Assembly (NCBI RefSeq): GCF_001661595.2
Contig: NZ_LYPF02000002.1
Coordinates: forward strand, 124,001-188,000
Source: Crocinitomix algicola
Lineage (GTDB): Bacteria > Bacteroidota > Bacteroidia > Flavobacteriales_D > Crocinitomicaceae
Reading direction: 5' to 3'
DNA: 64,000 bases
Under the pieces are notes generated by a model. It did no database searches. It worked only from the letters and a program-made list of their open reading frames with translations, and had not been told where the DNA came from. Both the position numbers and the translations under genes were made by a program. Each line of letters begins with the position of its first letter. The stretch's first letter is position 1. Below are positions 1-64,000 of the stretch, in pieces.

Positions 1-540
1 CTCGAATCACGATTGAGAAGGTATAAAATTAAGAACAAAGACTTTGAAAAGATGCTCGCTGAAACAAACGAAAAACTGGAGGAGCAATATATGAGCATCG
101 AGTCGCTAAAGGAAGATCTTGCAGCAAAAGAAATCGATATTATGGACTTAAATGTGCGTTTAACAGAATTACAACTTGATACTGCGATGATGACCGATAA
201 AATTATTCAATTGACCGAAGAAAATCATACTGCTTACTATGCGATGGGGTCTTACAAAGAGTTAAAAGAAAATAAAGTGGCTGAACGTGAAGGTGGAATT
301 TTAGGAATTGGTGGAACAAAAAATTTGTCAGATGATGTAAATGAGGATTATTTTACAGCCATCAATATTTTTGAACAAACAACAATCCCTTTACATTCTG
401 ATAAAGCAACTATCCTTACGGAGCATGCATCAAATTCGTATCAAATAATTGAAGGTGATGATGAAAATAAATTGCTGTCCATTACAAATCCAGATGAATT
501 TTGGAAAACAAATAAATACCTTGTAGTAGAAACTAGATAG
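1..540 (+). CDS. Coiled-coil protein of unknown function, 5' end missing
   Basis: The reading frame is open from the first base of the window, so this is the C-terminal part (179 codons) of a longer protein. No convincing start is visible; a TTG at 13 is in frame but need not be used. The first 70 or so visible residues are rich in Glu, Lys, Leu and Asp with heptad-like spacing, typical of a coiled coil. A Gly-rich patch (GGILGIGGTKN) follows, then a mixed C-terminal region ending in KYLVVETR. I do not recognise the family. It has no membrane segment in the visible part. A strong hairpin terminator follows, so it ends its own transcript. The Gly patch and short globular tail after a coiled coil recall envelope-associated proteins of Bacteroidota, but this is only an impression. 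Confidence 0.7.
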   Translation, partial: LESRLRRYKIKNKDFEKMLAETNEKLEEQYMSIESLKEDLAAKEIDIMDLNVRLTELQLDTAMMTDKIIQLTEENHTAYYAMGSYKELKENKVAEREGGILGIGGTKNLSDDVNEDYFTAINIFEQTTIPLHSDKATILTEHASNSYQIIEGDDENKLLSITNPDEFWKTNKYLVVETR

Positions 541-570
541 ACGCGTTTCATTACAATTTTCAAAGTAATT

Positions 571-605
571 CGCCCGAATTGATTTTATCAGTTCGGGTGT
601 TTTAT
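571..605 (+). terminator. Intrinsic terminator
   Basis: A 12-bp stem (571-582 with 588-599, two G-T wobbles), a 5-nt loop and a T-rich tail lie 30 bp after the stop codon of the coiled-coil gene. It separates that gene from ccsBA. Confidence 0.85.
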
Positions 606-726
606 TTGCTGTAGTTGGATGCTATTTAATGGTGTTTTTAGTCGATTTTCGTTGAAGTTTCTTCCTTTGTTCATAGAAAAAAAGGGATTCGAACAGTAGA
701 ATAGAGAGAAATCATAAAAAAGGGGT

Positions 727-734
727 TAAATTTG
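727..734 (+). promoter_or_regulatory. Bacteroidota -7 element of ccsBA
   Basis: TAAATTTG matches the TAnnTTTG element of the Bacteroidota primary sigma factor. It lies 31 bp before the ATG of the cytochrome c biogenesis gene. No clear TTG is present at the -33 position, so only half of the promoter is supported. Confidence 0.5.
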
Positions 735-765
735 CAGCACAGTATAAATCGCTTAAGAAAACCGC

Positions 766-3700
766 ATGTATAAAGTGTTGAATAAAGTATTTTCAATGGC
801 CTTAATGGGGCTATTTTTACTCCTTTTTTTTGGGGCTATAGGTTGGGCAACTTTTGTTGAGAACGATTATGGAACCCCGGTTGCTCAAAAGCTCATCTAT
901 AAAGCATGGTGGTTCGAAGGTATTCTATGGTATTTATCACTTTCCTTGATTTTTAATATTTATCGCTATAAACTTTTGCAAAAAGCTAAAATAGGATCGT
1001 TAATCTTTCATGTTTCATTTTTGGTAATAATTCTTGGTGCATGGGTAACACGAACGACTGGATTTGAAGGTGCAATGATTATACGAGAGGGTGGTTCTTC
1101 AAATGTATTAATTAGTACTGATACTTATTTGCAGATCAAAGTTCATGACCTGGAAAAGCAATACGTTTATGATGCTCCAGTAATTTTAGATGGATATACA
1201 AAAAATGAGTTCCATCATGAATTCGAATTCCCCGGTCAAAATGAGGAGGTCTCGCTTGAATTGATTGATTTAAAAGAGTCAATTGTAGATACCCTAGTGC
1301 GTGTTGGAAAATCGAAAGGTTCACCATTTTTAGATGTCGTAACTGTTGGGCAAGGTGGGAGACAAGAAAATTACATAAAAGGTGGTGAGTTTATTATCGA
1401 TAATGGTACTAAAATCGCCTTCAATACAGACGAATACTCAGATGCCGTTTCTATTTTCTCAACAGACTCTGGAATGTACGTAAAAACGCCATTTGAGTTA
1501 AACTGGTTTCAAATGAGGGATTCTACAACCGGTATTATTGCCCGAGATTCGGTACAACCGTTTCAGTCAATGCGTCTTTATTCAGTAGGCGCTTCACAGT
1601 TTATGTACCGAAGTTTTTATCCGTCTGCCGCTTTTGAGTACGTTGAAAGTCCTTCAGCTTCAAGGGATATGAAGGCAGTAACCATGAAAGTGAAACAAGG
1701 CAATAAAGAAAAAGAAGTTGTTTTAGTAGGTAGCAAAGGCATGCGACCAGAACATGTTAAGTTTCAATTGGGTGATTTACATTACGAATTAGCTTATGGC
1801 TCTAAATTAATTCAATTGCCATTTTCTGTTTATCTTGAAGATTTTGTGATGGAAAGATACGTAGGAACTGAGAGTCCGTCTTCTTTTTCAAGTCACGTTG
1901 TAGTTGTAGATCTCGAGAACAATGTTGAGATGCCCTATCATATCTACATGAATCATGTACTAGATTATGGAGGTTATCGATTCTTCCAATCGAATTATGA
2001 AGAAGATGAAAAAGGAACAATTCTTTCTGTCAATCATGATGCTCCTGGAACCTATATTACTTATTTAGGTTATCTACTATTGACAATTGGTTTTATTGTC
2101 AACTTATTACAACCTGGTGCTCGATACCGTTTTTTATTAAGAAAAACCGCCGAAGTTAGGCGTAAAAGAGAGGCAATGACTGCCGTGGCGCTTTTGATTG
2201 GCTTTTTATTTTCGTCCTCTAGTTTTGCGCAAGAACCTGCCGAGAATATTATGGACAAATCTGTTCTTGCCGATGGGGGAGAAATGCAAGTGATTGATCC
2301 AAATCATGCAGAAAAATTTGGAAGATTAGTCGTGCAAGGTGCGAATGGACGATTCCAACCTGTTCACACAATGGCAAATGATTTTTTGAAGAAAATTCAT
2401 CGTGGTACGAATTATGAAGGTCAGAATGCGCTGCAAGTTTTCTTAGGTTTCCATACTAATCCTTTCTTATGGAATTTTGAACCGATTATTTATGTTTCTG
2501 GTCAACCTGTGCGAGATAAGTTAAACTTAAAAGGTAAATATGCTTCGTTTTACGATTGTTTAAGCCTCGATTTTAAGTACTTATTAGCGGATGACGTCTC
2601 AATTGCACAGCGAAAAAAGCCGGCCGAAAGAAACCAATACGATAAAGATATTCTTAAAACCGATGAGCGGTTTAATGTATTGTACGGAATGACCTCTGGT
2701 CTTTATCTAAAGATTATTCCCCTACCGAATGATGAAGCAGGAAATTGGTATTCGCCTTATGATCAAAGCCATCCTTTTTTAGGAGAGGATAAAGAGTTTA
2801 TCGAAATGATTGTGCCTCTTTACGCGGCAGCTGTGCGACATGCACATGAAAATAACGATTGGTCAAAAGCTGATGATGTCGTGAGGTTAATTGATACTTT
2901 TCAACGTAGAGTTGTTGCTCCGGATGATATTCCTTCAAAAGACCTTATTGATATCGAGATAACCTACAATAAAATGGATGTATTCAAAAATTTAAATTAT
3001 ATCTATTTGATTCTTGGCATTCTTTTGTTGATATTTAATTTTATCGAATTATTTAATCCAAAATTCAAAGTCAATAAAATTATCAGAGTTGGTTTTTATT
3101 TGATGCTTTTTTTCGCTATAATTCATGGAATAGGACTGGGTATGCGCTGGTATATTTCAGGTCATGCACCTTGGAGTAACGGATACGAGGCTGTTGTATT
3201 TATAGGCTTTGTTACGGTGTTGGCGGGATTAATTTTTTCTAAAAATTCAAAAATTGTTCTAGGTGCAACTGGAATTTTAGCTTGGTTAATGTTGTTTGTC
3301 GCGCATATGAATGCTATGGATCCTCAAATTTCGAATCTTGTTCCTGTATTAAAATCTTACTGGTTAATGATTCATGTTGCGATTATAACAGGAAGCTATG
3401 CTTTCCTTGGTTTGGGAGCAATATTAGGATTAATTAGTCTTTGTATAAATTTAGGGCTTACAAATCAAAATAAAAAGCGCTTAACCCTTGTGACTAAAGA
3501 ACTAACTTATGTGACTGAGTTGACGCTAATGATTGGTTTATTCATGCTGACAATAGGTACTTTTTTAGGTGGCGTTTGGGCCAATGAGAGTTGGGGCCGT
3601 TATTGGGGATGGGATGCAAAAGAAACTTGGGCCCTTGCTTCAATTTTATTATACGCGATTGTAATGCATTTCCGTTTCATTCCAGGATTAAAAGGACAAT

Positions 3701-3912
3701 TTGTTTTTAACGCAGCATCATTGTGGGCTTATTCGAGTATTATCATGACTTTCTTTGGTGTAAATTATTATTTAGATGGTTTACATTCGTACGCACAAGG
3801 AGACCCTGTTCCAATTCCTAATTGGGTTCCTGTTACTATTGGTTTGTTGGCGGTTTTAACGGTGGTTTCAGGGTTGAGGTGGAAACAAATGAGGAGAAAT
3901 AAAAGCGTCTAA
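766..3912 (+). CDS. ccsBA: Cytochrome c biogenesis protein, ResB-CcsA (CcsBA) fusion
   Basis: System II haem handling and cytochrome c synthetase in the inner membrane: it carries haem outward and attaches it to CXXCH motifs of exported apocytochromes. The N-terminal ~450 residues are ResB-like, with three early membrane helices, a large outside domain and another helix. The C-terminal ~300 residues are a CcsA/CcmC-type polytopic domain with the WWD-like haem motif GRYWGWDAKETW near residues 944-955. Between the two lies a hydrophobic segment starting near residue 471 and ending SSSSFAQ that resembles an internal signal peptide. At 1048 aa it matches fused CcsBA proteins. It is monocistronic: a terminator lies upstream and a new promoter follows. 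The MauG-type peroxidase encoded at 42-44 kb is a plausible client. Confidence 0.95.
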   Translation: MYKVLNKVFSMALMGLFLLLFFGAIGWATFVENDYGTPVAQKLIYKAWWFEGILWYLSLSLIFNIYRYKLLQKAKIGSLIFHVSFLVIILGAWVTRTTGFEGAMIIREGGSSNVLISTDTYLQIKVHDLEKQYVYDAPVILDGYTKNEFHHEFEFPGQNEEVSLELIDLKESIVDTLVRVGKSKGSPFLDVVTVGQGGRQENYIKGGEFIIDNGTKIAFNTDEYSDAVSIFSTDSGMYVKTPFELNWFQMRDSTTGIIARDSVQPFQSMRLYSVGASQFMYRSFYPSAAFEYVESPSASRDMKAVTMKVKQGNKEKEVVLVGSKGMRPEHVKFQLGDLHYELAYGSKLIQLPFSVYLEDFVMERYVGTESPSSFSSHVVVVDLENNVEMPYHIYMNHVLDYGGYRFFQSNYEEDEKGTILSVNHDAPGTYITYLGYLLLTIGFIVNLLQPGARYRFLLRKTAEVRRKREAMTAVALLIGFLFSSSSFAQEPAENIMDKSVLADGGEMQVIDPNHAEKFGRLVVQGANGRFQPVHTMANDFLKKIHRGTNYEGQNALQVFLGFHTNPFLWNFEPIIYVSGQPVRDKLNLKGKYASFYDCLSLDFKYLLADDVSIAQRKKPAERNQYDKDILKTDERFNVLYGMTSGLYLKIIPLPNDEAGNWYSPYDQSHPFLGEDKEFIEMIVPLYAAAVRHAHENNDWSKADDVVRLIDTFQRRVVAPDDIPSKDLIDIEITYNKMDVFKNLNYIYLILGILLLIFNFIELFNPKFKVNKIIRVGFYLMLFFAIIHGIGLGMRWYISGHAPWSNGYEAVVFIGFVTVLAGLIFSKNSKIVLGATGILAWLMLFVAHMNAMDPQISNLVPVLKSYWLMIHVAIITGSYAFLGLGAILGLISLCINLGLTNQNKKRLTLVTKELTYVTELTLMIGLFMLTIGTFLGGVWANESWGRYWGWDAKETWALASILLYAIVMHFRFIPGLKGQFVFNAASLWAYSSIIMTFFGVNYYLDGLHSYAQGDPVPIPNWVPVTIGLLAVLTVVSGLRWKQMRRNKSV

Positions 3913-3926
3913 AGAATCGTAAATAA

Positions 3927-3956
3927 TTGGTTTCAGAAGGCTTTTCATTAAATTAG
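3927..3956 (+). promoter_or_regulatory. Promoter of the aldehyde dehydrogenase gene
   Basis: TTG at 3927-3929, a 19-bp spacer and TAAATTAG at 3949-3956, one base from the TAnnTTTG consensus. The predicted transcript start is about 20 bp before the ATG at 3981. Confidence 0.5.
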
Positions 3957-3980
3957 GGCTTGAAAAGAGAAACCAATTAA

Positions 3981-5507
3981 ATGAAGACTTATCAAAGTGT
4001 CGATGCGAAGTCTGGTGAAAAATTACCAGGTCATTTTGAATTATTTCAACTTGAAGATGTCAATCAATTAGTGGATGATGCTTATACTGCTTATGAGCAG
4101 TTTAAACAGATTGCAGCCATCCAAAGAGCAAAATTTTTAAGGTGCATTGCAGTTGAAATTATGGCGCTCGGAGATGAATTATTGATAAGAGCTTCTCAGG
4201 AGACGGCACTCAGTATTTCACGCTTGAAATCAGAAAGAAGCAGAACAATTAATCAATTGAATATGTTTGCGGATTTGGTTGAAAAGGGGGAGTGGGTTGA
4301 TGCCACCTTGGACGTAAAGAACAACTCTTCACAAGGTTCAATCAATATTCGTAAACAACTAGAACCAATAGGACCTATTGCGGTTTTTGGTGCAAGTAAT
4401 TTTCCATTTGCTTATTCAGCAGCAGGAGGGGATACGGCTTCGGCACTTGCAGCTGGATGTTCTGTGATTGTAAAAGCGCATCCTGCTCATGCGGGGGCAA
4501 GTCAACTTGTGGCAAATGCAATCCAAAAATCAATAGCTCAATGTGAATTGCCTAACAAAGTTTATCAACATGTTCATGATATCGGTCACGAAATTGGGCA
4601 GGCTTTAGTTCTAAACTCTAAAATTGCTGCAGTTGGTTTTACAGGATCTTTTAAAGGAGGCAAAGCATTGTTTGATCTTGCTAATCAAAGGAATATTCCA
4701 ATTCCTGTATTTGCGGAAATGGGTAGTGTTAATCCTGTATTATTGCTCCCGCAAGCGCTGTCTGAAAAAAAAGATTATTGGGCTGAAAAGTATGCCGATT
4801 CCATTACTTTGGGTATGGGGCAGTTTTGCACTAACCCCGGAATTCTTTTGGGAATTGAAGGGGAAGACTTAGTGGATTTTACTGGCTTGTTGGTAGCGAA
4901 AATCAAAGATGTCCAACCGGACTTCATGCTACATGAAGGGATTTCTAAAGCTTTTCACGAAGGACTTGAGATGAGAAAAAGGATGAGTCGAACAACAGTT
5001 TATGAAGGGGATAATACAAACTTAAAATGTGCAACACCAAGTGTGACGGTGGTTTCAGGAGATTCGTTCTTGAAACATTCATCATTGTCTGAAGAACTTT
5101 TTGGGCCTACAACGGTGGTTGTCCAGTGTGCGGATAAGTCTGAACTCCGAAAATGTATTGAAGTTGTCCAAGGTCAATTGACAGGAACTATTATTGCTTC
5201 AGGCGAAGATTTTAAAAATTTTAAACAAGAATATTTATTGTTGAAACAAGGAGTAGGCCGTATTATTTTTAATGGCGTTTCAACCGGAGTGGAAGTTATT
5301 AGTGCCATGCATCACGGTGGTCCGTTTCCAGCCACCACTGACGCTCGATATTCTGCAGTGGGACCTGATGCGATCAAACGATTTGCCAGACCAGTTGCGT
5401 ATCAAAATTTTCCAAATGAACATTTACCAATAGCACTAAAAGATACAAACCAACTAAACATCTATCGTAAAATAAACGGAAGTATAACGAAAGCTGATTT
5501 AAATTAA
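3981..5507 (+). CDS. Aldehyde dehydrogenase, probably 2,5-dioxovalerate (alpha-ketoglutarate semialdehyde) dehydrogenase
   Basis: Oxidises an aldehyde to the acid with NAD(P)+ in the cytoplasm. Sequence shows the cofactor-binding stretch PIGPIAVFGASNFPFAYS (about residues 128-145), the general base Glu246 in FAEMGSVNP and the catalytic Cys283 in GQFCTNPG. The FGASNFPFA and AEMGSVNPV signatures and the 508-residue length fit the subfamily that converts 2,5-dioxopentanoate to 2-oxoglutarate in hydroxyproline and sugar-acid breakdown. No other gene of those pathways is next to it, so substrate assignment is inference; a broad aldehyde dehydrogenase of the same clade is the alternative. The gene downstream begins 19 bp after the stop and is probably co-transcribed. 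Confidence 0.88.
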   Translation: MKTYQSVDAKSGEKLPGHFELFQLEDVNQLVDDAYTAYEQFKQIAAIQRAKFLRCIAVEIMALGDELLIRASQETALSISRLKSERSRTINQLNMFADLVEKGEWVDATLDVKNNSSQGSINIRKQLEPIGPIAVFGASNFPFAYSAAGGDTASALAAGCSVIVKAHPAHAGASQLVANAIQKSIAQCELPNKVYQHVHDIGHEIGQALVLNSKIAAVGFTGSFKGGKALFDLANQRNIPIPVFAEMGSVNPVLLLPQALSEKKDYWAEKYADSITLGMGQFCTNPGILLGIEGEDLVDFTGLLVAKIKDVQPDFMLHEGISKAFHEGLEMRKRMSRTTVYEGDNTNLKCATPSVTVVSGDSFLKHSSLSEELFGPTTVVVQCADKSELRKCIEVVQGQLTGTIIASGEDFKNFKQEYLLLKQGVGRIIFNGVSTGVEVISAMHHGGPFPATTDARYSAVGPDAIKRFARPVAYQNFPNEHLPIALKDTNQLNIYRKINGSITKADLN

Positions 5508-5526
5508 TAAAGTAAATAAATTCGAT

Positions 5527-6285
5527 ATGAAATGGTTGACTTTATACATCGCTTCTTTGCCATTTTTAATTTGGTCACAATTTAATGATATGAAACAATT
5601 TTACAAATTAGGAGATTCAACAATAGAATTTTACATACATCATTCTCAAGTTGAACAGGATTTTATATTTTTAAATCTTCATGAAGATGAATCTACAAGT
5701 ATTGAAGCGCTGCACCACGTAATAGGATTACATGATTTCTCTTTTTTTTATCTTCAGCACGCTAAAACAAGAAGGATAAACTTTAGTCTTGAAGGGAAAC
5801 AATTTGATATTGATCCTAACAGAATTTTCACAAAAAAGGGGGTGAAAAAAACATTAAAGGAAGGAGCAGGTAAATCGCGTAAAGCTGTAAAAGAGGTGCA
5901 AGGATTAACCAATTCAATTCTTAATTTCTTACCTCCTGGGAAAACGGTAATTGCTGTGCATAATAATACTGATGTCAATTACTCCATCAAGAGTTATTTA
6001 CCCGAAGGTGATGAAGCTCAAAATACAGCTCAAATATTTATAAATGAAGAAATGGATCCAGATGATTTCATTTATACGACCCATTTGCCCTTTTATGAAG
6101 CGTTCAAAAAACGTAAAATTAATGTCATCTTACAAGATAATACAGGCTTTGTTAATGATGGTTCACTGTCCGTATATTGCGGAATGAATAATGTGCCATA
6201 TATTAACATCGAAACACAAAAAGGTCACTTTAAAGAGCAAGTTGCATTAATTAATATTGTTTTGGAGGTCTTAAAGGAAAAATAA
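5527..6285 (+). CDS. Secreted protein with a divergent M14-like zinc carboxypeptidase motif set
   Basis: 252 aa with an N-terminal signal peptide (about residues 1-18). I do not recognise a named family, but residues occur in the order expected for M14 carboxypeptidases. HEDE (His52-x-x-Glu55) could supply two zinc ligands. DPNRIFT (Asp96, Asn98, Arg99) resembles the substrate-binding NR motif. His145 in VIAVHNN could be the third zinc ligand, and Glu229 in NIETQKGH could be the catalytic Glu. The protein is shorter than ordinary M14 enzymes. It follows the aldehyde dehydrogenase by 19 bp. The likely role is hydrolysis of a peptide or amide outside the inner membrane. The fold assignment is inference from motif order, and an inactive relative is possible. 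Confidence 0.7.
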   Translation: MKWLTLYIASLPFLIWSQFNDMKQFYKLGDSTIEFYIHHSQVEQDFIFLNLHEDESTSIEALHHVIGLHDFSFFYLQHAKTRRINFSLEGKQFDIDPNRIFTKKGVKKTLKEGAGKSRKAVKEVQGLTNSILNFLPPGKTVIAVHNNTDVNYSIKSYLPEGDEAQNTAQIFINEEMDPDDFIYTTHLPFYEAFKKRKINVILQDNTGFVNDGSLSVYCGMNNVPYINIETQKGHFKEQVALINIVLEVLKEK

Positions 6286-6317
6286 ATCAATAATAAATCG
6301 CAAGCCGAATTTTAAGT

Positions 6318-6325
6318 TAGTTTTG
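6318..6325 (+). promoter_or_regulatory. Bacteroidota -7 element before the MFS exporter
   Basis: TAGTTTTG fits TAnnTTTG, 19 bp before the GTG start at 6345. No TTG was found at the expected upstream distance. Confidence 0.4.
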
Positions 6326-6344
6326 TTTCGCAAATTTTAGTAAG

Positions 6345-7616
6345 GTGAAAAAGAGCTCTGCAATATTATTTATTTTTATAACTGTTTTGGTAGATATGAT
6401 TGGGATTGGTCTAATCATTCCTATCATACCTTCGCTACTTAAAGACATTACCGGAGAAACTACGGCACATGTTGCAGTAATTGGGGGCTACTTGATGACG
6501 GCTTATGCAGGAGTTCAATTTCTTTTTGCTCCAGTTTTAGGACAATTAAGTGATCGTTTTGGAAGAAAACCAGTTTTATTATTCTCACTATTCGGTTTGG
6601 GGTTGGACTATGTCATTCATGCATTCGCTCCAACCTTAGCTTGGCTTTTTTTAGGCAGAATAATAGGAGGCATGTTTGGAGCTAGTCATACAGTGGCTTT
6701 CGCTTATATAGCGGACATCAGTACGAAGGAAAATAAAGCTAAAAACTTTGGATTAATCGGAGCTGCGTTTGGATTAGGATTTGTAATCGGTCCTGGTATC
6801 GGAGGAGTTTTGGGAGAAGCCTTTGGTCCACGTTCTCCTTTTATTCTGGCGGCTATTTTTTCCTTGCTAAATCTACTGTTTGGGTTGTTTTTCGTGAAAG
6901 AATCATTACCAAAAGAAAAAAGAAGGAAAATAGATTACTCTAAAATGATTCCATTTGTTGCCTTTGCAAAACTGTCACGTTATAAGGCCGTTCTTGGTTT
7001 TATTTTAGCCTTTGCTATGGTGCAATTTGCTGGACAAGTAATGCCATCAACATGGACTTATTTTACGGAAGCTACTTTTGGTTGGGATGAATCGGACAAT
7101 GGATGGAGTTTGATGCTGGTCGGATTATTGGTAAGCCTTGTTCAAGCGGTTTTAACTGGACGCTTGGTTAAAAAATATGGGAATAAAAAAGTTATTATTT
7201 TGGGATTTATGGGGTGGATCATTGGTTTGATAAGCATTGCTTTTGCCAACTCTACTCTTATTTTGTTGTTGGCATTGTTCCCATATATTATTGGAGGAAT
7301 TGCTGGGCCAACAATACAAGGAGTGGTATCAAATCATGTTGATGATTCTGAACAAGGTAATCTTCAAGGTGTTTTAGCTAGTTTTGGAAGTCTTGCAGCT
7401 GTTATTATGCCGTTGATTTTTACACGACTTTTTGAGTTCGGAGCAAAAGGGAATTCCGCTTATTATTTTCCGGGTGCACCTTATTTTCTGGGAGGGCTTC
7501 TAGTAATTGGAGGGCTTTTTATAGTGTTGAAAGCTTTAGCGAATAAAACACCTAAAGATGAAGAAATGCTAAACGTAAATGAAACAATTATAGATGATGG
7601 ACTTATACAGGGCTAG
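6345..7616 (+). CDS. TetA-like major facilitator superfamily exporter
   Basis: A 12-helix inner-membrane secondary transporter of 423 aa, probably a proton-coupled drug or metabolite exporter. Motif A of the TCR/Tet family is clear (GQLSDRFGRKP, residues 66-76), and the helix-1 pattern VDMIGIGLIIPIIP is typical of TetA-type drug:H+ antiporters. Start is GTG; this start puts the first helix right at the N-terminus as expected. The gene overlaps the DUF3465 lipoprotein gene by 23 bp. No TetR-type regulator is adjacent. Many such Bacteroidota proteins are of unknown substrate, so resistance should not be assumed. Confidence 0.9.
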   Translation: MKKSSAILFIFITVLVDMIGIGLIIPIIPSLLKDITGETTAHVAVIGGYLMTAYAGVQFLFAPVLGQLSDRFGRKPVLLFSLFGLGLDYVIHAFAPTLAWLFLGRIIGGMFGASHTVAFAYIADISTKENKAKNFGLIGAAFGLGFVIGPGIGGVLGEAFGPRSPFILAAIFSLLNLLFGLFFVKESLPKEKRRKIDYSKMIPFVAFAKLSRYKAVLGFILAFAMVQFAGQVMPSTWTYFTEATFGWDESDNGWSLMLVGLLVSLVQAVLTGRLVKKYGNKKVIILGFMGWIIGLISIAFANSTLILLLALFPYIIGGIAGPTIQGVVSNHVDDSEQGNLQGVLASFGSLAAVIMPLIFTRLFEFGAKGNSAYYFPGAPYFLGGLLVIGGLFIVLKALANKTPKDEEMLNVNETIIDDGLIQG

Positions 7617-8058
7617 TTATATAACGTTTTTAACATTAGGGTTGTTGGTCGGATGTGCGAACAATAACGAAGGGCATGATTCAGATGTACTGGTCGAGAA
7701 CGAAATACAGGGTTATGAATTCACTTCAGACGATGAATTAGGGTATTATTTTCGGGAACAAGTCAGTGAACAGCAAGTTATAATAGAAGCTGAAGTATTC
7801 AAAATATTGCCTGATGATAATAAGGGGTCTCGGCATCAAAAATTTTTGGTTGAATTAAATTCTGGTCAGACTTTACTTGTTGCACATAATATTGATTTAG
7901 CTCCACGCGTTTCTAAATTGAGAGTAGGAGAATTTTTAATCATTCATGGACAATACGAATGGAATGAAAATGGGGGAGTTATTCACTGGACACATCACGA
8001 TCCCGATGGAGACCATGTTGGTGGCTGGATTGAACGTGATGGAATTCGATTTGAATAA
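7594..8058 (+). CDS. DUF3465 lipoprotein
   Basis: 154 aa with a lipobox (LLVGC, Cys21), so a lipoprotein anchored outside the inner membrane. The body matches my recollection of DUF3465: a small OB-like domain ending in the pattern GGVIHWTHHDP with a nearby HVGGWI. The Trp/His-rich end is the diagnostic part. The start at 7594 lies inside the 3' end of the MFS gene (23-bp overlap in another frame), which supports co-translation. Function is unknown; the conserved histidines might bind a metal or ligand, but this is not shown. It converges on the next gene with only 23 bp between stops. Confidence 0.82.
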   Translation: MMDLYRASYITFLTLGLLVGCANNNEGHDSDVLVENEIQGYEFTSDDELGYYFREQVSEQQVIIEAEVFKILPDDNKGSRHQKFLVELNSGQTLLVAHNIDLAPRVSKLRVGEFLIIHGQYEWNENGGVIHWTHHDPDGDHVGGWIERDGIRFE

Positions 8059-8081
8059 TCAAATTAATTAAGTTAGCTTTT

Positions 8082-10238
8082 TTAACGGTTGAATTTCTCT
8101 TTAAACTCTTCATCCGTATAAAACTTTCCTTCAAATTCAATTATTGGTTGTAAGTCATCTAATCCATATGCCTTAAATTCTTCTAATGCGGCATCTCGTT
8201 CTTCTTTTGTTTTATAGATAGTCGAGTAATAAGTTGTGGAGTTGTTTGCTCCTCTCACTGGTTTTAATGGACGAATGTTCATCAGTATGTTTAAAGTCTC
8301 GATTGATAACTCGCCATCTACTTGTGCCAATCGTACACGATAGATTAATTGCTCGTCTTTAGTTTCTGTATTGTCGTTTCCGTTTTCGATAGGTTCGATA
8401 AATGTCTCTAACTCCTTTTCCTCAGAATAGTTTTCCGGTAGCTCTTCTTTACCTACGCCAGCATCAACTAGTGTTACTCGTTTTTGTTGGTCATATGCAA
8501 CAACAAAAGTTTCTTTGAACCCTTTTTTCGCAAGGACTTTTTGATGGTTTTCTGCTTCGCGATAAGTTTTAAATGATCCCGTATAATAACGGTTTAAATT
8601 ATCCTTGTCTGAAGCTCCGTAGACAACTTCAATGCCTGGAAATATTTTATCAGCATCTACTTTTTTGCTAAAGGCGCCTAACTGAACACGATAGAGTTGC
8701 TCCGTGTTATTATAGTCTGGTCCTGATCGACCTTCTTCAATATTAATTCGTTCTACTTTTTCAATAACTTCATCTTCAATGGTAATGATGCGCTCATTAT
8801 CACCTGAGTTTCGTCCGACTCTTTGTATATCTACACCTTGTTGTTCGAGTTCTGCCTTTGCAGCTACAGCCTCTTCAATAGATCCGAATTCACCGAGAGT
8901 ATAGTATACGGTGTCACCTTTCATCACTGTACTATAATCGCGGTAGCCTAAAAATTTGTGTAAATCGTTTACAGTAATGTCCTTCTGTTCGCTTCCAACA
9001 ATTATTACATAGTTTAAGCCAGATCGGGTTTTATCTTTTCGGTCATCGCGATCAACTTTACGTTTACCCAAAATAACTTCCGTGCGTATTTCTGCGAATT
9101 CATGTTCGTATCCTGTAGAATCATAAAATAGTCGGGTATGATTATTGAAATCTTCCTCTGTAATAGTTACTCCAAATTCATCCACATATTCATCAAGTTT
9201 CGTGTCTGGTTCATCGTCACGATAATCGGGCACACCATCTTGGTCTTTATCGTATGGACACCCATGTTCATCAACTAATGCCTCGGCTGGTGTAGCCGGG
9301 CAATCGTCTAGAGCATCGATTACCCCATCTTTGTCAAAATCGTTTGGATCCCATTCTGCGAATAATGGAATTCCTTCATCTTCCATGCCAGGACCAATCC
9401 CTTCGCTGTCATATTCTTTTAATTTTAAGTCATAACTGAGCGAAACATGAGTGTATAATAATTTGTCATTTTTAGGGTCGCCTTTCCGATTCCCTTCACC
9501 GGCATCAGATATATTATCAACTAAATCTGTAAAAGTAAAATAATAGGTTGCAGCAATTTTAAAATCCCAACGTGGAGACATGTGAAATTCAAATCCTGCA
9601 CTAAGAGGAAGAGCAAAACTTTGCTCACGGTATTTCCCTAAATTATCCGCATTTAATTCCCGTAAATCGGTCTCATAATTATAATCACGGTGAAGAGGTA
9701 CGGCTGTTGATGCTAAAGGGTCATTTTCCGCAAGGCTCATGATTGAACCATCAGACCAATAGTGGTAAAAATTCCCGTGCCTATCGTATAAATCACTCTT
9801 TGATAAAAATTCAAAAGAAGAAAACCCTACACCTAAGAATGGATTGTAATATCTTCTACCTGTCTTAAAAAGTGGGTGGAAATTATAATAGATCATTGCA
9901 GTTCCCATCCTAATTCGCGACTCAAAATTTAAGTTACGATTAAGGGTGCGTTCATTCGATGCTATTTTAGCGTAAGTAGCTGAAAACTCAATGTTAAAGG
10001 CCTTTGATATAGGGGCATTAACTAAAAGTGATCCTCCAAATCGATTAACGGTTGAAGCAAACGATTTTTGATAATTTTGTACTTCACCATAATAAGTCAT
10101 TACGCCAGTGCCTACTCCTATTCGTGGCCGAAAAACTTGCTTTAACGTGTCTTGACTAAAGGCTTGTTGGGCGATTACCAAAAAAGCAAGAACTATACTG
10201 TATTTTATTAAACTTTGCAAACTTTGTGAATTGAGCAA
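8082..10238 (-). CDS. Outer-membrane barrel protein with TSP3 repeats and SPOR-like repeats
   Basis: 718 aa. A signal peptide (about 1-29, ending QQAFSQ) is followed by an outer-membrane barrel-like region (about 35-275) with alternating hydrophobic strands. A calcium-binding thrombospondin type 3 stretch (about 299-345, with DFDKDGVIDALDDCP and DKDQDGVPDYRDD) comes next. The C-terminal ~310 residues contain three SPOR-like units, for example YRVQLGAFSKK and YRVRLAQVDGE. OmpA-type proteins of this phylum normally end in a peptidoglycan-binding OmpA domain; here SPOR-like units, which bind glycan strands in other proteins, take that place. The reading frame has no ATG near the signal peptide, so translation appears to start at a TTG (10238, or a second TTG 18 bp inside). 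It lies 80 bp downstream of the TPR-PD40 gene and may be its partner. Confidence 0.8.
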   Translation of the reverse strand: MLNSQSLQSLIKYSIVLAFLVIAQQAFSQDTLKQVFRPRIGVGTGVMTYYGEVQNYQKSFASTVNRFGGSLLVNAPISKAFNIEFSATYAKIASNERTLNRNLNFESRIRMGTAMIYYNFHPLFKTGRRYYNPFLGVGFSSFEFLSKSDLYDRHGNFYHYWSDGSIMSLAENDPLASTAVPLHRDYNYETDLRELNADNLGKYREQSFALPLSAGFEFHMSPRWDFKIAATYYFTFTDLVDNISDAGEGNRKGDPKNDKLLYTHVSLSYDLKLKEYDSEGIGPGMEDEGIPLFAEWDPNDFDKDGVIDALDDCPATPAEALVDEHGCPYDKDQDGVPDYRDDEPDTKLDEYVDEFGVTITEEDFNNHTRLFYDSTGYEHEFAEIRTEVILGKRKVDRDDRKDKTRSGLNYVIIVGSEQKDITVNDLHKFLGYRDYSTVMKGDTVYYTLGEFGSIEEAVAAKAELEQQGVDIQRVGRNSGDNERIITIEDEVIEKVERINIEEGRSGPDYNNTEQLYRVQLGAFSKKVDADKIFPGIEVVYGASDKDNLNRYYTGSFKTYREAENHQKVLAKKGFKETFVVAYDQQKRVTLVDAGVGKEELPENYSEEKELETFIEPIENGNDNTETKDEQLIYRVRLAQVDGELSIETLNILMNIRPLKPVRGANNSTTYYSTIYKTKEERDAALEEFKAYGLDDLQPIIEFEGKFYTDEEFKEKFNR

Positions 10239-10318
10239 TAAAGATAAAATATTTTAGCCAACGGCATTCACTATCCACTTAATTTTTGGGAATAATTGAC
10301 TGTTAATATCTTTATTAA

Positions 10319-11680
10319 TTAAGGTAGCTCGTAATTAGTCATATCAATTTCAAAAAGATCGCGTGCTCCAAGCCCTCTATTTTCTTTGGTTGTGAAAGCT
10401 GAATAGTAGGCTTTCTTTTGATCTGGATAGTATACAAAATGAGTTTCATCGGCAACCGTATTAATAGGATAACCTAAATTTTGAGGTTCGCTCCAAGTGT
10501 CGCCATTATTTTTTGATACGTAAACATCATAGCCGCCCATACCTTTATGTCCTGTTGAACTAAAGAATAAGTATTCTCCGTCAGGAGTTGTGTAGACTGT
10601 GGTTTCGTCGCCCGGTGTATTGATTGTTTTACCTAAATTTTCTGGTTTCGACCAAGTATTTCCGCTTCGGTATGACACCCAAATATCTGATCGCCCTTCA
10701 CCCCCTTGTCGTTCACTAACAAAATAAGCTGTAGACCCATCAGCAGTCATTGAAATTGCGGCATCAAACATAAAGGTGTTTATCGGTTTTCCAATTGATT
10801 TTGGAGAATTCCACGTGCCTTTCCTATTCAGTTTACAATAAAAAATATCAGAGTGTTTCGTTTTAGGCTTTGGCGACTCGAGTACTTCAGTGTTAATGGT
10901 CATATAAAGCTCTTTTCCATCTGGAGTAATATAACTAATAGCATCCATGCCTTTGGTGTTAACACGACTTAATAAATCGCTCGAATTTGTAGCTTCTCCC
11001 CATGATTTCGTTTCTTCATTCCAAATACTGACATAGATATCTTCAAAAAAGCGCTGATCACCAGGACTTATGCCTCCACCAATATTATCAGCTCGCCGGG
11101 AAACAAAATAAAGTGTTTTGCCATCTGGTGAAAAAACAGGAGCCGTTTCATCAGCGGCGGTATTAATCATTGGTGACATTCTTGATATTTTCACCGCTTT
11201 TGGTGAAGCAATCATCCCTTTTGCTAGTTCGCATTGGTCTATGTGGAATTGTACTTGCAATTCATTTGCTCTCGTTTTTGAAAGTACACCTAATGCTTTC
11301 GTGTAATTGTCAATTGCAGCATCTAGTTCCCCTAATCGGTGTAAACAACGACCTAGTAAATTGTGTGCGTCTTGATGAACACTAGGATCTTTTGCTAATG
11401 CTTCTTCAACATATGTTCTTGCTTTTTCATAATTTCCGAGTAAAATATGACACTCTGCCAGCCAATAAGTGGCTTCTGCATTACCTCTATTTTTGTCAAG
11501 TGCTTCTCTAAATTTAACCAAAGCAATACGCGTATTACCTTCATTGTAATTTCTTTTTCCTTCTGCAATAAGGTATTTGGCAGTACCTTTTTCAATGATC
11601 GATGCCGTTGTATCCGGGGGAGTCATACCGAAACTGAATCCAGCAGTCATCGTTAAAAGTAGCGTAAAAAATAACTTCAT
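10319..11680 (-). CDS. Exported TPR and PD40 beta-propeller protein
   Basis: 453 aa with a signal peptide (about 1-19). Residues ~30-165 form tetratricopeptide repeats (for example ATYWLAECHILLGNYEKA). Residues ~170-450 carry repeated WD40-like PD40 units with the recurring pattern DETAPVFSPDGKTLYFVS, TPDGKELYM and TPDGEYLFFSS. The order TPR then PD40 is that of PorE-like components and other OmpA-family envelope proteins of Bacteroidota, but the terminal OmpA domain is missing. The next gene downstream on the same strand encodes the barrel/SPOR protein, which may supply the missing outer-membrane and glycan-binding parts. A structural or scaffolding role in the periplasm is inferred. Confidence 0.85.
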   Translation of the reverse strand: MKLFFTLLLTMTAGFSFGMTPPDTTASIIEKGTAKYLIAEGKRNYNEGNTRIALVKFREALDKNRGNAEATYWLAECHILLGNYEKARTYVEEALAKDPSVHQDAHNLLGRCLHRLGELDAAIDNYTKALGVLSKTRANELQVQFHIDQCELAKGMIASPKAVKISRMSPMINTAADETAPVFSPDGKTLYFVSRRADNIGGGISPGDQRFFEDIYVSIWNEETKSWGEATNSSDLLSRVNTKGMDAISYITPDGKELYMTINTEVLESPKPKTKHSDIFYCKLNRKGTWNSPKSIGKPINTFMFDAAISMTADGSTAYFVSERQGGEGRSDIWVSYRSGNTWSKPENLGKTINTPGDETTVYTTPDGEYLFFSSTGHKGMGGYDVYVSKNNGDTWSEPQNLGYPINTVADETHFVYYPDQKKAYYSAFTTKENRGLGARDLFEIDMTNYELP

Positions 11681-11729
11681 ATTTCTTTAGTTTATCATTC
11701 CTTTTTGCTAAAAATACAATTTTCCGAAA

Positions 11730-12647
11730 TTATTCAATGTTATCAACGTTATTTTCTTCCTCTTCGTCATTTTTTTCACCGATTGTATTCTTTGTTCGAA
11801 CCGCATAGTCGTTTTTATTGAGGTCAACAATTTCGTGCATCGATAAAGTTGCTGACGTAATTGCTAGAATAGGTGCAAGGGCAGCAAGTAAAAATGTGAT
11901 AACGAGAATGGTTCCCCAAAATAATTGAGTGGAGGTGTCGCTCGGTAAGGTTGCAAAGCTTCTAAAAACGTAAAAAAAAGATAAAAAGAAAATAGAGTAT
12001 ATACTACCAATTGAAATGGCAAGTCCCCTGTGTTTTGAGACAAAATAAACACTTTGTTGGATATTTAATCGCCTTCGCTCATTGATGTAATCGATGAATG
12101 CAAATCCGTAAAAATAAAAACCAATAGCGATTGGTAACGAGAAAATAAGAATGTCCTTAATGGTAGAATTAAAAAATGACGCTATTCCCAAAATAATTAC
12201 AATAAAAAAATATTCCCAAAAAATATTTCTCATCGCAATTTGGATACCTCTTCTAATATCGTTAACCAACTGTTTAAAACTGAATTTGTATTTATTGCCT
12301 GTTAAAATTTGTTCTATACGCTCTGATAAAAGCGCAATTATTGGGGACAATATGATTACAACAATGTATAATGTGAATTTCGTAAAAATCATATTCAACG
12401 AATCGAAAAATATCATCTGAACCGTGCGCCAGGTGATTGCTCTCAACGTTTCAAGTTCTCTGGCGTTGGCAACCAAATCCCGTCCAATGCTGAGCTCAAC
12501 AGCTTCAAAGTATAAACCGAGCCAATAGACTCCAACAAATAGAATTAAGGGGAATAGAATGAACCAATATAGTTTGTGGTCCAATAAGAATCTTATCCCT
12601 TTAATGTAGTTCTTATAACCAAGTCCCAATAATTGAAAAAAGTTCAT
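11730..12647 (-). CDS. EI24/CysZ-like integral membrane protein
   Basis: 305 aa with several long membrane helices (about 28-50, 88-110, 135-160, 165-185, 205-230 and 240-265) and a charged, Glu/Asn-rich C-terminal tail. The start FFQLLGLGYKNYIKGIRFLL and the spacing of helices fit the EI24 domain family, which includes bacterial CysZ sulfate permeases and eukaryotic EI24. The general family is fairly clear, but transport of sulfate is not supported by any neighbour: no cysteine or sulfate assimilation gene is adjacent (the cystathionine beta-synthase is 14 kb away). It is the first gene of a minus-strand run leading to the TPR-PD40 gene 49 bp downstream, and it is divergent from the VWA gene. 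Confidence 0.8.
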   Translation of the reverse strand: MNFFQLLGLGYKNYIKGIRFLLDHKLYWFILFPLILFVGVYWLGLYFEAVELSIGRDLVANARELETLRAITWRTVQMIFFDSLNMIFTKFTLYIVVIILSPIIALLSERIEQILTGNKYKFSFKQLVNDIRRGIQIAMRNIFWEYFFIVIILGIASFFNSTIKDILIFSLPIAIGFYFYGFAFIDYINERRRLNIQQSVYFVSKHRGLAISIGSIYSIFFLSFFYVFRSFATLPSDTSTQLFWGTILVITFLLAALAPILAITSATLSMHEIVDLNKNDYAVRTKNTIGEKNDEEEENNVDNIE

Positions 12648-12758
12648 TCTAAGTTAAAGTTTTGATGAAAACATGTATCGTCGATAAATATAAAAACATA
12701 AATAGCAATATTTGATATCAGATATAACAATTTCGTTAATTTTAGGCCTTTAGAATTT

Positions 12759-14828
12759 GTGGACTTTTTATTTACATATCATCCTATTTGGCTGCTTGCG
12801 GCATGTTTAATCGCTTTTACTTATGCGTTCTTTCTTTATCGTAAAGAGCGTTTACTTGAAGATGTTAAGCGTTCAGTTATATGGTTATTAGCCGGTTTCC
12901 GTTTTGTTTCGGTATTTATTATTGCTATGCTATTGTTAGGAATTGTGCTGGAAAAATTGAATGAACGGAAAGAAAAGCCGCTATTATTTGTAGTAAATGA
13001 TAATTCCGCGTCAGTTTTGCTAACTAGTGATTCTACCTATTATAAAACAGAGTTTTTACAACAGTTAAAGAGTTTTGGGGATGAAATGCAGCATAAGTTT
13101 GACGTTCAAAATTATAACTTTAGCGATGAATTGATTCCTGGTTTTGAAGTTGATTTCAAAGGAAAAACAACTAATTTGTCCGAAGTTTTTAATACAATTT
13201 TTGATCAGTATACGAACCGAAATATTGGCGGAATTGTGCTAGCCAGTGACGGAATATATAATGCTGGAGCTAATCCTATTTATGCGATTTCGAGAAAATC
13301 TTATTTGCCAGTTTTTACGATTGGTTTAGGTGACACAAACCTGGTTAAGGATGTACGGGTGGATCAAGTTCGTCATAATGACATTGCTTTTCTGGGAAAC
13401 GAATTTCCCATAGAAATAGAAATTTCTCATTCGAAATGCGATGCTGAAGAAGTAACTGTAGAAATTTTAGCCGAAGATAAAGTTTTGAAACGTGAACAGC
13501 TTACCTTGTCTGGAGAACAAGGACTAGAGAAAATTGACTTTATTCTCAAAGCGAGTAAAGTTGGTATTCAAAAATTTACAGTTCGGGTAAGCGCTGTTTC
13601 TAACGAGTATAGTACTGCAAATAATACCGCGAACTTTTATGTTGAAGTGATTGATGGAAGACAAAAAATTCTAATTATTCACCAAGCACCACACCCTGAT
13701 ATAGGGGCATTACGCTATGTAATTGAGAAAAATAAAAATTATGAAGTTACCGTACAAAAACTCAAAGATGTAAAAGAGCTAAAAGGTTATGATTTGGTAG
13801 TAGTGCACAATTACAATGAATCAAACCCTTTGCTTACAGAATATCTATTTAGCGGCCAAGGTCCTGTTTTGTATATTGCAGGAACCAGCTCTAATTTTGA
13901 TGATTTAAGTGCTTTAAATATTGGACTCAGTGGTAGGTCGCATGCAGGAGAAGATGTTCAATTTGTAATGAATTCAAATTTTAAAGACATCCTAATGTCC
14001 CCAGAAGAAATGCGATTTTTGGCAAATGCCCCTCCGTTAAAATTACCGTTTGGTAATATTAAGTATAGTAATTCAATTCAAATTTTCGGATATCAGAAAA
14101 TTGGAAATATGACCTTGGATAATCCTTTAATGTACTTTTCCGAAAAAAGAAATAGCAAGTATGGAGTTATCATGGGTGATGGATTTTGGCGATGGCGACT
14201 TTATGATCAGCTGCAGCACGAAAACACGACAAACTTTGAGTCATTTTTTAATAAAATTATTACCTACCTCGCGGTAAAAGAAAATAAAGATCCCTTTAGA
14301 ATTCAAATTGCAAAAGAATTTACTGAAAATGAAGATGTTTTTGTGAAGGCAGAATTATATAATCAGTCTTTTGATCGTGTAAACGAACCTGAGGTTTCAT
14401 TTAACTATAAACAGGTGAATGGAGATTTGTTTGAATCGTATTTTGTAAAAACCTCTGAGGCCTATCAATTAAATTTAGGTAGATTAAATCAAGGTGTTTA
14501 CGAGTGGACCGCCAAGACTTCATTTCTAGGCGAGGTTTATGAGAAAAAAGGGACGTTTGTGGTTAAAGAAGTAAAACTCGAGTTTTTAAATACAGTTGCT
14601 AATCATCGGTTGTTAAGAAATATTGCGAAGAATTCAGGAGGCGAGTTTTACTTTACTAATCAGTTGGCTCAGTTAAAATCGGACATTGAAAAGCGCGAAG
14701 ATATGGTAACAGTGGTTTATCAAGAGAAGGAGTTTGATGACCTAATCGACTATAAGTGGATTTTCTTCTTAATCGTATTTCTTTTTAGTTTCGAATGGTT
14801 TGTTCGAAAGTATCAAGGGGCTTATTAG
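12759..14828 (+). CDS. Membrane protein with a von Willebrand A domain
   Basis: 689 aa. Two N-terminal membrane helices (about 10-27 and 42-64) are followed by a VWA-type domain with a complete-looking metal-ion-dependent adhesion site. This comprises DNSAS (residues 81-85, DxSxS), a Thr in KGKTTNLSE and an Asp in LASDGIYNAG. A long extracytoplasmic region follows (about 200-660), then one C-terminal helix (about 665-683). This architecture is like BatA-type and other N-terminal double-transmembrane proteins common in Bacteroidota. The start is GTG at 12759, which places the first helix directly at the N-terminus. No MoxR ATPase is adjacent, so a MoxR/Bat system is not supported here. Role unknown; protein binding at the periplasmic face is likely. 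Confidence 0.82.
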   Translation: MDFLFTYHPIWLLAACLIAFTYAFFLYRKERLLEDVKRSVIWLLAGFRFVSVFIIAMLLLGIVLEKLNERKEKPLLFVVNDNSASVLLTSDSTYYKTEFLQQLKSFGDEMQHKFDVQNYNFSDELIPGFEVDFKGKTTNLSEVFNTIFDQYTNRNIGGIVLASDGIYNAGANPIYAISRKSYLPVFTIGLGDTNLVKDVRVDQVRHNDIAFLGNEFPIEIEISHSKCDAEEVTVEILAEDKVLKREQLTLSGEQGLEKIDFILKASKVGIQKFTVRVSAVSNEYSTANNTANFYVEVIDGRQKILIIHQAPHPDIGALRYVIEKNKNYEVTVQKLKDVKELKGYDLVVVHNYNESNPLLTEYLFSGQGPVLYIAGTSSNFDDLSALNIGLSGRSHAGEDVQFVMNSNFKDILMSPEEMRFLANAPPLKLPFGNIKYSNSIQIFGYQKIGNMTLDNPLMYFSEKRNSKYGVIMGDGFWRWRLYDQLQHENTTNFESFFNKIITYLAVKENKDPFRIQIAKEFTENEDVFVKAELYNQSFDRVNEPEVSFNYKQVNGDLFESYFVKTSEAYQLNLGRLNQGVYEWTAKTSFLGEVYEKKGTFVVKEVKLEFLNTVANHRLLRNIAKNSGGEFYFTNQLAQLKSDIEKREDMVTVVYQEKEFDDLIDYKWIFFLIVFLFSFEWFVRKYQGAY

Positions 14829-14947
14829 GAAATTCGACTCACCACTTACCACGTTTTACGAACATTCATCCTATTTTTTTTAAGAAGAATTAAAAAGCAC
14901 TTATTTTAGCATTTGAGCAATTTAGCTACACGTAAATGTTTGTCACT

Positions 14948-17900
14948 ATGAAGAAAATTAAATTAATTACCCTCAGTTTGTTAATTTCTACAATTGGATT
15001 CACACAATCCGATAAAAAGAAAAATGAAGAAACAAATCAAGTCAATTCAGGTTTGGTTGCAGGATTGAAATTCAGAAATATTGGACCTGCATTAACTGCG
15101 GGTAGAATTTCAGATTTAGCAGTTAACCCGAACAATTCAAATGAGTATTATTTGGCCATTGCCTCTGGAGGTGTTTTTAAAACTCAAAATCATGGTGTCA
15201 CATTTGAACCTATTTTTGACAATGAAAACGCTTATTCAATTGGGTGCATAACAATCGATCCTAATCATACTTCAACAATTTGGGTTGGCACAGGGGAAAA
15301 TAATAACCAAAGATCAGTTGCATACGGTGATGGTGTATATAAATCAACAGATGGTGGCAAATCATGGAAAAACATGGGGTTGAAAAACTCCGAGCACATT
15401 TCGAAAATTATAGTGGATCCCAGAAACTCGGATGTTGTCTATGTTGCAGCATACGGACCTCTTTGGTCTTCAGGTGGAGAACGAGGAATCTATAAGTCGA
15501 TAGATGGTGGAGAATCCTGGGAGCGAGTTCATTTTATTTCAGAAAATTCGGGTAGTGCTGATTTAGTAATGGATCCTTCCAATCCTGATGTATTATACGA
15601 AGCGGTTCATCAGAGAAGAAGGCATGTATTTACTTATGTAGGGGGAGGAAAAGAAAGCGCAATTTATAAATCTGTAAATGGCGGAAAAACGTGGACCGAA
15701 CTAAAAAGTGGCTTGCCAACAGGTAAAATGGGAAGGGTAGGCTTAGCTATTTCACCTGCAGATCCAAATTATGTTTATGCCATCATAGAAGCGGAAGATG
15801 ATAATGGAGGATTTTACCGCTCAATTGATAAAGGAGCAAGCTGGCAGAAAAGATCAAATCACAAGACAAGTGGGAATTACTACCAAGAAATTATTTGTGA
15901 TCCAATTGATAAAAATAAAGTTTTTAGCATGGATACGTGGCTACATCACACCGAGGATGGTGGTAAAAGTTTTATTGCAACTGGAGAAAAAGGCAAACAT
16001 GTAGATAATCATTGTATTTGGGTGAACCCAGAAAATACGAACCATTGGCTCGTTGGTTGTGACGGTGGTTTATATGAAACATACGATCATGCTGAAAATT
16101 GGCATTATAAACCAAATCTTCCCATTACACAATTTTATAAAGTGACTGTAGATAATGACGAGCCTTTTTATAATGTTTATGGTGGAACACAAGACAATAA
16201 TTCTTTAGGAGGTCCTTCTCGAACAATTAATAATGCAGGAATTTTAAATTCTGATTGGTACATTACGAATGGTGGAGATGGCTTTGAATCGCAAGTGGAC
16301 CCTGAAGACCCAAATATTGTGTATGCACAAGCGCAATATGGCTGGTTGGTGAGATATGATCGTAAAAGTGGGGAAAAAATCGGAATTCAACCTATGCCAA
16401 GTAAAGGAGAAGATGCTTATCGTTGGAATTGGGATGCCCCGCTTGTGATTTCAAACCATGACCACAAAACCTTGTATTTTGCGGCAAACAAAGTCTTTAA
16501 AAGCACCGATAGAGGTAATTCATGGGAAACAATTTCACCTGATTTAACTCGTCAAATTGACCGGAATCAGTTGAAAGTTATGGGTGAAATTCAATCGCCT
16601 GATGTCGTAATGAAGAATAAGTCTACGACAATTTATGGGAATATTGTGGCGTTGGATGAATCACCGCTTGAAAAGGATGTGCTATACGTAGGTACAGATG
16701 ATGGGTTGATTCACGTGTCAAAAAATCGGGGAGAAACATGGGATAAACACGAGAATTTTCCAGGGATTCCAAAGATGACCTATGTGAATATGCTCGTGGC
16801 ATCGCAGCATAAGAAAGGAACTTTGTTTGCGGCTTTCAATAATCATAAAAATGGTGATTTTAAACCATATATACTGCGAAGTAAAGATTATGGAAAGTCA
16901 TGGGAAAATATAGCAGGAAATCTTCCGGAAAGAGGTTCCGTTTATGCGCTTGCTGAAGATCATAAAAATGAAAATCTATTATTTGCCGGAACGGAGTTTG
17001 GTTTATTTTTTACAGTTGATGGAGGAATAAATTGGGTGCAGTTAAAGGCTGGGATACCAACTATTGCCATTCGTGATATTGCCATTCAAAAACGTGAAAA
17101 CGACCTAGTATTGGCTTCTTTTGGGCGAGGCTTTTATGTGTTGGATGACTATTCGGCGTTGAGAGAATTAAGTGAGGATTTAATGGAGAAAGAGGCTTAT
17201 GTTTTTCCGATTCGTAAGGCTCTTTTATATGTCGAGTCGAATCCACTAGGATTAAAGGGTACAGGTTCTCAAGGTGCATCAATGTATGCCGCTCCTAACC
17301 CTGAATTTGGTGCAATGTTCACATATTATTTAGATGAAAGTCCAAAGTCGCCTAAATCTCAACGCAAAGAAATGGAGAATAAAGCGAAGGAAGAGGGGCG
17401 AGAGATTGATTACCCGACTTATAATGAATTTGTGGCGGAAGATAATTACGAAGATCCTTATTTATTATTTCTAGTACGTGACGCACAGGGAAATGAAGTT
17501 CGAAAAATAAAAACTAATGCAAGCAAAGGAATAAATCGTGTGAACTGGAACTTAAGATACCCAACAACTACTCCAATTCAGTTAAATAAAGGTGCGGTTG
17601 GCCGTTATAGTTTGCCTGACGAGGGACCATTAGTGGTTCCAGGAAAGTATAATGTGTCGATGTATTTGAGCGAGAACGGTATTTTTAAAAAACTAACGGA
17701 GGCTGTTGAGTTTGAAGTTGAAGCATTAGAGAACTCATCTTTATCCCGACAATCAGAGGATATTTTGGCCTTTAAGACTGAACTTGCAGAATTAAGAAGA
17801 AGGTTGAGAGGGACAATTAGTCAGTATGCAGAATTGAATGATCGATTAAAACATATGGCAGCGGCCATTCAAGAATATCCTAATGCTGATCTAGACTGGA

Positions 17901-18220
17901 TGAAAGAGGTTAAAGCTTTGGCAAGTCTTTTACATGATACACGAATTGCTATTTGGGGAGATTTTCACAAGTCGCAACGAGATATTGAAACTTTACCAGG
18001 AGCCGCAGGTCGAATTGAAACCATTATCTACCAATCGTGGTATTCAACTTCAAATGTAACAACTACTCAAAAAGATCAATATGCAATCGCTAAAGTAGAA
18101 TATGCTCAAATTAGAAAGTCTATTGATGAGGTGTTAATGCGCGTAACCGAAATGGAAAAGAAAATGAACCTTAAAGGTGTTCCTTATACCCCAAGTAGAC
18201 CGAATTGGAAGATTGATTAA
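14948..18220 (+). CDS. Secreted VPS10/BNR-repeat propeller protein (sialidase/glycosyl hydrolase-like)
   Basis: About 1090 aa. I take the start at 14948 because it opens a standard signal peptide (MKKIKLITLSLLISTIGFTQ); an in-frame ATG at 14936 adds four residues. The first ~750 residues contain at least eight Asp-box/BNR units of the form SxDGGxSW, for example KSTDGGKSW, KSIDGGESW, KSVNGGKTW and KSTDRGNSW. These predict one or two large beta-propellers of the VPS10/sortilin or xyloglucanase type. The C-terminal ~340 residues are a separate domain ending in a helical, charged segment. Databases often call such proteins glycosyl hydrolases, but the Asp box is structural and does not prove activity. 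It ends tail-to-tail with the WbqC gene on a shared TTAA. Confidence 0.85.
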   Translation: MKKIKLITLSLLISTIGFTQSDKKKNEETNQVNSGLVAGLKFRNIGPALTAGRISDLAVNPNNSNEYYLAIASGGVFKTQNHGVTFEPIFDNENAYSIGCITIDPNHTSTIWVGTGENNNQRSVAYGDGVYKSTDGGKSWKNMGLKNSEHISKIIVDPRNSDVVYVAAYGPLWSSGGERGIYKSIDGGESWERVHFISENSGSADLVMDPSNPDVLYEAVHQRRRHVFTYVGGGKESAIYKSVNGGKTWTELKSGLPTGKMGRVGLAISPADPNYVYAIIEAEDDNGGFYRSIDKGASWQKRSNHKTSGNYYQEIICDPIDKNKVFSMDTWLHHTEDGGKSFIATGEKGKHVDNHCIWVNPENTNHWLVGCDGGLYETYDHAENWHYKPNLPITQFYKVTVDNDEPFYNVYGGTQDNNSLGGPSRTINNAGILNSDWYITNGGDGFESQVDPEDPNIVYAQAQYGWLVRYDRKSGEKIGIQPMPSKGEDAYRWNWDAPLVISNHDHKTLYFAANKVFKSTDRGNSWETISPDLTRQIDRNQLKVMGEIQSPDVVMKNKSTTIYGNIVALDESPLEKDVLYVGTDDGLIHVSKNRGETWDKHENFPGIPKMTYVNMLVASQHKKGTLFAAFNNHKNGDFKPYILRSKDYGKSWENIAGNLPERGSVYALAEDHKNENLLFAGTEFGLFFTVDGGINWVQLKAGIPTIAIRDIAIQKRENDLVLASFGRGFYVLDDYSALRELSEDLMEKEAYVFPIRKALLYVESNPLGLKGTGSQGASMYAAPNPEFGAMFTYYLDESPKSPKSQRKEMENKAKEEGREIDYPTYNEFVAEDNYEDPYLLFLVRDAQGNEVRKIKTNASKGINRVNWNLRYPTTTPIQLNKGAVGRYSLPDEGPLVVPGKYNVSMYLSENGIFKKLTEAVEFEVEALENSSLSRQSEDILAFKTELAELRRRLRGTISQYAELNDRLKHMAAAIQEYPNADLDWMKEVKALASLLHDTRIAIWGDFHKSQRDIETLPGAAGRIETIIYQSWYSTSNVTTTQKDQYAIAKVEYAQIRKSIDEVLMRVTEMEKKMNLKGVPYTPSRPNWKID

Positions 18221-19095
18221 AAAAGCTTGCCTTGGTTAAACAGTAAGTCAAGACAAGATAAATTTGTTTCAAAGTCCTCTATTGCCCCAAATACCTGGTG
18301 GTAAGGAGGACTTTGGTGATTTAGGCGTTCTTTAGGAGATAATAACTGCTTAAAAGTAGAAGGGCTTTTATCCGTTTCTCCTCCTTTTACAATAAGAATT
18401 TTAATCCCGAGTTGAGTGCATATAAACGAAGTAAGCGCAATGTTTAAATCAATTAAATACTTATGGTTTTGCTTAATAATATTAAACAGTTCCTCATAAT
18501 AGTGTTCGAAATACGGAGCATTTCGATAGGCACTCTCAATTGCTTTAAGATGATCCTTTTGCCAATCTTCCGTATAGTTGATAAGTACATCTTTAACTAA
18601 AGTGTTTTTACCAAAGGGTCGAGTGACAGGAACGGATAAGTTTAAAAGTCCATTTGCTGAAAGAATCACACAACGATTGCGTAAGGTTTGTTTTTCATAA
18701 CGATCCTCTATATCGATGATTAGCTTTTCCGAGCCTAAAATATGGTGGAGATAAGCTTGGTTAAATAAATAGCTGGTGGGAGCAACTATTTCCTTTAAAT
18801 CTTTCTTTACAAACTGGTTTGCATTAATTGCTAAAGGGGTTGTTTCACGAATTTCTTCGCATCGATTTAATAGTTCTTCTTGACCTAATACCTCAAGCTC
18901 AGATTTTAATGCTATAGCCGCTTCGATATTCTGAAAAGTTTGCTTAAAAATCAATTCAAAATCAGAACAATGCTTTAAACAATTGCGTTCAACTTGGGTA
19001 TTCTTGTAAAACCTAAGACGTTCTTCTAGGTTTTTGGTTATGCCAAAATGATAATCATTCGAAGATAATCGAAGGACAAAGACGTGAAACATCAT
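18217..19095 (-). CDS. WbqC-family protein with an N-terminal GIY-YIG-like domain
   Basis: 292 aa in two parts. Residues ~1-85 look like a GIY-YIG domain: FHVFVLRLSS, then YHFGITKNLEERL and a helix AAIALKSELEVLG. The arrangement of strands, the Arg in ERL and the final helix fit, but the GIY and YIG tyrosines are replaced (HVF, HFG), so nuclease activity is doubtful. Residues ~105-240 are a WbqC-like domain (YLFNQAYLHHILGSEK, NRCVILSANGLLNLSVPV, DHLKAIESAYRNAPYFEHYY), a family associated with surface polysaccharide loci. The gene lies 3 bp after lepB in the operon dapB-lepB-wbqC. The combination in one reading frame with no stop or ATG at the junction supports a true fusion. Confidence 0.82.
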   Translation of the reverse strand: MMFHVFVLRLSSNDYHFGITKNLEERLRFYKNTQVERNCLKHCSDFELIFKQTFQNIEAAIALKSELEVLGQEELLNRCEEIRETTPLAINANQFVKKDLKEIVAPTSYLFNQAYLHHILGSEKLIIDIEDRYEKQTLRNRCVILSANGLLNLSVPVTRPFGKNTLVKDVLINYTEDWQKDHLKAIESAYRNAPYFEHYYEELFNIIKQNHKYLIDLNIALTSFICTQLGIKILIVKGGETDKSPSTFKQLLSPKERLNHQSPPYHQVFGAIEDFETNLSCLDLLFNQGKLF

Positions 19096-19098
19096 CTA

Positions 19099-20946
19099 TT
19101 ACTCGATTCCTTTGAATATTCTATTCCATCTCACATCACCACCAAACATTCCTTTAGGACCAGAGGACATCCAAATAAATGCAGCCCGACCAACAATATG
19201 ATCTTCAGGAACGAATCCCCAAAATCTTGAATCTGCTGAGTTGTTTCTGTTATCTCCCATTAACCAATAATAATCCATTTCAATTGTGTAGGAGTCGACT
19301 TTTTTACCGTCTATGAATATGCCTTCATCCGTTTCTTGTAAGGTGTGCTTCTCATAAGCGGTTATTATTCGTCTGTAGATTGGTAACGTTTTGTGATTCA
19401 AGGCAACCTCCATACCTTTGTAAGGAATTTCAAGTGGTCCAAAGTTATCTTCAGTCCAATCGTATTGCACATCATTTGGGAAAATTGGTAAATATCCCTG
19501 AGGGTACCCTTGTTCGAGTTTCTTACGATTATAACCTCTTTCCTTAATAAATGGCTTTATTTGTGGGAATTTTGGTAAAACTTCTTCGAGCTTTTTCTTA
19601 GATAACGGAATGGTAACAAAGCCCGAATCATCTGCGCCTAATTCATTTAGTCCAACATCAAAATGTTCTTTAAAATAACTTGCTTGACCTTGAGTCCAAG
19701 TCCAATTTGACGTTCTTCTACTCACAAAAGCAGGGTGTAAATAACCTGTAAAAGAATACTTATACTGCATATTTTCAGGTTGATGAGCTAGCTGACCGTT
19801 CAGGTAAAGTTCTTTATCTTTAATTTCTATCACATCACCAGGTATGGCGACACAACGTTTGATATAATTTTCTCGTTTATCAACTGGACGATCTAAAACA
19901 CCATGTATGATGGTATAGCCTCTAGCTTCATCTTCAGGGGCTGGTAAGGCCGAATAAACTTTGCCGTTTTCAAAATTTATCCGCGCTCGTTTTTTATAAT
20001 CTTCTATATTTTCCTCAAAATAGGCTAAGCTTTTTCCATCCTTTTTAAAAATGTAATACGCTTCATCTCGTAAAATTTGCTCATAAGTATGTCCAACCAA
20101 ACCATATGGCATCCTAGGATCGTTTAACGCCGTATCACCAGCAGGAAAATTAAATACGGTAACATCGTTTCTTTCAACAAATCTAAATCCAGGAACTCGA
20201 GTGTAAGGTATGGTCTGAATCTCGCTGTAAGACTTGACATTTAAATAAGGAAAACTATTGTGAAATACAGGGAACGAAAAGGGAGTCATCGGAACTCGAG
20301 GTCCATAAGTCACCTTTTCAACGAACAAAAAGTCTCCAACCATTAAAGTCTTTTCCATTGAGCCAGTAGGAATGGTGTACGGTTCAAATACATATGTTCT
20401 AATCGCACTAGCAGCAATTAACGCAAAAAGAAAGGCATCTCCCCATTCTTTAAAAATTGATTTTTTACCAGGCTTTCGTTTAACGCCCAATAATGACATT
20501 GGATACACAATAGCATGACCAACTACAGGCAAAGCAAAAAATAGAGCTACATGATCACTCGGCGTTCGGGCATTTACTTGCTTAACAATGTCCCAGTTTG
20601 TTGGTGGAACTGGTTGGTATTTTTCCGTGTCCATTGCAACTCTCCAAAAAACAGGAAAAGGAAATAAAATACCAAGTATTGTTTCTTTGACACCGAATTC
20701 ACCAAATTTTCGAATGAGCGTGATATTAATGCAGGCCCACATATAAATCTGAATACCAGGCATCAACAAGAAAATTGCCCAATACCAGGGTTGCTTACAA
20801 GCTCTAAGTACAACAAAATAATTGTAAAAAGGGATGAACGCAGCCCATGCAGGTTTGTCAATTCGCGGCAAGATTTTATGCCATAACCCAATAATTGGAG
20901 TCAAAATAATGATTAAATAGCCAATTATCAATCCTAAATATTCCAT
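19099..20946 (-). CDS. lepB: Signal peptidase I, extended form
   Basis: Cleaves signal peptides from exported proteins at the outer face of the inner membrane. The catalytic Ser196 is in PTGSMEKTLMVGD and the general base Lys363 in YIKRCVAIPGD; the late box MGDNRNNSADSRFWG is intact. At 615 aa it is nearly twice the length of Escherichia coli LepB. The extra part includes three or four N-terminal membrane helices (residues ~1-100), a DUF5684-like region, and a long insert between the Ser and Lys boxes and after the Lys box. Such long forms are usual in Bacteroidota. It begins one base after the dapB stop and ends 3 bp before the WbqC gene, so the three are one operon. Confidence 0.95.
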   Translation of the reverse strand: MEYLGLIIGYLIIILTPIIGLWHKILPRIDKPAWAAFIPFYNYFVVLRACKQPWYWAIFLLMPGIQIYMWACINITLIRKFGEFGVKETILGILFPFPVFWRVAMDTEKYQPVPPTNWDIVKQVNARTPSDHVALFFALPVVGHAIVYPMSLLGVKRKPGKKSIFKEWGDAFLFALIAASAIRTYVFEPYTIPTGSMEKTLMVGDFLFVEKVTYGPRVPMTPFSFPVFHNSFPYLNVKSYSEIQTIPYTRVPGFRFVERNDVTVFNFPAGDTALNDPRMPYGLVGHTYEQILRDEAYYIFKKDGKSLAYFEENIEDYKKRARINFENGKVYSALPAPEDEARGYTIIHGVLDRPVDKRENYIKRCVAIPGDVIEIKDKELYLNGQLAHQPENMQYKYSFTGYLHPAFVSRRTSNWTWTQGQASYFKEHFDVGLNELGADDSGFVTIPLSKKKLEEVLPKFPQIKPFIKERGYNRKKLEQGYPQGYLPIFPNDVQYDWTEDNFGPLEIPYKGMEVALNHKTLPIYRRIITAYEKHTLQETDEGIFIDGKKVDSYTIEMDYYWLMGDNRNNSADSRFWGFVPEDHIVGRAAFIWMSSGPKGMFGGDVRWNRIFKGIE

Positions 20947-20947
20947 A

Positions 20948-21667
20948 TTAAAATTTTAAAACGTCTTGCATCGTATAAATACCAGACTTATTTTTCATCC
21001 ATTCAGCTGCGATAACGCTACCTTGAGCAAAACCTTTTCTGCTATGGGCTGTATGTTTTATTTCTATTGTGTCAATTTCAGAACTATATGTCACTTCATG
21101 CGTTCCAGGAACATTGGGTAAACGTTCAGAAGCTAGTGAAAGTGTCTTTTTGTTTTCAATTTTGTCTTGTTTTACATTTTGCCAATCAGTATAGGTCTTA
21201 TGATTCTCAATGATTTGCTCGGCTATAGTAATCCCTGTTCCGCTTGGAGCATCTAATTTCTCGGTATGATGTATTTCCAGAACGCTGGCTTCATATTCTG
21301 ATAAACCATTCATGATTTTGGCTAAATGGGCATTTAAAGCAAAAAAAGCATTCACCCCAACACTGAAGTTCGTGGCATGCAATAATCCGCCGTTTTTCGA
21401 ATTACAATATTCAGAAACAGCTTTAAAATTGTCGTACCACCCTGTGGTTCCTACAATTATCGGAATCCCTAAGTCAATTGCAAAATGAATATTTTCTAGT
21501 GCCGAAGAAGGTTTGGAAAACTCAATAATTACATCAGTTTCACTATAATCAAAGGTTTCTTTTGGTGCTTTGCTATTAACTTTTGCAGTTATTTTATGTC
21601 CGCGTGCTATGGCAATAGATTCAATTTCTTTTCCCATTTTACCGTAACCAAAAATTGCAATATTCAT
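20948..21667 (-). CDS. dapB: 4-hydroxy-tetrahydrodipicolinate reductase
   Basis: Reduces hydroxy-tetrahydrodipicolinate with NAD(P)H in the lysine and diaminopimelate pathway, feeding peptidoglycan synthesis. The nucleotide-binding loop FGYGKMGKEI is at residues 6-15 and the catalytic box EIHHTEKLDAPSGTG at 131-145 (His133/His134, Lys137). At 239 aa it has the usual length. It is the first gene of the operon dapB-lepB-wbqC. Upstream on the minus strand, TACTTTCG (21689-21682) is one base from the TAnnTTTG consensus and lies 14 bp from the ATG, a plausible promoter. Confidence 0.96.
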   Translation of the reverse strand: MNIAIFGYGKMGKEIESIAIARGHKITAKVNSKAPKETFDYSETDVIIEFSKPSSALENIHFAIDLGIPIIVGTTGWYDNFKAVSEYCNSKNGGLLHATNFSVGVNAFFALNAHLAKIMNGLSEYEASVLEIHHTEKLDAPSGTGITIAEQIIENHKTYTDWQNVKQDKIENKKTLSLASERLPNVPGTHEVTYSSEIDTIEIKHTAHSRKGFAQGSVIAAEWMKNKSGIYTMQDVLKF

Positions 21668-21805
21668 TCGAGTTATTTTTGCGAAAGTAGCAATTTTAAA
21701 GTTTTCTTTCGAGATGATACTTGATTTAGGATTAAAAAATATTTTTTTTTAAACCTTTTAACGTTTTTCTTGTAGAATGATTGATTTTTGAGGTTTGATT
21801 TTCGC

Positions 21806-21813
21806 TAGATTTG
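21806..21813 (+). promoter_or_regulatory. Bacteroidota -7 element before the first DUF-type lipoprotein
   Basis: TAGATTTG fits TAnnTTTG. A TTG at 21781-21783 gives a 22-bp spacer, long but tolerable. The ATG at 21840 is 26 bp downstream. Confidence 0.5.
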
Positions 21814-21839
21814 CCACAAATTATAAAGTTTACAGATTA

Positions 21840-22493
21840 ATGAAATTTTTTCTTTCCCTATTTATCTTTGGATTACTGATTATTACCTCATGCTCTCAAA
21901 GTGTTAACGAAGATAATGTTGATAAAAATGAAGTTCACGAAACGGAAATTGCATCCGAACTTTTAGCAGAAATTGAAGGGTATAAAGCTGGAGAAGAATG
22001 GAAAGCGTATTTCGACATTTCAATTCCCGCACCAATGCAAATTGTAGAAGGGTTAAATAGGGATGCCATTGCTCAATACGGTTATGTGGCAAAAATGCAA
22101 GGACACCAAGACACGAGTGTGTTAGAGCATTATCTTTTCGTGATCATGCAACCGAAATCTGAGATTTCAGGCTACCCAAAAGAATTGGACCTCGATCTAA
22201 TGACTTATCGAAATGATGCGGTGGCTAACTTAGAATCATCCAAAGGGCTAAAAGCATTTGATGTACTGACGATGAACCCGAAAATTGATACAATAAACAA
22301 TGTAATTGGTGTCAAAAATGAAATGTTGGCATCCGTTGAAAAAGAAGGGAAACCTGTACAACTTTATTATAACCTTGGCGTTTTTGAAGGGGATAAAGCC
22401 TTTTATCAAGTTATGACATGGTGTTTAAATGAACAAAAAAGTACATTTCAGCACGATATGAATCTAATCTTGGATTCATTTAAAGAAAAATAA
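21840..22493 (+). CDS. Lipoprotein of unknown function, paralogue of the next gene
   Basis: 217 aa from the ATG at 21840, which opens a lipoprotein signal peptide (FGLLIITSC). A longer frame from 21795 would run into the promoter, so I reject it. The body has a conserved pattern that recurs in the neighbour at 22679: an early IxIPxxM segment, AIxQYGY/AIFQYGN, a middle helix, and a C-terminal YQVMTWCLNEQ region followed by a helix ending FKEK. The family is not one I can name. Both proteins are probably anchored in the inner leaflet of an envelope membrane. The order lipoprotein-lipoprotein-ettA suggests linked expression of the second copy and ettA only, since a promoter lies between the two lipoprotein genes. 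Confidence 0.8.
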   Translation: MKFFLSLFIFGLLIITSCSQSVNEDNVDKNEVHETEIASELLAEIEGYKAGEEWKAYFDISIPAPMQIVEGLNRDAIAQYGYVAKMQGHQDTSVLEHYLFVIMQPKSEISGYPKELDLDLMTYRNDAVANLESSKGLKAFDVLTMNPKIDTINNVIGVKNEMLASVEKEGKPVQLYYNLGVFEGDKAFYQVMTWCLNEQKSTFQHDMNLILDSFKEK

Positions 22494-22561
22494 AACCACC
22501 CATAAAAAAAATAAGTAGCAGAGCAATTCTCAAGATATGCCGTTAAATTGAGCAAATTTTG

Positions 22562-22569
22562 TATTTTTG
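22562..22569 (+). promoter_or_regulatory. Bacteroidota -7 element before the second lipoprotein gene
   Basis: TATTTTTG fits TAnnTTTG, with a predicted transcript start near 22573. A TTG at 22548-22550 is closer than usual (11 bp). This would leave a leader of about 105 nt that contains the competing hairpins at 22577-22619. Confidence 0.45.
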
Positions 22570-22576
22570 GCTACCC

Positions 22577-22619
22577 ATAACCGAGCCTCTGTTAAATAAC
22601 TGAATTTTAATTCGGTTAT
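22577..22619 (+). promoter_or_regulatory. Leader with two mutually exclusive hairpins
   Basis: The segment AATTCGGTTAT (22609-22619) can pair with either of two upstream copies of a similar sequence. ATAACCGA at 22577-22584 gives 8 perfect pairs with a large loop. ATAACTGAATT at 22596-22606 gives a tight hairpin with one G-T pair. Only one pairing can form at a time. The predicted transcript start is just upstream, so the first copy would sit at the very 5' end of the mRNA. Regulation by folding is inference. Confidence 0.4.
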
Positions 22620-22678
22620 AATAGATATTCTGTAAGGGCATTTAAAATCAATAACAACAAAATAAAAAAATCAAAAAA

Positions 22679-23215
22679 ATGAAATTATTAAAATGGTTGT
22701 CTCCCGCAATTGTAGCATTTGGATTAGTTGCATGTAACGAATCAAATTCCTCTTTTGAAACAAAAGATGTAGAAGGACAGTTTTCAATTGAGATTCCTGA
22801 CTACATGGAGAAACTAAATCTTGAAAACCCAGATGCTATTTTTCAATACGGAAACGAGTTAAAAGAGCATTATGTAATGGTGATTATGGAAACTCACGAA
22901 GAATTAAAGCAATATGATTTGGAGATGAGTATCGAAGAATATGCAGATCTATCTATCGAATTCTTAAAGTCTTCAATAAATGACCCAGTAGTTGAGGAAG
23001 TAGGGGAAGGAGTTACCACAGTAAATGGAATGGAAGCTGTAGGATATAAAATTAATGGTGTATTTCCTCAAAATAACCTAGACATCTTTTATTATGCGAT
23101 GTTTTACAGAAGTGAAAAAGCATTTTACTATGTTACAACTTGGACATTAGCAGAACGTGAAGAGAAGTTCATTGATAATATGGAGAAAATAGTTCATTCA
23201 ATCAAAGAAAAATAG
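22679..23215 (+). CDS. Lipoprotein of unknown function, second copy
   Basis: 178 aa with a lipobox (FGLVAC, Cys19). It is related to the gene at 21840: FSIEIPDYMEKL, DAIFQYGNELKEHYVMVIME, and the end FYYVTTWTLAEREEKF with IKEK match the corresponding parts of the first copy. The tandem arrangement indicates an old duplication, since identity looks low outside these motifs. It lies 3 bp before ettA, close enough for one transcript. The leader upstream is about 105 nt and can fold in two ways. Function unknown; the small alpha/beta domain with a central hydrophobic strand may bind a ligand or partner in the periplasm, but nothing in the sequence identifies it. Confidence 0.82.
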   Translation: MKLLKWLSPAIVAFGLVACNESNSSFETKDVEGQFSIEIPDYMEKLNLENPDAIFQYGNELKEHYVMVIMETHEELKQYDLEMSIEEYADLSIEFLKSSINDPVVEEVGEGVTTVNGMEAVGYKINGVFPQNNLDIFYYAMFYRSEKAFYYVTTWTLAEREEKFIDNMEKIVHSIKEK

Positions 23216-23218
23216 TCA

Positions 23219-24907
23219 ATGTCAGACGATAAGAAAATCATATTTTCCATGGTTGGGGTGTCAAAAACGACACCTCAAGGAAAACCAATTATCAAGGATA
23301 TTTACCTTTCTTTCTATTATGGTGCCAAGATTGGTATCATTGGGATGAATGGCTCAGGTAAATCGACTGTTTTAAAAATTATCGCTGGTCTTGATAAAGC
23401 GTATCAAGGTGATGTCGTTTTTAATAATGATTACTCTGTTGGATATTTGGCACAAGAGCCGGTAGTTGATCCCGAGAAAACGGTAAAGGAAATTGTCGAA
23501 GAAGGTGTACAGTCTACTGTAGATTTACTCAAAGAATACGAAGAAATTAACGCCGGATTCATGGATGAAGAGATCATGAATGATGCGGATAAAATGAACA
23601 AGTTAATTGAGCGTCAAGGGGTGGTTCAAGAAAGAATTGATCAACTGGATGCTTGGGATTTAGATAGTAAATTAGAACGTGCAATGGACGCGCTGCGCTG
23701 CCCTCCAGAAGATCAGAAAATTGGGACATTATCTGGAGGAGAGAAAAGGCGTGTTGCGCTTTGTCGATTATTGCTTCAAAATCCGGATATTTTATTGTTG
23801 GATGAGCCAACAAATCACTTGGATGCTGAGTCCGTTGACTGGTTAGAGCAACACCTAAAACAATATAGCGGAACCGTTATAGCAATTACCCACGACCGAT
23901 ATTTCTTAGACAATGTTGCGGGTTGGATTTTAGAGTTAGATAGAGGTTCAGGAATTCCTTGGAAAGGTAATTATTCTTCTTGGTTAGATCAAAAAACTAA
24001 GCGCATGGCGCAAGAAGAAAAACAAGCGAGTAAAAGAAGGAAAGTTCTTGAACGTGAGTTAGATTGGGTAAGGATGAATCCGAAAGGAAGGCATGCTAAA
24101 AATAAGGCCCGTCTTAATAATTATGACAAATTATTGAGTGAAGAATCAAATTCTCGAGAAGAAAGACTTGAGTTGCCAATTCCTAATGGTCCTCGTTTAG
24201 GTACAAATGTTATTGAAGCTATAAAAGTAGCGAAAGGATTTGACCATAAATTATTATATGATGATTTAAACTTTAATCTCCCGCCTAATGGTATTGTTGG
24301 TATTATTGGACCAAATGGTGCGGGTAAAACCACAATCTTTAAAATGATAATGGGGGAGTTAGCTCCTGATAGTGGTGAGTTTAAAGTAGGTGATACAGTA
24401 GAAATTGGCTATGTGGACCAAGATCATAAAGACATGGATCCAGAGAAATCAATCTTTGAGGTTGTGACTGGTGGAACGGAGTTTGTCGAGATTGGTAAGC
24501 AAAAAATTAATTCACGGGCTTATTTAAGTCGATTTAATTTTAACGGAGCAGATCAAAATAAGAAGGTCGGAGTTTTATCTGGAGGAGAAAGAAATCGTTT
24601 GCACCTGGCTATGACACTTAAAACAGAAGCAAATGTGTTATTGCTGGATGAGCCTACCAATGATTTGGATGTCAATACAATTCGAGCCTTAGAAGAAGGG
24701 ATAGAGAGTTTCGCTGGTTGTGCAGTCGTTATCTCGCATGATAGATGGTTCTTAGATCGAATTTGTACACATATCCTGGCTTTTGAAAATGATTCTTCAG
24801 TTTATTGGTTCGAAGGAACTTATTCAGAATATGAAGAAAATCGTAAAAAACGTTTAGGTGATTCAGAGCCAAAACGCGTTCGTTACAGAAAATTAATGGC
24901 CGATTAG
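23219..24907 (+). CDS. ettA: Energy-dependent translational throttle protein EttA
   Basis: ABC-F ATPase that binds the ribosomal E site and gates the first peptide bond according to ATP/ADP ratio. Two ABC domains are complete: Walker A GMNGSGKST at residues 42-50 with LSGGEKRRVALCRLL and LLLDEPTNHLD, and a second Walker A IGPNGAGKTT near residues 361-370 with LSGGERNRLHLAM and LLLDEPTNDLD. The linker between them contains the charged interaction region typical of ABC-F proteins. At 562 aa it has the standard EttA length and no membrane segment. It starts 3 bp after the second lipoprotein gene, an unusual operon partner for a translation factor. Confidence 0.95.
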   Translation: MSDDKKIIFSMVGVSKTTPQGKPIIKDIYLSFYYGAKIGIIGMNGSGKSTVLKIIAGLDKAYQGDVVFNNDYSVGYLAQEPVVDPEKTVKEIVEEGVQSTVDLLKEYEEINAGFMDEEIMNDADKMNKLIERQGVVQERIDQLDAWDLDSKLERAMDALRCPPEDQKIGTLSGGEKRRVALCRLLLQNPDILLLDEPTNHLDAESVDWLEQHLKQYSGTVIAITHDRYFLDNVAGWILELDRGSGIPWKGNYSSWLDQKTKRMAQEEKQASKRRKVLERELDWVRMNPKGRHAKNKARLNNYDKLLSEESNSREERLELPIPNGPRLGTNVIEAIKVAKGFDHKLLYDDLNFNLPPNGIVGIIGPNGAGKTTIFKMIMGELAPDSGEFKVGDTVEIGYVDQDHKDMDPEKSIFEVVTGGTEFVEIGKQKINSRAYLSRFNFNGADQNKKVGVLSGGERNRLHLAMTLKTEANVLLLDEPTNDLDVNTIRALEEGIESFAGCAVVISHDRWFLDRICTHILAFENDSSVYWFEGTYSEYEENRKKRLGDSEPKRVRYRKLMAD

Positions 24908-24929
24908 TAGCGTCTTTTTAAATAAATTT

Positions 24930-24960
24930 TTGACACAAATAGACTAAAACGTTATATTTG
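24930..24960 (+). promoter_or_regulatory. Strong Bacteroidota promoter
   Basis: TTG at 24930-24932, a 20-bp spacer and TATATTTG at 24953-24960. This is among the best matches in the window. It lies across an in-frame TTG at 24958 and thus supports the later ATG at 24982 as the true start of the lipoprotein gene. Confidence 0.75.
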
Positions 24961-24981
24961 CCAAAATTCAAAATCAAAAAA

Positions 24982-25494
24982 ATGAAAAGAGTATTTTTAT
25001 CAATGGTTGCAATCGCTGGGATTGCACTAGTATCTTGTAAAAAAACAGATGATCCTGTTACACCTGCTGAACCAGGAACTTGTACAATTTCAGGAACTGT
25101 TCACGCACCTTTAGATTTAAGTAACGACACAACTGCTGCTGGTACTTATATTTATAATTTAAACCCAGAAGACGTTACAAGTGGAATAATCACTTTTGTT
25201 GTAGATTCAGAAGATTTAGATCACAATCCAGATGATGATTATATTTATAAAGATTTGTCTTTCTCAGCTTCAATTTCTGGAGGAGAATATTCTGTAGAAG
25301 TTCCTGCAATTTCAACTCCTTTAACAGTTGATGTTTATGTTGATGATTTCAATGCTGATCAACGCCAGTATATCGCAGGAAACCCTGATTCTGTTGTATA
25401 TGAAAATATGATGTTCTCTGCGGGATCTATGTCTTTAGGGGGAATTACAGAAGGAGCTAGCCGAGTGCTAAACATCGAGTACGGAGACATGTAA
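24982..25494 (+). CDS. Small acidic lipoprotein of unknown function
   Basis: 170 aa from the ATG at 24982, opening a lipoprotein signal (GIALVSC, Cys19, followed by KKTDD). The mature part is acidic and beta-rich: TCTISGTVHAPLDLSND, then a Thr/Asp-rich region, then SVEVPAISTPLTVDVYVDDF and a C-terminal strand. The pattern suggests a single immunoglobulin-like or carboxypeptidase-regulatory-like sandwich. I do not recognise a named family. It has a strong promoter of its own and lies 34 bp before a barrel protein gene, so the two are probably made together at the outer membrane. Codon use is ATG- and GTT-rich in the style of highly expressed genes, which agrees with the promoter. Confidence 0.8.
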   Translation: MKRVFLSMVAIAGIALVSCKKTDDPVTPAEPGTCTISGTVHAPLDLSNDTTAAGTYIYNLNPEDVTSGIITFVVDSEDLDHNPDDDYIYKDLSFSASISGGEYSVEVPAISTPLTVDVYVDDFNADQRQYIAGNPDSVVYENMMFSAGSMSLGGITEGASRVLNIEYGDM

Positions 25495-25528
25495 ACCGTA
25501 TCAATAGTCATTTAAAAAGATTAATAGT

Positions 25529-26410
25529 ATGAAAAAGATTATAGGATTATCCTTTATTCTTGCTGCTACTTCTATGACATTTGCTCAGGGAAATGATCAA
25601 GTACAGAACAAGAATGGAGTGGATATTATGCCCGTACAAGGTGAATTTGCAATTGGAATGAATGCATTGCCTGTTTTGAATTATGTAGGTGACCTTTTCG
25701 GTTACACAGGTTCAAACGGTTCAATGGGAAGTAATAAATTCGTAAATTATTTTGGAGCAAATACACTTTTCGGTAAGTATATGTTAACTGATAATACTGC
25801 GATTCGTGGACATTTCAGAATTGGACATTCTAGCAATAAATACGAAAACGAAGTATTTAATGATGTAGAAAATGATCCAGATTTATTAGTAATGGATACG
25901 TATGAACAAGGGAATACATCATACAATATCGGTGTTGGATATGAGTGGAGAAGAGGAAAAACTCGTTTAAGAGGTATTTACGGTGGAGAAGTTATGTATC
26001 AACACAGAACAGGTGTTTGCAGAGACTTTACTTATGGTAATGCTTTTGGAAACGGAAATGCTTCACCAATTTCTACTGAATGGGCTTCTTGGGGAGGTGT
26101 TTTAAATGAAGATCCAGCTGCCGAGCGAATGGTCTCTTCAAAAAGCGGTAAATTCAATGGTATCGGTGTTCGTGCATTTGCAGGTGTTGAATACTATGTT
26201 GCTCCAAAAATGTGCATCGGAACAGAGTTCGGATGGGGAGTAATGGGTGGATGGAATGGAGCTTCTAGCTCTGTGACTGAACGTTGGGATCCAACAGCTG
26301 GAGGATCTGGTGCCGTTATCACTGACGAAATTACAGGAGGAAAAAGTACTTCTTGGAATTTAGATACAGACAATTTTGGAGGAGCATTATATTTCATGTT
26401 CTACTTCTAA
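25529..26410 (+). CDS. Outer-membrane beta-barrel protein
   Basis: 293 aa with a signal peptide (about 1-19, ending MTFAQ). The mature chain is Gly- and aromatic-rich with alternating residues and ends in ALYFMFYF, a terminal strand with the C-terminal Phe recognised by the BAM machinery. Strands such as GVGYEWRRGKTRLRGIYGGEV and GVRAFAGVEYYVAPKMCIGTEFGWGVMGGW are visible in part; two cysteines are present. The size suggests an 8- to 12-stranded barrel. It follows the lipoprotein gene by 34 bp and is closed by a strong terminator, so the two form a bicistronic unit. Substrate or structural role is unknown. Confidence 0.85.
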   Translation: MKKIIGLSFILAATSMTFAQGNDQVQNKNGVDIMPVQGEFAIGMNALPVLNYVGDLFGYTGSNGSMGSNKFVNYFGANTLFGKYMLTDNTAIRGHFRIGHSSNKYENEVFNDVENDPDLLVMDTYEQGNTSYNIGVGYEWRRGKTRLRGIYGGEVMYQHRTGVCRDFTYGNAFGNGNASPISTEWASWGGVLNEDPAAERMVSSKSGKFNGIGVRAFAGVEYYVAPKMCIGTEFGWGVMGGWNGASSSVTERWDPTAGGSGAVITDEITGGKSTSWNLDTDNFGGALYFMFYF

Positions 26411-26431
26411 AATTAAATTAAGATTATCTTT

Positions 26432-26466
26432 AAAAAAGAGGTTGGCAATTGCCAACCTCTTTTTTT
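26432..26466 (+). terminator. Intrinsic terminator, perfect 17-bp palindrome
   Basis: Arms 26432-26448 and 26449-26465 are perfectly complementary, with a GC-rich core (GAGGTTGGC), flanked by A and T runs. The A and T runs make it work in both directions in principle. It closes the lipoprotein/barrel operon; its T tail also supplies the TTG of the next promoter. Confidence 0.92.
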
Positions 26467-26494
26467 GTGCCTCAATTTATTATGGCTAAATTTG
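26465..26494 (+). promoter_or_regulatory. Promoter of the cystathionine beta-synthase gene
   Basis: TTG at 26465-26467, a 19-bp spacer and TAAATTTG at 26487-26494. The TTG overlaps the last bases of the preceding terminator. Confidence 0.65.
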
Positions 26495-26536
26495 CGGAGG
26501 CTTTTGCCATACAAAGAGAATTAATTAGAATAAATA

Positions 26537-27898
26537 ATGAAGTATTACAATAATATTTTAGAGACGATCGGTAATACACCGCTGGTTCGTTTAAATAAAA
26601 TCACCAAAGAGATTAAAGCTACAGTTTTAGCTAAAATTGAGACGACAAACCCTGGAAACTCTGTTAAAGATAGAATGGCTTTAAAAATGGTGGAAGAAGC
26701 CGAAGCTCAAGGGCTAATCAAACCAGGTGGAACGGTTATCGAAGGGACTTCTGGAAATACAGGAATGGGATTAGCACTAGCTTGTATTGCTAAAGGTTAT
26801 AAACTGATTTGTGTTTTGAGTGATAAGCAAAGTAAAGAGAAAATGGATATTCTGAGAGCTGTAGGTGCCGAAGTAGTAGTTTGTCCAACGGCAGTTGAAC
26901 CAGATGATCCTCGTTCGTATTATTCAGTATCCAAACGTTTGGCAGAAGAAACGCCAAATTCTTGGTACGTGAACCAATATGATAATCCTGCTAATTCATT
27001 AGCGCACTATGAGCAAACTGGACCAGAAATCTGGGAGCAAACTGAAGGGAAAATCACTCATTTTGTCGTGGGGGTAGGAACAGGAGGAACGATTTCTGGA
27101 ACAGGTAAGTTTTTAAAAGAACAAAATCCAACTATTCAGAACTTAGGAATTGATACCTATGGATCCGTGTTCAAAAAATACCATGAAACTGGAATTTTTG
27201 ATGAAAATGAAATTTATCCTTATATCACCGAAGGGATAGGCGAAGATATTCTACCGAAGAACGTTGATTTTTCAGTAATCGATTACTTTGAGAAAGTAAC
27301 AGACAAAGATGCTGCTGTAATGACTAGAAGATTGGCAAGGGAAGAAGGGATTTTTGTTGGTAATAGTGCTGGTTCAGCGATCGCAGGGCTACTTCAGATG
27401 AAAGATCGTTTTAAAGAAGATGATGTTATTGTTGTGTTATTCCATGATCATGGTTCACGATATGTAGGAAAAATGTTCAATGATGATTGGATGAGAGAAA
27501 GAGGCTTTTTAGATGAAGGTTTTAAAAATGCTGCAGATTTAGTTGCTCAACACGGTGAACATAAGTTGGTTACTTGTGGATCGGAAGAATTAGTCTCTCA
27601 TGCCGTGGCTAAAATGAAAGCCTACAATATTTCTCAAATTCCAATCACCAAGGATGGTAAATTTGTTGGTGTAGTTGATGATGCAAAACTTTATCAAGAT
27701 ATTATAGAAGATTCGACTATAGTAGATAAACCGCTCGTTCAAGTAATGCAAGAAGCGTTACCTGTTTTAAATGCTAATGCAACTGTTGAAGAAATTTCTA
27801 AGCACATCGATAGACAAACTCCTGCTGTATTAATTGATCTAGGAAACGAAACCTTTCATATTGTCACACGACACGATTTAATTAATGCTATTGCATAG
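26537..27898 (+). CDS. Cystathionine beta-synthase with C-terminal CBS domains
   Basis: PLP enzyme joining serine (or O-acetylserine) and homocysteine to cystathionine, in reverse transsulfuration. The PLP lysine is Lys44 in NPGNSVKDR; the substrate loop EGTSGNTGMGLA is near residues 73-84 and the phosphate-binding GVGTGGTISGTG is near 178-189. Residues ~335-453 form a CBS domain pair, usually a regulatory site for adenosyl ligands. At 453 aa the length fits bacterial CBS, not cysteine synthase (about 310 aa). There is no N-terminal haem domain, as expected for bacteria. A cytoplasmic metal-receptor-like gene follows with no gap. Confidence 0.92.
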   Translation: MKYYNNILETIGNTPLVRLNKITKEIKATVLAKIETTNPGNSVKDRMALKMVEEAEAQGLIKPGGTVIEGTSGNTGMGLALACIAKGYKLICVLSDKQSKEKMDILRAVGAEVVVCPTAVEPDDPRSYYSVSKRLAEETPNSWYVNQYDNPANSLAHYEQTGPEIWEQTEGKITHFVVGVGTGGTISGTGKFLKEQNPTIQNLGIDTYGSVFKKYHETGIFDENEIYPYITEGIGEDILPKNVDFSVIDYFEKVTDKDAAVMTRRLAREEGIFVGNSAGSAIAGLLQMKDRFKEDDVIVVLFHDHGSRYVGKMFNDDWMRERGFLDEGFKNAADLVAQHGEHKLVTCGSEELVSHAVAKMKAYNISQIPITKDGKFVGVVDDAKLYQDIIEDSTIVDKPLVQVMQEALPVLNANATVEEISKHIDRQTPAVLIDLGNETFHIVTRHDLINAIA

Positions 27899-28681
27899 AT
27901 GATTATTTTAAAAGATCAAATGAATCGTACAATCCGTTTGGAAAATTACCCCAAACGGATTGTTTCGTTAGTTCCTTCTCAATCCGAATTACTGTTCGAC
28001 TTAGGATTGGAGAACGAGGTTGTTGGAATAACAAAATTTTGTATCCATCCAAAGAAATGGCACAGCAATAAGACACGTGTAGGCGGAACAAAGACGATCA
28101 ACTTTGAAACAATTAAGTCGCTTAACCCTGATTTAATTATTGCGAATAAAGAAGAAAATACGCAAGAAGAAATTGAGGCGCTAACTTTGCTTTATAATGT
28201 GTACATCAGTGACATAAATAATGTAGAACAAGCTTGTGATATGATTCTAGCTATAGGGGAATTAACAAATACATCTGATAAAGCAATTTCCATTTCTGAG
28301 CTAATTAAAGAGGATTTTCTAAACATTCCTAGTCTAAACGGTACTGTACTCTATTTTATTTGGGCAAACCCCTACATGGTAGCAGGTAACAATACTTTTA
28401 TTGGTTATTTGTTGAATAAGCTAGGGTTAATAAATGGAGTTGAAGATGTAGACGGAAGGTATATAGAGATCGAAGAAGAAGAAATTAGAGCAATTGAACC
28501 TAAATACATTTTCTTAAGTTCAGAACCTTACCCGTTTAAAGAAAAGCATGTGACTGAATTGAAAAAAATAATTCCAGAGGGCGAAGTACATTTAGTAGAT
28601 GGTGAGATGTTTTCTTGGTACGGATCAAGAATGTTAAAAATGACAAATTATTTTATACAATTATTTAATACGATCCGATAA
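27899..28681 (+). CDS. Helical-backbone metal-receptor-like (BtuF-like) protein without signal peptide
   Basis: 260 aa. The fold signature is clear: RIVSLVPSQSELLFDLGLENEVVGIT near the N-terminus, then VGGTKTINFETIKSLNPDLII, a long helix and a C-terminal lobe. This is the class III substrate-binding protein family that includes BtuF and siderophore or haem receptors. Unlike those, it has no signal peptide or lipobox from the ATG at 27899, so it should stay in the cytoplasm. The ATG directly follows the TAG of the cystathionine beta-synthase gene, so translation is probably coupled. No ABC permease is present. A role in binding a cobalamin-like or other cofactor inside the cell is possible but unproven. 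Its 3' end overlaps the opposite gene by 17 bp. Confidence 0.85.
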   Translation: MIILKDQMNRTIRLENYPKRIVSLVPSQSELLFDLGLENEVVGITKFCIHPKKWHSNKTRVGGTKTINFETIKSLNPDLIIANKEENTQEEIEALTLLYNVYISDINNVEQACDMILAIGELTNTSDKAISISELIKEDFLNIPSLNGTVLYFIWANPYMVAGNNTFIGYLLNKLGLINGVEDVDGRYIEIEEEEIRAIEPKYIFLSSEPYPFKEKHVTELKKIIPEGEVHLVDGEMFSWYGSRMLKMTNYFIQLFNTIR

Positions 28682-30065
28682 AATTAAAAAGTAGACTTGC
28701 AAAGGATATAAGTTCTACTGTCGAATGACCGCCCTTTTCTTTCATAATTACCTCTCCATGTACGTCGATTGTTTCTTTTTCTCCAGCAGCGATCTGAAAA
28801 ATAATTGATTCCATACTGGAAATTGACTTTATTTCAGCCATTAGGTTGCTGGCTACAACCATACCCATGGTTTGTTCTAAGTCGCTTGGTGGAAATTGAG
28901 GATGAATAGTAAATTTAGTACCATCTATTATTTTGTCGAGGTTCATGTATAAATCAAAAAACAGATTTTTATCCGTAGTTAAAGGGGAAAAGTTAACGCT
29001 GTCTTGCATTAGCTCAAACACTTGGCTATTCTGTCGATAACCAAAGCTTGCACCTTCGTGAGTCGTTAAACGTTGCTTGGTGGTGTCAACATCAACCGCT
29101 GGACTTGCAATGAGACTGTCCATGAAACTATTCCAAACTTGGGGTTTTAAAATGTTAAATCGTACTTGTGCTTTTGGTAAGGTGTAAAAAGGTGTGGCGT
29201 ACCCCTGATTTCTATGAATCATTTGACATTCAACTCCGTTGTAATCTAGTGCTAATTGCGTAAATTCAGGAACATTCTTAATCGAATGATCATCAAACCA
29301 ATAAATACTGTTAAACAAATTTAACGAGCTTCTTACACTAATCGCAGCTTCTTGATTTAGTTCGTATGCAATTGGTTTAAATTCAGACAACCCAGAAATA
29401 GGCGTAAACTCACCATCAATTTCAATCTTATCTTTTTTGAAATCAAATGAAAAATACCCTTCTAATAAATTGTTGTATTCTGATTGTTTTGGAATTACAA
29501 AGCAATTAATTTCTTTCTTCGAGTCGAATAATTGCGGTAAATTTTTACGCTCTCTAAAACTTTTAACTTCTTTATTGCTGATTTTTTTGAGATGTTCTAC
29601 TCGCTGAGGGCTTTTTTCACCGGGCGTTAATTGTAAAATAGCATATTCATTGTTAACCTCAAACAACGCTTCGGGGTTTGCGCCAAGGATAAACGATTTT
29701 ATTTGCTCGACATTATTGTGTTTTAAGATCGCATACCACACAGCTTCATTTGCCCATTGCTCACGAAAACACACGATTTTATTAAAAATATCTATTCCAC
29801 TTTCAACCCACTTTTCTTGCGGTGTTTCGTCGTCGTCTTCGGGATAAACTTTTTCATTAAAGTATTTTTCGGCATAAACCCGCTGGTACAAAATTTCTTG
29901 AATAAAATTCCGGGTATTTATCTCAATAATAAAATCACTTTCCTGTGGAACATAGGCATATATTTCATTACTCGGTGAAAGAATGAAATGATTCGCAATG
30001 AACCTGAAAAAAGGGAAAGCGAGTATAAGAAAGAGTATTGTAAGGTATTTTTTTAGCGCCTTCAT
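28665..30065 (-). CDS. Membrane-anchored protein of unknown function
   Basis: 466 aa with one N-terminal hydrophobic helix (about 8-25) and a large outside domain. The opening after the helix, IYAYVPQESDFIIEINTRNF, resembles the start of periplasmic proteins with DUF3352-like repeats in Bacteroidota, where a conserved VPxxxxFVIxIN element recurs. The rest has several strand-helix units and a hydrophobic C-terminal tail (SFASLLFNFIGSY). No catalytic motif is visible. It lies 58 bp downstream of the helicase gene on the same strand and overlaps the metal-receptor gene tail-to-tail by 17 bp. I cannot name its function. Confidence 0.75.
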   Translation of the reverse strand: MKALKKYLTILFLILAFPFFRFIANHFILSPSNEIYAYVPQESDFIIEINTRNFIQEILYQRVYAEKYFNEKVYPEDDDETPQEKWVESGIDIFNKIVCFREQWANEAVWYAILKHNNVEQIKSFILGANPEALFEVNNEYAILQLTPGEKSPQRVEHLKKISNKEVKSFRERKNLPQLFDSKKEINCFVIPKQSEYNNLLEGYFSFDFKKDKIEIDGEFTPISGLSEFKPIAYELNQEAAISVRSSLNLFNSIYWFDDHSIKNVPEFTQLALDYNGVECQMIHRNQGYATPFYTLPKAQVRFNILKPQVWNSFMDSLIASPAVDVDTTKQRLTTHEGASFGYRQNSQVFELMQDSVNFSPLTTDKNLFFDLYMNLDKIIDGTKFTIHPQFPPSDLEQTMGMVVASNLMAEIKSISSMESIIFQIAAGEKETIDVHGEVIMKEKGGHSTVELISFASLLFNFIGSY

Positions 30066-30123
30066 TTAGATGAATAAAATTAAATAAAATTCGGAACATC
30101 CATCACGATTCTAATTTGTTTTT

Positions 30124-31965
30124 TTAAGATTCAAAATATTCCCATGCAGTTCGGTAAACCCCATTTTCTTCAACGTATTTTAAAAGAGCCTGATAGAAGC
30201 TGTCTTGGCCGAAGGTTGCTGAGTCGCCAATGATCACTAATTTTTTTCTTGCTCGTGTTAACGCAACATTTAAACGACGATAATCAGTTAAGAACCCGAG
30301 GTTGTTGTTTTCGTTTGATCGTACTAAGGAAATTACAATTATATCTCTTTCTTGACCTTGAAAACTGTCGATTGTTTGGCAATCTTCTGCTAAATCGAAA
30401 AGTAAATGTTTTAAGCGTTGAACTTGTTTTCTGTACGGTGAAATAATACCAATGCTTTTAAAATGAGAAAATTCTTCAACTCTTTTCTTAACCAAATTCG
30501 CTTCTTCTTGATTGTATATGCCTCCGGACTCATCAAGTTCTTCGTCAAATGAACAACCCGCAGTATCGATAAACTCTATAGGTGCAAAATTTTCATTCTT
30601 GATGCACTGATTCGCATTTAAATCTCCGGATGCAAGTTTATTATCGTAAAAATATCCATTCGAAAACCCCATAATTGTATTATTCATTCGGTATTGAACA
30701 TCTAAAAAATGGGTTGGGATATCCAATTCTTTTGCCATTTCTAATAGTGATATGTTCAAACCAAATTTAATTGCTTTGGTACTAAAAACACTAGGTGGTA
30801 ATTGTAAAGGGTCTCCTGCAAGGATTAACTTGTTTGATAAATGACTGATTGACCATATTAAAGTTTCAATCGCTTGCCCTGCTTCATCAATGATTAAGGC
30901 GTCCCATTCATCTGATTGCAAGTCTTCGTTGTAAATCCCCATAAATGTTCCAGTAATGACAGGTGCATTGGTCAAAATTTGCTTGCGTATGTCGCGTTCA
31001 ATATGACGAATATCTTGTCTAATTTCTTTAAGTTCTTTTTTTAAGCGTTTACGTTCTTCAAATGCTGTTTTGTCAAAATTTCTTTTGTACTTAAATGCCT
31101 TTTTTCGGATGGATTCTGCATCCCTTTTTAAACGTTCAACCACGTTCATTAATGTATCATTGTTAATTTTTTCTTTAAGGGTGAAAGGGGTAACAACCGG
31201 TGCGATTTTTATGGAACGTCCAACGCGAACAACCTCAGGAACCAATTCTCCAATTTTACTTGTAATATGATCAACTGCGGCATTTGATGGGGCAGCAACA
31301 AGAACGCGTTTACCTTGATTAACTAATGCTATGACGCTTTGAGTCAGTATTTTTGTTTTACCAGTTCCTGGAGGACCATGCACAATATGAAAAGGTTGTT
31401 CTCCTAATAGTTCTCCAACAGCAATATTTTGAGACTTATTGAGCTCTTCACTTGAGAAGTGTTTAGCGGAGACTATATTTTTTTGTTGATGCTGATAAAA
31501 TTGATGTGGAATAATGAGTTCTTCCTTTTCAATTTTCTCTATAGTTTTTAGTTGAATGTCAATGGTTTGAGTGTCTGGCAAAAGATGAATTCCTATTTTA
31601 CCTTTGTTTAGCCATTCAGGGGAATCACTTGAAAACAATTCAAGGGTAATTTGATCTTCTTTTATATGAACGATTAGGGCTTCAAGTTTTTCTTCTGTAT
31701 GTTGCGAGAAAAGGGAAACACGTCCATTTGTGTTAAACTTTTGTGGTTCTTGATTTTCGTTAAATTGAAATGTTAATTCAATATTGTCAAATCGGTTATA
31801 GGATTCCTCAATAAATGCTAAAGGGTAAAGCGTGATCTGCGCCACAATTTGATCTTGAATACTTTGTTGTTGAATTAAAGACTCGAAATGTTTTAGCTCT
31901 TCATCTCGCTCAAGTAGAAGTCCTTCCTTTAAATTAGCTAACCTTTGTTTTAATAGGGATGTCAT
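30124..31965 (-). CDS. UPF1/IGHMBP2-like superfamily 1 helicase
   Basis: 613 aa. Motif I HGPPGTGKT is near residues 195-203, motif Ia VLVAAPSNAAVDHI follows, motif II is LIIDEAGQAIE (about 355-365), motif III GDPLQLPPSV, motif V DSFQGQERDIIVIS, and motif VI YRRLNVALTRARKKL. This is the SF1B arrangement of the UPF1/SMUBP2 group, with 5' to 3' unwinding of DNA or RNA in characterised relatives. The N-terminal ~150 residues form a small beta-rich domain like the 1B/stalk region. It is divergent from the MsrB gene. Stand-alone copies are frequent in Bacteroidota. No restriction or defence gene lies near it, so a housekeeping role is the simplest reading. Confidence 0.92.
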   Translation of the reverse strand: MTSLLKQRLANLKEGLLLERDEELKHFESLIQQQSIQDQIVAQITLYPLAFIEESYNRFDNIELTFQFNENQEPQKFNTNGRVSLFSQHTEEKLEALIVHIKEDQITLELFSSDSPEWLNKGKIGIHLLPDTQTIDIQLKTIEKIEKEELIIPHQFYQHQQKNIVSAKHFSSEELNKSQNIAVGELLGEQPFHIVHGPPGTGKTKILTQSVIALVNQGKRVLVAAPSNAAVDHITSKIGELVPEVVRVGRSIKIAPVVTPFTLKEKINNDTLMNVVERLKRDAESIRKKAFKYKRNFDKTAFEERKRLKKELKEIRQDIRHIERDIRKQILTNAPVITGTFMGIYNEDLQSDEWDALIIDEAGQAIETLIWSISHLSNKLILAGDPLQLPPSVFSTKAIKFGLNISLLEMAKELDIPTHFLDVQYRMNNTIMGFSNGYFYDNKLASGDLNANQCIKNENFAPIEFIDTAGCSFDEELDESGGIYNQEEANLVKKRVEEFSHFKSIGIISPYRKQVQRLKHLLFDLAEDCQTIDSFQGQERDIIVISLVRSNENNNLGFLTDYRRLNVALTRARKKLVIIGDSATFGQDSFYQALLKYVEENGVYRTAWEYFES

Positions 31966-32049
31966 AAACCTTTTTACAAATCAGTTGTTTTTATGTTACA
32001 GTGTAAACAAATAACAATTAAAACGTCTAAAGTAAAAACGAATTTTGAT

Positions 32050-32541
32050 ATGAAGACGATAATATTAGTTTCAATAGGATTTATTCTGTTCTTTTTAAGT
32101 TGCAGTCACACAAATCCTGAAAGCGTAGCTGCGGATGAAGAGTTTTATTCTTTGGGGCACCATGGAGACCCTGAAGACTCAACATGGAATAAACTAACAA
32201 AAGAAGAGGAATACGTAATAGTGCATAAAGGCACAGAACGTCCTTGGACAGGTAAGTATGTTGATAATAAAAAAGATGGAGTCTATACGTGTAAAAGGTG
32301 TGATCAAGCGCTTTTTAATGCCGATAGTAAGTTTGATTCAGGAACGGGATGGCCATCATTTGATGATTTCATCGGTAGTTCTGTTTCTATTGTTGAAGAT
32401 GCTGACGGATTTAGAGAAGAAATTATATGTTCAAATTGTGGCGGACACCTTGGGCATGTATTCTATAATGAAGGGTTTACAAGAAAAAATACCAGACACT
32501 GTGTGAACTCAATTTCTTTAAGTTTTGAACCTAAAAAATAA
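32050..32541 (+). CDS. msrB: Peptide-methionine (R)-S-oxide reductase MsrB, lipoprotein form
   Basis: Repairs methionine-R-sulfoxide in oxidised proteins. I choose the ATG at 32050 because it opens a lipobox signal (ILFFLSC, Cys18); an upstream in-frame start at 31993 would bury it. The two zinc CxxC pairs are CKRC and CSNC, the substrate motif is GTGWPSFDD, and the catalytic Cys is in RHCVNSISL. The protein is a single MsrB domain (about residues 45-160) after a short linker. The lipobox places it in the envelope, where it would protect exported proteins; most MsrB enzymes are cytoplasmic. No MsrA is adjacent. Confidence 0.93.
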   Translation: MKTIILVSIGFILFFLSCSHTNPESVAADEEFYSLGHHGDPEDSTWNKLTKEEEYVIVHKGTERPWTGKYVDNKKDGVYTCKRCDQALFNADSKFDSGTGWPSFDDFIGSSVSIVEDADGFREEIICSNCGGHLGHVFYNEGFTRKNTRHCVNSISLSFEPKK

Positions 32542-32575
32542 ACTAATTCGGTCTAGAATTTGGGGAATTATTAAT

Positions 32576-32583
32576 TAAATTTG
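32576..32583 (+). promoter_or_regulatory. -7 element that would give a leaderless yaaA mRNA
   Basis: TAAATTTG ends 4 bp before the ATG of yaaA at 32588. An element centred at -7 would start transcription at or beside the ATG. The nearest TTG (32560-32562) leaves a short 13-bp spacer, so the promoter is only partly supported. The same spacing occurs at 46142-46149. Confidence 0.4.
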
Positions 32584-32587
32584 GGCT

Positions 32588-33364
32588 ATGAAAATATTAC
32601 TTTCTCCTGCAAAATCGTTAAATGAAAATGTTGAATTTAACGGATTGGAAACAACTTCAATCGAGTTTCCAACAGAAACCGCACGCTTAGCTAAAAAATT
32701 AAGTAAACTTAGTCAGAAAGGCATCGAAAAACTAATGAATGTGAGTAAAGACATTGCTGCGTTGAACTATGATCGGTTTCAGAATTTTTCAGAAGAATTC
32801 ACCGTAGAGAATAGTTATCCAGCGGCTTATCTTTTTAGCGGTGCTGCATATCAAGGATTAGATTTTCAAACTTTATCCGATCAAGAACAACAGGAAGGAC
32901 AAAATCGGTTGCGAATATTATCTGGATTGTACGGCCTTTTAAAGCCATTCGATTTAATTCAACCTTATCGTTTGGAAATGGGAACAAAGTTTAAAGTAAC
33001 ACCTAAAATGACCAATTTGTACAAGTTTTGGGATTCGAAAATTCAAAAGCAATTAGAGAAAGAACTGAAAAATGAAAACAGCAACTTGATTGTTAACTTG
33101 GCCTCATCAGAGTACTTTAAAGCTGCAAACCTTGGTAAAATGCATGGAATGGAAGTGGTGACTCCGGTATTTAAGGATAGAAATAAAAATGGCGACTATA
33201 AAATGAATATGCAGTTCGCTAAAATGTCACGTGGTAGAATGACGAGGTTTATTATTCAAAATAAAATTGATGACATTGAAGCACTAAAATCATTTGATGC
33301 TGAAGGCTATTATTTTGTTCCTCAGGAAAGCTCTGACCAACAGTTAGTATTTCATAGAGATTAA
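32588..33364 (+). CDS. yaaA: Peroxide stress protein YaaA (UPF0246/DUF328)
   Basis: 258 aa, the usual length. The N-terminal signature MKILLSPAKSLN and the segments YLFSGAAYQGLDF, RILSGLYGLLKPFDLIQPYRLEMG and NLASSEYFKAA are diagnostic. In Escherichia coli YaaA lowers intracellular iron during hydrogen peroxide stress and has a DNA-binding fold. Its neighbour here is MsrB, also an oxidation-repair protein, 46 bp upstream. This suggests a small oxidative-damage cluster, although a promoter-like TAAATTTG lies between them. The protein is cytoplasmic with no membrane segment. Confidence 0.94.
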   Translation: MKILLSPAKSLNENVEFNGLETTSIEFPTETARLAKKLSKLSQKGIEKLMNVSKDIAALNYDRFQNFSEEFTVENSYPAAYLFSGAAYQGLDFQTLSDQEQQEGQNRLRILSGLYGLLKPFDLIQPYRLEMGTKFKVTPKMTNLYKFWDSKIQKQLEKELKNENSNLIVNLASSEYFKAANLGKMHGMEVVTPVFKDRNKNGDYKMNMQFAKMSRGRMTRFIIQNKIDDIEALKSFDAEGYYFVPQESSDQQLVFHRD

Positions 33365-33520
33365 ATTGATTGGTTAATAGCTATTTAGTCAGTCCTTTAC
33401 GTTTGATTTTTTAGATTTATTCCCCGGAAGATATTCTAAATTGTTAATTTCTTGTTGAAAACGTAACCTCTGCATTAACCTTGCGTAATAGTAGAGCACA
33501 ACAAACAATTAACAAGCAAC

Positions 33521-34501
33521 ATGAAAAAATTAACCACCTTTTCTACGCTTTTATTATTTTCCCTTTTAGGGTTCGCTAATGAGCGTATTTCAAGCGAAGA
33601 TTATATAGATCAATGGAAGATAACGGCGATTGAACAAATGAACTCTCATGCCATTCCTGCGAGTATTACACTGGCGCAGGGAATTTTAGAAAGTGGAAGT
33701 GGGAATAGTCAATTGGCAAAAAACGCAAACAATCACTTTGGCATTAAATGTCACAAAGTGTGGACTGGAAAAACGTTTTATCAAGATGATGATGAAAAAG
33801 ATGAGTGCTTCAGGAGTTATGAGCATGCAGCACAGTCGTATGAAGATCATTCTGATTTTTTGACTTCTCGCCAACGTTATTCAGATCTATTCAAATTAAA
33901 GATCACAGATTATGTTGGATGGGCGAAAGGACTTAAAAGGGCTGGCTATGCAACAAATCCAAAATATGCTGATTTATTGATTCAAATTATCAAGCGTTAT
34001 AACCTAGATCAGTATGATAAAATGCCACTTTTGCCAATTGAAATTGAAAGAGAAAAGGAGCAAAAAGAATTAACTGCAAGTCGTCAAAAGGACACGCCAC
34101 ATACCGTTTTTACCGCCACTGAAAAAAGTGCCGAATCTTTGGACGAAACCGCAAATATCCATAAAGTACAACTCAATAGAAACCGTACAAGGTATATTTT
34201 GGTCGAAGATGGGGATACATTCTATCGCATATCTAAAGAATTTAATATGGGACTATGGCAATTGTATAAATACAACGAATTAGGTAAAAGAGATGTGCTA
34301 ACCAAAGGTGAAATTATTTATTTAGACCCTAAACGATCAAGAGCTAGCAAAGGAAATAATGTTCACCTATGTTCAGAAGATATGTCATTGCGAGAGGTCT
34401 CTCAGTATGAAGGGATTAAATTGAAAAAGATCATGCAATATAATGTTTCCACTGATCCTGATAAAATATTGCCGAAAGGCACAAAGGTTATTCTCCGTTA
34501 A
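33521..34501 (+). CDS. Secreted glucosaminidase (GH73) with LysM-type C-terminus
   Basis: 326 aa with a signal peptide (about 1-20). Residues ~30-165 are a FlgJ-like GH73 N-acetylglucosaminidase domain: the catalytic Glu57 lies in LAQGILESGSGNSQLA, and NNHFGIKCHKVWTGKT and DECFRSYEHAAQSYEDH are typical of the fold. After a Lys/Glu-rich linker, residues ~225-270 are a LysM glycan-binding domain (YILVEDGDTFYRISKEF), and the last ~45 residues are a second, more divergent LysM unit ending KGTKVILR. The protein probably cleaves peptidoglycan glycan strands during growth or separation. It is monocistronic: a terminator follows 59 bp after the stop. Confidence 0.92.
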   Translation: MKKLTTFSTLLLFSLLGFANERISSEDYIDQWKITAIEQMNSHAIPASITLAQGILESGSGNSQLAKNANNHFGIKCHKVWTGKTFYQDDDEKDECFRSYEHAAQSYEDHSDFLTSRQRYSDLFKLKITDYVGWAKGLKRAGYATNPKYADLLIQIIKRYNLDQYDKMPLLPIEIEREKEQKELTASRQKDTPHTVFTATEKSAESLDETANIHKVQLNRNRTRYILVEDGDTFYRISKEFNMGLWQLYKYNELGKRDVLTKGEIIYLDPKRSRASKGNNVHLCSEDMSLREVSQYEGIKLKKIMQYNVSTDPDKILPKGTKVILR

Positions 34502-34829
34502 TATCCACGCAAGTGGAACGTGAATTGATAATCCACTGGAGAATTTTGGTTTGTTGTTAGAAAAAGGGCTGTGGTGGCCCTTTTTCGTTATTTTATTATT
34601 GAAATTTTATCAGTGCAAATTCATATTAGATTGCTTCGATGAACTTTAGAATTTCTTCGATAATTTTAAAATTTCAAAACCCTTGTTTATAACAATCAGT
34701 TACAATAACCATTTAATCAATAAAAGATACAGCTTAAAAGTGGATTCGTTTTTATCGTAAAAAAATAATATCTTTAAAACCACCTTAAATTGAATTCCTA
34801 AGTTCAATTTTTAACAAAAAACGAATCAA
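34502..34829. other. Intergenic region, 328 bp
   Basis: Contains the terminator at 34561-34586 near its left end. The remaining 243 bp are AT-rich and hold no open frame of note. TATCTTTA just upstream of the next gene is a poor match to the -7 consensus. I see no repeat or RNA gene. Confidence 0.5.
34561..34586 (+). terminator. Intrinsic terminator of the GH73 gene
   Basis: A 9-bp perfect stem (34561-34569 with 34577-34585), a 7-nt loop and a T run built into the right arm. Confidence 0.85.
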
Positions 34830-36368
34830 ATGAAACCATCTACAGAGCTGCATAGTCTGATAAAATCACTAACCAAATCTGAGAAAAGATTTTTCAAATT
34901 GAACTCTTCTTTGCAATCAGGAGACAAGAATTATTTAAAGATTTTTGATTTTATTGAGAAACAGAAAAGATATAATGAGGACGAACTGAAAGAATATTTC
35001 AAAGGTGAAATTTTTATCAAACATCTGCCTTCAGAAAAGAATCATTTATATCGCCTAATATTAAAAAGTTTAAGGGCGTATTACTCTGATCAATCTGTAA
35101 GTGCGCAACTCAAACAGGAGATAAAAAATATTGATATCCTCAATAGAAAAGCACTTTATAAAGAATGTAATAAGTTTGTAAAACGAGCTAAGAAAATCGC
35201 TACCACCTATGAAAAATTCTATTATTGGTTTGAGTTGATTAATTGGGAAAGACGCTTACTTGAGGAAGCATACGAAGCAGGGATTTTCACCTATAACTTG
35301 GACGAACTAATTGAAGAAGAGCAAGGCGTTGTCGATAAGTTGAGAAATTTAGCAGAGTATCATGTTTTATATTCTCGAATTAACTATATTTTTAGAAGTG
35401 GTGGATTTACCAGAAACGAGCAAGAAAGAGAAATTGTAAATGAAATTGAGAATCATCACCTCATTAAAGGAAAAAATACGGCAATATCTACTCGGGCCAC
35501 TACTATTTGTTACTACATTAAAGGGGTTTGCAGTGCCAGTAAAAGGGATTATGAAAATGCCTTGATTTTTTTTAGAAAGTCAAAGTCCATTATGGACCGT
35601 AATTCAAAAATTAGAAACGATCTTCAACAACGATATATTGCTACTTTGAATTTTTTAATGCTGTGTTATATTGACACTTATGATTTTAAAAATGCAGAGT
35701 CAATTGTTGAGGAAATTAAGGCACTTAGAGGCAAAAAGGCTTTTGGAGCACTAGGTTTTAAAGTACGAATTTTTACCGCGACTTATATTGGCGAACTTCA
35801 ATTGAATAACCGTAAGGGGCAGTTTGCAAAATCAATACAGCTTATCCCAGAAATTCAGGAAGGTTTAGAGCTGTATGAGGATAAAATAAATAAAGAAAAA
35901 CAACTTCTATTCACTTATAATATGGCTTATGCTTATTTTGGTGTAGAAGAATACAGACAAGCATTAAAGTACATAAATGATGTGCTAAATGATAATGAAA
36001 AACAACTAAGACAGGATATTTATTCTTTTTCTCGAATTTTTAATTTAATTATTCATTTTGAACTCAACAATATTGATTTTTTAGAATATGATTTGAAATC
36101 GGCAGCTCGTTACTTGAATAAACATCCTAAAGATTATCAAATGGAAAAGCTATTCATTACGCACATTAAGCAATTGGCTCGTGTTGAAGGAGCAGAAGAG
36201 GAAAAATCCATTTTCATTAAATTTAATGAGGAGTTAAATGAATTGCTCAAAATTGAGAAAGAAAATGTAATACTTGAATATTTTGATATTCTAGCTTGGA
36301 CAAATTCTAAGATAAATGACATTAGTTTCGCTGAAGCTGTTCAGAACAGAATTCATGCGAAGTCTTAA
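34830..36368 (+). CDS. Helical TPR-like protein of unknown function
   Basis: 512 aa, almost fully helical, no signal peptide or membrane segment. The N-terminal ~100 residues (LIKSLTKSEKRFFKLNSS, then EDELKEYFKG and KNHLYRLILKSLRAYY) form a conserved module that I associate with a family common in Flavobacteriales, often in several copies. The remainder has TPR-like helical pairs, for example CSASKRDYENALIFFRKSK and LFTYNMAYAYFGVEEYRQALKYI. A scaffolding or regulatory role in the cytoplasm is the natural guess, but no partner is evident. Its stop codon shares a TTAA with the stop of ribBA on the other strand. Confidence 0.78.
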   Translation: MKPSTELHSLIKSLTKSEKRFFKLNSSLQSGDKNYLKIFDFIEKQKRYNEDELKEYFKGEIFIKHLPSEKNHLYRLILKSLRAYYSDQSVSAQLKQEIKNIDILNRKALYKECNKFVKRAKKIATTYEKFYYWFELINWERRLLEEAYEAGIFTYNLDELIEEEQGVVDKLRNLAEYHVLYSRINYIFRSGGFTRNEQEREIVNEIENHHLIKGKNTAISTRATTICYYIKGVCSASKRDYENALIFFRKSKSIMDRNSKIRNDLQQRYIATLNFLMLCYIDTYDFKNAESIVEEIKALRGKKAFGALGFKVRIFTATYIGELQLNNRKGQFAKSIQLIPEIQEGLELYEDKINKEKQLLFTYNMAYAYFGVEEYRQALKYINDVLNDNEKQLRQDIYSFSRIFNLIIHFELNNIDFLEYDLKSAARYLNKHPKDYQMEKLFITHIKQLARVEGAEEEKSIFIKFNEELNELLKIEKENVILEYFDILAWTNSKINDISFAEAVQNRIHAKS

Positions 36369-37483
36369 AATTCGCTTGTGAAAGGTACAATTGAATTAAC
36401 TTCTAGACCATAGGCATTAATGACAGAAGTATTCATTTGGCTTTGGTTGGTTATTAAATCCAAATGATTAATGTTGAGGTCTCTTAGAATTTGTGCACCA
36501 ATACCGTAATCTTTGTTGTCTGATTTTGGTCGTTTAAATCCGCCGTTATTATAGGCTTGTAATTTTTCAACTAATCCTATTTGTTTCTCTTCTTGTTGGA
36601 TGAAAACTAAAGCACCTTTTCCTCTTTCTTCAATCATTTTTAATGCTGCAGATATATGAGATTGTTTATCAGATCGAATGGCATCCAATAGGTTGTGAGT
36701 AAACGATGATGATTCCACACGAACAAGAACATTTTCTTCTTCAGACCACTCTCCTTTATAAATGGCTAAATGTTCGTCATCTGTTGTGGTTTGTTTGTAT
36801 CCAACCATTTTAAACGAACCCCAAACCGTGTTAAAATCAACTTCCACCTTACGTTCAATTAATGATTCGTGTTTAAGGCGATAGGCAATTAAATCTGCAA
36901 TTGAAATAATCTTTAAATCAAACTTTTCACTTACCTCCATTAATTGAGGTAAACGCGCCATCGTTCCGTCTTCATTTAAAATCTCAACTAAAATTCCAGC
37001 TGGTTTTAAACCTGCTAACCTGGCAATGTCAATTGCAGCCTCTGTATGACCAGCTCTTCTTAAAACACCTCCATTTTTTGCACGTAAAGGAAATATATGC
37101 CCTGGGCGACCGAGATCACTACCTTTAGTATCTTCTTTAGTTAAAAATTTAATGGTTTGCGAGCGATCGTAGGTCGAAATTCCGGTAGTGCAACCATGCC
37201 CAATTAAGTCTACTGAAACGGTAAACTGGGTGTTGTGTAAAACGGTATTGTCGTTCACCATCATGTTTAATTCTAATTCTTTACAGCGATCTTCCGTTAG
37301 AGGAGCACAAATTAAACCTCTTCCGTTGGTTGCCATAAAATTAATCATGTCTGGTGTGACCATTTCAGCGGCAGCGATAAAGTCACCTTCATTTTCACGA
37401 TCTTCATCATCGACAACAATGATGATTTTTCCAGCTTTCACATCCGCAATTGCGTCCTCAATTTTGTCCAGTTTAAAACTCAT
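36365..37483 (-). CDS. ribB: 3,4-dihydroxy-2-butanone-4-phosphate synthase with a degenerate GTP cyclohydrolase II domain
   Basis: Residues ~1-205 are an intact RibB domain: metal- and substrate-binding acids are in DDEDRENEGDF (residues 25-35), with HTEAAIDIARLAG later. It makes the four-carbon precursor of riboflavin from ribulose 5-phosphate. Residues ~210-372 are recognisable as GTP cyclohydrolase II (DEHLAIYKGEW, GKGALVFIQQEEKQIGL, DYGIGAQILRDL). However, the zinc-binding Cys cluster expected after VRVES is absent: the stretch reads SSFTHNLLDAIRSDK, with no Cys. GTP ring opening is therefore unlikely. A separate ribA should exist elsewhere in the genome. It lies 66 bp downstream of the glycosyltransferase pair. 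Confidence 0.92.
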   Translation of the reverse strand: MSFKLDKIEDAIADVKAGKIIIVVDDEDRENEGDFIAAAEMVTPDMINFMATNGRGLICAPLTEDRCKELELNMMVNDNTVLHNTQFTVSVDLIGHGCTTGISTYDRSQTIKFLTKEDTKGSDLGRPGHIFPLRAKNGGVLRRAGHTEAAIDIARLAGLKPAGILVEILNEDGTMARLPQLMEVSEKFDLKIISIADLIAYRLKHESLIERKVEVDFNTVWGSFKMVGYKQTTTDDEHLAIYKGEWSEEENVLVRVESSSFTHNLLDAIRSDKQSHISAALKMIEERGKGALVFIQQEEKQIGLVEKLQAYNNGGFKRPKSDNKDYGIGAQILRDLNINHLDLITNQSQMNTSVINAYGLEVNSIVPFTSEF

Positions 37484-37549
37484 ATTTTCAAATTTCGGTA
37501 CAAAGCTAACCTTAAAATTAATGAGAACAAAATTATACTTAAAGATTGC

Positions 37550-38722
37550 TTAAGAAGTCAATAGTTTTTCTAATTTTTCGACAGAATTTTTCCAGTTGTA
37601 GCGTTCTTCAACATAACGGAACCCGTTGTTGGCTATTTCTTGATAATGTGTTTTATTCTTCAGAAGGTTTAAGATTTCTTCCGAAAACTCCTTAGCCGTT
37701 TTGGCAATTATCACCTCTTTTTGAGGCTTTGCTTTTAACGCATTGTTGGCTAAAGATGTCGTAACAACCGGTAATCCCATTGCCATCGCTTCTAGTAGCT
37801 TGTTTTGCAGCCCTGTTCCTATGAATAATGGGGCGACAAAGAGCTTTCCTTTCGCATAGCTATCCCTAATGTCTTCAACCCAACCTGTTACTGTAACGTT
37901 TTTATTTTTGTTTAACTCCTGTATTTTGGGATGAGGATTTGCGCCTGAAAGTAATAATTTTATTTGCGGTTTTTCTCGAATTAATAGGGGCAGAATTTCA
38001 TTGACAATAAATAATGAACATTCAATATTCGGGGGGTAGTTCATATTGCCTGTGAATACAAGTTCGTGACTTTTCACTTGATTTTTTTTCAAACAACTGG
38101 TAAAGTCAGATGAAATTCCATTTTCAATAATGTTAATTTGATTTTTGGACGGGTGATTAATCAAGTTGCGATCTTGTTCAGAGATAATAGTGTGATGATT
38201 GAAATAATCGTAAATCCGATGTTCATATTCCGCTAAGCGCTTTCCTTCTTTTAAGAAGGCCACCTTTTTTATACCTCTTGCAATTTCCCCTCTGCGATAC
38301 ATTCCCTTGCTTAAGGCATCCATATAGTCCAGAGTTTTTGGAATTGTATGGATGTTTTTCACATATTCTGTTACGCGTATGAGCTGACAATATATATGAT
38401 CAGGTTTTGTGGATTTGATAATACCACGAATTTTTTTGTCAATTGCTCTTTGAAAAAAATAACCAACTTGGAACGGTTTATCGGTAAAAATTTGTTTAAC
38501 TGTATTCCAATAAATTAGGGGTTTACTCAATTCAAAAACATGCAATTCTGAACAAATTTTATTGACTTCGTTTTTCCATTCTTTTTTAATCTTTTTATCC
38601 GATATACAACATAGTATAATCTCATGGTTTTCGGACAACGTTTTAATTTGATGATATGCACGTAATTTATCACCTTTTTCTAAAGGGTACGGAAATCGAG
38701 AAAGTAAAACAAAAATTTTCAT
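37550..38722 (-). CDS. Glycosyltransferase, GT4/GT1 type
   Basis: About 390 aa. I start at the ATG at 38722 (MKIFVLLSRFPYPLEKGDKL), three codons inside the longest frame, whose first codon is TTG. The Rossmann N-domain opens with FPYPLEKGDKLRAYH, a pattern seen in Stp1/TIGR03087-like exopolysaccharide transferases. The C-domain has ELVFTGNMNYPPN, VTVTGWVEDIRDSYA and the nucleotide-sugar segment GTGLQNKLLEAMAMGLPVVTT. No membrane helix. It lies 13 bp after the related transferase gene. Likely transfers a sugar to a surface glycan or lipid carrier at the inner face of the membrane; donor unknown. Confidence 0.88.
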   Translation of the reverse strand: MKIFVLLSRFPYPLEKGDKLRAYHQIKTLSENHEIILCCISDKKIKKEWKNEVNKICSELHVFELSKPLIYWNTVKQIFTDKPFQVGYFFQRAIDKKIRGIIKSTKPDHIYCQLIRVTEYVKNIHTIPKTLDYMDALSKGMYRRGEIARGIKKVAFLKEGKRLAEYEHRIYDYFNHHTIISEQDRNLINHPSKNQINIIENGISSDFTSCLKKNQVKSHELVFTGNMNYPPNIECSLFIVNEILPLLIREKPQIKLLLSGANPHPKIQELNKNKNVTVTGWVEDIRDSYAKGKLFVAPLFIGTGLQNKLLEAMAMGLPVVTTSLANNALKAKPQKEVIIAKTAKEFSEEILNLLKNKTHYQEIANNGFRYVEERYNWKNSVEKLEKLLTS

Positions 38723-38735
38723 ATTAAACAAGCGC

Positions 38736-39926
38736 TCAAATCTCCTTGTAAAAATTTAGAAGGTTGTTAATAATTAGATTATTGTCATATTTTTTTTCAA
38801 TTAAATGACGAGCGTTTTTGCCGATACGTTTTATTTCTTGAGGATTTTCGATGAGCCTATTTATAGCGTGTATAATGGTACCCGATGTATTGGCAATTAT
38901 GATGTTTTCACCGTCCTGATAATCTATGCCTTCAGCACCAACACGCGTTGTGATTACGGTCTTGCCAAGTCCCATCGCTTCAATTATTTTTACACGCATA
39001 CCACTGCCTGATAATAAAGGCGCAATCATGACATCATATTTTGACATGAACTCAACAGCTGAATCAACTTCGCCATGAACAATTAAGCGATCTGTTGCTT
39101 CTTGATGAATGTAGCCTGGCATATGTCTTCCTGCTAAGTTTAAGTTGACTTTTTTCTTTTTTAATTTTGGCCAAATATCATCTAAAATCCAATTGACAGC
39201 TTCCTTATTTGGCTCCCAATCCATAGCGCCTATATGAAAAAGTTCCAACTCATTATTAGGCTCCAATTCAGGTAACGGGTAATTTTTTAGCGTAATACCA
39301 AATGGAATGGTTAATAATGGACAATCTTCTTTTAAACTTTTGTATTTTTTTGTGTCATCGAAACTGATAGCAGCAATTCCATCCAACTCTTTTATTACAT
39401 CGTACTCATATTTTTTTAGTTTCGACGCAAGGTGTTTTAAATAGAATTTCTTTGCCGTGTTTTCGGTTGAATTGGCTAAACGCTCCCAAATGAGATGCTC
39501 TAGATTATGACTTCTCAAAACTATTTTTGCACTGCTGTTTTTACGAATTGTATCGATGTAAGGCGTCATGAACAAGCTTTCGAGGTGTACAACGTCAAAA
39601 GCATCTTCGTTTAAAATTTCTTTTAAACGTTTATTAAAGTCTGGAGAGAAGAATCTACTGATATTGTATGAGTCCGATGTGACCAAAGCAGAAAAAGCGT
39701 CAATCACATTGATTCGTGTATCAACAAAAACACTTTCAATTTTTGTTTTTTTTGCAAATTCACTTTCTATTTTTTCTGGAATAAATGGATGTTTTTGAGT
39801 TGCAATGGTTAATATTTTCAAATCAATATTTTCATGCAACAGTCCATTCGCAATATTGTTTATTGCAATACAACCACCATCAATAAGTGGTTGAGGGGGC
39901 TTGTTACACAATTGCAAGACTTTCAT
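38736..39926 (-). CDS. Glycosyltransferase, GT4/GT1 type
   Basis: 396 aa. The N-domain begins VLQLCNKPPQPLIDGGCIAI, similar in plan to the next gene downstream, and contains VVHLESLFMTPYI and LRSHNLEHLIWERLA. The C-domain has ELFHIGAMDWEPNKEAVNWI, VHGEVDSAVEFMSKYDVMIAPL and GSGMRVKIIEAMGLGKTVITTRVGAEGI in part. Two tandem transferases of the same type without other polysaccharide genes suggest a short glycan modification step instead of a full capsule locus. The pair lies between lptF/G and ribB, which are neighbours in many Flavobacteriales, so it may be a lineage-specific insertion. Confidence 0.88.
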   Translation of the reverse strand: MKVLQLCNKPPQPLIDGGCIAINNIANGLLHENIDLKILTIATQKHPFIPEKIESEFAKKTKIESVFVDTRINVIDAFSALVTSDSYNISRFFSPDFNKRLKEILNEDAFDVVHLESLFMTPYIDTIRKNSSAKIVLRSHNLEHLIWERLANSTENTAKKFYLKHLASKLKKYEYDVIKELDGIAAISFDDTKKYKSLKEDCPLLTIPFGITLKNYPLPELEPNNELELFHIGAMDWEPNKEAVNWILDDIWPKLKKKKVNLNLAGRHMPGYIHQEATDRLIVHGEVDSAVEFMSKYDVMIAPLLSGSGMRVKIIEAMGLGKTVITTRVGAEGIDYQDGENIIIANTSGTIIHAINRLIENPQEIKRIGKNARHLIEKKYDNNLIINNLLNFYKEI

Positions 39927-40017
39927 GACTCTTTTCTCAGTGACTATTATTCTTGGTAAACAAGGTAGTTGTTTGGCGGAAAGTTAAGATTATTTTTGAC
40001 TAAAACACATAAAATCA

Positions 40018-41475
40018 TTATGCTTTTCTTAAAAGCTTGTTCAATAACTTTTTATAAGCGTCACGGTCAAAAATGGCAGAATCATTAGCCGCTTTATAGG
40101 TTAGGAATATACCTATCGGAGTAAGACATACAACACTTAACCACATGCCTTGCCAAACTTCAATGATTTGTGATTCAGCCATATTTTCACCAGAAATCAT
40201 TAAAATATAATACATTAAAAAAAACAAGGTGGCAAAAACTAATGGTGCTCCTAGGCCTCCTTTTTTTATAATTGCGCCTAAAGGTGCTCCAATAAAAAAG
40301 AGGATGAGTATTGAAAAAGATAAGGTGAATTTTTGATGCCACGAAGCAAGGTATTCATTAAAAGACAAGGTTCTAAACTCTTTTATGGTTTGTTGGCTGT
40401 GAACAAGGTCTTTGGTTGCTCTCATTTTTCCTTGGGCGGCTACGAGTGCTGCTTTATATTCCATTTCTTTTAAATCCTCTAAAGTGAGAAGTGTATCAAT
40501 AGGTTCTTGAGGTAGAATTCCTTTGTCTTTTGTTGTATCGGTAAGATTAAGTTTTTTATAGTCGGGGTTAATGACTAAAACTTGGCGTTTTATTGTTACT
40601 TGAAAACTATTTTTAAGCGAGTCGTTCACGGTTGCTAAGGAGTCAATAGCATCACCAAGTTGAACGAAATTCATCATTTCATAATCCCGCTTAAACAAGT
40701 CTTCACTTTCTTCTTTCATATCAAACCCACTTAAGTCGAATTTAATAATTGCTTCTTCAAAAAATGACTTTTGATAGGGTGCTCCTTTTTTATTTTTAAA
40801 GGATTGCTCCATTTGTTGGTAAATTGAACCATTAACGAGTTTTAATAATAGAAATGAACTCTTTTCTCCGTTTTCATCGGTAGATTTCAGCATCTCACCT
40901 CGTTCGGCAATTATCGTTTTACCTTTTCCTCTGGATTCATTCTGATAAATGAGCACGTTAAAAAGCTCTCCGGTATTATCATTTTTATCCTCAACCTTTA
41001 TACTGTAGCCTTCAAAATCATTATAAAAAACCCCTTCCTTTATACCAAAAGAAGGCTTCTTTTGTTGAATATTGTAAATGATCGTTCTACATTTCAAATT
41101 TGCGATCGGCATTATATAATTCGAAAAATAAAAGGCTGAAGCACTTAAAATCACAATAAAAATGAGCATTGGTCGCATAATTCGAAACAACGATAGACCG
41201 GAAGATTTGAGCGCCGTGAGTTCATTTTTTTCGGATAAATTTCCGAAAGTCATTATTGAGGAAAAAAGAACAGCTAGGGGTAGTGCGAGCGGGATAAGAA
41301 TTGCAGATACATAGAATAGTAATTCTAGTAAAACGCTAACTTCGAGTCCTTTCCCCATTAAATCGTCAACATATTTCCAAAAGAATTGCATGACCAAAAA
41401 GAACATGGCAATAAAAAAGGATACCAAAAATGGTCCTGTAAAAGATTTAATGATGAAAATGTTCAACTTCTTCAT
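40018..41475 (-). CDS. LptF/LptG family permease
   Basis: 485 aa inner-membrane protein of the LptB2FG lipopolysaccharide extractor. Three helices near the N-terminus (about 13-35, 52-80, 97-118) and three near the C-terminus (about 388-405, 415-432, 443-462) flank a periplasmic beta-jellyroll domain (about 125-370). The signatures FLVMQFFWKYVDDLMGKGL and SSIMTFGNLSEKNELTALKSSG (in part) are typical of YjgP/YjgQ. Bacteroidota often have fused or unusual LptF/G sets, so I do not choose between F and G. It is upstream of the glycosyltransferases by 91 bp on the same strand and may share their transcript. Confidence 0.93.
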   Translation of the reverse strand: MKKLNIFIIKSFTGPFLVSFFIAMFFLVMQFFWKYVDDLMGKGLEVSVLLELLFYVSAILIPLALPLAVLFSSIMTFGNLSEKNELTALKSSGLSLFRIMRPMLIFIVILSASAFYFSNYIMPIANLKCRTIIYNIQQKKPSFGIKEGVFYNDFEGYSIKVEDKNDNTGELFNVLIYQNESRGKGKTIIAERGEMLKSTDENGEKSSFLLLKLVNGSIYQQMEQSFKNKKGAPYQKSFFEEAIIKFDLSGFDMKEESEDLFKRDYEMMNFVQLGDAIDSLATVNDSLKNSFQVTIKRQVLVINPDYKKLNLTDTTKDKGILPQEPIDTLLTLEDLKEMEYKAALVAAQGKMRATKDLVHSQQTIKEFRTLSFNEYLASWHQKFTLSFSILILFFIGAPLGAIIKKGGLGAPLVFATLFFLMYYILMISGENMAESQIIEVWQGMWLSVVCLTPIGIFLTYKAANDSAIFDRDAYKKLLNKLLRKA

Positions 41476-41588
41476 CCACGAACTAAATTAGATTGTCAAT
41501 ATTCTTAGCATCTCTTTTCAAAACGCTTTTACCGTAATTTCATTATTGAATAACGGATGGGAGATTAAAATCGTATGAAAAAATGAAA

Positions 41589-41978
41589 TTAAGAACCAAT
41601 AACCTTTTTTAGATCATCTATTTGATTGGTCCAAAGTAGCTTTGCTTCATCCATTTCGTCTTCCTCGGCAAAATCAGTTACCATCAATGCAACATCGTTG
41701 GTTAATTCATCAACCTTTATTGCCAGTTCGAAATATGTTTTTTCTCCATCTTCAAAATCTTCTAACCACTGAAACTTAATGGCCTCACCTTTTCGTTTTG
41801 TAATTAATTTCGCCTCCTCCGAACTTCCGTCCCAGAAAAAAGTGAAAACATCATTTTTAATGTTTACATCATCCGCAAACCACTCACTTAAACCGCTTGG
41901 TGTACTGATCATATTGTACAATACTTTCGTTGAAGATTTTACCTCAATTTCCAATTGGTATTTTATTTTATCTGACAT
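41589..41978 (-). CDS. START-like (SRPBCC/AHSA1) domain protein
   Basis: 129 aa single-domain cytoplasmic protein. KYQLEIEVKSSTKVLYNMISTPSGLSEWFADDV (in part) and FTFFWDGSSEEAKLITKRKGE are typical of the AHSA1-like helix-grip fold, with a hydrophobic ligand cavity. The last ~25 residues form the long C-terminal helix that closes the pocket. Bacteroidota genomes commonly carry this single-copy START-like gene beside core genes. No ligand or catalytic residue can be assigned. It lies 113 bp upstream of the LptF/G gene. Confidence 0.88.
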   Translation of the reverse strand: MSDKIKYQLEIEVKSSTKVLYNMISTPSGLSEWFADDVNIKNDVFTFFWDGSSEEAKLITKRKGEAIKFQWLEDFEDGEKTYFELAIKVDELTNDVALMVTDFAEEDEMDEAKLLWTNQIDDLKKVIGS

Positions 41979-42101
41979 ACTTTTTCTCTACTTTACAAGG
42001 TCGCCAATATAGTAAAAAAAGCTGACTATTAATGCTAAAAGCTAATAATGTTAGCAGGTTTTGTTTTAAGTGTATCTTTTTGGTGATAAATGGTTCTCAG
42101 A

Positions 42102-44009
42102 CTAGTAGCGTCCACCAATTGTTCGTCCTTCTAATTCTAGTTGGTTCGAATTAGGGAGTTTGGCCGGTCGACTAGTTAATCCAATCGTATCGGTTAAGGC
42201 CTCCATGAATAGAATTAAGTCATCAATTTCTTTTTCAGATAAATGAAGTGAGTCTGGAGGCAAGGTTGCATTTTCAGGAGCAATTCCCCATCCATGACCT
42301 CCACCTACATTATAAAAATCTACAACTTCGCGAAGTGTTGGGAATACGCCATTATGCATGTATGGAGCGGTTAAAGCAATGTTTCTTAAAGTCACTGTTT
42401 TAAATCCAAATTTATGATGTTCAGCGTGTTCGGCCCTTCTTCCATTTCCATAACGTCCTTTGTCATCATCTAATTTTGCAATGGATTGTACATTGGTGTC
42501 AGGAATACCAAGAACTTCTGTTTCTGTATCTACAAATAAAGGAGGAACATTTCCGGCAAAAGTGGGGATAAAGTGACATGTCGCACATTTAGCCTTTCCA
42601 GCGAATAAATTAAAACCGTTTACCAACGCCTTATTTGAGGTTTCTTGATCAGCTTTAATAGCTTGGTCAAACTCACTATTGTACGACCGTAATGATTGAA
42701 GGTAGGCCCCAATGCTTGCAACAATTGTGTAACGATTGATTAATGGTTGTTCGTTTTTAATATTTTCTGGGTATGATGATTTAAACTTATCGATGTATGT
42801 GTCACAAGATTTTATTTTTTCCACGATTTCATCATAATTGGTATTAAATTCTTTTGGATTAAATAAAACGTGCTCAATCTGGTCTTCTGGTGCACCTGCG
42901 CGTACATCCCAAAAGAAACGTGTTGTGAATACTGAGTTAATCAATCCAGGAGAATTACGTTTTAGGTTCCCTTCTTCATTGAATGCTATGGATGTTTTTA
43001 ACCCATCTGAAAATGCCTTGTCAGGATGGTGGCAAGAAGCGCAAGCTCTTTGATTGTTTTTGGATAAAATAGGGTCAAAGAAAAGTAGCTTACCCAATTC
43101 CTTTCGCTCATCTTCAATTCCTGCAGCACTATACTTCGAGAAGTATTTATAGTTCAAAAAATCAGTGTCAAAAATTGAAGTTGTGGCATAATTGACACTG
43201 TATTCTCTTTTTCGACCTAAATCTCGGGTATGAATGTTCAGCTTGATTTGAACTTTTAATAAGAGTTCGTATAATGGATTTACAAATGTTCGAATGAATT
43301 CAAAACGGTTCAATGTATTAAAGTCTACACTTTTTAAGTAGGAGTTTCCTCTTACAAAAATTGAATCAATAATTAGTATTAAATCTGGGTCGAGATAGGT
43401 TTCATACGCTTCTATGGTTCGATGGAGACCTCTTAAAACAGCTTTGTTTTCATGAACAGTGTTTTCTGTTGAAGGTGTGTCAAACCCTGTGATTCCAAGA
43501 GCAGTTAAGCGAATTAATTCTTCGCGCATAGCTTCAAATACCATTCGTTCTGAAACCCTCATTTTTGGAATGCGGTCGCCATATATTTTAAGTTTTTTTT
43601 CTAGGTTGAATGCAAGATTTTTAAACTCTTCTAGATTTTCTTCCAAAAGAACTTCTTCCATAATTTGGAAACCTGATGGTTCCAATATTACTAAATCAGG
43701 TGCTTTACGTTCAATGGCTAATAACGGTGCACCATTTATATGATCTTTAACAAATTCTTGATCAAAATATTCAATAAAGAGTTCCAGTTCCTTATAAACA
43801 ATTCGCGTATTAAAAAATTGTTGTTTGATGTTTGGCCAGTTTATAGTTGGTTGGTTGATGATTTTATTCAATTCACTCGTTTCAATTAACAATGAATCGA
43901 ATGAAGATTGAAAATGTTTTTTAAGTTGCTGTGCAGGTTTCTCTGAGGCAACTACAGAACAGGATAGTACTAATGTAAGTATGAAAAAAGTGTTTTTAAG
44001 GAAATTCAT
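42102..44009 (-). CDS. MauG/di-haem cytochrome c peroxidase with imelysin-like N-terminal domain
   Basis: 635 aa. The signal region ends in VLSC (Cys17), compatible with a lipoprotein, although ordinary cleavage after VVAS is also possible. Residues ~25-260 are helical and resemble imelysin; the GxHxxE motif of that family appears as GFQIME (Gly113-Glu118), with Gln115 in place of His. Residues ~285-620 are a di-haem peroxidase: the first haem site CASCH is at 323-327 and the second CATCH near 475. The FGFKTVTLRNIALTAPYMHNG segment (in part) near 550 is typical. It reduces peroxide or oxidises a protein partner in the periplasm. CcsBA at the left end of the window would mature it. A terminator separates it from the PhoX gene upstream. 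Confidence 0.9.
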   Translation of the reverse strand: MNFLKNTFFILTLVLSCSVVASEKPAQQLKKHFQSSFDSLLIETSELNKIINQPTINWPNIKQQFFNTRIVYKELELFIEYFDQEFVKDHINGAPLLAIERKAPDLVILEPSGFQIMEEVLLEENLEEFKNLAFNLEKKLKIYGDRIPKMRVSERMVFEAMREELIRLTALGITGFDTPSTENTVHENKAVLRGLHRTIEAYETYLDPDLILIIDSIFVRGNSYLKSVDFNTLNRFEFIRTFVNPLYELLLKVQIKLNIHTRDLGRKREYSVNYATTSIFDTDFLNYKYFSKYSAAGIEDERKELGKLLFFDPILSKNNQRACASCHHPDKAFSDGLKTSIAFNEEGNLKRNSPGLINSVFTTRFFWDVRAGAPEDQIEHVLFNPKEFNTNYDEIVEKIKSCDTYIDKFKSSYPENIKNEQPLINRYTIVASIGAYLQSLRSYNSEFDQAIKADQETSNKALVNGFNLFAGKAKCATCHFIPTFAGNVPPLFVDTETEVLGIPDTNVQSIAKLDDDKGRYGNGRRAEHAEHHKFGFKTVTLRNIALTAPYMHNGVFPTLREVVDFYNVGGGHGWGIAPENATLPPDSLHLSEKEIDDLILFMEALTDTIGLTSRPAKLPNSNQLELEGRTIGGRY

Positions 44010-44034
44010 AAAGTATAATCTTATGTACTTAAAA

Positions 44035-44060
44035 ACCCATCCCGATATTTCGGGATGGGT
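44035..44060 (-). terminator. Intrinsic terminator of the PhoX gene
   Basis: Perfect 11-bp stem (44035-44045 with 44050-44060) with a TATT loop. On the minus strand it is followed by a T run, which fits termination of the gene at 44084-45898. Confidence 0.88.
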
Positions 44061-44083
44061 AAATAATTATTGATTTTGTCTAT

Positions 44084-45898
44084 TTATTGAACAATCAATT
44101 TTTTAGCATCACCTTCGGTAGTTTGGATATAATAGATTCCAGCAGGTAAGTTTGAAGTGTTTATTTTATTAACGTAAGTAAGTACATTAATCAATTCACC
44201 ATTAGCATTATATATTGCAACATCAGTTGTTCTGTTCATATATACTAAACCTGATGAAGGATTTGGATAAAGTTCTAATGTTTCAGCATCTTCGTTAACC
44301 TCAGGAATTGAAGCAAATCCTTTGTCAAATCCTGTTAAAGCAATTGTACAAGAGTTGTTGTATGGATAAGGGTTTGATCCACTCGGGTGTTGGCTGTTAA
44401 ATAAGATTGTTTTACCATCAGGCAATCCTCTAACACCAGTGATTTCTGCTCCGAAAGGAACTTCAGCGATACGGATTAAATCATCTAATGTAGGTTCATC
44501 AATTCTCATATCCAACATGAATAATTCACAAGTTCTATTTGAGTATCCAGCAGGCATTCTACCGTTTGAAGTTCCGTTAAGGTCTTCGCAAATTAACATA
44601 TAAGAAACATCACCAATTGTGATAAACCCTAAACCATCAGGATTTGATAAGTGAGTGTTAGGATAATCACCTTCCGCAACATCACCGTCAAAATCAGGTC
44701 CACCTTCCATGTAAACTGAAATTTCGTCTGTATCTACGTCAAGTTTTAAAACACGACCATAATAATCAACGTAATCTGAATCGTCAGGACCAGTTACACC
44801 TTGTTCAGTTGCTCTGTCAATATGATGTTGAGCATATTGTCCACCTTCATCATGCGCTGAATTCCAACGTGAAGCTGGGTTGTCTCTTCCTGTTTCAGTG
44901 ATGTAAACATGTCCACCAACTTCGTCATAAGCTACCCACTCTAGACGGTTGAACATAGTTGCACCACCTTCAATAGCAACATCTTGGAAGTTTAACATTA
45001 CGTCTAAATCTGTATTGTCAATTTCAACCCATTTTCCAGGTGCGTCAGCTTTATAAAAATAAGTTGTTCCTTCAGTGAAGTCTCCAGCAACATCAGCAAC
45101 GAACTTAGTTAAAACGCCAGGAGTATTATCTGCTCCTAAATATACTGTTTTGTTATCTGGCATTACTTGACCACCCTCAAATGGCTGACGACCCCAGTTG
45201 TATTGCTTGCGCACAGCAGTTGCTTCTCTCGGATCAATTTCTACCATGTAGTTCATATTTTGAACCTTTTTTATTGTAGCTCCGTCTGCCATAGCTATAC
45301 CTGAACCAGTAATTGTGAAATCACTTGTGTCTCGTATCCCAGCACCATCTGAGTAAATAGCGGCATTCGATCCTTGAAACCATTCCTCAGCAGTCCAAAT
45401 TCTTCCGTCTGCAGCTGACTGAATTCCGCCACAGTTCATTCCAGTTTCACCTACTGTGTTGGCAAAATCAATGTTGAAAAACTCACCAGATCGACCATCA
45501 CTTAAAGTTTGAGATACAATCTCGATAGAATCAGTTGCAGCGTTTCTTTTTATTTTGAACACGGTCATTCCACCACCATCTCCGATGTTATTATCAGAAA
45601 CAATCATTTCGTGGTTGACAGAGATCCATCCTAAGTCATCACTATCTTCGTCCGCAGTGAAACCAATGAAATCATGCCATTGTTTTGCTGGAAATGATCC
45701 TGCTGGATTTCCATAAGTATCCGTTGTTTGTACTTCATCAACCCCTCCAATAAATAAAACTTGTTTTTGAATAAGTGATTCCGGCACAAGAACCGTTTCA
45801 GATTCGATCGTGAAATCGAAGTGCGGGTTAAACCCTAGTTGCGCGTGGCTTGCTGTAGCAGCGAACAATAGCGACGCAGAAAATAAAAATTGCTTCAT
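44084..45898 (-). CDS. PhoX-like (DUF839) phosphatase with type IX sorting domain
   Basis: 604 aa with a signal peptide (about 1-19, ending SHAQ). The body (about 30-515) matches the PhoX/DUF839 propeller: LGWISVNHEM, TAEEWFQGSNA, NWGRQPFEGGQVMPDNKTVYLGAD (in part) and NPDGLGF. PhoX enzymes are calcium/iron-dependent alkaline phosphatases. The last ~75 residues are a type IX secretion C-terminal domain: ELYPNPSSGLVYM, then VAIYNANGELINVL and NLPAGIYYIQTTEGDAKKLI. The protein should thus be exported across the outer membrane and attached or released. Whether all metal ligands are present I cannot judge by eye. Confidence 0.9.
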   Translation of the reverse strand: MKQFLFSASLLFAATASHAQLGFNPHFDFTIESETVLVPESLIQKQVLFIGGVDEVQTTDTYGNPAGSFPAKQWHDFIGFTADEDSDDLGWISVNHEMIVSDNNIGDGGGMTVFKIKRNAATDSIEIVSQTLSDGRSGEFFNIDFANTVGETGMNCGGIQSAADGRIWTAEEWFQGSNAAIYSDGAGIRDTSDFTITGSGIAMADGATIKKVQNMNYMVEIDPREATAVRKQYNWGRQPFEGGQVMPDNKTVYLGADNTPGVLTKFVADVAGDFTEGTTYFYKADAPGKWVEIDNTDLDVMLNFQDVAIEGGATMFNRLEWVAYDEVGGHVYITETGRDNPASRWNSAHDEGGQYAQHHIDRATEQGVTGPDDSDYVDYYGRVLKLDVDTDEISVYMEGGPDFDGDVAEGDYPNTHLSNPDGLGFITIGDVSYMLICEDLNGTSNGRMPAGYSNRTCELFMLDMRIDEPTLDDLIRIAEVPFGAEITGVRGLPDGKTILFNSQHPSGSNPYPYNNSCTIALTGFDKGFASIPEVNEDAETLELYPNPSSGLVYMNRTTDVAIYNANGELINVLTYVNKINTSNLPAGIYYIQTTEGDAKKLIVQ

Positions 45899-45921
45899 TG
45901 TTTCGTTTTTGATTATGAGAA

Positions 45922-45929
45922 CAAAATTA
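45922..45929 (-). promoter_or_regulatory. Bacteroidota -7 element of the PhoX gene
   Basis: On the minus strand TAATTTTG fits TAnnTTTG, 23 bp from the ATG at 45898. No TTG lies at the proper upstream distance. No clear PHO-box-like repeat was seen. Confidence 0.45.
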
Positions 45930-46119
45930 GAGTTGAGTTGTAAGTTTCTATTTACCTCATGTTTAAGTGTCGTTTAACACTCTGTTAACTGATGTTAAGA
46001 ATTTCATTTACATTAACCTCTTTAAGTTACGTTCTTAATTATTTAGAATCGTTTTAGATTGTAAAGCCTTGTTTTTAAAGATAAAATGCCCTTAACGTTC
46101 ATTAATATTGATTTTTCAA

Positions 46120-46149
46120 TTGAAAGTTCGGTGTTCTGGTTTAAATTTG
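46120..46149 (+). promoter_or_regulatory. Promoter giving a probably leaderless helicase mRNA
   Basis: TTG at 46120-46122, a 19-bp spacer and TAAATTTG at 46142-46149. The ATG is only 4 bp after the element, so transcription would start at or next to the start codon. Confidence 0.6.
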
Positions 46150-46153
46150 AGAC

Positions 46154-47458
46154 ATGAATAAAATAAAGTCAGAGGTTGAAATTTTAGAAAAATTAGGGAT
46201 TGCGCAACTCAATGAAATGCAGCAGGCAACAAAGGAAGCATTTAAACATTCGAACAACTTGCTATTACTGTCTCCAACTGGTTCAGGTAAAACTTTAGCT
46301 TTCTTATTGCCGATATTAAACGCTATTGATCCTGACTTAAAAGAAGTTCAAGCATTAATTATTGTTCCAGCTCGAGAGCTAGCTCTTCAAATAGAACAGG
46401 TTATTCGAAGTATGGGAAGTGGTGTTAAAGTGAATGCTTTTTATGGAGGAAGAGCAGGAGCAAAAGATAAGATTGATTTAAATCACCCACCGGCAATTTT
46501 GGTAGGAACGCCAGGTAGGTTAGCGGCACACTTTGAGAGAGGTTCTGTTAATCCGCATTTTATTCATAACTTGGTGTTGGACGAATTTGATAAGTCATTA
46601 GAAATTGGATTTGATGATGACATGATTTTTATATTGGATCAGTTGACGATGATTAAAAAAACAATTTTAACATCAGCAACATTTGGAGTCGAAATACCTG
46701 ACTTTGTAGAGTTTGACAATCCAATAGAACTGAATTTTCTTTCTGAATCAAAAAATAATTTAACACTCGAACTGGTTTATTCTGATGATAAAGGATTTGA
46801 AGATACTTTAATAAACCTTTTACACTATATAGGTAATAAACCGGGTATCATTTTCTGTAATTATAAAGATTCTGTTGAAGGCGTTGGTGAATTGCTAAAG
46901 CAGAACAATATAGATTACGGTATTTTTCACGGTGGAATGGAGCAACGAGATCGCGAAAGAACATTAATTAAATTTCGAAATGGATCACACCAGTTACTTG
47001 TTGCAACTGATTTGGCGGCAAGAGGTATTGACATCAGTGACTTAAATTTCATCATTCACTTTCAATTACCACATAGGGAGGAAGATTTTATACATCGTAA
47101 TGGACGCACAGCAAGGATGCATGCATCTGGTACGGCTTATATTATGCTCACCAAATCGAGCAAGATTGATTATCTACCAGAAAAAAAGCCGTTAACATTA
47201 CAGCCAATTAATGAGTTAAGTCCTTCTGCTTGGGCAACTCTATTTGTGTCAGGCGGTAGGAAAGATAAAATTTCAAAAGGGGATTTAGTGGGACTTTTGA
47301 TGAAGCAAGGAGGGTTAAGCAAAGATGAAATAGGTGTGATTGAGCTAAATAGAGACTGTGCTTTTATAGGGATTAAAAAGGAAAAGTCAGATGAAATTGT
47401 TAATCAACTCAACAACACTCGATTAAAGAAAAAGAAAGTCCGTTTGAGACTTGTTTAG
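46154..47458 (+). CDS. DEAD-box-type RNA helicase with DbpA-like RNA-binding domain
   Basis: 434 aa. The Q motif is LNEMQQATKEAF, motif I SPTGSGKT (residues 40-47), motif Ia VPARELALQ, motif II DEFD at 143-146 instead of DEAD, motif III TSAT, and motif VI HRNGRTAR. Residues ~370-434 fit the DbpA-type RNA recognition domain (SKGDLVGLLMKQGGLSKDEIG, in part, and RDCAFIGIKKEK). DbpA acts on 23S rRNA hairpin 92 during large-subunit assembly, so a ribosome-assembly role is likely. The start at 46154 puts the gene 4 bp behind a good promoter, as for a leaderless mRNA. The PhoX gene is divergent. Confidence 0.92.
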   Translation: MNKIKSEVEILEKLGIAQLNEMQQATKEAFKHSNNLLLLSPTGSGKTLAFLLPILNAIDPDLKEVQALIIVPARELALQIEQVIRSMGSGVKVNAFYGGRAGAKDKIDLNHPPAILVGTPGRLAAHFERGSVNPHFIHNLVLDEFDKSLEIGFDDDMIFILDQLTMIKKTILTSATFGVEIPDFVEFDNPIELNFLSESKNNLTLELVYSDDKGFEDTLINLLHYIGNKPGIIFCNYKDSVEGVGELLKQNNIDYGIFHGGMEQRDRERTLIKFRNGSHQLLVATDLAARGIDISDLNFIIHFQLPHREEDFIHRNGRTARMHASGTAYIMLTKSSKIDYLPEKKPLTLQPINELSPSAWATLFVSGGRKDKISKGDLVGLLMKQGGLSKDEIGVIELNRDCAFIGIKKEKSDEIVNQLNNTRLKKKKVRLRLV

Positions 47459-47630
47459 TTTCATAAAGGTTTTATTCGGGGATTCAGAATGCCTATATGC
47501 AAATATCTTGGGTAAAGTTTTATTCATTTTTGAAAGATTTGTTCTTCTTATCTAGATGGAGATTCGATTGGTCTTATTATTTCGGCTTTAGGTCTAAAAA
47601 GTGTTGATTTTACTGGGGGGAAATTATGAT

Positions 47631-47661
47631 TTGAAACTATTCTGTCATAATTTGGTATACT
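47631..47661 (+). promoter_or_regulatory. Possible promoter of the SiaC-like gene
   Basis: TTGAAA, a 19-bp spacer and TATACT resemble a classical -35/-10 promoter, not the Bacteroidota consensus. It lies 18 bp before the ATG. It may reflect an alternative sigma factor or chance. Confidence 0.3.
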
Positions 47662-47679
47662 AGACTAATTCTTAACACT

Positions 47680-48072
47680 ATGGAAAATTTAGTTCTTAAT
47701 GCCTCAGAAAAAACACCGTACTGTAATTTAGAATGTAACGGTAATTTTAAATTCGAAGGAGTCTCCATGCCAGAAGATGCAGCTACCTTTTATTTTAAAA
47801 TTATCGACTGGATTAGTGATTATTATCGGACGCCAAGTGAAAATACTTTAATCACGGTAAATTTCGCTTATCTTAATTCAACCAGTTCAAGTATGATATT
47901 AAAGATATTTCATTCGTTAAACCGTTTACAAGATTCAGGTAAAACATGTATTAAATGCAAATGGTATTATGAGCCTGAAGATATAGATATGAAAGAGTAT
48001 ATTGAACAAGTGTCTGATTGCGCAAAAAATATTGAATTTGATGTTTGCCCGTTAGAATTGGCTGAGGATTAA
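47680..48072 (+). CDS. SiaC-family regulatory phosphoprotein (DUF1987)
   Basis: 130 aa. The pattern ASEKTPYCNLECNGNFKFEGVSMPEDAATFY (in part), then a helix with IIDWISDYY and the strand-loop NFAYLNSTSSSMIL matches SiaC/DUF1987. Thr68 in LNSTSS coincides with the phosphorylated Thr68 of Pseudomonas aeruginosa SiaC, as I recall it. SiaC, when unphosphorylated, binds and activates the diguanylate cyclase SiaD; SiaB kinase and SiaA phosphatase set its state. None of these partners is encoded nearby, so this is an orphan. The protein is cytoplasmic. Its stop codon shares a TTAA with that of the LpxR gene. Confidence 0.85.
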   Translation: MENLVLNASEKTPYCNLECNGNFKFEGVSMPEDAATFYFKIIDWISDYYRTPSENTLITVNFAYLNSTSSSMILKIFHSLNRLQDSGKTCIKCKWYYEPEDIDMKEYIEQVSDCAKNIEFDVCPLELAED

Positions 48073-49094
48073 ATTTTTCGACCGATAGAAATACTTGCCC
48101 AGCTATGCCAAGTTTTGGAATATTTAATAAATTCTTTCGACCTGGCCTTAATGTGATAATTTAAATAAAGTTGTTTATAATTGAGATTGATACCAAGTTC
48201 AATCGTCCAAACGTGTCGAATAATTTCGTCGCGATTAATTGTGTAGGGGCTATCCATCCAAGGAAGACCTTGTAAGCTTGTGTTTCTTCCTACTAATTCT
48301 AGCAATCCTTGTCCGTATAATTCCCACCTTGCTTTTGACGATTTTTTAATTGGCTTTTTCAGTTGAATGGTATGTTTTGCTTCAGAAGAATCGAAATGAC
48401 TTCTTAAACTGGATCTCAAACCAATCCCTAAATTGCTTGTGTAGTAGCCTAAATTTAGAAAATGTATTTTTTTTAGGCCAAAACTATTAAATAGTGTTGG
48501 TTTTATATGGTTTACAATAAGAATGTTACGCTGATATATTAACCTGAAATTGGGGAGTATAGTTTCAGTGTTCATTAATTTATTATTCCACCCATTGGCA
48601 GGAGGACTGTCGCCAATGGTATGTATTTTATCCTGAATCTTACCCGGTAAATCAGAGCCCATCACCCCGAAATAAAAGTCAAATATAATTTTCCGAGATG
48701 AAGTTTTACTCTGAGCGATTAATCCAAAGCTGGTATAAATGAATGAACTGAAAGGCCGATCATTTAGTATGATTAAAGAGTCTGATACATTGTATGGAGT
48801 GTAGAGTTCTGATCCAAAATTAACACTGAAATAACGCCTTCCCCCTGAAAACGGGTTAAATAAATTTCGCTTTACTTTAGTTTTTATTTGATGTAAAAAA
48901 TCAATCTCTAAGCCACCTGTATATTGTTCATCTCTGTTTCCTAGAAAGAGAAAATCATCATCAAACCGAAAACCGATGTAACTTTTCGTAGAAGAAGGAA
49001 AGTCATTTAGTCTAAATTGACATCTGACGGAAGTGACTGAACAAATAACAAGCGATGACACATAAATTGCTTGGAAAAGTTTTTTAAACATCAA
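48069..49094 (-). CDS. LpxR-like outer-membrane lipid A deacylase (DUF2219)
   Basis: 341 aa with a signal peptide (about 1-25). The family motifs are visible: FDDDFLF and DEQYTGGLEIDF (LpxR has DRxYTNG), and HTIGDSPPANGWNNKL (His158, LpxR HxxxGxxxPxGWxxQL). A late strand with IKARSKEFI also fits. LpxR removes the 3'-linked acyloxyacyl chain of lipid A in the outer leaflet. Sequence drift at the Tyr/Asn positions is moderate, so activity is probable but not certain. The gene is alone on the minus strand and converges with the SiaC-like gene on a shared TTAA. Confidence 0.85.
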   Translation of the reverse strand: MMFKKLFQAIYVSSLVICSVTSVRCQFRLNDFPSSTKSYIGFRFDDDFLFLGNRDEQYTGGLEIDFLHQIKTKVKRNLFNPFSGGRRYFSVNFGSELYTPYNVSDSLIILNDRPFSSFIYTSFGLIAQSKTSSRKIIFDFYFGVMGSDLPGKIQDKIHTIGDSPPANGWNNKLMNTETILPNFRLIYQRNILIVNHIKPTLFNSFGLKKIHFLNLGYYTSNLGIGLRSSLRSHFDSSEAKHTIQLKKPIKKSSKARWELYGQGLLELVGRNTSLQGLPWMDSPYTINRDEIIRHVWTIELGINLNYKQLYLNYHIKARSKEFIKYSKTWHSWASISIGRKI

Positions 49095-49217
49095 ATCAGT
49101 TTTATTTTATTATTTTGTGTCCTACTAGTCAATGCTAAGTTTTAAACGTTGTAGTTGATTGGTGCTGAAGATATAAAAAGGAATTTAAATGCCAGAAGTT
49201 TTTAATAATTAATTATC

Positions 49218-49688
49218 ATGAGAAAAATCACGTTTATTGGTCTATTATGCCTTGGATTAATGAATTGCAAATCAGATATAGATCGTGAAGCCAAAGGAGT
49301 GTTATCTTGGTCGGTTGGGGTAGTAGTGGATATAGGTTATGGGTTAGATATCACTTCGAATATTCAAAAAAAACGCTTACCACAAACGGTAGTAGGAGAT
49401 TTTGTTTTAGACTTGGCGAACGGGAATTGTGAAGAGGCAATAAAGAGCACTATTGGTAAAGCTCGTGAAACAGTACAGGCTAGTTGGGATGCCGGTTGCG
49501 AAGAATACAAAACGATTATAAAAGGTGTGAACTGTGAGTTAAATGAAGAGGATAAAAAACGAATGATATGTGATTGTATAGAAGAAAGAGAGGGCCTAGA
49601 AATGACCTATTTTTATGAATTGAAAAAAATTAAACGGACATGGAAAATAGAGAATTATAGCAAAGAAATTGATTCTTCAGTAGATTAA
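49218..49688 (+). CDS. Small Cys-containing lipoprotein of unknown function
   Basis: 156 aa with a lipobox (LGLMNC, Cys17, followed by KSD). The mature part has five cysteines (in NGNCEEA, DAGCEEY, GVNCEL, MICDCIEE), which suggests two disulfides or metal ligation in the periplasm, where one Cys may remain free. The sequence LSWSVGVVVDIGYGLDI near the N-terminus is a Gly/Val-rich segment. I do not recognise a family. It lies 86 bp upstream of the prolyl oligopeptidase gene on the same strand and may be co-transcribed. Confidence 0.72.
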   Translation: MRKITFIGLLCLGLMNCKSDIDREAKGVLSWSVGVVVDIGYGLDITSNIQKKRLPQTVVGDFVLDLANGNCEEAIKSTIGKARETVQASWDAGCEEYKTIIKGVNCELNEEDKKRMICDCIEEREGLEMTYFYELKKIKRTWKIENYSKEIDSSVD

Positions 49689-49774
49689 TGAAACGATAAT
49701 CCTTTTATTATTCCGTTCGTGTAAGATATTGTTTACACTTATTATTCTTGACTATCTTCAATTAAAAATAAATT

Positions 49775-51916
49775 ATGAAAAAACCTATTTTTTTATGCGC
49801 TGCAAGTTTATGGTTATTTGCTTGTAACAATAACACTAAAAAAGAAGAACAAGTGGAAAGTTTTGAATATCCAAAAACAGTAAAGAAAGCTGATAGTACG
49901 GTTTATTTTGGTAGAACAGTATTAGACCCTTATCGCTGGTTGGAAGATGATCGAAGTGAAGAAACAGAGGCGTGGGTAAAAGAACAAAATAAATTTACTT
50001 TTGGCTACTTAGATGAGATTGAATTTAGATCTAAAATAAAGGACAGGTTTTCTGCATTATGGGATTATGAAAAAGTTGGTTCTCCATTTATTGAAGGAGG
50101 TAAAACTTATTATTATAAGAATGATGGACTACAAAATCAGTATGTCATTTATCAAGTAGATGAGAATGGGGATGAACGTGTTTTCTTAGACCCAAATCAA
50201 TTTTCAGAGGATGGGACCATTTCTTTAGGAAATGTGAGTTTTTCAAAGGATGGTAAAACAGTTGCTTACAGTATTTCTGAGGGAGGATCTGATTGGAGAA
50301 AAGTAATTATTATGGATGCGAATTCACTCGAAATTCTTGAAGATACGTTGGTGGATATTAAATTTAGTGGGTTGTCGTGGAAAGGTAATGATGGTTTTTA
50401 TTACTCGAGTTATGACAAGCCAAAAGGAAGCGAACTCTCGGCGAAGACAGATCAGCACAAACTTTATTACCACAAGTTAGGGACTAAACAAAGTAATGAT
50501 GAGGTTATCTTTGGAGCAAAACCGGAACAAAAGCGACGTTATGTTGGAGGTAGCGTAACGGAAGATGATCGTTATTTACTAATATCTGGGGCGATTTCGA
50601 CTTCTGGAAATGAATTGTATATCATGGACTTAATGGATCCGAAAAAGGAAATTAAGGCAATTGTTGATAATTTTGATAGTGATTCTTATGTTATTGAAAA
50701 TGAAGGAGAGAAATTATTTATTGTTACGAATTTAAATGCTCCGAATAAACGAATTGTGACTGTTAATGCAAACCAACCGAAACCAGAAAATTGGGTTGAT
50801 TTTATCCCGGAGACAGCACATGTTCTCAGTCCATCTACTGGTGGAGGTTTTTTCTTTGCGAATTATATGAAAGATGCAGTTTCGCTAGTTAAACAATTCG
50901 ATTACCAAGGTAATGAAATTACAACTGTCGAATTGCCGGGTATTGGTTCTGCCGGAGGGTTTGGCGGTAAAAAAGAAGATACAGTATTGTATTATTCCTT
51001 TAGTAATTACCACACACCATCTAGTCTTTACACATATAATCCTAAAAAGCAACATTCAACTCAATATTGGACACCTGAAATTGGATTTAATAAGGATGAT
51101 TTTGAATCAACGCAGGTGTTTTTCGAATCTAAAGACGGAACGAAGGTTCCTATGATTATTACGCATAAGAAAGGAATTGAACTCAATGGAAAAAATCCGA
51201 CTATCCTTTATGGATATGGTGGTTTTAATATCAGTTTAACTCCATCTTTCAGTTTGTCTACTGCAGTTTGGATGGAACAAGGAGGTGTTTATGCTGTTCC
51301 TAATTTAAGAGGCGGAGGTGAGTATGGTAAAGCGTGGCATGATGCAGGTACACAATTGAAAAAACAAAATGTATTTGATGATTTTATTGCTGCAGCAGAA
51401 TATTTAATCGCGAACAAATATACTTCGTCAGAATACTTAGCGATAAAAGGAGGTTCTAACGGTGGGTTACTCGTGGGAGCTGTCATGACGCAAAGACCGG
51501 ACTTAATGAAAGTAGCATTGCCTGCGGTTGGGGTTCTGGATATGTTGAGATATCATACGTTTACTGCTGGTGCAGGTTGGGCTTATGATTATGGTACGGC
51601 AGAAGATAGCCAAGAAATGTTTGAGTACCTATTGGGATATTCTCCTGTGCATAATGTTAATGAAGGCACCTCATATCCTGCTACCATGGTAACAACAGGT
51701 GATCACGATGATAGAGTTGTTCCCGCACACTCTTTCAAGTTTATCGCTGAGTTGCAGGCTAAAAATTCGGGGAATAATCCAGTACTGATTCGCATTGAAA
51801 CGGATGCCGGTCATGGGGCAGGAACGCCGGTTTCTAAAATTATAGATGCTTATGCTGATGAAATGAGTTTTGTGCTTCACAATATGGGCGTTAAGGATTT
51901 TGTTATGAAAGAGTAA
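49775..51916 (+). CDS. Prolyl oligopeptidase family serine peptidase, lipoprotein
   Basis: 713 aa. The N-terminus carries a lipobox (LWLFAC, Cys17), so the enzyme sits in the envelope. Residues ~30-110 and the C-terminal ~260 form the alpha/beta-hydrolase; the central part (~110-440) is the seven-bladed propeller that limits access to peptides. The triad is Ser561 in GGSNGGLL, Asp645 in GDHDDRVVP and His680 in DAGHGAG. YGYGGFNISLTPSFS and NLRGGGEYGKAWH are typical of the S9A group. It cleaves short peptides after proline. A terminator follows. Confidence 0.95.
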   Translation: MKKPIFLCAASLWLFACNNNTKKEEQVESFEYPKTVKKADSTVYFGRTVLDPYRWLEDDRSEETEAWVKEQNKFTFGYLDEIEFRSKIKDRFSALWDYEKVGSPFIEGGKTYYYKNDGLQNQYVIYQVDENGDERVFLDPNQFSEDGTISLGNVSFSKDGKTVAYSISEGGSDWRKVIIMDANSLEILEDTLVDIKFSGLSWKGNDGFYYSSYDKPKGSELSAKTDQHKLYYHKLGTKQSNDEVIFGAKPEQKRRYVGGSVTEDDRYLLISGAISTSGNELYIMDLMDPKKEIKAIVDNFDSDSYVIENEGEKLFIVTNLNAPNKRIVTVNANQPKPENWVDFIPETAHVLSPSTGGGFFFANYMKDAVSLVKQFDYQGNEITTVELPGIGSAGGFGGKKEDTVLYYSFSNYHTPSSLYTYNPKKQHSTQYWTPEIGFNKDDFESTQVFFESKDGTKVPMIITHKKGIELNGKNPTILYGYGGFNISLTPSFSLSTAVWMEQGGVYAVPNLRGGGEYGKAWHDAGTQLKKQNVFDDFIAAAEYLIANKYTSSEYLAIKGGSNGGLLVGAVMTQRPDLMKVALPAVGVLDMLRYHTFTAGAGWAYDYGTAEDSQEMFEYLLGYSPVHNVNEGTSYPATMVTTGDHDDRVVPAHSFKFIAELQAKNSGNNPVLIRIETDAGHGAGTPVSKIIDAYADEMSFVLHNMGVKDFVMKE

Positions 51917-51943
51917 AAGCGAAATTAATATTAATAATTCACG

Positions 51944-51988
51944 AAGGGTGTTAGAGGATTAGTAAAATCTTCACACCCTTTTTTTATG
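51944..51988 (+). terminator. Intrinsic terminator of the prolyl oligopeptidase gene
   Basis: Outer stem AAGGGTGT (51944-51951) with ACACCCTT (51973-51980), plus an inner 7-bp stem with one G-T pair, followed by a T run. Confidence 0.85.
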
Positions 51989-52323
51989 TTTTTTTGATTA
52001 ATTGATGAAGAATATGATGAATTTACTACAAGTAGAAATGTTTGAAACGCTCTCACGGATTTTAGCTAAAATTAGAGGCGATTTTTTTCCGTCACTATGT
52101 TCTTTCCAAAAGAAAAAAACACCGTAATATAGGTCAGTCGAATGTTAGTCGTTTTGAAATTAAAAAACGCTAAAAAAAATCTCAATAATTCAGAGGCAAA
52201 GAGTTGGAATCTTAAAAATATTGTGGTATAGAGTGAGCGAGATTTCCTTGTTAACATGTTGTTTTGCAATGGGTTGTTTGCTTTGTTTTTTCAGTGAGAA
52301 AAATCATGTTTTAAGAGGTTGGG

Positions 52324-52351
52324 TTTTCCACAAAATAGATACTTATTCACA
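52324..52351 (+). promoter_or_regulatory. Two DnaA-box-like sites upstream of nrdBA
   Basis: TTTTCCACA (52324-52332) and TTATTCACA (52343-52351) lie in the same orientation, 19 bp apart start to start. The second fits TTATNCACA exactly; the first fits the relaxed TTWTNCACA. DnaA control of ribonucleotide reductase promoters is known in Escherichia coli; its presence here is inference. Confidence 0.5.
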
Positions 52352-52417
52352 ATTTACTACTTTGTCAAAAACGTAAATTGGGTCGTGAAATACTGTATTT
52401 AGGCAGTTTAGTAAGTC

Positions 52418-52438
52418 TATTAACAAAGGGTGTTAATA
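52418..52438 (+). promoter_or_regulatory. Inverted repeat, operator candidate for nrdBA
   Basis: TATTAACA (52418-52425), a 5-bp spacer and TGTTAATA (52431-52438) form a perfect dyad about 40 bp before the -7 element. It does not match the NrdR box as I know it. It may bind another dimeric regulator. Confidence 0.4.
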
Positions 52439-52478
52439 ACCTTTATTTTTTTGTCAAAAAGAGAGGCAAGTTTAGGAC

Positions 52479-52486
52479 TAATTTTG
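52479..52486 (+). promoter_or_regulatory. Bacteroidota -7 element of nrdBA
   Basis: TAATTTTG fits TAnnTTTG, 31 bp before the ATG of nrdB. The nearest TTG (52451-52453) is 25 bp upstream, beyond the usual spacing. Confidence 0.45.
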
Positions 52487-52517
52487 ATGGTAAGAACTGT
52501 TCTAAATAGATTTTATT

Positions 52518-53792
52518 ATGTCAATAACTCATATTCAAAAACGAAATTATACTGCAAAACCTTTCCAACTGGAAAAAATCACGAATGCTGTATTTAAAGC
52601 TATGAATGCTGCTTCTGAAGGTGAATTAAAGGATGCTGAAATTATTTCGCACAAGACATACGAGAGCTTATTAGAGCGTGTTAATGCTTTGGAGAATTAC
52701 ACACCAACAGTAGAGGAAATCCAAGATTTAGTGGAGCAAAAATTAATGGAGAATAAGTTTTTCAACACTGCAAAAGCTTATATTCTTTACAGAAACGAAC
52801 AAGCCCAAAAAAGGAAAAGAAATCTATTTGAAAAACGTGTAAATCTGAAGCCTTATGAATATCCAGAATTGTACGAATATGTTCCTGCTATTCGACATTC
52901 TTATTGGATTCATTCCGAATTTAATTTTACCAGTGACATTCAAGATTTTAAAACACATTTGTCTGAAGTTGAACGCAGTTCGATTAAAAATACAATGTTA
53001 GCAATCTCGCAAATTGAAATCGCTGTAAAAACCTTTTGGGGTGATATTTATAAAAGAATGCCAAAACCTGAGGTTGGCTCGGTTGGAGCAACATTTGCAG
53101 AAAGCGAGGTAAGACATGCTGATGCATATTCGCATTTAATTGAAATTTTAGGATTAAATACCGAATTTGAAAGCTTGAAAAAGAAGCCTGTCATAATGCG
53201 TAGAATTCAATACCTAGAAGCTTCATTATCAAATGCAAGAAGTACAGATAATAAGGCATATTCAGAAGCCGTTCTGCTTTTTTCACTCTTTATTGAGCAC
53301 GTATCGTTATTTAGTCAGTTCTTAATAATTATGGCCTTTAACAAACACAAGAACATGTTAAAGGGAATTTCAAATGTTGTTGAAGCAACTTCTAAAGAAG
53401 AACAAATACATGGAGATTTTGGAATTGATATCATCAATATTATCAAAGAAGAGAATCCAGATTGGTTTGATGAGGAGTATAAGAAACGCATTACAGGGAT
53501 GTGTTTAAATGCGTTTGAAGCAGAAAGTGGTATTGTAGATTGGATTTTTGAAAAGGGAGAATTGGACTTTTTACCAAAAAAGGTTGTTATCGAATTTTTA
53601 AAAGACCGATTTAACCGCTCTTTAGACAGCATTGGAATTGAAAAAGTATTTGAAACTGACGAATCACTATTAAGTGAGACAGAATGGTTTGACGATGAAA
53701 TTATCGGGACAAAACACGGTGATTTCTTCGTAAAACGATCAATTAATTACAGTAAAAGAACTCAAAGTATTACAAGCGAAGACCTATTTTAA
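52518..53792 (+). CDS. nrdB: Class I ribonucleotide reductase beta subunit with N-terminal ATP-cone
   Basis: 424 aa. Residues ~1-95 are an ATP-cone (VQKRN-like HIQKRNYTAKPF, EIQDLVEQKLMENKFF and TAKAYILYRNEQ), the nucleotide-sensing domain normally found on NrdA. Residues ~110-400 are the dimetal radical-generating core: Glu197-x-x-His200 in SEVRHADAY with Tyr204 at the radical-tyrosine position, a Glu in SLFIEHVSLFSQF, and a second ExxH in EEQIHGDFG. A comparable ATP-cone NrdB is described from the flavobacterium Leeuwenhoekiella blandensis, where dATP controls activity through NrdB oligomerisation. Metal type (Mn or Fe) cannot be read from sequence alone. It starts behind a long regulatory region and is 2 bp upstream of nrdA. 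Confidence 0.95.
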   Translation: MSITHIQKRNYTAKPFQLEKITNAVFKAMNAASEGELKDAEIISHKTYESLLERVNALENYTPTVEEIQDLVEQKLMENKFFNTAKAYILYRNEQAQKRKRNLFEKRVNLKPYEYPELYEYVPAIRHSYWIHSEFNFTSDIQDFKTHLSEVERSSIKNTMLAISQIEIAVKTFWGDIYKRMPKPEVGSVGATFAESEVRHADAYSHLIEILGLNTEFESLKKKPVIMRRIQYLEASLSNARSTDNKAYSEAVLLFSLFIEHVSLFSQFLIIMAFNKHKNMLKGISNVVEATSKEEQIHGDFGIDIINIIKEENPDWFDEEYKKRITGMCLNAFEAESGIVDWIFEKGELDFLPKKVVIEFLKDRFNRSLDSIGIEKVFETDESLLSETEWFDDEIIGTKHGDFFVKRSINYSKRTQSITSEDLF

Positions 53793-53794
53793 TT

Positions 53795-55588
53795 ATGAAA
53801 GAAGAATTTAGCCCCGAGAATGCAACATTAGCAGGAGATATTGCTACTGCTGCTGATAAATTGAAAACAGCGCGTGAAGAAGCGCGTCAACAAATGAACG
53901 ATCCGTACAGTGATGGTTTTAAATGGTTAACTGAGCACAGCAGAAACTTTTTAAAAGCAGGTTATTTAACGGAAGGTGTAGAACCAGAGGAGCGTATTAG
54001 AGAAATCGCTGATAGAGCCGAAAAAATCTTAGGAATCGAAGGATTTAGTGACAAGTTCTTTTATTATATGTCACAAGGATTTTACTCATTAGCATCGCCT
54101 GTATGGTCTAATTTTGGTAAAGATAGAGGTCTGCCAATTAGTTGCTTTGGGTCTCATATTGATGATGATATGGGAAATATTTTATACACACAGTCCGAAG
54201 TAGGAATGATGTCCAAATTAGGGGGAGGAACATCAGGTTATTTCGGGAAAATAAGACATCGTGGTGCTGAAGTTAAAAATAATGGACAAGCATCGGGAGC
54301 TGTACATATCATGCAGTTATTCGAATCGATGGTTGATGTTGTTAGTCAAGGTTCTGTTCGTAGAGGTCGATTTTCGCCCTATTTACCCGTAGAGCATAAA
54401 GATATTTCTGAGTTCTTAGATATTGGAACGGAAGGAAATCCAATTCAAGAATTGACACATGGCGTAACGGTTGGAGATGAATGGATGCAAGCAATGATTG
54501 ATGGTGACCAAGAAAAACGAACCATTTGGGCAAAAGTACTTCAAAGAAGAGGTGAAATGGGGTACCCATACATCTTTTTTAAAGATAAAGCTAATGCTGG
54601 TGCTGCGGATGTTTATCGTGATAAGAATCATGAAATCTATGCAAGTAACCTTTGTACAGAAATCATGTTACCATCAAATGATAACTGGTCGTTCGTATGT
54701 GTTTTATCTTCTTTAAATGTTTTACATTACGATAAATGGAAAGACACTGACGCTGTTGAAACCATGGTTTATTTCTTAGATGCTGTTATTACAGAATTCT
54801 TGGAAAAATTAGAAGTTTACAGAGATTCAGAAGATCGTGAAGATCGTCAGACCTTCTTGTTTATGGAAAGAGCTTATAATTTTGCCAAGGAAAACCGTGC
54901 TTTAGGATTAGGTGTTCTTGGTTGGCACTCATTATTACAGTCAAAAATGTATGCTTTTGATAGTCAAGAAGCGTTTAATTTAAATAATGAGATTTTTAAG
55001 AATATTAAAGAACATTCTTATAAAGCGTCTGAAGAATTAGCAGAACAATTTGGTGAACCTGAGTTGTTAAAAGGTTACGGTAGAAGAAATGCAACATTAA
55101 ATGCTATTGCACCAACTACTTCATCTGCTTTCATTTTAGGACAAGTATCTCAAGGTATTGAACCTATTTGGTCAAATATCTATGTAAAGGATATCGCAAA
55201 AATTAAAACGACGATTAAGAATCCTTTCTTGGTTAATTTACTTCAGGAAAAAGGTATGGATAATCAAGAAACTTGGAGAAGTATTCGTGATATGGATGGT
55301 TCTGTTCAACACCTTGACTTTTTGACCGAAGCTGAAAAAGATGTCTTTAAGACGTATTCAGAGATTGATCAAATGGATATTGTTTATCAAGCAGCTAACC
55401 GTCAAGCATACATAGACCAAGGACAATCAGTGAATATTATTGTACACCCAGATATGCCTGTTAAAGAAATTAATAAAATACATGTAACGGCTTGGAAATT
55501 AGGGTTGAAGTCGCTTTACTATCAACATAGTATGAATGCTGCACAAAAATTTAGACAAAAGAAAGATTGTGCTAGCTGCGAAGCTTAA
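53795..55588 (+). CDS. nrdA: Class I ribonucleotide reductase alpha subunit lacking an ATP-cone
   Basis: 597 aa, shorter than usual NrdA because no N-terminal ATP-cone is present; the chain opens with a helical segment and enters the ten-stranded barrel by residue ~95. Active-site cysteines are in LPISCFGSH and SFVCVLSSLN, and the thiyl cysteine with its Glu in NLCTEIMLPS. The C-terminal redox pair is in DCASCEA, the last residues. It reduces ribonucleoside diphosphates using the radical from NrdB. It begins 2 bp after nrdB, so the subunits are translated from one message. The overall-activity site has moved to NrdB, which compensates for its absence here. Confidence 0.96.
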   Translation: MKEEFSPENATLAGDIATAADKLKTAREEARQQMNDPYSDGFKWLTEHSRNFLKAGYLTEGVEPEERIREIADRAEKILGIEGFSDKFFYYMSQGFYSLASPVWSNFGKDRGLPISCFGSHIDDDMGNILYTQSEVGMMSKLGGGTSGYFGKIRHRGAEVKNNGQASGAVHIMQLFESMVDVVSQGSVRRGRFSPYLPVEHKDISEFLDIGTEGNPIQELTHGVTVGDEWMQAMIDGDQEKRTIWAKVLQRRGEMGYPYIFFKDKANAGAADVYRDKNHEIYASNLCTEIMLPSNDNWSFVCVLSSLNVLHYDKWKDTDAVETMVYFLDAVITEFLEKLEVYRDSEDREDRQTFLFMERAYNFAKENRALGLGVLGWHSLLQSKMYAFDSQEAFNLNNEIFKNIKEHSYKASEELAEQFGEPELLKGYGRRNATLNAIAPTTSSAFILGQVSQGIEPIWSNIYVKDIAKIKTTIKNPFLVNLLQEKGMDNQETWRSIRDMDGSVQHLDFLTEAEKDVFKTYSEIDQMDIVYQAANRQAYIDQGQSVNIIVHPDMPVKEINKIHVTAWKLGLKSLYYQHSMNAAQKFRQKKDCASCEA

Positions 55589-55606
55589 AAAAATAATAAA
55601 TACAGT

Positions 55607-55642
55607 AAAAAGACTGCTGCCTTTTGGTGGCAGTCTTTTTTT
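55607..55642 (+). terminator. Intrinsic terminator of nrdBA
   Basis: An 11-bp stem (55607-55617 with 55630-55640) followed by Ts; the loop could add further pairs. It isolates nrdBA from the kinase gene. Confidence 0.88.
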
Positions 55643-55681
55643 ATGCTCGATATTCCCTAACTTTGCAATAGAACCTTAATT

Positions 55682-56782
55682 ATGGATTTACCAAAACACA
55701 ATGATTTGCAAGCAAAGTCCTTGGCTGAACGTGTTAAAGAGCTAGAATGTTTGTATAAAATCTCTCAAATTTCAGGAAATTTTAAAACTGATTTAGTTAA
55801 AGCCTTAACATTAATCTTAGCAGAAATTCCTAAGGGTTGGCAATTCCCTGAATTAATGCAAACTTATCTGGTTTATGGGAATGTGGAGTACGGAATTAAG
55901 CCAACGGATGAAATGTATCAATCCTGTAGCTTCGAAATTCATCCGAACATTAATGGGTGTTTATTCGTGTATTTTGAAAAGGATAAAGAACCTAATAGTG
56001 GCCAAAAGTTTTTAATTGAAGAACAAGCTTTATTAAAACAAATTGTTCACGAAATTTCAGGGTTAATCGAATTGGATGAAAAGCGTAAAAGTGAACGTCT
56101 TATCCAAGAAAAATTGAAACATAGTGATCGTTTAAATTTGTTGGGTGAGCTAACGGCCGGAATTGCTCACGAATTGAATACGCCTCTTGGAAATATAATT
56201 GGGTTTACAGAATTATTGCTGAAGGATGAGTCAGATCCGAATAAAATAAGTGACCTCAATCGGGTTTTAAAATCTTCAAAACATGCTAGCGAAATAGTTA
56301 AAAAATTGCTTTTTTTCTCTTGTGAAATGCCTTCTCAATTCAAAAAATCTAACTTAAATAAAGTTATAAAGGATTGTATTGATTTGTTGAAAATTCAAAT
56401 TAATGAAAAACAAATTCAGGTCAACTTAAACCTTAATCTTGAGATACCTCTGTTTAAATTTGATGCCATTCAAATAACCCAAGTTATTTTTAATATGGTG
56501 TTAAATGCCATTCATGCAATGGATTTACAAGGACAGCTTTGTATTGTCACGAAACAGGAAAATAAAAATATTGTTTTGATAATTCAAGATAATGGGGCCG
56601 GAATTCCTCAAAATGATTTGGAAAAAATATTTCAGCCTTTTAATTCGAATAAAGAGAATGGAGCAGGTCTTGGTTTGGCGGTAACTCATGGTATTGTTCA
56701 AGCTCATAAAGGAAGGATTAAGGTTGAATCGAAAGAAGGTGAAGGGACCTGTTTTACTATTTATTTACCAATAACAGAATAA
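55682..56782 (+). CDS. Soluble sensor histidine kinase
   Basis: 366 aa without membrane segment or signal peptide. Residues ~15-130 form a small GAF-like sensory domain, with YKISQISGNF, a cluster of aromatic residues and one Cys (Cys82). The H-box is GIAHELNTPLGNIIG, with His163 as phosphorylation site. N, G1, G2 boxes follow (QVIFNMVLNAIHAMD, DNGAGIP, NGAGLGLAVTHGI), typical of NtrB-like HPK4 kinases. The stop codon TAA overlaps the ATG of the response regulator by one base, so the two are made together. A cytoplasmic signal such as redox or nitrogen state is likely, given the genes that follow. Confidence 0.93.
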   Translation: MDLPKHNDLQAKSLAERVKELECLYKISQISGNFKTDLVKALTLILAEIPKGWQFPELMQTYLVYGNVEYGIKPTDEMYQSCSFEIHPNINGCLFVYFEKDKEPNSGQKFLIEEQALLKQIVHEISGLIELDEKRKSERLIQEKLKHSDRLNLLGELTAGIAHELNTPLGNIIGFTELLLKDESDPNKISDLNRVLKSSKHASEIVKKLLFFSCEMPSQFKKSNLNKVIKDCIDLLKIQINEKQIQVNLNLNLEIPLFKFDAIQITQVIFNMVLNAIHAMDLQGQLCIVTKQENKNIVLIIQDNGAGIPQNDLEKIFQPFNSNKENGAGLGLAVTHGIVQAHKGRIKVESKEGEGTCFTIYLPITE

Positions 56783-58101
56783 TGAATAAAGATACTTCTA
56801 TTTTAGTTGTTGATGATTCGCACGATATGCTAGAATTAGTGCGACGGCAATTGGTTAATCTAGGGTTAAATCCAGTGGTTTCGGATAATGTAATGGATGC
56901 GATTGAATTGTTGGAGCAGACAACATTTGACTTGCTAATTACAGATTTAAATATGCCAAAAATAGGAGGGGAACAACTGATTAAATTTGTAGCGGAGCAT
57001 GTGCAAAACCTCCCAGTTTTAGTGATTACAGGGTATCCAAGTATCGATTCGGCAATAAATGTGATGAAATTGGGAGCAATGGAGTATTTGATTAAGCCGT
57101 TTACTGCTGAAGATTTGGCTTATGCAATAGAAAATATTCTGAGCGATATTCCAGAGCCATCAGAATCTTTAGTTAACGAAAATAGAAGTAGTTACCATGG
57201 TATTATTGGTGCAAGTGACAAAATGCAAGAACTCTATACCACGATTGAACGAACGCGATCAAATCGGGCAACAATTTTGATTAATGGAGAAAGTGGTACG
57301 GGTAAAGAATTAGTGGCGCGAGCAGTTCATTACGGAAGCGATTTTTCAGCAGCACCCTTTATTTCTGTTAACTGCGGAGCTATTCCTGAACAGCTTTTGG
57401 AAAGTGAGTTGTTCGGACATCTGAAAGGAAGTTTTACTGGTGCAATTTCAAACCGAGCTGGTTTTTTTCAAGCGGCGCATGGAGGAACTTTGTTTTTGGA
57501 TGAAATCAGCAATACTTCTTTAGCCGTGCAAGCTAAATTACTGAGAGCAATCCAAGAAAAAGAAGTTACGGCACTCGGGGCAACTAAAAGTCAAAAAATT
57601 GATGTTCGAATAATTACTGCAACCAATGTCAATTTACAGGAGTTGGTACGTCAAGGTAAATTTCGTGAAGATTTGTATTATCGTTTAAATGTTATATTTC
57701 TTGAAATACCACCATTACGTGATCGAAAAGGTGATATTGTATCCTTGGTCAGGTACTTTAATCAAAAATTCAGTAAAGAATTGTCTAAGAATAAATTAAA
57801 GTTTCACAGAAATGTAATCAATTCGTTTAACAATTATGCGTGGCCAGGAAATGTTCGAGAATTAGAAAATTTTATTCAACGATTAGTTGTCATGCATGAC
57901 GATGAAATTACGATGGTTGAAATTCCGGACTATATGAAATCTAAACCTGCTCAAAAAGAAGAGGATGATGAAGTACTCTCGTTAAAAGAGATGGAAAGAA
58001 AATACATTCAAAAAGTACTACTTAGCTTTGATAACAATAAATCTAAAGCAGCGCAAGCTTTAGGGATAGATCGTAAAACTCTAAGGGAAAAGCTTAAATA
58101 A
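56782..58101 (+). CDS. Sigma-54-dependent response regulator, NtrC family
   Basis: 439 aa in three domains. The receiver has Asp55 in LLITDLNMPK as phosphoacceptor. The AAA+ domain has Walker A GESGTGKE (169-176) and Walker B GGTLFLDE (234-241). Its sigma-54 contact loop is GSFTGA (216-221), where most members have GAFTGA; Ser at this position is found in other functional activators as I recall. The C-terminal Fis-like helix-turn-helix is NNKSKAAQALGIDRKTLREKLK (in part), ending right at the recognition helix. It should bind upstream of a sigma-54 promoter and melt it with ATP. Such a promoter lies 148 bp downstream, before the Cys-rich gene. Confidence 0.95.
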   Translation: MNKDTSILVVDDSHDMLELVRRQLVNLGLNPVVSDNVMDAIELLEQTTFDLLITDLNMPKIGGEQLIKFVAEHVQNLPVLVITGYPSIDSAINVMKLGAMEYLIKPFTAEDLAYAIENILSDIPEPSESLVNENRSSYHGIIGASDKMQELYTTIERTRSNRATILINGESGTGKELVARAVHYGSDFSAAPFISVNCGAIPEQLLESELFGHLKGSFTGAISNRAGFFQAAHGGTLFLDEISNTSLAVQAKLLRAIQEKEVTALGATKSQKIDVRIITATNVNLQELVRQGKFREDLYYRLNVIFLEIPPLRDRKGDIVSLVRYFNQKFSKELSKNKLKFHRNVINSFNNYAWPGNVRELENFIQRLVVMHDDEITMVEIPDYMKSKPAQKEEDDEVLSLKEMERKYIQKVLLSFDNNKSKAAQALGIDRKTLREKLK

Positions 58102-58121
58102 ACAAAAAATCATTGGTTCAA

Positions 58122-58160
58122 TTCGTACCGTAATGGGGAATTTTGTACCAGAATGTTGGT
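58122..58160 (+). promoter_or_regulatory. Tandem repeat, candidate activator-binding site
   Basis: Two direct copies of TTYGTACCRKAATG start at 58122 and 58142, 20 bp apart, about two DNA turns. The second copy is also part of a dyad, TACCA (58146-58150) with TGGTA (58156-58160). They lie about 90-130 bp upstream of the sigma-54 element, the usual place for NtrC-type binding sites. Binding by the adjacent regulator is inference. Confidence 0.55.
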
Positions 58161-58248
58161 AGTAAAAATCCAAGAAAAAGTAGGGGGTAAAAACTAATGC
58201 CCTGAACTTCAGTGGTTGGTGCTTTTGTTTTGCTCAGAATTTCTGTTT

Positions 58249-58264
58249 TGGCATTGGACTTGCC
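58249..58264 (+). promoter_or_regulatory. Sigma-54 (-24/-12) promoter
   Basis: TGGCATTGGACTTGCC fits the consensus TGGCACRN4TTGCW with the invariant GG and GC at the exact spacing. Transcription would start near 58275, about 18 bp before the ATG of the Cys-rich gene at 58293. Confidence 0.75.
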
Positions 58265-58292
58265 TTTAGTAAAGTCAAATTATAAAACTGAT

Positions 58293-58541
58293 ATGAGCAT
58301 TTGCAACAATTGTACACATGATAATTCCTGTGTTTTTAGAATGTCTGAGAAATATAGCTCCTTTATGTTTTGTGACGGACATGAGGTACAAGAGAATTTG
58401 ACATCTTTATCTGTTGAGCAGACTCGCTCACCTCAAATGGCTCGAACGATTTTGGATTTATGTGCAGATTGTGACTCAAGCAATACCTGTACACTTAGAG
58501 ATCCGGAGCATTTTATTTTTCAGTGCGAACACTATTCTTAA
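58293..58541 (+). CDS. Small protein with duplicated Cys/His motif
   Basis: 82 aa from the ATG at 58293; a longer in-frame start (58212) lies upstream of the sigma-54 element and is rejected. The chain consists of two similar modules. Module 1 has Cys4, Cys7, Cys13, Cys27, His30. Module 2 has Cys57, Cys60, Cys66, Cys78, His80. The shared plan is C-x2-C-x5-C, then an Arg two or three residues later, then F-x-C and a His. Such sites often bind zinc or an iron-sulfur cluster. I recall small proteins with a similar C-x2-C-x5-C plan ending CEEY beside redox enzymes in anaerobes, but cannot name a family. It is the first gene behind the sigma-54 promoter and lies 12 bp before gdhA. A sensor, metal carrier or enzyme adaptor are all possible. 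Confidence 0.8.
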   Translation: MSICNNCTHDNSCVFRMSEKYSSFMFCDGHEVQENLTSLSVEQTRSPQMARTILDLCADCDSSNTCTLRDPEHFIFQCEHYS

Positions 58542-58553
58542 ACTATATATTAT

Positions 58554-59837
58554 ATGGAAACAATCAAAAAAAAATCTGCTAAAAAAGGCATGTATGAAAA
58601 TGTGATGAAGCAGTACGATCAAGCTGCCGATATCATGAATTTACATGGTGGCATTCGAAAAATTTTAGCCAATACCAATAATGAAATTGTAGTTCATTTT
58701 CCTGTAAAATTGGATGATGGGACAATTGAAGTATTTACAGGATATCGTGTACAACATAATAATGCACTAGGACCTTACAAAGGAGGATTGAGGTATCATC
58801 CAACAGTTGATATTGATGCGGCAAGAGCTTTAGCAATGTGGATGACCTGGAAAAGTGCTATAGCAGGTTTGCCTTATGGTGGAGGAAAAGGAGGAATTCA
58901 AATTGACCCTAGTAAGTATTCGGAGGCGGAATTAGAACGAATTACACGAAGGTTTACCTACGCTTTAGGAGATAATATTGGACCAGATTTAGATATTCCT
59001 GCTCCAGATGTTAATACGAATGCCAAAATTATGGCATGGATTGCAGATACTTACTCTTCAATTAAATCACCATCGGTACGCCAAAAAAACATGCACGTCG
59101 TAACTGGTAAACCTGTTTATTCAGGTGGATTAGCTGGTAGAGATAGAGCAACAGGCTTTGGAGTTGTGGTGAATATTAAAAACTGGGCTAAAACAAATAA
59201 TATAGACTTAAAAGACAAAACTTTTATTGTTCAAGGTTTTGGAAATGTAGGGTATTGGGCATCACATTTTTTAATTAAAGAAGGCGCAAAATTAATAGCC
59301 GTTCAAGACGCAAGTGGAACAATTGTAGCAGATAATGGAATAGACCCTGAATCACTTTTAGACCATACAAAAAATAATAGTGGAAATGTTGCGGGATTTG
59401 TTGACGCAGCTGAATTTGAAAATGGAGGTTTTTTTGGAATTAAATGTGATATCGTTATACCAGCAGCATTAGGAAATCAAATTACAGAAGAAAACTGTGA
59501 GACTATCCAAGCACAAGTTATTGCTGAAGGTGCAAATGGACCAGTGAATACTGAAGCAGAACGTATTTTATTGGATAAAGGAATTCAAATCATCCCAGAT
59601 ATTCTTTGTAACTCTGGTGGCGTAATTGGTAGTTACTACGAATGGCTGCAAAACAAGAGAAGTGAGAATTGGAAAATCAGTATGGTGTTGGATATGATTG
59701 AAGATAAGATTATAGATGCTTACGATCGAGTAGTGGAAACATCTCAGAAACATAATGTAAGCTGGCGAGTTGGTGCGTATGTTGTCGCATTAGAACGATT
59801 GGAGCAAACTTATAAAGAAAGAGGGGTATTCCCATAG
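58554..59837 (+). CDS. gdhA: Glutamate dehydrogenase (Glu/Leu/Phe/Val dehydrogenase family)
   Basis: Interconverts glutamate and 2-oxoglutarate plus ammonium with NAD(P). The substrate motif GPYKGGLRYHP is at residues 73-83 and the catalytic lysine Lys112 in PYGGGKGGI; the Rossmann loop is VQGFGNVG near 224-231. At 427 aa it belongs to the hexameric, short form, and the motif set is that of glutamate dehydrogenase, not leucine dehydrogenase. Coenzyme choice cannot be fixed by eye. It lies 12 bp after the Cys-rich gene and 3 bp before pntAA, all behind one sigma-54 promoter. This suggests that NADPH from transhydrogenase supports amination, or that NADH/NADPH balance is linked to ammonium release. 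Confidence 0.93.
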   Translation: METIKKKSAKKGMYENVMKQYDQAADIMNLHGGIRKILANTNNEIVVHFPVKLDDGTIEVFTGYRVQHNNALGPYKGGLRYHPTVDIDAARALAMWMTWKSAIAGLPYGGGKGGIQIDPSKYSEAELERITRRFTYALGDNIGPDLDIPAPDVNTNAKIMAWIADTYSSIKSPSVRQKNMHVVTGKPVYSGGLAGRDRATGFGVVVNIKNWAKTNNIDLKDKTFIVQGFGNVGYWASHFLIKEGAKLIAVQDASGTIVADNGIDPESLLDHTKNNSGNVAGFVDAAEFENGGFFGIKCDIVIPAALGNQITEENCETIQAQVIAEGANGPVNTEAERILLDKGIQIIPDILCNSGGVIGSYYEWLQNKRSENWKISMVLDMIEDKIIDAYDRVVETSQKHNVSWRVGAYVVALERLEQTYKERGVFP

Positions 59838-59840
59838 CCT

Positions 59841-60956
59841 ATGAAAGTATTAGGAGTATTAAAGGAGAACACTGGTGTTACCGTTGTTTGTTTAACACCA
59901 AATAATGTTGCGTCTTTAGTAAAAGACTATACCGTTCTTGTAGAAAAAGGAGCAGGAGATGACGCTGGATTTAGTGATCAAAATTATAAGGATGCCGGTG
60001 CTCAAATTCTAGACTCAAGAAATAAATTAATTAATCAAGCAAATATTATTCTGACTCATCATGCTCATATTGATGAGTCAGAACTAAACGAACATAAAAT
60101 AGTTATTGGGGGGTATAATGTTTTAGATGATTTTACATCCTTTATTCAATTTACCAACGCTAATTTTGACCTCTATAGTTTAAGTCTCTTACCTCGGACT
60201 ACAATTGCGCAATCGATGGATATTCTTTCCAGTCTTGCCTCGTTGTCCGGTTATCAATCGGTCGTTTTAGGGTTAAATAAATTGAAAACGGTAGCACCTA
60301 TGATTTCTGGTGCTGGTGGAACATTGCCCCCTTCTAACATTTTAATTCTAGGAGCTGGAGTAGCAGGGTTGCAAGCTATTGCTACCGCAAAAAGAATGGG
60401 TGCAGTGGTTTATGCATTTGATATTCGAAAGCAAACCAAAACTGAAGTTGAAAGTTTGGGTGGCAAATTTATTCAAATTGAAGGAGCAGTAGAAGATGAA
60501 AATAGTGGTGGTTATGCCGTTGAGCAAGGTGATGATTTTATGCAAAAAGTAAATAGCACTTTGACAAAGTATATTAAAACTGCAGACTTAATTATTACCA
60601 CTGCAAGAATTCCTGGTAAAAGGGCACCACTTTTAATTAACGAGTCAATGTTTGATGAAATTAAAAGAGGAGCAGTAGTTATTGATTTAGCCGCTGATAC
60701 AGGAGGCAATTGCGCTTATATTCAACCGAATGAAGAGTTAATAAAGAATGACGTACGTTTGATAGGTAATTCAGCATTGTATGAATCCTTACCCGGTTCG
60801 GCATCAGTTCTTTTAGGCAATAATATGACAGCGTTTTTAAAGCATTACAATCAATGCGGAAGTCCTAAAGAGGACGAAATACTTCAGTCTACTTTAGTGG
60901 TTAAAAATGGGGAAGTCGTTCATGAAAAAATCTGTGAAGAAATAAGTAATTATTAA
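59841..60956 (+). CDS. pntAA: NAD(P) transhydrogenase alpha subunit, soluble domain I
   Basis: 371 aa, the NAD(H)-binding domain of proton-translocating transhydrogenase. The mobile-loop motif PRTTIAQSMDILSS (118-131) and the Rossmann loop GAGVAG (171-176) are intact, followed by FDIRKQTKTEVESLGG. It is a separate polypeptide ending at residue 371, as in the three-subunit form of Rhodospirillum rubrum type, so the membrane part is encoded by the next gene. Alanine dehydrogenase is excluded by the RQD-like loop and by context. It starts 3 bp after gdhA and ends 1 bp before pntAB. Confidence 0.95.
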   Translation: MKVLGVLKENTGVTVVCLTPNNVASLVKDYTVLVEKGAGDDAGFSDQNYKDAGAQILDSRNKLINQANIILTHHAHIDESELNEHKIVIGGYNVLDDFTSFIQFTNANFDLYSLSLLPRTTIAQSMDILSSLASLSGYQSVVLGLNKLKTVAPMISGAGGTLPPSNILILGAGVAGLQAIATAKRMGAVVYAFDIRKQTKTEVESLGGKFIQIEGAVEDENSGGYAVEQGDDFMQKVNSTLTKYIKTADLIITTARIPGKRAPLLINESMFDEIKRGAVVIDLAADTGGNCAYIQPNEELIKNDVRLIGNSALYESLPGSASVLLGNNMTAFLKHYNQCGSPKEDEILQSTLVVKNGEVVHEKICEEISNY

Positions 60957-60957
60957 G

Positions 60958-61260
60958 ATGAATTTTAGTTTAAGTTTAACACCACTAGACGGTGTTTATA
61001 TTGTGTTGTTGTGCATTATTGTTGGCATAGCAATTATTAAAAATGTACCTGCTGTTTTGCATACACCATTAATGTCTGGCTCAAATGCGATAAGTGGAAT
61101 TATTATTATTGGCGGGGCGATACAATTGTTAGGACCAAAGTTTGGTTTTAATTTATCAACAGTTGTTTCGGCAATCGGTGTTCTCGTTGGTACAATTAAT
61201 GTTTCAGGTGGCTTTTTTGTTACTCACCGGATGTTGAAAATGTTTCAAATAAAAAAATAA
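60958..61260 (+). CDS. pntAB: NAD(P) transhydrogenase alpha subunit 2, membrane part
   Basis: 100 aa with three membrane helices (about 12-30, 38-58, 65-88). GVYIVLLCIIVGIAIIKNVP and the central HTPLMSGSNAISGI segment are the hallmark of PntAB; the HTPLMS/NAISG stretch lies in the proton path. It joins pntB in the membrane to make the channel that couples hydride transfer to proton movement. It starts one base after pntAA and ends 3 bp before pntB. Confidence 0.95.
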   Translation: MNFSLSLTPLDGVYIVLLCIIVGIAIIKNVPAVLHTPLMSGSNAISGIIIIGGAIQLLGPKFGFNLSTVVSAIGVLVGTINVSGGFFVTHRMLKMFQIKK

Positions 61261-61263
61261 GGG

Positions 61264-62658
61264 ATGATTTTAGGAGGGAATTTAGGTGTTTTATTTGGTG
61301 CGTTTTCTTTTGTTGTTGGAATGCTTTTAATGGGAAATCCTAAGAAAGCATTTAAGGGGAATTTATTGCTGGTAATTGGAATGATCGCTGCAATTATTGG
61401 TACTGTTATGATTCAATTGGTGGAATTAAATAACATTCCCTGGGCGCGACTTGGTGTTCTGTTAGGTTTGTTAATGATTGGTACTTTAATTGGCAAAAAA
61501 GTTTCGTTTAGCTTTCAATTGACCAAAATGCCAGAATTGGTTTCATTATTTAACGGTTTTGGAGGGTTGGCAGCTGGGTTAATTGCACTGGTGGGTATTT
61601 TGCAAATTAACGGAAATGAGTTTTCAATAGCAAGTCTAAGCTTATTGGTGTCCTCAGTATTTTTAGGACTTTTCACATTTTCAGGAAGTTTAGTAGCCTT
61701 TTACAAATTAGGAGGAAGATATAAATGGAACTTTAAGACAAATCAATGGGTGAATGCATCTATTTTGATTTTAAATATAGGGTTAATATTTGCAGTATTA
61801 TTCGCTAATTCACCGCTGATTGGTTTGATGGCACTTTTCTTATTGGTTGTAACGAGTTTATTGCATGGAATTGCTTTCTCGAATGGTATTGGTGGAGGAG
61901 ATATGCCCATTTTAATTTCAGTCTTAAACGGGTTAACAGGTTTGTTGACAACGGTTTCTGGAATATATTTTGGGAGTACTGTGATGATTTTATCAGGTGT
62001 TTTTGTTGGTGCCACTGGAGTTATTTTAACAGTTCAAATGTGCGCAGCTATGAATACCTCTCTAGTTAAGGTGTTTTTTGGAGGAGCAACCGTAGGAAGT
62101 CAAGCAGGCGCAAATAATGATTATAGCGAATTGATAGAAACAACTGCTCCAAAAGTTGCTGGAGATCTCATGCTTCTTCAGAAAGTAGCTATTGTACCAG
62201 GATTTGGGTTGGCCGTCGCTAAAGCCCAAAAGGTATGTCGAGAATTGAAAGATGAGTTAGCGGGTATGGGGATTGAGTTAAAATTTGTAATACATCCTGT
62301 GGCAGGAAGAATGCCAGGACACATGAATGTTTTGTTGGCTGAAGCAGGGATAGAATACGATGATATTTTGGATTTAGCAGAAGGAAATGATTATTTGGAA
62401 GAGGCAGATTTGTGTTTTGTGATTGGAGCAAATGATGTGGTTAATATCTCTGCGGAAAACGATCATGAATCCGTGATTTATGGAATGCCAATTGTTCAAA
62501 CCTACAAGGCAAAAAGGGTTGTGGTTTTAAAGCGAAGCTTAAGCCCTGGGTACGCAGGAATTAAAAACCCTCTTTTTGAGAATGAGCAAACGTCCATGTT
62601 GTTTTTGGATGCAAAATCAGCATTAGAATTAATTGTTAAAAATCTTAAGTTGAAATAG
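61264..62658 (+). CDS. pntB: NAD(P) transhydrogenase beta subunit
   Basis: 464 aa. About 285 residues contain eight or nine membrane helices (domain II), followed by the NADP(H)-binding domain III. The latter shows VAIVPGFGLAVAKAQ, HPVAGRMPGHMNVLLAEA, VIGANDVVNISAE and the lid segment RSLSPGYAGIKNPLF. The enzyme uses the proton gradient to reduce NADP+ with NADH. The ATG at 61264 is 3 bp after pntAB. All three subunits are thus in one operon with gdhA, under the presumed sigma-54 promoter. Confidence 0.96.
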   Translation: MILGGNLGVLFGAFSFVVGMLLMGNPKKAFKGNLLLVIGMIAAIIGTVMIQLVELNNIPWARLGVLLGLLMIGTLIGKKVSFSFQLTKMPELVSLFNGFGGLAAGLIALVGILQINGNEFSIASLSLLVSSVFLGLFTFSGSLVAFYKLGGRYKWNFKTNQWVNASILILNIGLIFAVLFANSPLIGLMALFLLVVTSLLHGIAFSNGIGGGDMPILISVLNGLTGLLTTVSGIYFGSTVMILSGVFVGATGVILTVQMCAAMNTSLVKVFFGGATVGSQAGANNDYSELIETTAPKVAGDLMLLQKVAIVPGFGLAVAKAQKVCRELKDELAGMGIELKFVIHPVAGRMPGHMNVLLAEAGIEYDDILDLAEGNDYLEEADLCFVIGANDVVNISAENDHESVIYGMPIVQTYKAKRVVVLKRSLSPGYAGIKNPLFENEQTSMLFLDAKSALELIVKNLKLK

Positions 62659-62676
62659 TAAAATTTGTGTAAAGGC

Positions 62677-63465
62677 ATGAAGCGCGTTATTGTCCCAATT
62701 GATTTTTCAGAGACATCAGATAAGATTGTTCGAACTGCTCTCCAATTTTGTTTACATTTTAATGTCGAACTCTATTTACTCCATGTTTTTGATTATACCC
62801 ATCTCGATCTTGATTTTAATCAACAAAAGGTGAAAACTGAAATTGATTTTAAGAAAAAAGAGATGGGTAAATTGGTGACTTCAATTCGAAATGATAAAAA
62901 ATATGAGAAAATAAAGATTGTTGAAGCGTTTGGACATGGCACTTTGGTGAGAAATTTAAAAAGTCTAGGTTTTCAATCGAAGAAGGACTTAATTGTTTTG
63001 GGTATATCGGGAGAACATCGTTTATTGAGAAGAATGTTTGGTACGAAATGGACTGAAATTGTTCAAGAAATTGAGAACCCTATGTTTTTACAACCAAATC
63101 AGTTAGAAGTAGATTTTATCAAGTCCATAGTTCTTGGGATAAATGAATCAACAACTTTGAATAAGCCAACAAGCAATTTATTGGAAAGCGTATTGAGCAT
63201 GTATAATTTAGAGGTGATCAAATTGGTACATGTTATTGCTGACTTTAAAGATGATCGCGTAGACAACGTGGTTAAAAAATATGATTTACCTTATACATAC
63301 ACCGAATTTTGTGACACAAACATTTCTGAAGGGTTACAACATTTTGTTCAAAGAGCAAAAGACACATTACTAGTGCTAAAGAAGCGTACACCTAAATTAC
63401 CCCTTCAGAAAAACATTATCCAAGAGCTTACGTTAGATGCAAAAATTCCATTGATGATAGTTTAA
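62677..63465 (+). CDS. Universal stress protein, two-domain type
   Basis: 262 aa from the ATG at 62677, which begins the typical MKRVIVPIDFSETS strand; an in-frame TTG at 62665 would add four residues. The first UspA-like domain covers residues ~1-140 (IVPIDFSETSDKIVRTALQF, then LIVLGISGEHRLLRRMFGTK). The second domain (~150-262) is more divergent and lacks a clear G-x2-G-x9-G nucleotide loop. The protein is cytoplasmic. It lies 18 bp after pntB, the last gene of the operon, followed by a terminator. Usp proteins often accompany energy or redox operons; no direct function can be assigned. Confidence 0.88.
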   Translation: MKRVIVPIDFSETSDKIVRTALQFCLHFNVELYLLHVFDYTHLDLDFNQQKVKTEIDFKKKEMGKLVTSIRNDKKYEKIKIVEAFGHGTLVRNLKSLGFQSKKDLIVLGISGEHRLLRRMFGTKWTEIVQEIENPMFLQPNQLEVDFIKSIVLGINESTTLNKPTSNLLESVLSMYNLEVIKLVHVIADFKDDRVDNVVKKYDLPYTYTEFCDTNISEGLQHFVQRAKDTLLVLKKRTPKLPLQKNIIQELTLDAKIPLMIV

Positions 63466-63529
63466 GGTTTATAATCATCATTTGAATATTGAGTTTAGTT
63501 TAGTGAGCATTTAAAGTAAGGAGGATAAA

Positions 63530-63563
63530 AAAAAGGACTGTTCTGTAAGGGACGGTTCTTTTT
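63530..63563 (+). terminator. Intrinsic terminator of the gdhA-pnt-usp operon
   Basis: A 14-bp stem (63530-63543 with 63550-63563) containing three G-T pairs, with an A run at the left and a T run at the right. Confidence 0.8.
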
Positions 63564-63661
63564 GTTTGGTGAAAAGTCTAAATAACTGCAATTCTAAAAC
63601 GAGATGACTGTTGACTGCATGTGTTTTTCTGAATGGCGTGCTGTTAATTTAAAGAAAAAAA

Positions 63662-63747
63662 GCAGGTAGATTTTCAAAGATTATATATTCAATAATTAAC
63701 CCAAAACTTATGAAAAAGTAAATTAATCTTCTACTCTGTCTACCTGC
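63662..63747. repeat. Nested inverted repeat, structured-RNA candidate
   Basis: Outer arms GCAGGTAGA (63662-63670) and TCTACCTGC (63739-63747) are perfectly complementary. Inner arms AAGATTA (63677-63683) and TAATCTT (63724-63730) are also complementary and nested inside. Together they could form a long two-part hairpin with a 40-nt apical loop, in which a three-codon ATG-AAA-AAG-TAA lies. Origin unknown: leader RNA, remnant of a mobile element, or chance. Confidence 0.45.
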
Positions 63748-63947
63748 ACTACAAAGATACAAAGACTTAAACGATATATCCAAACAAATTCCATAGGAAG
63801 ACTAATTTTATCGATAAACGGTCTTTTTATTATGATACTGGTCTGAAAAACTTCGCTAAAATTAAAATTATTAAATCAAGCTGATTGTATTATCCGCTAA
63901 GGATGGCAATGACAGCTTACTGAAAAAATGATTTTAGTTTGGCTAGA

Positions 63948-63978
63948 CTTGAAAGGTGACAACAGAAACCCTTTCAAG
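63948..63978. repeat. Stem-loop near the right edge
   Basis: CTTGAAAGG (63948-63956) and CCTTTCAAG (63970-63978) form a perfect 9-bp stem with a 13-nt loop. There is no T run, so it is not an ordinary terminator. It might be part of a leader for a gene beyond the window. Confidence 0.45.
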
Positions 63979-64000
63979 ATTATGCAAAAACTTAGTCATT

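Follow-up and report, generated by a model that had tools for sequence, protein, structure and literature searches.

UPF0213/YhbQ-like proteins (1zg2, 1ywl) are standalone GIY-YIG proteins that mostly read Tyr-Tyr-Arg-His-Glu at the five catalytic positions and have basic C-terminal helices. The cost of altering these positions is known from human ANKLE1, in which Y453F and E551A leave no detectable cutting (>50,000-fold loss), while Y486F and H498A reduce cutting 3,500-fold and 150-fold, respectively (PMC10287932). The restriction enzyme R.Hpy188I, also of the GIY-YIG family, has Lys at the YIG position (PMC2630997), and a superfamily-wide survey cautions that GIY-YIG fusions may in many cases be incidental (PMC1564403). 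We found no relevant paper on the function of WbqC and none that joins WbqC with GIY-YIG.

The gene described here lies in a 64,000-nucleotide stretch of the Crocinitomix algicola genome (the window) and encodes a GIY-YIG domain followed by a linker and a WbqC domain (Table 1). The N-terminal domain resembles the UPF0213/YhbQ-like proteins, its best match by both sequence and structure, in its fold and length, in the order of its strands and helices, and in how the catalytic positions are spaced, but it reads Phe-His-Arg-Tyr-Lys, has acidic helices, and is attached to WbqC. The C-terminal part resembles the short lepB-linked WbqC proteins of Bacteroidota in sequence, in its place behind dapB-lepB, and in its length of about 190 residues. 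Among the matches listed, these unfused relatives (about 190–260 aa) start at the WbqC domain, whereas the window protein has the added N-terminus. The combination of GIY-YIG and WbqC is a new domain architecture, a modest evolutionary curiosity rather than a new system.

Table 1. Features of the fused gene and its neighbors, in window coordinates
Feature	Position	Strand	Basis
Whole gene, GIY-YIG domain fused to WbqC, 292 aa, ATG start	18217..19095	-	ORF; same frame in five congeners
GIY-YIG fold domain, residues 1-84	18844..19095	-	Pfam, UPF0213 profile match, AlphaFold2 + Foldseek, alignment to standalones
Linker, residues about 85-101, predicted disordered	18793..18843	-	pLDDT; weakest conservation among the three regions
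WbqC domain, residues 102-292	18220..18792	-	Pfam PF08889 E=6.4e-32; hhalign 99.9%
Presumed lepB (signal peptidase I), directly upstream of the fused gene	19099..20946	-	ORF + gene order
dapB, gene 1 of 3 in presumed operon	20948..21667	-	ORF + conserved order
Convergent 1094-aa gene, labelled Vps10-like, conserved downstream neighbor	14936..18220	+	ORF; locus comparison

A GIY-YIG-like domain fused to WbqC had been proposed from the sequence in a preliminary description, and several lines of evidence bear this out. The Pfam GIY-YIG profile matches the whole window protein at 2.2e-4 (21.9 bits), just under the cut-off of 22.6 bits, and matches the first 92 residues alone above it (E=3e-5, 24.6 bits). 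In a whole-genome scan with PF01541, the fused protein likewise scores over the cut-off; an NCBIfam search with the window protein gave no match. A six-sequence profile of the fused homologues matches UPF0213 structures 1zg2 (E=1e-9) and 1ywl (1.8e-6). AlphaFold2 predicts a strand-strand-helix-strand-helix-helix arrangement for residues 3–85, with pLDDT of about 90 outside a loop that spans roughly residues 31–45, and pLDDT falls below 50 in the linker at residues 85–98. Foldseek places this N-terminal model closest to 1zg2 (E=4.1e-5, probability 1.00), then to 1ywl and Slx1, with UvrC lower; the eight best real hits are all GIY-YIG proteins. VIA structure comparison gives Z scores of 8.2 to 1ywl, 7.3 to I-TevI, and 6.7 to UvrC.

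Fold and sequence homology alike place the window domain in the GIY-YIG superfamily, whose fold is a three-stranded sheet flanked by helices, and the agreement of sequence and predicted structure indicates a true GIY-YIG fold of nuclease origin, not the unrelated fold that the preliminary description had named as the outcome to overturn its reading. The opposite view, that the N-terminus is not GIY-YIG and that the motif likeness arose by chance, could draw on the whole-protein Pfam score, which taken alone falls just below the cut-off. Set against the six-homologue profile, the Foldseek ranking, and the VIA scores, it is vanishingly improbable and in practice already refuted.

The WbqC domain scores 111.6 bits against a PF08889 cut-off of 21.3. 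As in other lepB-linked members, the match covers profile positions 9–136 and a C-terminal piece (186–213) rather than the full length; the lepB-linked form generally spans about 2–137 plus the end piece, while canonical copies of 240 aa span 1–216. Comparison by hhalign of canonical WbqC with the alignment of this group (99.9%) confirms, at the level of sequence profiles, that the two forms belong to one family. The domain limits first proposed need small corrections: GIY-YIG ends near residue 84 (about 85 had been given), and WbqC runs from about residue 102 to the C-terminus at 292 and does not end at 240.

A scan of genome contigs with the window protein alone returned no relatives; relatives were found with the six-sequence alignment. 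Nine Crocinitomix genomes were available. A WbqC gene is readable in six of them, and every one of these genes carries the GIY-YIG domain (6/6). Since this two-domain reading frame recurs in five genomes besides the window species, the fused gene is not an artefact of assembly or frame. WbqC was not found in the other three genomes: in G004 and G008 the contig breaks off within lepB, and G002 (84% complete) shows neither lepB nor a WbqC gene. Because the contigs end there or the genome is incomplete, absence in these congeners is not evidence of loss, and the idea that they lost the fused gene was set aside.

Outside the genus, all WbqC matches listed from a sample of 200 genomes of the family start at profile position 82 or beyond; this list is still informative because fused copies score highest and would stand at its top. 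In 140 genomes of the order, the listed best matches start at position 76 or beyond, one weak, stop-containing secondary match excepted. Among the listed best matches from 148 genomes of the phylum there is no fused WbqC outside Crocinitomix, and matches starting at positions 1–4 are GIY-YIG frames that do not run into WbqC, the window itself excepted. The survey of WbqC homologues for the same N-terminus, suggested in the preliminary description, therefore finds the fusion only in Crocinitomix among the matches listed from the genomes sampled.

The ORFs and their order confirm the dapB-lepB neighborhood reported earlier, where the gene we take to be lepB owes its name to the preliminary description and to knowledge of the family; its stop is separated from the fused gene by 3 bases. 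The fused loci and an unfused neighbor (L060) share the order dapB-lepB-wbqC with the convergent 1094-aa gene next in line; in several further Bacteroidota without the fusion, the order is dapB-lepB-wbqC or lepB-wbqC. This slot is thus the usual home of the short WbqC form, with or without an extra domain. The setting had been called odd for a nuclease-derived module, a view that does not hold, because unfused WbqC takes the same place in related Bacteroidota. The suggested tie to polysaccharides also fell away, as we found nothing linking the window WbqC copy to polysaccharide loci. A candidate GIY-YIG remnant in the 238-base lepB-wbqC gap of L060 was rejected, since six-frame reading shows none. 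The gap (L060 5769-6006, in the nearest unfused relative) contains only short imperfect repeats such as TTTTTCGTTTTTCGA.

In a tree of GIY-YIG domains, those from the fused proteins cluster together (87/89 support, 88% of bootstraps) near flavobacterial standalone proteins, with no exact donor singled out. The window branch is very long (end branch 2.5). The simplest account that we infer is one fusion in the ancestor of Crocinitomix. Against it, the tree of the WbqC domain (18 rows) does not clearly group the fused proteins as one clade: five fused rows fall together, C. catalasitica is unplaced, and a fused clade appears in 20% of bootstraps.

We read the five catalytic positions from an alignment with 29 standalone Bacteroidota GIY-YIG proteins, which have Tyr-Tyr-Arg-His-Glu, one degenerate group of three excepted. 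The window domain has Phe6, His16, Arg26, Tyr30, and Lys64 in their place. It lacks both tyrosines of an active GIY-YIG nuclease (Phe6, His16) as well as the metal-binding Glu and the assisting His (Lys64, Tyr30), and it keeps the conserved Arg in the helix that follows YIG, a residue that is invariant in 6/6 fused proteins. The congeners read Tyr-His-Arg-His-Glu (L056, L057, L059, and L061) or Tyr-His-Arg-His-Asp (L058). The change of the YIG Tyr to His is common to all six fused proteins, and His occupies this position in 0/29 standalones. The earlier statement that both tyrosines are missing applies to the window protein but is not a family trait, because five of the six fused proteins keep the GIY Tyr, together with Arg, His, and Glu/Asp.

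The Phe at the GIY position of the window is equivalent to the ANKLE1 Tyr-to-Phe change that alone abolishes cutting. Given the lost catalytic residues and the effects of the ANKLE1 mutations, we infer that the window domain should be dead, that is, catalytically broken by its residues. R.Hpy188I and the window domain both have a residue other than Tyr at the YIG position (PMC2630997); the former has Lys and is an active restriction enzyme, whereas the latter has His there and is missing the GIY Tyr, the His, and the Glu as well. Among the standalones, the degenerate group (L049, L052, and L053, all Crocinitomix) carries Phe at the position of the YIG Tyr and either Ala or Ser at that of the conserved Arg, so that active-site decay is seen a second time in this genus.

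For the closest pair of fused genes (L056/L057), dN/dS is about 0.13 in the GIY domain, 0.27 in the linker, and 0.04 in WbqC. The GIY domain is thus under purifying selection in these relatives, weaker than that on WbqC. The constraint on the window domain is not measurable because synonymous sites are saturated, as they are in the deeper pairs. Divergence is faster in the linker and the GIY domain than in WbqC (window and L056 share 30% identity in the domain and 53% in WbqC), and the linker is the least conserved of the three regions. Significantly faster evolution of the GIY domain in the window lineage was rejected, as Tajima-type relative-rate tests gave p values of 0.08–0.13, a trend only. 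The last two helices have a mean net charge of -1.5 in the fused proteins versus +4.1 in the 29 standalones, a difference whose p value of 1e-4 overstates independence, the rows being related. With the positive charge of these C-terminal helices gone, nucleic-acid binding by the fused domain looks unlikely. The preliminary description had passed from the loss of catalytic Tyr to a binding role. The catalytic part of that argument agrees with the residues, but the charge loss argues against binding of nucleic acid; the domain may instead bind protein or be passive.

On balance, we lean toward an account in which a standalone UPF0213-like GIY-YIG ORF joined the 5' end of wbqC, in frame and once, in the Crocinitomix ancestor, with the WbqC enzyme staying in its usual position behind lepB and probably still doing its normal work. 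The ancestor of the six would have exchanged the YIG Tyr for His, and further losses, those of the GIY Tyr, the His, and the metal-binding Glu, would have followed in the window species. The added domain would still fold and would no longer be a competent nuclease; most likely it persists as a folded cap at the N-terminus, non-catalytic and in contact with a partner protein or a second copy of WbqC. The extreme divergence of the window domain weighs against this account, as does the prospect that the five congeners might cut DNA or RNA, given that R.Hpy188I tolerates a changed YIG Tyr. Were the domain a working nuclease in those congeners, with His standing in for the YIG Tyr and WbqC localizing or gating it, their retention of 4/5 catalytic positions (one with Asp for Glu) would be explained. 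We regard this as improbable: none of the standalones has His there, the ANKLE1 Y486F change is costly, the positive charge of the C-terminal helices is lost, and such activity cannot hold for the window protein.

It is a more serious, if still somewhat doubtful, possibility that the domain is functionless in itself, having joined by chance and now fading, most of all in the window species, and is kept only because it must leave the translation and folding of WbqC behind lepB undisturbed. The stepwise loss of catalytic positions, the faster divergence of linker and domain, and the long window branch fit such a course, which stays alive because GIY-YIG fusions can be incidental (PMC1564403). 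The low dN/dS of the close pair and a fold intact in 6/6 fused proteins speak against it, and the faster evolution of the window lineage that it would favor is not significant. Our preferred account of a retained cap could be extended to recruitment of a dead GIY-YIG domain to regulate a conserved enzyme of Bacteroidota or to serve as its contact module, outside nucleic-acid metabolism, a step that we consider rather unlikely. If true, it would give the GIY-YIG superfamily a kind of role for which it is not known. The locus captures, on a small scale and with a date, the decay of a nuclease domain still under way after fusion, with 4/5 positions kept in the congeners and 1/5 in the window, and the fused gene is a handle on WbqC, a widespread protein of Bacteroidota.

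Some standalone GIY-YIG ORFs lie directly beside tRNA genes. Two are in the genome of the window species, next to tRNA-Asn (L001 1417-1840) and tRNA-Met (L002 1456-1850), and the L002 match starts 58 bases beyond the right end of the window. Elsewhere, a tRNA-Ser gene adjoins three tandem GIY-YIG ORFs (L064 1633-2639), and another ORF lies beside tmRNA (L044 929-1728). Since sixteen other standalone GIY-YIG loci of the phylum have no adjoining tRNA or tmRNA, the adjacency may be a trait of one subgroup; we found no paper on GIY-YIG ORFs in this position.

BshC is the bacillithiol cysteine ligase. In structure comparison, the predicted WbqC domain resembles BshC (4wbd; VIA Z 10.8 over 170 residues, rmsd 3.5, 9% identity), and the listing gave no clear match to a further solved fold for this part. 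Because profile-profile comparison of WbqC with BshC gives no sequence support, we take the likeness only as a lead on WbqC function. BshC itself (PF10079) is encoded in the genome of the window species (G000:C4:163609-164682) and in 55/60 genomes of the order, which is consistent with bacillithiol use.
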